The notes beneath the pieces were generated by a model, which made no database searches, was not told the DNA's origin, and saw only the letters and a program-made list of their open reading frames with translations. Shown piece after piece: positions 1 to 21,402 of a DNA stretch of 21,402 nucleotides; positions within the stretch are counted from its first letter, which is position 1, and each line of letters starts with the position of its first letter. The DNA is taken from NCBI GenBank assembly GCA_026417275.1, contig JAOADO010000024.1, positions 1-21,402 of the forward strand. Reading direction: 5' to 3'. Source of the DNA: Verrucomicrobiia bacterium (GTDB taxonomy: Bacteria > Verrucomicrobiota > Verrucomicrobiae > Limisphaerales > JAKPVM01). The translations under genes were made by a program, and so were the position numbers.

Positions 1-113
1 GTAAAAAACAGGGGATAATTCTTTCTGCCGGCGGGGGGGCGTCTCCCGGCACGGCTGCTGAAAATATATATGCGCTTGGCGAAGCCGCCAGGGTTTTCGA
101 TTCTATGGCTTAA
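1..113 (+). CDS. C-terminal end of a probable uroporphyrinogen decarboxylase (URO-D) family protein, partial
   Basis: The reading frame through codons starting at base 3 is open from the window edge to a TAA at 111-113 and gives 36 residues. They include LSAGGGASPGTAAENIYAL followed by a short helix-like end. A glycine-rich loop, then a P-G-T-x-x-E-N-I motif and a terminal alanine-rich helix, resembles the C-terminus of URO-D-fold proteins (HemE and the corrinoid methyltransferase relatives such as MtaA/CmuA). The start lies outside the window, so the specific enzyme cannot be told. The family call rests on one short motif recalled from memory and is moderate in strength. Confidence 0.55.
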   Translation, partial: KKQGIILSAGGGASPGTAAENIYALGEAARVFDSMA

Positions 114-308
114 GGCGTTTATTACCTTTATTTTCTCAATTATTGGCAAAACCAATTGCTGTTTGTAAGGATTCAAAAAAACCCCGGGGCAATATTCGTC
201 GTCATTTGTTCGACTGTTTTCTGAAATTTTTTAGACCATTTTTTAGCGCGTGTATTCCATTTGTATTGCTGAAATATCTTGCTTTGGATTTCATAATTTA
301 GGAGTATT

Positions 309-2219
309 GTGGTGATGCGTGAGTTTACATTGTTTAGTTCAGACGATCTTCACTGGTTTAATGAAGGGACGCATTATCACATTTATGATAAGCTGGGGGC
401 ACATCCCGTTGTCCATAAGGGCATTCACGGCGTTTACTTTGCCGTCTGGGCACCAAATGCAAAGTCCGTTTGTGTTATAGGCGATTTTAACAACTGGCAA
501 AAGGGACGCAATTTTCTGCATCCCCGCGGGCACAGCGGGGTGTGGGAGGGATTTGTTGCGGGCGCCACGATTGGGAACCGTTATAAGTTCCACATTCTTT
601 CTCAATTTCACGATTATCAGGTGGACAAAGCAGACCCTGTGGGATTTTACCATGAAACACCTCCTTCAACCGCTTCGATAGTCTGGGATTTGAGTTACAA
701 TTGGGGAGATAAGAAGTGGATGGAGCAGCGTGGGGAACGAAATAATCATAAAAGCCCGATTTCAGTTTATGAGGTTCATTTAGGTTCTTGGATGAGAGAG
801 GCTGGAAAGGAGACTCAGTTTCCCCGATACGCCTGGCTGGCGGAAAAATTGGTTGATTATGTCAAAAAAATGGGGTTCACGCATGTGGAGTTTTTGCCTG
901 TTATGGAGCACCCTTTTTACGGTTCCTGGGGATATCAGATTACTGGTTACTTTGCGCCAACGAGTCGCTATGGAACGCCTCAGGATTTTATGTACCTGGT
1001 GGACATGCTTCATCAGAACGGAATCGGCGTGATAGTTGACTGGGTGCCGTCCCATTTTCCATGCGATGAACATGGGCTTGTTTATTTTGACGGAACACAT
1101 CTTTATGAACACGCGGATATGCGCAAAGGGTTTCATCCAGATTGGAATAGTTACATTTTCAATTATGGACGATACGAGGTGAAAAGTTTTTTAATTTCAA
1201 GCGCAATGTTCTGGCTCGATAAATATCATATTGATGGATTGAGGGTGGACGCTGTTGCTTCCATGCTTTATCTGGATTATTCGAGAAAACACGGCGAATG
1301 GATTCCAAATAAATACGGAGGAAAGGAAAACCTTGAGGCGATTGACTTTTTAAGACAACTTAACACGGCAATTTATGAGCGATTCCCAGACGTCCAGACA
1401 ATAGCAGAAGAATCAACCGCCTGGCCTATGGTCTCGCGTCCGGCGTATGTGGGCGGTCTTGGTTTTGGTTTTAAATGGGACATGGGGTGGATGCACGATA
1501 CAATCCGCTACTTCAGCAAAGACCCAATCTTTAGAAAATATCATCACAACGACTTGACGTTTCGCGGGATGTATGGATTTACAGAGAATTTTGTGTTGTC
1601 TCTTTCTCACGATGAAGTTGTTTACGGCAAAGGTTCAATGATTCGCAAAATGCCCGGGGATAATTGGCAAAAGTTTGCGAATTTGCGGGCTCTTTACGGA
1701 TATCAATACGCCACGCCAGGGAAAAAACTCAATTTCATGGGCAATGAGTTTGGACAATGGAACGAGTGGAATCATGATTCCCAGCTGGACTGGCATCTTG
1801 TAGAACCTGGAAGTTTCCACGACGGGCTTCAAAAATGGATTTCAGACTTGAATAGATTCTACAAAGGCGAACCTGCCCTTCATGAAACTGATACCATGCA
1901 ATCTGGTTTTGAATGGATAGACTGCAATGACTCGGAATACAGCACGCTGTGTTTTTTGAGGAAAAGTGAAGATTCTTCAAGCATAGTCCTTGCTGTGTTC
2001 AATTTCACCCCGATTCCAAGATACAATTACAGAGTGGGCGTTCCTGAATCGGGCTGGTGGACAGAAATTCTCAACAGCGACGCCCGGTGTTACGGCGGCA
2101 GTGGACACGGCAATTTCGGCGGCGTTCCAACCCAATCCAGACCGTGGCACTTTAAAAAAGATTCAATCCAGATAACCTTGCCGCCATTGAGCGCGCTTTT
2201 CTTTAAATTCGCGGGATAA
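309..2219 (+). CDS. glgB: 1,4-alpha-glucan branching enzyme (GH13_9)
   Basis: Cytoplasmic enzyme that moves alpha-1,4 oligoglucan segments to alpha-1,6 branch points during glycogen synthesis. Residues about 35-120 form the N-terminal CBM48 beta-sandwich ([20 protein letters not shown]). The GH13 barrel follows, with region I DWVPSHF at 244, the nucleophile D314 in GLRVDAV, the acid/base E367 in AEEST and D435 in SHDEVVYGK. The spacings of 53 and 68 residues between these three equal those in E. coli GlgB (D405, E458, D526). At 636 residues it lacks the extra N-terminal domain of the 728-residue E. coli enzyme, a known short form. GTG at 309, GTG at 312 and ATG at 315 are all in frame. The TAGGAG at 299-304 lies 7 bases before GTG 312 and 10 before ATG 315, so the true start is probably one of these. 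No other glycogen gene is adjacent. It converges on the DUF1080 gene. Confidence 0.97.
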
Positions 2220-2236
2220 AATAGGAAAAATTCTCC

Positions 2237-3124
2237 TTACTCAATCGGCTTTATCTCTAACTTTTTAAAGAATATCTCCGCCCCGTTTGACTGCAGGTAA
2301 ACTTTTCCCCAATAAGGATAAGCGCCGGTTCCTGTAAAAACTTTTTTTCCGTTGACGAGGACGTTTATTGAGCCACCCCGCGAGATTACTTCAATGGTAT
2401 TTAATTCTCCGCCTGGTTTTTCAGGGTCGTCGGGAGAACGCCAGCCGGGGATTTTTTGGCGATTTTTGGGGTCGTCGCGATAGAATGTTGACCACGGTTT
2501 AGAATGCGTCACGCCGTCCCACGAGGTTAACCGCGCGCCGTCCAGAACAACAATGTCTCCAGTTTGACCGTCGGCAATCTGGATTTCGATGCCTTTTGTC
2601 CAGACCTTGTCGGCGCCGTTTGCGTGGATGACAATGCCGCTGTTTTTTGGTTTTTCTGCGGCGTTCCCCCACATTTTTGTTCCCCATTTATATTCAACAA
2701 TTAAATGATAATTTGTGAATGTTCGCGTTGTGCATATAAAACCGCGGTATTGTCCGCTTATTCGCAAGAGTCCATCAGACGTCACAGAAAAAACGCCCTC
2801 GGGGTCATTCTGAGTACCGAATTTTTCGAGCCATGTGTAAAAACCAGTCAGATTTTTTCCGTTAAAAGAAAAATCCGCGCCTGTTTGCGGCGGCTCAATT
2901 TCGTCCAGCCATTGACGCAGTTCTTTTACGTTAAGTTCATTTTTTAATTGTTCCACGCGGTTGCTCTCCACGCCAAGAGAACGAAGCCAGATGAAAAATT
3001 TGAATTCGTTTGCTCTCGGCTCAGCGGCGGCATTTGTGTCGGGATTCTGGGAAAACGCTGTTGTGCAAATTGCAAGACTTGCCAGCAGAATTAATCTTTC
3101 CCACAAAAAGTTTATTATTTGCAT
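2237..3124 (-). CDS. Exported 3-keto-disaccharide hydrolase domain (DUF1080) protein
   Basis: 295 residues. The N-terminus has a basic-hydrophobic signal peptide (about residues 1-25, ending CTTAFSQ, a plausible signal peptidase I site), so the protein should leave the cytoplasm. Residues about 84-293 match the DUF1080 / 3-keto-disaccharide hydrolase family (Pfam PF06439), a concanavalin-like beta-jelly-roll: FSFNGKNLTGFYTWLEKFG, then GLLRISGQYRGFI, then YHLIVEYKWG, then NSGIVIHANG, and the terminal VYLQSNGAEIFFKKLEIKP. The family is abundant in Planctomycetes, Verrucomicrobia and Bacteroidetes. Characterised members act on 3-keto-glucosides or related sugars, but many are untested. Residues 26-80 are a linker or short helical domain I do not recognise. 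Its 3' end is 17 bases from glgB, with no clear terminator between them. It sits alone on this strand, so the substrate cannot be inferred. Confidence 0.88.
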   Translation of the reverse strand: MQIINFLWERLILLASLAICTTAFSQNPDTNAAAEPRANEFKFFIWLRSLGVESNRVEQLKNELNVKELRQWLDEIEPPQTGADFSFNGKNLTGFYTWLEKFGTQNDPEGVFSVTSDGLLRISGQYRGFICTTRTFTNYHLIVEYKWGTKMWGNAAEKPKNSGIVIHANGADKVWTKGIEIQIADGQTGDIVVLDGARLTSWDGVTHSKPWSTFYRDDPKNRQKIPGWRSPDDPEKPGGELNTIEVISRGGSINVLVNGKKVFTGTGAYPYWGKVYLQSNGAEIFFKKLEIKPIE

Positions 3125-3447
3125 GTTTAGCGTTTATTGTTAACCTGAATTGATGTTAGATTCATTGGAAAAATAAAGCAATAATGTAATTAGAATCGTT
3201 ATTTGATATCAATCACTGGCATTTTTTATAAAAAAGAATTGGATAGGCGAATGAGAAAAAATAGCGCCCCTGAGCGCTTGAACAATGGCAACCACTCTCC
3301 CGATGGGATAAAGTGGGAAATATTCGCCCCGCCTCCTGGACAGACGGCAAACCACCATCATAAAAATGCCGCCGAATGACACAGGAGGTTGCCACCTTGA
3401 TGGGATAGAATAACAAATAGAGTTTAATCTGAAATTAAAGAAAACTT
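3125..3447. other. Intergenic spacer with nested inverted repeats
   Basis: 323 bases without a convincing gene. The right half carries several complementary words. TGGCAACC at 3286-3293 pairs with GGTTGCCA at 3387-3394. CCTCCTG at 3332-3338 pairs with CAGGAGG at 3382-3388 and would compete at the last two bases. CGGCA at 3345-3349 pairs with TGCCG at 3367-3371 inside it. GATGGGATA occurs twice, at 3302-3310 and 3399-3407. This could be a structured leader of the next gene or the remnant of a repeated element. I do not recognise a known riboswitch. The left half (3125-3240) is AT-rich and would hold the promoter of the leftward DUF1080 gene. Confidence 0.45.
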
Positions 3448-3885
3448 ATGAATGTAGAAGTATTTGTACTTTGCGACGCCGCAACGGATTATCACGGGAA
3501 GTTGAATATTCTCGGCTCTTTTGATTGCATATGGTCGGCAAAGGAACCAATTATGCATCCATTTTGCGCCATCGCACTTCGAATCAGGTTCATGCGAATT
3601 GAGGAAGGGACGCACCCCATAAAAATCAACATCGTGGATGAAGACGGTAAAAACATTGTCCCGCCAATAGACGGCAATTTGAACATTAAATTTGCTACAG
3701 ACGATGAATCTGTAGCGGCGAATTTGATTATCAACCTTCAGGGAATAAGGTTTGAGAAATTTGGCAATTATTCGATTGACCTTGCCATTCATGGAAGACA
3801 CGAGGCATCGTTGCCTCTCTTTATAAAACAGGCAAAACTACCCCCACAATCCCAACAACCTTCCGAACCAGAACAATTTAGTTGA
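3448..3885 (+). CDS. Small conserved protein resembling the DUF6941 family
   Basis: 145 residues, no signal peptide and no membrane segment. The opening MNVEVFVLCDAATDYHGKLN followed by a G-S-F-D turn, and the alternating hydrophobic pattern through residue 125, fit a small all-beta protein. I recognise the N-terminal pattern (v-x-vfvLCD-a-a-x-d-x-x-gKlnilG) as that of the DUF6941 family, which has no established function. The last 15 residues are Pro/Gln/Ser-rich and probably disordered. The Shine-Dalgarno is weak (AAAG at 3438-3441). It lies downstream of the structured spacer at 3286-3407 and 141 bases before the efflux operon, with a separate AT-rich gap. Co-transcription with the operon is therefore possible but not shown. 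An antisense open frame (3424-3801) was judged a shadow. Confidence 0.7.
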   Translation: MNVEVFVLCDAATDYHGKLNILGSFDCIWSAKEPIMHPFCAIALRIRFMRIEEGTHPIKINIVDEDGKNIVPPIDGNLNIKFATDDESVAANLIINLQGIRFEKFGNYSIDLAIHGRHEASLPLFIKQAKLPPQSQQPSEPEQFS

Positions 3886-4000
3886 ATAGAATCAATGAAA
3901 CTTAAGTCAGATAAGGTTTAGATTAGTTTATTTAAATTTTGCGAAAGATTTTTTTAAATAAAGTGAAACCTTTTTTGCTGATTTAATGTCAAAATAAAAA

Positions 4001-4026
4001 GGTCACTATTTAGATAGGGTCACTAT
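4001..4026 (+). repeat. 9-bp direct repeat immediately before the efflux operon start
   Basis: GGTCACTAT occurs at 4001-4009 and again at 4018-4026, a 17-base period, with the second copy touching the ATG of the TolC-like gene. The AGGG inside the second copy (4016-4019) is also the probable ribosome binding site, 7 bases before the start. Two half-sites could be an operator or a translational-control element, or simply a small duplication. No regulator gene is adjacent. Confidence 0.5.
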
Positions 4027-5700
4027 ATGGGTGATAATACGGCAAGAAAGACAATCATAGCAATGTTCTTTGCCGCAACCGTTATTTTAATCATTTTTGG
4101 CGGTTGCACCGCAAAGTATTATACCCGTTCGGCGGATAAGGAGGCGTACAAAATAATCGCCGAAAAGTCGCGTGTTGTAACAAACATGGATACAAAGTTT
4201 ACAATCCAGACGAATCCGCCTCCAGATTTAAGCGATTGCCCGATAAACGAAAAAGCGGAAGAATCACTTGGCAGTGAAGCGGATATAGAAAAGGGCGCTC
4301 GGGTAATCTCGCTGGATAAGGCGCTGGAACTCGCCGTCAAATACAGCCGCGAATATCAGGGGCAAAAGGAATCGTTGTATCTGCAGGCTTTGAGTTTATC
4401 TCTAACGCGGCACCGAACACCGCCCCTTTTTCCAAAACAGAGATTGAGAAATCAGGAAATCTACGCTGGAGTGGACAATCTTGTTGATGCTAAGAAGTTT
4501 AATACCGGCGTTAGCGGAAGTCTTGAATCAATGTTATGGACTGGAGGGAAAATTGTTACTGATTTTTCAATGGATTTTAGCAGATTTTTGAAAGGCGACC
4601 CTACTGCCGCGCTTTCGTCCACAATGGTGGCTACGTTTACCCAGCCGATTTTGCGCGGCGCAGGCTATAGAATAGCCATTGAAAACCTTACCCAGGCTGA
4701 AAGAGATTTTCTTTATGCTGTGCGCAATTTTACCAGATACAGAAAAGACTTCGCCATTCGCATTGCCACAGCGTATTACGGCGTTTTGCAGAATCGCGAC
4801 CGCGTCCGCAACACCTATCGCGGCTTGCAGAATTACAGGATGAACGTGGAGCGCGATACTGCGTTTGTAGTTGAAGGTCTGCGTGCTCAGGCGCAACTGG
4901 ACGAGTTGAAACAAGCAGAGTTAGCTACTGAATCGTCCTGGATTAATTCTGTCATCTCTTATAAACAGGCACTTGACCAGTTTAAAATAACACTTGGTCT
5001 GCCCCTTTCGACTAAAATCATCCTCGACGACACAGAATTGACTCGTTTGCAAATCATCCACCCGCAAATCACGCTCGATGATGCAATAAAGATTGCAGAA
5101 GCAAGCAGGCTTGACTTGCACAACCAGCGCGACCAGCTTGAAGACACCCAGCGAAAATTGAAAATTGCTAAAAACAACCTTCTTCCAAACCTCGATTTTA
5201 CCGGCAGCGTTTATCTGCCAGACCGGGCAGGAAATAAAGGCTTGCCGGATGTTAACAATCCTCAATGGGACGCAAACGTGAACCTGAAAATTCCATTGGA
5301 CCGAAAAGCCGACCGTAACTCCCTTCGCTCAGCTCAAATAGCCCTTCAGCAGGCTCAGCGCAACTACGAACTCAAACTGGACAACGTCCGACTGGAAATC
5401 TTTAACGACTGGCGCTCCCTTGACCAGGCGCGCAGAAACTACGAAATCAGCGAAGCAGGGGTCCGTGTAAGCGAACGCCGTGTCGAAGAACAAAACATTC
5501 GTGCCGAACTTGGCAGAAGCACAGCCCGCGAAGTCGTCGCAGCGCAGGATTCCTTAATTAAATCGAAAAACGACCTGACCGACGCTGTTATTGCGCACAC
5601 CCTGGCAAGACTGCGGCTCTACAGCGATATGGGAATTTTAATCATCGGCGAGAATGGTAAATGGGAGGAGATAGCCAATGCAGATAATAAACAAAATTAA
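4027..5700 (+). CDS. TolC-family outer membrane efflux protein
   Basis: 557-residue outer membrane factor, the exit duct of a tripartite efflux pump. The N-terminus has a hydrophobic segment (about 9-26) ending F-G-G-C, so Cys27 could be lipidated as in OprM/NodT-type factors, although the residue at -3 is an atypical phenylalanine. Residues about 90-540 are the two OEP repeats, long amphipathic helices rich in Q, R, L and A. Examples are LDKALELAVKYSREYQGQKE, then LTQAERDFLYAVRNFTRYRK, and, in the second repeat, SAQIALQQAQRNYELKLDNV and AREVVAAQDSLIKSKNDLTD. It is the first gene of the operon, and its last 23 bases overlap the adaptor gene, so the two are translationally coupled. The start at 4027 has AGGG 7 bases upstream. 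The substrate is unknown. Confidence 0.9.
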   Translation: MGDNTARKTIIAMFFAATVILIIFGGCTAKYYTRSADKEAYKIIAEKSRVVTNMDTKFTIQTNPPPDLSDCPINEKAEESLGSEADIEKGARVISLDKALELAVKYSREYQGQKESLYLQALSLSLTRHRTPPLFPKQRLRNQEIYAGVDNLVDAKKFNTGVSGSLESMLWTGGKIVTDFSMDFSRFLKGDPTAALSSTMVATFTQPILRGAGYRIAIENLTQAERDFLYAVRNFTRYRKDFAIRIATAYYGVLQNRDRVRNTYRGLQNYRMNVERDTAFVVEGLRAQAQLDELKQAELATESSWINSVISYKQALDQFKITLGLPLSTKIILDDTELTRLQIIHPQITLDDAIKIAEASRLDLHNQRDQLEDTQRKLKIAKNNLLPNLDFTGSVYLPDRAGNKGLPDVNNPQWDANVNLKIPLDRKADRNSLRSAQIALQQAQRNYELKLDNVRLEIFNDWRSLDQARRNYEISEAGVRVSERRVEEQNIRAELGRSTAREVVAAQDSLIKSKNDLTDAVIAHTLARLRLYSDMGILIIGENGKWEEIANADNKQN

Positions 5701-8113
5701 AACAATTTACAAAAATCTTTACAGCAAATATCCGAAACTAACAGTGGCGGTTTCCGTGGTGGTGGTGGCATTTGTTGTCTACGCCATTTTTGCACCTAAA
5801 AAACAAAACCAGAATGCTATAACCTTTGAAGCACGCCGTGGAAATCTCGACATCACCGTCGTCGAAGGCGGAACCGTAGAAGCCCTTGAATCTCAGGAAA
5901 TAAGGTGCGAAGTAGCCGCAGGTTACCAGGGAACCAAAATCCTGAGAATCGTCGAAGAAGGCTATTTTGTTACAGACGACGACGTCAAAAATGGCAAGGT
6001 CCTCGTTGAACTTGATTCAACGGAAATGCAAGAAAGACTGCTCACGCAGGAAATACAATTTCAATCAACGCTTGCGGCATTGACGGAAGCACGTCAAAGT
6101 TTCGACATTCAGCTCAACCAGAGCAAGTTAGACATTAAAACATCCGAACAAAACGCGCGGTTTGCCTACATGGATTTTGCCAAATTTGTCGGAGATAAAC
6201 TTGCCGCCGAGGTTGTGGAAAAATTGGGGATGAAGGAACGGACCAACGCGGACATCATTGACCTTGCCAAGCTTGAGGGGGCGCTAAAACCACTGCTTGC
6301 GATACCATCCGACTCCAGCGCCGAAAACCAGCCAAACAACGGAACAGAATTAAACGCAAACAGCCCCCAACCGAGTTCGCCAGCCAGCGCCACAGGCTCG
6401 GGAAATCAGCCTGGAGGTATTGAACGTCCTACGCGACAGGGAACCGACGGAGCAACAGCTGGCGAAGGCAGTAGACGGGCAGGACAGGGACGGCGTGGTC
6501 CGCGTTCAGACACCGAATCTGGCGAGCCAGGCGTTCGCGGCGAATCAGCCGGACCTGGCTTTCCGCGAGGACAGGGTTTCCAACGCGGTTCTGGACAGGG
6601 AGGAGGACCAAGAAGTCCATCTTCGGGTGAAAGCAGCGAATTCAGGCAAAGACGCGAATTTCCTGCAAATCGGGAAAACCCAAATCTTGCCTCCACAGAC
6701 CAATCTTCACGCTTATCCGCGATTAACAACCCGGACATTCCCGTTGGCGCAGGCGGGGGAAACAATGGAAAAATCGAGTCGCTGTCAATAATGCCTTCGC
6801 TCTCAACAGAAATATTCTCAATTGTTGGAAATCCGACTCAGGACGAAAAGATTGATTTTTCTCAGTACGCCAAGCCAGAACTCCTCGGCGATGGCTCCGC
6901 CAAACAACAATTAAGAAAATTGCTCGACGACCTCCAAGTTGCGCAGGCACAACTTGCATTGCAAGAGACAAAATTGCAGGGGACAGAGCGATTATTCAAA
7001 AAAGGTTTTATAAGCAAAACGGAACTCGAAACCGAGCAGATGACTTATACAAACAACGCACTCCGCGTTGCCACGGCGCAGACCGCGCTTGACTTATTCA
7101 TCAAATACGAATTTCCGAAACAGGCGGAAGAGTTGCTTTCTAAATACGACCAGACATTGAGAGCTCTTGAGAGAACAAAAAAGGAAGCAGTTTCAAAAAT
7201 AGCTCAATCACTCGCAAAATTAAGAGCTGCAGAAGGGCGTTACAAAATTGAAGCCCAGCAGAGACAGGACTTGATTGACAGAATTAATAAATGCGTTATT
7301 CGCGCCCAAAAGAGCGGTCTTGTAATATATGCAAACGACCCGCGCGGCTATGGAATTAACGAACAAATCCGCGAAGGCGCCACAGTTCGCGAACGGCAAA
7401 CCATACTTACAATCCCGGACATGAGAAATATGGCTGTCCGAGTCCGCATACATGAATCCTACATAAAACGCGTTCAAAAGGGACTGAAAGCAAAAGTTCA
7501 GGTAGACGCTTTTCCCGAAGACGTTTTGAATGGCGAGGTAACAAAAGTCAGCGTAATTCCAGACTCTGGCAGTCGCTGGATGAATCCGGATTTAAAAGTT
7601 TATCCGACTGTCGTGAGCATCACAGACGAACGCGAATGGCTTAAACCCGGCATGAGCGCAAAAGTGGAAATCATGGTCAATCGTCTTACAAACGTTCTCT
7701 ACATTCCACTGCAAGCGGTAACTGTTGTTGGAGGGAAACAAGTCTGCTTTGTTCAAGGACCTTTAAGCACAGAAATGCGGGTAATCGAGGCAGGCGATTT
7801 TAACGATGAATTCATCGAAGTAAAAAGCGGTTTAAAAGAAGGCGAAAAAGTGTTGTTGCAACCGCCTCCGCCAGAGTCACGGGGCAAGGAGCAGGAATCT
7901 TCATCGGAGGATGAGAACGGCGGACAGGCAAATAAACGCGTACCTGGAGAAACAATGACACTTTCGCCGGATAGTTCTTCTGGAAGCGTTGCGCCGACGG
8001 GGACGGGCTCTCGCGGCAATGGCGCTCCGATGCCCGCGGACGATTCAGGCGGCGGACGCGGAATGCGCCGGGGCGGTGGCGGTGGCGGCGGTAATAGAGG
8101 AGGAATGAGATAA
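5678..8113 (+). CDS. HlyD/MacA-type periplasmic adaptor with large low-complexity insert
   Basis: Membrane fusion protein linking the inner-membrane ABC permease to the TolC-like duct. The start is fixed by GGGAGGAG at 5663-5670, 7 bases before ATG, inside the upstream gene. Residues about 20-42 are the single inner-membrane anchor. About 50-125 is the first lipoyl half (GGTVEALESQEIRC). About 125-200 and 409-540 form the coiled-coil hairpin (VAQAQLALQETKLQGTERLF). The second lipoyl half follows (RAQKSGLVIYANDP), then the beta-barrel and membrane-proximal domain to about 725. Two unusual parts bring it to 811 residues against the usual 350-450. Residues about 205-405 are a Gly/Pro/Ser/Arg/Gln-rich insert, and the tail after about 728 is disordered, ending in a Gly-Arg run. 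The family call is firm; the role of the insert is unknown. Confidence 0.9.
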   Translation: MQIINKIKTIYKNLYSKYPKLTVAVSVVVVAFVVYAIFAPKKQNQNAITFEARRGNLDITVVEGGTVEALESQEIRCEVAAGYQGTKILRIVEEGYFVTDDDVKNGKVLVELDSTEMQERLLTQEIQFQSTLAALTEARQSFDIQLNQSKLDIKTSEQNARFAYMDFAKFVGDKLAAEVVEKLGMKERTNADIIDLAKLEGALKPLLAIPSDSSAENQPNNGTELNANSPQPSSPASATGSGNQPGGIERPTRQGTDGATAGEGSRRAGQGRRGPRSDTESGEPGVRGESAGPGFPRGQGFQRGSGQGGGPRSPSSGESSEFRQRREFPANRENPNLASTDQSSRLSAINNPDIPVGAGGGNNGKIESLSIMPSLSTEIFSIVGNPTQDEKIDFSQYAKPELLGDGSAKQQLRKLLDDLQVAQAQLALQETKLQGTERLFKKGFISKTELETEQMTYTNNALRVATAQTALDLFIKYEFPKQAEELLSKYDQTLRALERTKKEAVSKIAQSLAKLRAAEGRYKIEAQQRQDLIDRINKCVIRAQKSGLVIYANDPRGYGINEQIREGATVRERQTILTIPDMRNMAVRVRIHESYIKRVQKGLKAKVQVDAFPEDVLNGEVTKVSVIPDSGSRWMNPDLKVYPTVVSITDEREWLKPGMSAKVEIMVNRLTNVLYIPLQAVTVVGGKQVCFVQGPLSTEMRVIEAGDFNDEFIEVKSGLKEGEKVLLQPPPPESRGKEQESSSEDENGGQANKRVPGETMTLSPDSSSGSVAPTGTGSRGNGAPMPADDSGGGRGMRRGGGGGGGNRGGMR

Positions 8114-8155
8114 CAAGAGATATTCGATTTTTCCAACCCGGCGAAATATCAGAGC

Positions 8156-8845
8156 ATGGCTAAAACAATCGCAAAGCTTGAAAACGTTAAAAAAACCTAT
8201 CTGATGGGTGTTGTTACCGTCCACGCCTTGCGCGGAGTTTCAATGGAGTTTTACGAAGGCGAATACATCAGCATAATGGGACCATCAGGGTGTGGAAAAT
8301 CCACACTTCTGAACCTCCTTGGCTGTCTGGATAGACCGTCGGAAGGACATTACTACTTAGGCGGCGTGGATGTATCGCAAATGGACGACGATGAACTATC
8401 CGCCGTAAGAGGAAAAAAACTCGGCTTTATTTTCCAATCCTACAACCTTATTCAACAATTAACCGTTATTGAAAACATTGAAGTACCCCTTTTCTACCAG
8501 GGCGTTCCGCCAGAAATCAGCAAACGCAAAGCCACCGAAATGGCAAAACGCGTCGGGCTCGAACACCGTCTGCACCATAAGCCGTTCGAACTCTCCGGCG
8601 GTCAACAACAAAGGGTTGCCATCGCGCGCGCACTGGTAAACGACCCGCTCGTCTTGCTTGCGGACGAGCCCACTGGAAATCTTGACTCAAAATCGGGGAT
8701 TGAAATATTGCAGGTCTTCGACGACCTACACAAACAGGGCAAAACAATAATCATGGTTACACACGATGAATCCGTTGCACGCCGCGCCGAACGCACCATA
8801 AGATTGAGAGACGGTGTAGTTGAAACCGATTCAAGAAACAGATAG
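8156..8845 (+). CDS. ABC transporter ATP-binding protein (MacB/LolD type)
   Basis: 229-residue cytoplasmic ATPase that powers the permease encoded next. All motifs are present: Walker A GPSGCGKST (42-50), Q-loop FQSYN (Gln94), signature LSGGQ (146-150), Walker B LVLLADE (165-171), D-loop NLD and H-loop VTHD (His203). The sequence from KTYLMGVVTVHALRGVS to the end is the MacB/LolD (type VII, mechanotransmission) subfamily rather than an importer ATPase. ATG at 8156 is 42 bases after the adaptor stop and has no good Shine-Dalgarno. The permease starts 9 bases after its stop. ATPase and permease are separate polypeptides here, unlike fused E. coli MacB. Confidence 0.95.
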   Translation: MAKTIAKLENVKKTYLMGVVTVHALRGVSMEFYEGEYISIMGPSGCGKSTLLNLLGCLDRPSEGHYYLGGVDVSQMDDDELSAVRGKKLGFIFQSYNLIQQLTVIENIEVPLFYQGVPPEISKRKATEMAKRVGLEHRLHHKPFELSGGQQQRVAIARALVNDPLVLLADEPTGNLDSKSGIEILQVFDDLHKQGKTIIMVTHDESVARRAERTIRLRDGVVETDSRNR

Positions 8846-8854
8846 GGACAAAAA

Positions 8855-10222
8855 ATGGAGCTCTCAGAAAAAAGGGTTATTAATATTGAACAACCGGACA
8901 ATGCCGACCAGGTAAACCCTTCTGGCGCGCTCCTGCGTCTGTTTATGCCAGACCACCTTCTACGCATCTTCAAACTCGCCCTGAAAAGCCTCTGGTTGCA
9001 TAAACTCCGCTCTTTTTTGACTGTTCTGGGCATTGTCTTCGGTGTCTGTTCGGTAATCGCCATGCTTGCGATTGGCGAGGGGGCAAGCTACGAAGCCCAA
9101 GAGCAGATTAAAAACCTCGGTAGCCAAAACATAATTTTGCAGAGCGTAAAACCACCGGATGAGCAGAAAATTTCTGGAGCTGCCCAGAGTTTCAGCCTTG
9201 AATACGGCTTGAAGTACAACGACATTAAACGGATTCGTTCCACAATCCCGGGCGTAACAATTGTTGTCCCTGGCAGAATTGTTCGCGAATACATCTGGAA
9301 CGCCACGCGGCGCGTGGACGGCGAAATCGTTGGCACTGTGCCATGGTATCCCGAAATGAGAAATCAGCGGGTTGGCACGGGACGATTCTTTTCGGAGATT
9401 GAAATGGAATACTCGGCAAACGTTTGCGTTCTTGGATACGAAACCGCACAACAATTGTTTCCAATAAGCAATCCAATCGGACGCGATGTGCGAGTTGGCG
9501 GAACTTATTATCGCATAATCGGTGTGATTGAGCCGCAAAAAGCAAGCAAAACAGCCACCGCTGGCGGTGCCCCTAAAACCACCATTTACAGAATGTTCAT
9601 CCCGCTTTCCACCGCGCGCGCCCGTTTTGGCGAAACAATCGTCAAACGCAGAACAGGAAGCATGGAAGCCGAGCGCGTTGAACTTCACGAAGTAACTGTA
9701 AAAGTGAACAACCCAGACCGCGTCGTGGGTGTTGCGCAAGCCATCAACACGCTCCTCCAGCGAAATCACAAAAAGAAGGATTACGAGATAGTCGTTCCGA
9801 TTGAACTCTTAAGACGCGCTGAGGAAACAAAGCGAATCTTCAACATTGTGCTTGGCTCAATCGCCGCAATTTCACTGCTCGTCGGCGGCATCGGCATCAT
9901 GAACATCATGCTCGCCACCGTCACAGAACGCACACGCGAAATTGGCATCCGCCGAGCGCTCGGCGCCAAACGACGCGACATTGTTACACAATTTCTCGTT
10001 GAATCCGTCATGCTTTCGGGCACAGGCGGCTTGATAGGCGTTTTGTTCGGCATCGCCATCCCTTTCCTTGTAACCACCTTTGCAAACATGAAAACAATCG
10101 TTACACTTTGGTCTCCACTACTTGCGTTTTCAATTTCCGCCCTTGTTGGCATTGTCTTCGGACTCTACCCGGCAATGCGCGCCGCAAAGATGGACCCGGT
10201 CGAAGCATTACGTCACGAATAA
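8855..10222 (+). CDS. MacB-like ABC transporter permease (FtsX superfamily)
   Basis: 455-residue inner-membrane protein with four predicted transmembrane helices at about 51-73, 331-353, 385-408 and 419-441. A large periplasmic domain (MacB_PCD) lies between TM1 and TM2. The family signature sits between TM2 and TM3 (MLATVTERTREIGIRRALGA), and the end AMRAAKMDPVEALRHE is the classic FtsX/MacB C-terminus. AGGGA at 8844-8848, overlapping the ATPase stop, is a good ribosome binding site 6 bases from ATG. With the three genes before it, it makes a complete MacAB-TolC-like pump. Related systems export peptides, lipoproteins, siderophores or macrolides, so the cargo cannot be predicted. The N-terminal 33 residues are polar and not part of the conserved domain. 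Confidence 0.94.
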   Translation: MELSEKRVINIEQPDNADQVNPSGALLRLFMPDHLLRIFKLALKSLWLHKLRSFLTVLGIVFGVCSVIAMLAIGEGASYEAQEQIKNLGSQNIILQSVKPPDEQKISGAAQSFSLEYGLKYNDIKRIRSTIPGVTIVVPGRIVREYIWNATRRVDGEIVGTVPWYPEMRNQRVGTGRFFSEIEMEYSANVCVLGYETAQQLFPISNPIGRDVRVGGTYYRIIGVIEPQKASKTATAGGAPKTTIYRMFIPLSTARARFGETIVKRRTGSMEAERVELHEVTVKVNNPDRVVGVAQAINTLLQRNHKKKDYEIVVPIELLRRAEETKRIFNIVLGSIAAISLLVGGIGIMNIMLATVTERTREIGIRRALGAKRRDIVTQFLVESVMLSGTGGLIGVLFGIAIPFLVTTFANMKTIVTLWSPLLAFSISALVGIVFGLYPAMRAAKMDPVEALRHE

Positions 10223-10283
10223 CATTTTCACTATTCATTGCGCAATGAATTCGCCCCTATTTAACCGCCTGAAGCCTCCCGAA

Positions 10284-11354
10284 ATGAAAATCAATATTCT
10301 GACTCTGTTTATTGCTTTGTCTGCCTTAAATTGCCCTGCCGCAAACAAGGCGGCAAATTATCTGCACAATCCGCCAATGTGGTACTCCTCTGTTGAATCC
10401 GCCCAAATTGCCTCCAATATCATCAGCCATCAATCACCACTCGGCGGCTGGACTAAAAACACGGACACAACATCAAAACCATACACAGGAAATCCGTTAG
10501 ACATTAAACCCACATTCGACAACGGAGCCACAGTGGACGAACTCCGATTTTTAGCAATACACTACAACGCCACCAAAAGTACACCATCTAAAACCGCGTT
10601 CCTCAAAGGATTCGACTACATCATAAAAGCCCAATACCCAAACGGCGGGTTTCCACAATGCCATCCTCCTGGCAACGGATACCACAAACACATCACTTTC
10701 AACGATTCAACAATGGTGCGCCTCCTCGAATTTTTAAGAGAAACAGCCAATTCCGAAGTCTACAAATTCCTCGATGAAGAACGCCGAAAACAAGCCAGAC
10801 AAGCGTTTGAAAAAGGAATCGATTGCATCCTCAAATGCCAGATAAAAATCAACGGCAAACTAACCGCCTGGTGCGCCCAGCATGATGAAACAACACTTGA
10901 ACCACGCGGAGCCCGCACATTTGAACTCCCATCAATCAGCGGTTGCGAATCCGTCGGCATTGTAAGACTTCTAATGTCCATAGAAAAACCATCCCCTGAG
11001 ATAATTACCTCAATCCGCGCCGCCATTGAATGGTTCAAATCATCTAAAATTGAGGGAATTAGAATCGTTGAAAAAAACAATCCAACCGTACCAACTACCA
11101 GAGACAGAGTTGTTGTAAAAGACCCAGCCGCTCCGCCGCTGTGGGCGCGATTCTATGAAATAGAAACAAACAAGCCTATCTTTGCCGACCGCGACGGCGT
11201 AAAAAAATACAACCTTTCAGAAATTGGGCATGAACGCAGAAATGGCTACGCCTGGTATGGCAACTGGGCGCAAAAACTCATCGAACGCGAATACCCCGAA
11301 TGGGAAAAACGAATTTCATCAAACACAAAAAATAAAACTTCTTTTAATAATTAA
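10284..11354 (+). CDS. Exported pectate lyase, polysaccharide lyase family 10
   Basis: 356 residues from the chosen start. It cleaves polygalacturonate (pectin backbone) by beta-elimination outside the cytoplasm. ATG 10284 was chosen because it begins a clean signal peptide (MKINILTLFIALSALNCPA). The open frame extends upstream to 10122 and contains another ATG at 10245, but those starts would add a charged, non-secretory leader and overlap the permease. PL10 (PelA) landmarks are SPLGGWTKNTD (51-61), TFDNGATVDELRFLA (77-91), YPNGGFPQCHP (118-128), ITFNDSTMVRLLEFL (137-151), TAWCAQHDETTLEP (194-207), SGCESVGIVRLLM (219-231), WARFYEI (287-293) and the terminal RNGYAWYGNWAQKLI (319-333). There is no Shine-Dalgarno. 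It lies 61 bases after the efflux operon and ends before a strong terminator, so it may be read through from the operon. Confidence 0.9.
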   Translation: MKINILTLFIALSALNCPAANKAANYLHNPPMWYSSVESAQIASNIISHQSPLGGWTKNTDTTSKPYTGNPLDIKPTFDNGATVDELRFLAIHYNATKSTPSKTAFLKGFDYIIKAQYPNGGFPQCHPPGNGYHKHITFNDSTMVRLLEFLRETANSEVYKFLDEERRKQARQAFEKGIDCILKCQIKINGKLTAWCAQHDETTLEPRGARTFELPSISGCESVGIVRLLMSIEKPSPEIITSIRAAIEWFKSSKIEGIRIVEKNNPTVPTTRDRVVVKDPAAPPLWARFYEIETNKPIFADRDGVKKYNLSEIGHERRNGYAWYGNWAQKLIEREYPEWEKRISSNTKNKTSFNN

Positions 11355-11357
11355 TCA

Positions 11358-11375
11358 TCTCGGATTTTGCCGAGA
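11358..11375. repeat. Short hairpin after pectate lyase stop
   Basis: TCTCGG at 11358-11363 and CCGAGA at 11370-11375 form a 6-bp stem with a 6-base loop, directly after the pectate lyase stop. No T-tract follows, so it is not a standard terminator on its own. It may protect the 3' end of the mRNA before the stronger terminator at 11488. Confidence 0.4.
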
Positions 11376-11487
11376 GAGGGGGGCACGATTTCTCCTTACC
11401 ACCACTGGAGGAATGGCTCTTTTTTTTTTGATGGTGCACACGGCGTCTGTATTTCCCTGGAAGGCTTTGCAGAAGTAAATTCCTCAA

Positions 11488-11533
11488 AAAAAGCCCGAAC
11501 GGGAACAAGAAAACATCCGCGTTCGGGCTTTTT
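11488..11533. terminator. Bidirectional rho-independent terminator
   Basis: A perfect 14-bp inverted repeat, 11488-11501 with 11520-11533, core GCCCGAACG/CGTTCGGGC and an 18-base loop. The stem is flanked by an A-run on the left and a T-run on the right, so it reads as a terminator on both strands. It sits between the convergent pectate lyase and carB genes, 133 bases after the former's stop and 15 bases from the latter's. Confidence 0.88.
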
Positions 11534-11547
11534 AATGAAAGGCGGTA

Positions 11548-14500
11548 TCAATCCGCATATTCAATAGTTGCGTGATATTCTTGAAGAGACTTGACGCCCG
11601 CATGACCTGCCCGCTCGGCTCTTATACCGTGCAATGACGCGGCGGCTGCCGCCAGAGTTGTTATATATGGGACTCTGTACTTAATTGCCGCTTTGCGAAT
11701 GTAAGAGTCGTCCTGTCTGCCGCGTTTCCCAGAAGGCGTGTTGATTATAAGCTGTATCTCCTTATTCGTTATTGCGTCAACAATGTTTGGGCGTCCCTCA
11801 TTCTGTTTTCTAATGAGTGTGGAAGGCACATTATGTGTAAGGAGATATTCATGCGTGCCCTCAGTTGACAGAATTCGGAATCCAAGTTCATGAAAACCAC
11901 GCGCGATATCAGCCAATTGTTTATTCTTTTCATAGGTTGTTATCAACACGGTTCCAGAAGTTGGCAGTGGGGGTTTCGCAGCTTCCTGAGCCTTGAAAAA
12001 CGCCATTCCGAATGAATCCGCAAGCCCGAGAACTTCCCCTGTTGAACGCATTTCTGGACCAAGAACAGGGTCAACCTCCGGAAACATATTGAATGGGAAT
12101 ACCGATTCCTTTACGCCGAAGTGCTTGAATTTGCCGTGTTTTAAATTAAGGTCTCTCAATTTTCTGCCCATGATGAGTTGTGTGGCAATTTTTGCCATGT
12201 TGATGCCGCAGACTTTTGACACCAGTGGCACGGTTCGGGACGCGCGCGGATTCGCTTCGAGGACAAAAATCTTGTCATTTTCAATCGCATACTGAATATT
12301 CAAGAGCCCAACGACACTCAACTCTTTTGCAATGTATTTGGTATAATCATGGATTGTTTTAATTTGCTCCGGATTAAGATTCACCGGCGGAATTACGCAT
12401 GCAGAATCTCCGGAGTGAATGCCCGCCAACTCAATATGTTCCATTATTGACGGAACGAATACATCATCACCGTCCGAAAGCGCATCCGCCTCGCATTCCA
12501 GCGCATTCTGGAGAAAACGGTCAATGAGAATTGGGCGTTCAGGCGTCACGTCCACAGCCGCGGCAACATATTCACGAAGCATTTCCTCATCAAGAATAAT
12601 TTCCATGCCGCGTCCCCCGAGCACATAAGAAGGCCTAACCATTAACGGATAACCAATTTCATTCGCAATTTTTATTGCTTCATTGATGTTCGAAGCCATT
12701 CCGGATTCAGGCATAGCAATGCCAAGAGACTGCATCTTTTTCCTGAACAAATCGCGGTCTTCTGCAATGGCAATCGATTCGACAGACGTCCCAAGGATAT
12801 TAACGCCAGCCTGCGCAAGTTCCGCCGAAATATTGAGAGGCGTTTGACCACCAAACTGGCAGATAACCCCAACAGGTTTTTCTTTCTCATATATGTTGAG
12901 AACATCTTCGATTGTGAGCGGCTCAAAGTAGAGCTTATCGGACGTGTCGTAGTCCGTGGAAACTGTCTCAGGGTTGCAGTTGACCATGATGGTTTCATAG
13001 CCCAGCTCGCGCAAAGTGTATGCGGCGTGACAGCAACAATAATCAAACTCGATTCCCTGCCCGATTCGGTTTGGACCACCTCCAAGAATCATCACCTTGG
13101 GCTTGTTGCTTACTGGCGTTTCATCCGGGGCATTGTAAGATGAATAGTAATAAGCCGCGTTTTCCACACCGCTCACTTTAACCGCGTGGAATCCCGCAAC
13201 AACCCCGAGCTTTTTCCGTTGTTCGCGAATCTCTTTTTCAGGAATCCCAAGAAGCTTGGCTAAATATTTATCTGCAAACCCGTCTTTCTTCGCTCTAATG
13301 AGCAAATCATCGGGCAGACGCTTGCCTTTGTACTTAAGAATCTCTTCTTCAAGTTCAACAAGCTCCTTCATCTGCTGGATGAACCACGGCTTTATGTAAG
13401 TAATTTTGTAGAGTTCATCCACCGAGGCACCTTTGCGAAGAGCCTCATACATTATGAACTGACGCTCACTTGTCGGATGGCAGAGCATGCTCATCAACTC
13501 CGTCAAACTCTTTGAATTAAAGTCCTTCGCAAAACCAAGTCCATATCTGCCAATCTCAAGCGAACGAATAGACTTTTGAAGGGCTTCTTTATAGTTTTTG
13601 CCAATGCTCATTACCTCTCCAACCGCACGCATCTGTGTGCCAAGTCTATCTATGGCACCTTTGAACTTCTCAAAAGCCCAGCGGGAAAATTTTACAACCA
13701 CATAGTCTCCCGATGGCGTATATTTTTCAAGAGTGCCATCTCGCCAGTATGGAATTTCATCGAGTGTCAAACCACCAGCAAGAAACGTGGAAACCCGCGC
13801 TATCGGGAACCCTGTGGCTTTAGAAGCAAGTGCAGATGAACGAGATGTCCGCGGATTGATTTCAATAATAACCACGCGGTCTGTTTTCGGATCGTGCGCA
13901 AACTGGATGTTCGTGCCGCCGATTACACCAATTGATTCAACCACATCGTAAGACCATTTTTGCAACCTCTTTTGAAGTTCTTCCGAAATCGTCAACATCG
14001 GCGCAACACAGAATGAGTCGCCTGTGTGAACACCCATAGCGTCCACGTTCTCAATAAAACACACGGTAATAAGTTGATTCTTGGCATCACGCACCACCTC
14101 CAGTTCAAGTTCTTCCCAGCCAAGAACAGACTCCTCCACAAGTATTTGCCCTATCAAACTTGCCGCAATTCCCCTTGCTGCAACAACACGCAACTCCTCC
14201 ACGTTGAACACCATTCCGCCGCCTGTGCCACCAAGCGTATAAGCAGGACGAATCACAACAGGATATCCAAGTTTTGCCGCAATCCCCTCGGCTTCCTCCA
14301 CGCTGTAGGCAAGCTCGCTCCTCGGAATAGGAATCCCGAGCTTTTTCATCGTCTCTTTAAATACAAGCCTGTCCTCCCCCCTTTCAATGGCGTCCGCCTG
14401 AACACCGATAATTTTTACATTGTATTTATCAAGCACCCCTTTTTTGTACAACTCTTCAGAAAGATTCAATCCAGTCTGCCCTCCAAGATTTGGTAACAAC

Positions 14501-14754
14501 GCGTCTGGACGCTCTTTTTCTATTATCTGCGCAAGCCGTTCAACATTCAGTGGTTCTATGTATGTCACGTCTGCCATCCCGGGGTCCGTCATAATCGTTG
14601 CCGGGTTGGAATTCACCAACACTATTTTATACCCCATACTGCGCAGGGCTTTGCAAGCCTGAGTCCCTGAATAATCAAACTCGCACGCCTGTCCGATTAC
14701 AATTGGTCCGCTACCAATAATTAAAACCTTATTAATATCGTTTCTCTTTGGCAT
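11548..14754 (-). CDS. carB: Carbamoyl-phosphate synthase large subunit
   Basis: 1068 residues (E. coli CarB has 1073). It makes carbamoyl phosphate from bicarbonate, ammonia supplied by CarA and two ATP, feeding pyrimidine and arginine synthesis. It is a cytoplasmic enzyme. The two homologous synthetase halves are clear. The N-terminal half opens KVLIIGSGPIVIGQACEFDY and the C-terminal half, near residue 555, opens KVMILGGGPNRIGQGIEFDY. Each is followed by an ATP-grasp fold. The linking oligomerisation domain is about 400-550, and the last 130 residues are the MGS-like allosteric domain (LSTEGTHEYLLTHNVPS, then INTPSGKRGRQDDSYIRKAA). No Shine-Dalgarno is seen before the ATG. carA is not in the window, so the subunits are unlinked here or carA lies elsewhere. 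uvrB lies upstream on the same strand with a 233-base gap, which suggests a separate promoter. Confidence 0.98.
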   Translation of the reverse strand: MPKRNDINKVLIIGSGPIVIGQACEFDYSGTQACKALRSMGYKIVLVNSNPATIMTDPGMADVTYIEPLNVERLAQIIEKERPDALLPNLGGQTGLNLSEELYKKGVLDKYNVKIIGVQADAIERGEDRLVFKETMKKLGIPIPRSELAYSVEEAEGIAAKLGYPVVIRPAYTLGGTGGGMVFNVEELRVVAARGIAASLIGQILVEESVLGWEELELEVVRDAKNQLITVCFIENVDAMGVHTGDSFCVAPMLTISEELQKRLQKWSYDVVESIGVIGGTNIQFAHDPKTDRVVIIEINPRTSRSSALASKATGFPIARVSTFLAGGLTLDEIPYWRDGTLEKYTPSGDYVVVKFSRWAFEKFKGAIDRLGTQMRAVGEVMSIGKNYKEALQKSIRSLEIGRYGLGFAKDFNSKSLTELMSMLCHPTSERQFIMYEALRKGASVDELYKITYIKPWFIQQMKELVELEEEILKYKGKRLPDDLLIRAKKDGFADKYLAKLLGIPEKEIREQRKKLGVVAGFHAVKVSGVENAAYYYSSYNAPDETPVSNKPKVMILGGGPNRIGQGIEFDYCCCHAAYTLRELGYETIMVNCNPETVSTDYDTSDKLYFEPLTIEDVLNIYEKEKPVGVICQFGGQTPLNISAELAQAGVNILGTSVESIAIAEDRDLFRKKMQSLGIAMPESGMASNINEAIKIANEIGYPLMVRPSYVLGGRGMEIILDEEMLREYVAAAVDVTPERPILIDRFLQNALECEADALSDGDDVFVPSIMEHIELAGIHSGDSACVIPPVNLNPEQIKTIHDYTKYIAKELSVVGLLNIQYAIENDKIFVLEANPRASRTVPLVSKVCGINMAKIATQLIMGRKLRDLNLKHGKFKHFGVKESVFPFNMFPEVDPVLGPEMRSTGEVLGLADSFGMAFFKAQEAAKPPLPTSGTVLITTYEKNKQLADIARGFHELGFRILSTEGTHEYLLTHNVPSTLIRKQNEGRPNIVDAITNKEIQLIINTPSGKRGRQDDSYIRKAAIKYRVPYITTLAAAAASLHGIRAERAGHAGVKSLQEYHATIEYAD

Positions 14755-14987
14755 GCCAAAGATTTAATAAAATTAATGAATCAAAGTAAAATAAATTGTG
14801 AAAAAATATATTCCAAACACTATCATCCCTCAGATTCATTCCACAAACTTCTAACCAATCCTTGCTGACACTTTAAAAAAACGAATCTGAACGTTAGCAG
14901 GAAGCCTTAATTTGTTACCATCAGTGTTTATAAAACTGTGTCACCTCCCCACCAGTGTGCAAAGACTCTGCCGCCGTGCTCTCAAAT

Positions 14988-17078
14988 TTAAAAAGGCTCT
15001 GAACGTTTTTTGGATTTGCGGTTTATGGCACCCACCGCGCCTCTTCGCCCTTTTTTTTCAGACACAGGCTCGGGATAAGGTTTTGACTTAGAAGAGTCCG
15101 CGCTTTCTCTATCCCCTCCATACATCCGTTTTAATTCTTTAACCTGGTCCCTGAGCAAAGCCGCTTTTTCAAATTCAAGATTGTTTGCCGCCTCTAACAT
15201 CTCCCGCTCAAGTTCCCGTATTGTCTCCGTGACGTCAAAATCTGCAGAGGTCTCCTTGAGAATCATCGAGGCGGTTTCTTTGTATGAATATTCTGTAGAG
15301 AGACTCTCTTCGAGCGCGCGCGTAACCGTCCGCGGCGTTATATTATGTTTCTTGTTATACTCGATTTGCTTTTTTCTGCGGTACTCTGAGATTTCAAGAA
15401 ACTTTCTAATACTGCCGGTTATCACATCCGCGTAGAGTATAACTTTCCCGTTGATGTTTCGCGCGGCTCTGCCAGCCGTCTGAATAAGACTCGTCGTGGA
15501 GCGAAGAAACCCTTCTTTATCTGCATCGAGTATCGCAACAAGCGAAACCTCGGGCAAATCCAGCCCCTCGCGGAGAAGATTTATCCCGACAAGAACGTCA
15601 AAATCACCCTTCCTCAACGCACGCAAAATTTCCACGCGCTCAATGGCATCAATTTCGCTATGCAAATAACGGACGTTGACACCAATCTGGCGAAGATAGT
15701 CGGTAAGTTCCTCCGCCGTTCTCTTTGTAAGTGTTGTTACAAGCACGCGTTCGCCAGCCTCCACCCGCTTGCGGGCCTCATGAATAAGGTCGTCTATCTG
15801 TCCTTTAAGCGGCTTGACTTCAATCTCCGGGTCAATAAGTCCTGTCGGGCGGACAACCAACTCGGCAACCCTCCCCTCCGACCAGCGAATTTCGTCGTCC
15901 CCCGGCGTCGCGCTCACATAAATAGTCTGTCCTTGCAACTGCTGGAATTCGTTGAAATTCAACGGTCTGTTGTCGAGTGCGCTCGGAAGACGAAATCCAT
16001 ACTCAACAAGAACCTCTTTCCTTGAACGGTCGCCAGCATACATCCCGCGCAACTGAGGCACAGTTGCGTGCGATTCGTCAATAATCAACAAATAATCCTT
16101 TGGGAAAAAATCAAGCAGTGTGCCCGGTCTCGAACCAGGCGGGCGCCCAGCAATATGTCGAGAGTAATTTTCTATCCCGGAACAATAGCCCGTTTCCTCC
16201 ATCATCTCCAGGTCAAATTCTGTTCTCATTTTGATGCGTTGAGCCTCGAGCAATTTTCCACGACTCTCAAACCACGCAATTCTTTCGGCAAGCTCCTCCC
16301 GAATCGAAAGAATCGCCCTCTTCAATTTATTCTCCGGCGTCACAAACTGCTTGCCCGGGAAAATAGTCACAAAATTCAGTTCCTCAATCCTCGACCCGGT
16401 CAATGGCTCAAAACGCGTGATTCTTTCAACCTCATCCCCAAAAAATTCTATCCGTATTCCATCCTCCGTGTAAGCCGGACGAACTTCCACAGTATCCCCG
16501 CGCACACGAAAGTGCCCGCGGTTAAACTCAATATCGTTGCGGTCGTACTGCATCGCCACAAGCTTTTCAAGCAACCTATCCCGCGGAATATTCTCCCCGA
16601 TACTCACATTAACCAGCATTTCCTCGTAATCCTCTTTGCTCCCAATGCCATAGATGCACGAAACACTTGCCACAACAACAACATCCCGACGCGCAAACAG
16701 CGAACTCATCGTCGAAAGGCGCATCCGCTCAATCGCTTCGTTTATACTCGAATCCTTCTCAATATAAGTGTCCGTTGCCGGAATGTACGCCTCCGGCTGA
16801 TAATAATCGAAGTAACTAATAAAATACTCCACAGCGTTCTCTGGAAAAAAAGATTTAAACTCTGCAAAAAGTTGCGCCGCAAGCGTCTTATTATGGGAAA
16901 GCACAAGCGTCGGACGATTAACCTTTGCAATTACATTCGCGATGGTAAACGTCTTTCCAGAACCAGTCACGCCAAGCAATGTCTGGTGCCGATGCCCCTC
17001 ATTGAGCCATTCAACAAGTCTCTCTATGGCTTCAGGCTGGTCCCCTGCCGGCTTATATGGCGCAACAAGTTTAAACAT
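14988..17078 (-). CDS. uvrB: UvrABC system protein B (excinuclease subunit)
   Basis: 696 residues. It is the damage-verifying helicase-like subunit of nucleotide excision repair, loaded by UvrA and recruiting UvrC. Seen in order: Walker A GVTGSGKT (36-43); the DNA-inserting beta-hairpin with its aromatic residues, [16 protein letters not shown] (85-100); the UvrA-interaction domain; motif II DESH (334-337) within [20 protein letters not shown]; helicase motif [11 protein letters not shown]; and the C-terminal UVR coiled coil (about 618-652, [19 protein letters not shown]) that binds UvrC. The last 40 residues are a basic, probably flexible tail. The start gives the normal [18 protein letters not shown] beginning. 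There is no useful Shine-Dalgarno. It is probably transcribed alone. Confidence 0.98.
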
Positions 17079-17382
17079 CCTATAAAAATACGACTAAAAA
17101 CAAACTCATTCAAGACTCAGGAAAAACTCATTCTTGCAAACTTTGCCTTCGATTCTGCGAAAACAAGACTCTCACGATACCCGCCCTTCGCGCAGAAGAC
17201 AATCTCCAGTCTATCCCACCAACACTATGCAACAGACAGAGCCCCTCCCTGCGCGAGGCATCACACCCTCCATTCCACAGCGAGAGAAAACCTGCTTTCT
17301 TAGAGCAACGCCCCCCTCAGTGAAAAAACCGCCGAAAAAACACTTCCCCACATTTAGTCAAACAATCATCCAATACCCTGTA
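17079..17382. other. Intergenic spacer, uvrB to ferredoxin
   Basis: 304 bases rich in A and C on the + strand. I see no gene, strong hairpin, tRNA or recognisable promoter. It must contain whatever promoter drives leftward uvrB and the end of the ferredoxin transcript. The antisense open frame that enters from uvrB is a composition artefact. Confidence 0.5.
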
Positions 17383-17673
17383 TCAATAATTCGACCTTAT
17401 CACCACCTCGCCCCTCATGATTTTTGTGCAACAAGCAAGCCTGAACTTGCCAGGCTCAAGATTCTTTCCCTCTAAAACCGACCTTTCCCTGTCCGTCATA
17501 GCAGAAAGATTTTCACCACCTTCGAGAATTTCAACAGCACACGTCCCACACGTTGAATTAAGACATCCAGAGTTCAGAACAACGCCCGCATCTGTGCTTG
17601 CGTCCAGTATAAACTCGCCGGCTTTGACGCGCGCCGACCTATTCTCCGGCAAAACCTTTATTATAACTTCCAT
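17383..17673 (-). CDS. Plant-type 2Fe-2S ferredoxin
   Basis: 96 residues, a complete single-domain ferredoxin fold. The cluster ligands are Cys37, Cys42 and Cys45 (SGCLNSTCGTCAVEI, C-x4-C-x2-C), with the fourth at Cys81 in RLACCT. Cys82 beside it is the common variant position and probably not a ligand. The N-terminal strand MEVIIKVLPENRSARVKAGE and the C-terminal strand GEVVIRSNY complete the beta-grasp. It carries single electrons in the cytoplasm. The partner cannot be named because no oxidoreductase is adjacent. The uvrB gene is 304 bases away on the same strand and is unlikely to be linked functionally. Confidence 0.92.
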   Translation of the reverse strand: MEVIIKVLPENRSARVKAGEFILDASTDAGVVLNSGCLNSTCGTCAVEILEGGENLSAMTDRERSVLEGKNLEPGKFRLACCTKIMRGEVVIRSNY

Positions 17674-17844
17674 AAATAACTTAATAAATATAACTTATCC
17701 ACCCAAAATTTAAACAGAAATATAAATACGCCCACCCAGCTCCCCGCGTGATGTCTCCGCCACAGCCTCTTCACAATCAAACTCCACAGTCGCTCAAAAA
17801 TTGCTCTTGCATTTTTTAAAAAATCTGTAAACTTTGATGTATAC

Positions 17845-17918
17845 GCGGGTGTGGTTCAATGGTAGAACGCGGGCTTCCCAAGCCTGAGACGAGGGTTCGA
17901 TTCCCTTCACCCGCTCCA
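17845..17918 (+). tRNA. tRNA-Gly (anticodon CCC), CCA encoded
   Basis: A full cloverleaf can be folded by eye. The acceptor stem is GCGGGTG/CACCCGC. The D arm is GTTC-AATGGTA-GAAC. The anticodon stem CGGGC/GCCTG has loop TTCCCAA, giving anticodon CCC, which reads GGG glycine codons. The variable loop is short, and the T arm is GAGGG-TTCGATT-CCCTT. The discriminator base is T at 17915, and CCA at 17916-17918 is encoded. It is the only tRNA in the window and sits between leftward genes on the opposite strand. Confidence 0.96.
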
Positions 17919-17961
17919 ACCCTTTTCTCCAGAACACAGCTAAAAAATACTGACAACTCGC

Positions 17962-19359
17962 TCAACCCCAATACTCCACGACCGGCCTCGGCAACTCACG
18001 CCTGATTTCCTCAACCCGATAACCAAACCCATCTCCCTTTATGGAAGAAAGGTCAACAACTCCATCCTGCCGCCTGTAAATGCCGGGATGAACCGACGCC
18101 TCAGGAACCGACGCCTCAGGATAAAACTGCATAGAATTCGTCTCCACACCCATGATCGTGTTCAAGTGAGAAGCAAGCAAAAGATGCGGTATCTGAGCAA
18201 GCATAGGATTAGTAAGGTCCTGCACCATAAGAGCCATTCCGTGCGCCTCTGCCCAACACGCAGAAAGCACAGCCCCGGTCTGTGTTTTGCAAGTCTTCAA
18301 TGCCACACCACTCCAGCCAAGACTCCGCCCAAACCTTACCATCCTCCAGTCATGCGCGCTCTCATCCAGAAACAACGGCTTGCGCGCAGAAACACTGTGG
18401 ACATCTATTGGCGACTTCTCAAGTTCATAAGGGAAAGGTTGCTCAACATACAGAATCATGCCATAAATCCTCGGATACTCATCGCGCAACCTATCCAGAA
18501 TCCCGTTAACATACCCGGGAACCGTTACAGTACAATTAAAATCTGCACTCAACCACTCAACCCCTTCCCGCATACCAATCTCCCCGACCCTCACAATACG
18601 CTCATAATCCCACTGTTCATCATTGCCCCTGAGCTTTATCTTCAAACACTTTAAACCATCCCTGCGAATCCAGTCCCGCAACAAAACAGGATATCCATCC
18701 ACTGGCTCATTTCCCCTTAAGTCCCCCTCCTCTATCGGGTCAAGCCCCCCTACAAGATGCCACGCCCTCATCCTGATACGCGGCTGAACAATAAACTCAT
18801 GCGGATAACGAGACCTAAAACTCACTCCAGAACCCGGCATCGACTCAAGAAAACCTGAAAGGTCACGATTCATAAAATCCGCATTATATGTTTCATAAAT
18901 CCTCCTCCCCGCAAGCCTTCCATAACCATCATGAACTGCGATATCAAATGGAGCACAACAAAGCAGAGCCGCAAGATAAGGCATAGGCTCCACCCTCCCA
19001 CGATTAAACTCCCTTAAAAGCGCATGCAACCTGAACTCAATAAACTCATACCCCACCTCCATCGGATGCCCCCTTACTGAAAACCCAGCCCACTCCCGAG
19101 CAAGAACCTTCAAAAAAGCAACCAAACACTCCAACCTCTCCTCATAAGACAACTCCGACGGCCAAACCCACTGCACACTCAACGGAACCTCACCCCACCC
19201 AACTGCCCTCCTTCCCCTCCCATCCACAACCCCCACCTTCACCCGAGCACACTCCACCGAAGTCAACACCTCCGTGCCAAACTTCAATGGAACACGCGTC
19301 TTCACCGGAATCAAATAAATTGCAGTGCCATCAACACCAATATCAGTCAACCTTGCCAT
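17962..19359 (-). CDS. Enolase-superfamily enzyme (mandelate racemase / muconate lactonizing type)
   Basis: 465 residues, cytoplasmic, no signal peptide. Superfamily members use a divalent metal to abstract a proton alpha to a carboxylate. The C-terminal barrel shows the expected order of residues: K-x-K at 240-242 (CLKIKLRG), metal ligands D273 (LSADFN), E306 (LYVEQPF) and D332/E333 (LFLDES), and a second catalytic lysine K355 (VALKTCKT). Two opposing lysines point to the muconate lactonizing / dipeptide epimerase-like subgroup, not to enolase or mandelate racemase proper. It is longer than most members (350-400), with extra sequence at about 160-235. The substrate cannot be told from neighbours. 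Residues 415-424 hold a tandem PEASV duplication. Its coding strand is very G-rich. Confidence 0.82.
   Translation of the reverse strand: MARLTDIGVDGTAIYLIPVKTRVPLKFGTEVLTSVECARVKVGVVDGRGRRAVGWGEVPLSVQWVWPSELSYEERLECLVAFLKVLAREWAGFSVRGHPMEVGYEFIEFRLHALLREFNRGRVEPMPYLAALLCCAPFDIAVHDGYGRLAGRRIYETYNADFMNRDLSGFLESMPGSGVSFRSRYPHEFIVQPRIRMRAWHLVGGLDPIEEGDLRGNEPVDGYPVLLRDWIRRDGLKCLKIKLRGNDEQWDYERIVRVGEIGMREGVEWLSADFNCTVTVPGYVNGILDRLRDEYPRIYGMILYVEQPFPYELEKSPIDVHSVSARKPLFLDESAHDWRMVRFGRSLGWSGVALKTCKTQTGAVLSACWAEAHGMALMVQDLTNPMLAQIPHLLLASHLNTIMGVETNSMQFYPEASVPEASVHPGIYRRQDGVVDLSSIKGDGFGYRVEEIRRELPRPVVEYWG
18090..18119. repeat. Perfect 15-bp tandem duplication inside the enolase-superfamily gene
   Basis: The unit GAACCGACGCCTCAG is repeated exactly, at 18090-18104 and 18105-18119. 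It is in frame and duplicates five residues (PEASV-PEASV) near the C-terminus. Perfect identity, including third positions, suggests a recent slippage event. Confidence 0.9.
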
Positions 19360-19651
19360 AACAAATCCATAATAACTCTAAACCCCATCAAAACCATCCC
19401 TTCAAAAAACAACCTTTCACTTATTAACACCACTCTGTTAAAAACATTCCAAAACACCACTCAACAAATCCTAACAACAAACAATAACCACGTCTTGCTA
19501 AAGTTATTCAGAAAATATTAGAAAGTTATTCACACACAAAATATCTAAAATAATACCGCGATTTCTTGACTTTTTAATTTATTTTAACTATTCACAGTAT
19601 ATAATAATAATACGGATTTTGAAAACTTAAGAAACCGTAATAATAAAATAC
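19360..19651. promoter_or_regulatory. AT-rich divergent spacer upstream of dnaN with DnaA-box-like words
   Basis: 292 bases between two divergent starts. The right two-thirds are strongly AT-rich. One word matches the DnaA box form TTATNCACA exactly (TTATTCACA, 19526-19534). Two are one mismatch away: TTATTCAGA at 19504-19512 and CTATTCACA at 19588-19596. A TATAAT at 19600-19605, about 47 bases before dnaN, is a plausible -10 element, although the best -35-like word (TTGACT, 19566-19571) is 28 bases away, too far to pair with it. It must contain promoters for both flanking genes. It may be a DnaA-regulated promoter or part of a replication origin; three words are not enough to decide. Confidence 0.45.
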
Positions 19652-20764
19652 ATGAACATCACAATCGCAAAGGAACAAATCCAATCGGGCTTGCAGATTG
19701 TCCAGAATGCTGTCGCCGGCAGGTCAAACATGCCTATCCTTTCCAACGTCCTCCTGAATGCCGAAGGAGACACCCTTGAACTAACCGGCACAGACCTTGA
19801 CATGACAGTCTCATGCAAAGTCAAAGCCCAGATAAACACCCCGGGAAAAACAACACTCCCAGCCAAGCGATTACTAAGCATAGTTAGAGAACTCCCGGGA
19901 ACAGAAATACAAATCTACGCCGAAGACGAGTCTAAATACAAAATAGAAAGTGGTCCAGCAAAATTCAAAATCTACGCCCTCCCGGCATCGGACTTCCCGC
20001 AAATAAGACAAATAAAAGAAGACAAGAAAATCAAATTCACACAAGAAAAACTAAAAGAAATGCTGAGAAGAACCGGCTTTGCCGCCGCTCAAGAAGAAGG
20101 AAGATACCTTCTAACTGGAACATACATAGAAATGAAAGACCAGAAAACAACCGTTGTTGCCACAGACGGACGAAGACTGGCCCTTGTAGAAGAAGACGTT
20201 GACATACCGGCAGACATGTCTGCAAACCTTATAATCCCGATACGCGGCGTCAATGAACTAAACAGACTGCTAAGCCAGGAAGGAGACGTCGAACTCGTCT
20301 TCATGGAAAACTTTGCCCGATTCTACATCCGGGGTGAAAAACAACCGACAACAGAAATCTCAGTCAAACTCATCGACGGCGTGTACCCGAACTATAAACA
20401 AGTAGTCCCGGCAGAATCAAAATACAGAATCGAAATCATGCGGGAAGAATTCCTATCGGTCCTCAAACGAGCCGAACTGGTCACCAGCGAAAAAAACAAC
20501 TCCGTCAAACTCACACTCTCCGAAAACACCATGACCGTAACCACCAACACCCCGGAAGTCGGCGACTTCCTCGAATCAATCGCTGTCCGATTCAACGGTG
20601 AAGAATTCTCAATTGCATTTAACCCCGCCTACCTGATAGACGCCCTTAGCGTACTTACCGAAGATGTAATCTTCTTTGAACTAACAGACCACATGAGCCC
20701 TGGCGTAATTAAAATAAATGGACCATTTCTATACGTCGTCATGCCAATGCGTCTCCAGGAATAA
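19652..20764 (+). CDS. dnaN: DNA polymerase III subunit beta (sliding clamp)
   Basis: 370 residues (E. coli 366). The dimer encircles DNA and tethers polymerase III and other clamp-binding proteins. It has three clamp domains of about 120 residues each. The first runs from MNITIAKEQIQSGLQIVQNA through RSNMPILSNVLLNA and LTGTDLDMTVSC. The second includes FAAAQEEGRYLLTGTYIEMK and VVATDGRRLALVEE. The third spans EISVKLIDGVYPNYKQVVP to the canonical end GVIKINGPFLYVVMPMRLQE. No Shine-Dalgarno precedes the ATG; the upstream bases are AT-only. Neither dnaA nor recF is adjacent in the window. The gene is on the C-rich strand, opposite most neighbours. No clear terminator follows. Confidence 0.98.
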   Translation: MNITIAKEQIQSGLQIVQNAVAGRSNMPILSNVLLNAEGDTLELTGTDLDMTVSCKVKAQINTPGKTTLPAKRLLSIVRELPGTEIQIYAEDESKYKIESGPAKFKIYALPASDFPQIRQIKEDKKIKFTQEKLKEMLRRTGFAAAQEEGRYLLTGTYIEMKDQKTTVVATDGRRLALVEEDVDIPADMSANLIIPIRGVNELNRLLSQEGDVELVFMENFARFYIRGEKQPTTEISVKLIDGVYPNYKQVVPAESKYRIEIMREEFLSVLKRAELVTSEKNNSVKLTLSENTMTVTTNTPEVGDFLESIAVRFNGEEFSIAFNPAYLIDALSVLTEDVIFFELTDHMSPGVIKINGPFLYVVMPMRLQE

Positions 20765-21264
20765 AAAAACACCACCACCCAACCCACACCCCGACAACTA
20801 TTATACCGCAGCCGCAAATGCGACTGCCCATGTCCCTTTCAACCTCCCGCGCCACAAAATCCCACATCACACTACGAAAAAGCCATTGACAAAACCCCCT
20901 TCTCCTGGGAAACTTTTAAAAAACACCCACAAATGACTACCATAACCAGAAACTGAAAAGACTTCTGCTTGTAAAGTGGGAAACTCCATAAAAAAGAGTC
21001 CCCGGCAAGCCCGTTCTTTGACATACAAACGAGCCACGGCAACCCACGAAAACCAGGAACCGGACTCTGGACGAAGAAGAATTCTACTTTAGAAAAGTCT
21101 AAGACCTCAGGTAGCGAGCCAATTGGGTCAAAAAACCCCTGGCTCGCTACCTGGGTTATAACACATTTATTTTCAAAGACTTACACATAAAGGCTGAAGA
21201 ACTGTGGACAAAAAGAGCAAAAACCGTGCCAGCGAAAAACCAGACTCCCTACCTGAGCACCGAT
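20765..21264. other. Non-coding spacer and presumed CRISPR leader region
   Basis: About 500 bases between dnaN and the CRISPR promoter, with no supportable gene. The first 180 bases keep the C/A-rich composition of dnaN. After about 20950 G and C become balanced. It holds the long stem-loop at 21108-21153 and, at 21208-21216, GTGGACAAA next to CTGTGGACAA, which on the other strand reads as the near-DnaA-box TTGTCCACA. I searched by eye for an anti-repeat complementary to the CRISPR repeat and saw none. Confidence 0.5.
21108..21153. repeat. Long perfect stem-loop between dnaN and the CRISPR array
   Basis: A 14-bp perfect inverted repeat, 21108-21121 with 21140-21153 (CAGGTAGCGAGCCA / TGGCTCGCTACCTG). 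Inside it a second short stem, GGGT at 21125-21128 with ACCC at 21135-21138, closes on a CAAAAA loop. Outside it, ACC at 21104-21106 can pair with GGT at 21154-21156 across one bulged base. No T-run follows on the + strand, so it is not a typical terminator. It may belong to the array leader, be the tip of a small RNA, or be an extragenic palindromic element. Confidence 0.8.
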
Positions 21265-21293
21265 TTGACAATTGAAAACCAAAGAGTTAGAGT
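21265..21293 (+). promoter_or_regulatory. Sigma-70-type promoter at the end of the CRISPR leader
   Basis: TTGACA at 21265-21270, a consensus -35, is followed by a 17-base spacer and TAGAGT at 21288-21293 (four of six matches to TATAAT). Transcription would begin at about 21300, at the first base of the first repeat, in the direction of the array. Position and direction fit pre-crRNA transcription. Confidence 0.55.
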
Positions 21294-21300
21294 ACCTGCA

Positions 21301-21402
21301 GTCCGAACTGGACTAACTGCCGAAAGGCAATGAAGACGCGTTTGTTATTTTCATGATTTTTCCTTTTATTTTTCCGTCCGAACTGGACTAACTGCCGAAA
21401 GG
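21301..21402 (+). CRISPR. Start of a CRISPR array (first repeat, first spacer, 27 bases of second repeat), cut by window end
   Basis: Identical 27-base blocks lie at 21301-21327 and 21376-21402, the second running into the window edge; the period is 75. If the first repeat continues through GCAATGAAGAC to 21337, it is 37 bases and the spacer (21338-21375) is 38, typical dimensions. The repeat starts GTC and ends GAC. It contains two small hairpins: GTCC-GAACT-GGAC, and TGCC-GAAA-GGCA with a GNRA tetraloop. The 3' end ATGAAGAC resembles the 8-base tag left on crRNAs of type I and III systems. The spacer is AT-rich and of unknown origin. The promoter-bearing leader lies to the left, so newest spacers would be nearest dnaN. 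The type cannot be assigned without cas genes. Confidence 0.75.

What the first reader, a model, noticed from the sequence alone, without database searches (positions are those of the whole stretch)
21301..21402. Clipped CRISPR array beside dnaN
Two identical 27-base blocks 75 bases apart run to the window edge. The first can be read as a 37-base repeat with GTC...GAC ends, two internal hairpins (one with a GAAA tetraloop) and an ATGAAGAC tail, followed by a 38-base spacer. This is strong CRISPR geometry, but only one full unit is visible. The system type, cas genes and array length are all beyond the right edge. If the window is a whole contig, the break inside a repeat is what an assembler would produce at an array.
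Basis: partly seen in the sequence, partly recalled or inferred. Interest (0 to 1): 0.75.

Follow-up and report, generated by a model that had tools for sequence, protein, structure and literature searches.

The report
Leader end of a CRISPR array
The contig stops inside the first units of a bacterial immune-memory (CRISPR) array that, judged by its relatives, serves an RNA-targeting type III-B system, and its leader carries a thrice-repeated DNA motif that in relatives varies in step with the spacer-inserting enzyme Cas1.

Summary
In detail: a 37-nt repeat (21301-21337), a 38-nt spacer (21338-21375) and 27 nt of a second repeat (21376-21402) end the contig. It is a CRISPR array. In the nearest order held, at least 26 of 320 genomes carry arrays of 37-nt repeats with nearly the same 3' half. 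24 of the 26 encode Cmr2/Cas10, against 26 of the other 294, so type III-B can be inferred; Cas3 is also commoner in them, but more weakly and never over cut-off on the array's contig. The 85 nt left of the array match the family's leader (best of 42,636 positions), so the leader end is visible. No cas gene was found in the contig; relatives keep cas1-cas2 on the leader side, where this contig has dnaN. No protospacer was found.

Beyond the finding: the hairpin at 21108-21153 belongs to a conserved leader design, an inverted motif pair plus a direct copy 100-102 bp downstream, lineage-specific but repeated within each leader. It varies with Cas1/Cas2 more than with Cmr proteins, suggesting an integrase docking site. 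Ordinary array; possibly new leader architecture.

The parts
19652..20764 (+). dnaN (DNA polymerase III beta subunit, 370 aa), the gene upstream of the leader
   Evidence: ORF; homologues named DNA polymerase III beta, Pfam PF00712/PF02767/PF02768
21108..21121 (+). leader motif, inverted copy (left arm CAGGTAGCGAGCCA of the hairpin), starts 193 nt before the repeat
   Evidence: same place in many relatives
21140..21153 (+). leader motif, first direct copy (right arm TGGCTCGCTACCTG); perfect 14-bp stem with the left arm, no T-run after it
21215..21299 (+). proximal leader: best match in the whole window to the leader profile of 22 relatives (33.3; next 9.1)
21245..21255 (+). leader motif, second direct copy CTCCCTACCTG, 102 bp after the first
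21265..21293 (+). promoter-like TTGACA-17-TAGAGT just before the first repeat (consensus match only)
   Evidence: 1 found, 0.6 expected in shuffles
21301..21337 (+). CRISPR repeat 1 (37 nt; last 8 nt ATGAAGAC = presumed crRNA 5' tag)
21338..21375 (+). spacer 1 (38 nt, 26% G+C), leader-proximal and so presumably the newest
   Evidence: sequence; no protospacer found
21376..21402 (+). repeat 2, first 27 nt, cut by the contig end

Best explanation
This is the leader-proximal end of a CRISPR array of a type III-B (Cmr) system in a verrucomicrobial contig, broken by the assembler inside the second repeat. Shown: repeat, spacer geometry, repeat-family and leader homology. Inferred: the array is transcribed rightwards from a promoter at its leader; pre-crRNA is cut at the TGCC-GAAA-GGCA hairpin, leaving the tag ATGAAGAC; the crRNA loads a Cmr complex made elsewhere in the genome, which recognises complementary RNA and makes cyclic oligoadenylate. 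The array is detached from cas1-cas2, which in relatives sit left of the leader. It keeps all three copies of the leader motif, which I read as the site where Cas1-Cas2, supplied in trans, docks to insert new spacers.
For: Repeat; the same 3' half, with one or two changed bases in most, in arrays of at least 26 of 320 order genomes, 37-nt repeats, spacers mostly 33-44 nt; the nearest repeat (G316, L169) differs at 4 of 37. Type: the G021 array, whose repeat's last 20 nt are identical, lies beside cas10/cmr2, cmr3, cmr4, cmr5, cmr6, cmr1, CARF proteins and cas1 (cas2). Fetched stretches show cmr genes in 13 of 26 array genomes, cas1 without cmr in 8, NE0113 only in 1, none in 4. Cmr2 anywhere in the genome: 24 of 26 array genomes against 26 of 294 others (Fisher 3.7e-20), and on the array's own contig in 13 of those 24, not counting the single-contig genome G056. 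Leader. Stand-alone arrays occur in relatives: G057 has no cas hit on its 10.8-kb array contig and cmr genes on another. Motif.
Against: Only one full unit is visible; a two-repeat mini-array is not excluded. No cas gene was found in the contig (12 Cas queries by tblastn at 1e-5; PADLOC models on 10 window proteins), and the contig is too short to show whether the genome has any. 2 of 26 array genomes had no Cmr2 match (G232, G266). A Cas3 model is over its cut-off in 15 of 26 array genomes against 49 of 294 others. A Cas6 model (PF10040) matched in 1 of 26 array genomes, so the processing step has no identified enzyme. In leave-one-out, 5 of the 22 relatives' leaders scored below zero against the profile of the rest. 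No protospacer was found. The exact repeat is in no genome contigs record and in none of 320 order genomes at up to 3 mismatches.
Confidence: 0.85

Rival explanations
1. A two-repeat mini-array or ectopic repeat pair (for example of the CreA kind that guards a CRISPR system), not a true growing array.
For: Only two repeats are seen; no cas genes near; ectopic repeat pairs exist (CreTA, PMC9458426, seen as search listing and start of abstract).
Against: The two repeats are identical where both are visible, and a leader with all three motif copies precedes them; relatives have 2 to 269 copies per genome.
Confidence: 0.08
2. A CRISPR array of another type (for example type I) that shares this repeat family.
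For: A Cas3 model over its cut-off is commoner in array genomes, 15 of 26 against 49 of 294 (Fisher 9.7e-6); only 13 of 26 array genomes show cmr genes on the fetched stretch; Cmr2 is missing from 2 of 26.
Against: Cmr2 is far more strongly tied (24 of 26 against 26 of 294). Among genomes without Cas3 over cut-off the tie holds (10 of 11 array genomes against 14 of 245; 7e-11); among genomes without Cmr2 Cas3 is not enriched, though that test has only 2 array genomes (1 of 2 against 37 of 268; 0.26). None of the 15 Cas3 hits lies on an array contig, by the contig numbers, while 13 of 24 Cmr2 genomes have Cmr2 on the array contig. Later stretches with this repeat family also carry cmr genes: 4 of 7 (the 3 misses being contigs under 7 kb) and 6 of 10 (the other 4 having cas1-cas2).
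Confidence: 0.07
3. An ordinary tandem or dispersed repeat, or an assembly duplication at the contig end.
For: Only two copies, at a contig end.
Against: The 37-nt unit, the spacer length and the leader all match independent genomes; 0 chance matches in shuffles.
Confidence: 0.01
4. For the hairpin: it is only the transcription terminator of dnaN (here) or of the cas operon (relatives), not a leader element.
For: It is a perfect 14-bp stem (dG -40.4 with flanks), and in many relatives it follows the end of cas2.
Against: No T-run follows it, and the terminator scan does not list it. Its right arm is repeated 100-102 bp downstream in 26 of 37 leaders at 8 of 10 or better. It is kept in arrays of two relatives with no cas2 hit upstream (L113, L115). 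Its sequence tracks Cas1.
Confidence: 0.2

Closest known systems
   Same: 37-nt repeat with the 3' half GCCGAAAGGCA[AC]TGAAGAC, spacers near 38 nt, Cmr2 in the genome; leaders of G021 and G304 homologous (G316's array is cut before its leader)
   Different: Repeat differs at 4 of 37 from the nearest (G316); the leader is preceded by dnaN rather than cas1-cas2; array length unknown
Type I-F leader inverted-repeat motifs bound by Cas2 of Cas1-2/3 (PMC12259127, passages read)
   Same: Inverted repeat motifs in the leader that dock the integrase, which folds the leader
   Different: That is type I-F and uses IHF; here III-B, three copies, sequence differs by lineage, no IHF site tested
Sulfolobus islandicus type I-A leader (PMC9456107, parts of the abstract and passages read)
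   Same: A leader-proximal motif bound by Cas1 and a distal motif (-143 to -94) that matters for acquisition; Cas1 binds stem-loop DNA
   Different: There the distal motif is bound by the regulator Csa3a and is not described as a copy of the proximal one in what I read; here both are copies of one motif
Phased upstream motifs of CRISPR leaders (Santiago-Frangos et al. 2021, Curr Biol; only its reference seen; content recalled)
   Same: Motifs at fixed phase upstream of the repeat that recruit Cas1-Cas2, with leader and adaptation proteins coevolving (recalled)
   Different: From recall those motifs were in some I-C, I-E, I-F and II-C leaders; I know of none for III-B

Membership tests
CRISPR array | Identical direct repeats of 23-50 nt at regular spacing | tested here: met
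   27 of 27 nt identical, spacing 75; the 37-nt unit is confirmed by relatives
CRISPR array | Unrelated, similar-sized spacers between at least three repeats | not testable with these tools
   Only one spacer is in the contig; relatives show arrays with spacers of similar size
CRISPR array | Leader next to the first repeat | tested here: met
   Profile of 22 relatives scores 21215-21299 at 33.3, best of 42,636 positions; next 9.1; a 1-nt indel separates it from the repeat
Type III-B (Cmr) CRISPR-Cas | cas10/cmr2 and cmr1, cmr3-6 in the genome | not testable with these tools
   No genome is held for the window; no hit in the contig
Type III-B (Cmr) CRISPR-Cas | Repeat of the family found with Cmr systems | tested here: met
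   24 of 26 array genomes have Cmr2, 26 of 294 others; Cas3 contrast 15 of 26 and 49 of 294
Type III-B (Cmr) CRISPR-Cas | Repeat hairpin with 8-nt 3' tag for Cas6-type processing | tested here: inconclusive
   Hairpin and tag present, but the Cas6 model PF10040 matched in only 1 of 26 array genomes
Three-copy leader motif of this array family | Inverted copy near -192, direct copies near -157 and -55, 100-102 bp apart | tested here: met
   Window: -193, -157, -55; 102 bp; 9 of 10 identical

The most novel reading that the evidence does not exclude
Type III-B leaders of Verrucomicrobiota carry a three-site integrase address: an inverted pair of a lineage-specific motif (36 bp apart, able to form a hairpin) and a third, direct copy 100-102 bp downstream, about 55 bp before the repeat. 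The motif changes between lineages, but the copies within a leader change together and track Cas1 and Cas2, so each Cas1-Cas2 reads its own address. Detached arrays such as this one keep the address and can be fed by Cas1-Cas2 from elsewhere in the genome.
Probability: 0.5. Interest if true: 0.6.

Novelty: new member of a known kind. Interest (0 to 1): 0.38.

Why it matters
The array itself is one more CRISPR array of a known system. What may matter is its leader: how Cas1-Cas2 of type III systems finds its own array is, to my knowledge, poorly known, and the motif gives a direct test (which bases Cas1-Cas2 must bind, and whether swapping the motif swaps the array served). It also offers a sequence-only way to assign detached arrays to the cas1-cas2 that serves them.

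Tried and rejected
Exact repeat in public collections: the 37-mer has 0 matches in genome contigs and the 27-mer 0 in viral contigs; with up to 3 mismatches 0 of 14 and 0 of 320 order genomes. Only the degenerate 3' half found relatives.

Protospacer: blastn of the spacer gave nothing in phages or plasmids, but the low-complexity filter may have masked this T-rich query. Four pattern scans of viral contigs returned 2, 0, 4 and 2 loci; over all 38 nt the eight loci match at 24-30 positions, while shuffled spacers reach at most 26 in two of the loci (100 shuffles each). Since the loci were chosen for a 20-23-nt match, 30 of 38 is not evidence of a protospacer. The reverse complement of the spacer reads as a ribosome-binding site plus ATG; dinucleotide shuffles do so in 5%, so I do not rely on it.

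Array beside dnaN as a conserved neighbourhood: not supported. A script looking for exact 20-mers repeated 50-95 bp apart found none in the 82 loci then held, 80 of them dnaN loci of relatives, some with short flanks. The closest relatives by DnaN (83%) are metagenome proteins whose contigs I could not reach.

Leader profile, exact offset: anchored at 21300 the window scores only -9.3 (rank 314 of 42,636); one base to the left it is the best of all, so the window leader has a 1-nt indel near the repeat. A 24-nt core profile alone did not single out the window leader (rank 5 in the window).

First run of the out-of-sample leader test included L224, whose leader is masked (N); it inflated every value and was redone without it.

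Cas3 contrast: run late, as a check on the type. The model matches helicases in general (312 of 320 genomes and 14 of 14 controls at E 0.001), so only matches over the cut-off were counted.

Rows dropped: the 26 array genomes are those with two or more copies at array spacing in the loci read; most of the other 132 genomes with a match had one to three scattered matches. G107 (4 copies) had no match to the second pattern and was dropped. G034 and G117, found later with a GGTGAC variant, were left in the comparison group, where both have Cmr2. Of the 13 extra genomes, leaders were fetched for 10 and 9 were usable; G332, G364 and G490 were not pursued. One search used 27 stretches of relatives plus the window; leaders without the motif (for example L117, L164, L161) are in its counts.

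Full report
What is there. The contig ends with a 37-nt repeat (21301-21337), a 38-nt spacer (21338-21375) and 27 nt of a second, identical repeat (21376-21402). No further copy lies in the window with up to 3 mismatches, and shuffles give none. DnaN's longest contig is 21402 bases, so the window is the whole contig. The organism is a verrucomicrobion: the best held genome has a 56% identical DnaN and most of the 80 loci kept are titled Verrucomicrobia, Verrucomicrobiota or Limisphaerales; metagenome proteins reach 83%.

It is a CRISPR array. The exact repeat is in no genome contigs record and in none of 320 order genomes at up to 3 mismatches. A degenerate form of its 3' half matches in 158 of 320 genomes of the nearest order, in most at one to three scattered sites; in some it repeats up to 269 times, at 71-80 bp in the loci read. 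These are 37-nt repeats with a variable 5' half and the 3' half GCCGAAAGGCANTG[AG]AGAC. I count 26 of the 320 genomes with such arrays; at least two more, G034 and G117, have a variant ending GGTGAC. The nearest repeat, in G316, differs at 4 of 37 positions; that of G021 shares its last 20 nt with the window. 14 of 29 array-bearing stretches also run to within 60 nt of a contig end.

Type. Beside the G021 array lie cas10/cmr2, cmr3, cmr4, cmr5, cmr6, cmr1, a CARF-adenosine deaminase, a CARF-PDDEXK protein, an NE0113-family ring nuclease and cas1 (cmr3 is below the NCBIfam cut-off but clear in PADLOC), with cas2 between cas1 and the array. Over the 26 array genomes, the fetched stretch shows cmr genes in 13, cas1 without cmr in 8, NE0113 only in 1 and none in 4. 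Cmr2 anywhere in the genome matches in 24 of 26 array genomes and 26 of 294 others (Fisher 3.7e-20). G034 and G117 sit in the 294 and both have Cmr2, which makes the comparison conservative. As a contrast, a Cas3 model is over its cut-off in 15 of 26 array genomes and 49 of 294 others (Fisher 9.7e-6): type I systems are also commoner in these genomes, against a simple reading. But among genomes without Cas3 over cut-off the Cmr2 tie holds (10 of 11 array genomes against 14 of 245), and none of the 15 Cas3 hits is on an array contig, whereas Cmr2 is on the array contig in 13 of 24 genomes, G056 with its single contig not counted (contig numbers). In the class, 45 of 384 sampled genomes match a related pattern; of later stretches, 4 of 7 and 6 of 10 carry cmr genes.

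Leader and orientation. A profile from the 85 nt before the arrays of 22 relatives scores 21215-21299 at 33.3, the best of 42,636 positions; the next is 9.1. It ends one base short of the repeat, a 1-nt indel. In leave-one-out 17 of the 22 relatives score above zero and 5 below, so the leader is not conserved in all. The leader end is thus visible, the array runs right, and spacer 1 is presumably the newest. A sigma-70-like TTGACA-17-TAGAGT lies at 21265-21293. In the 18 of 29 stretches with an array and a cas2 hit, cas2 lies on the leader side. In the window dnaN is there. No Cas query (12 proteins, tblastn at 1e-5) hits the contig, and PADLOC models on 10 window proteins give no cas gene: matches only to a branching enzyme, an ABC ATPase and an ABC permease that shares a non-CARF part with CARF fusion models. 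Arrays without cas1-cas2 occur in relatives: G057 has no cas hit on its 10.8-kb array contig but cmr genes on another. Arrays beside dnaN are not a conserved trait as far as tested: none was found in 80 dnaN loci.

The leader has an unexpected design. The hairpin at 21108-21153 looked like a dnaN terminator but has no T-run and is not listed by the terminator scan. Its right arm recurs 102 bp downstream at 21245-21255. Many relatives have the same plan: an inverted copy near -192, a direct copy near -157 and a direct copy near -55. The motif differs between lineages (GGTCCCTACCTG, GGTTTGACCT, GGTTAGACC, GGCCTCGTGACCT) but is repeated within a leader. Over 28 leaders (27 relatives and the window), the proximal copy matches its own upstream copies better than those of others: 0 of 20,000 permutations for the direct and 0 of 20,000 for the inverted copy. 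At fixed spacing the signal is at 102 bp (0 of 5,000) and 101 bp (29 of 5,000); the other spacings tested from 98 to 106 do not reach 5%.

Out-of-sample test. I then fetched leaders from 10 further genomes; one was masked and dropped. In the 9 left, the signal is at 101 bp (own 7.44 of 14 against 5.31, 13 of 5,000 permutations), not at 102 (4,293 of 5,000); of 12 spacings tested one other, 106 bp, gave 26 of 5,000. The inverted arm also follows its own leader there (47 and 26 of 5,000 at two registers). Counting all 37, 26 leaders have the direct copy, 28 the inverted copy and 25 both, against 0.4, 1.5 and 0.06 on average in shuffled leaders.

Which protein reads it. In 31 loci with cas1 and cas2, the motif's distance follows Cas1 distance (rho 0.55, 0 of 1,000) and Cas2 distance (0.47, 0 of 1,000). 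The two upstream copies also follow Cas1 (0.28, 12 of 1,000; 0.24, 16 of 1,000), as does a zone at -30 (0.20, 19 of 1,000); nine other zones lie between -0.06 and 0.08. On the subsets of loci where each is present, the motif does not follow Cmr4 (16 loci, 0.12, 168 of 1,000) or Cmr3 (13 loci, -0.07, 652 of 1,000), and only doubtfully Cmr6 (18 loci, 0.19, 54 of 1,000); the NE0113 protein is weak (25 loci, 0.26, 30 of 1,000), while Cas1 on the same subsets gives 0.50 to 0.57. Against this: within the main Cas1 clade (21 loci) Cas1 falls to 0.28 (30 of 1,000) and Cas2 to 0.04 (319 of 1,000), so much of the signal comes from the split between divergent adaptation modules. In at least one locus the cas1 used is not next to the array (L220). 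Shared descent of leader and cas1 alone could give part of the signal, although it would have to spare the rest of the leader.

How it most likely works. Shown: array, leader, repeat family, family-wide tie to Cmr2, motif architecture. Inferred: transcription from the leader, cutting after the GAAA hairpin to leave ATGAAGAC, loading into a Cmr complex encoded elsewhere, RNA-triggered immunity; spacer insertion by Cas1-Cas2 acting in trans at the three-site leader. The processing enzyme is unknown: a Cas6 model matched in 1 of 26 array genomes.

Spacer. No protospacer was found; a T-rich query that a filter may mask is a weak test. Its reverse complement resembles a ribosome-binding site and start codon, a pattern that 5% of shuffles also show.

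Literature. Leader motifs and inverted repeats that dock Cas1-Cas2 are known for type I-F (PMC12259127, passages) and type I-A (PMC9456107, parts of the abstract and passages). For type I-D only a title in a reference list was seen. Searches that could have found a III-B leader motif of this kind (the lists of 51 and 60 show 15 of 48 and 12 of 63 papers) listed none that I recognised as describing it; I read only the passages named. The survey most likely to bear on it (Santiago-Frangos 2021) was seen only as a citation.

Noticed in passing
window 21108-21255 and leaders L113, L118, L119, L173, L208, L215-L222: Three-copy leader motif (inverted pair plus direct copy 100-102 bp downstream) whose sequence is lineage-specific and follows Cas1; see novel case.
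   Followed up: yes
window 21338-21375: The reverse complement of spacer 1 reads as a ribosome-binding site followed by ATG and an open frame, so a type III crRNA would be antisense to a translation start; 5% of dinucleotide shuffles do the same.
   Followed up: partly
L122 10380-12329; hits in L167, L168, L219-L222: CARF-adenosine deaminase genes (PADLOC CARF5--CARF_ADA for L122) recur in these verrucomicrobial III-B loci (the others by tblastn only).
   Followed up: no
26 array genomes: The Cas6 model PF10040 matched in only 1 of 26 (G262, inside a 1011-aa frame), so these systems may use a divergent or different processing enzyme.
   Followed up: partly
L119 6834-8300; tblastn hits in L173, L165, L223: A reverse transcriptase with a group II intron maturase domain (PF00078, PF08388) lies beside cas1 in some of these loci: either an intron or a sign of spacer acquisition from RNA.
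   Followed up: partly
L054: A public MAG titled Klebsiella pneumoniae carries a DnaN of this verrucomicrobial group (48% to the window), so the title is probably wrong.
   Followed up: no
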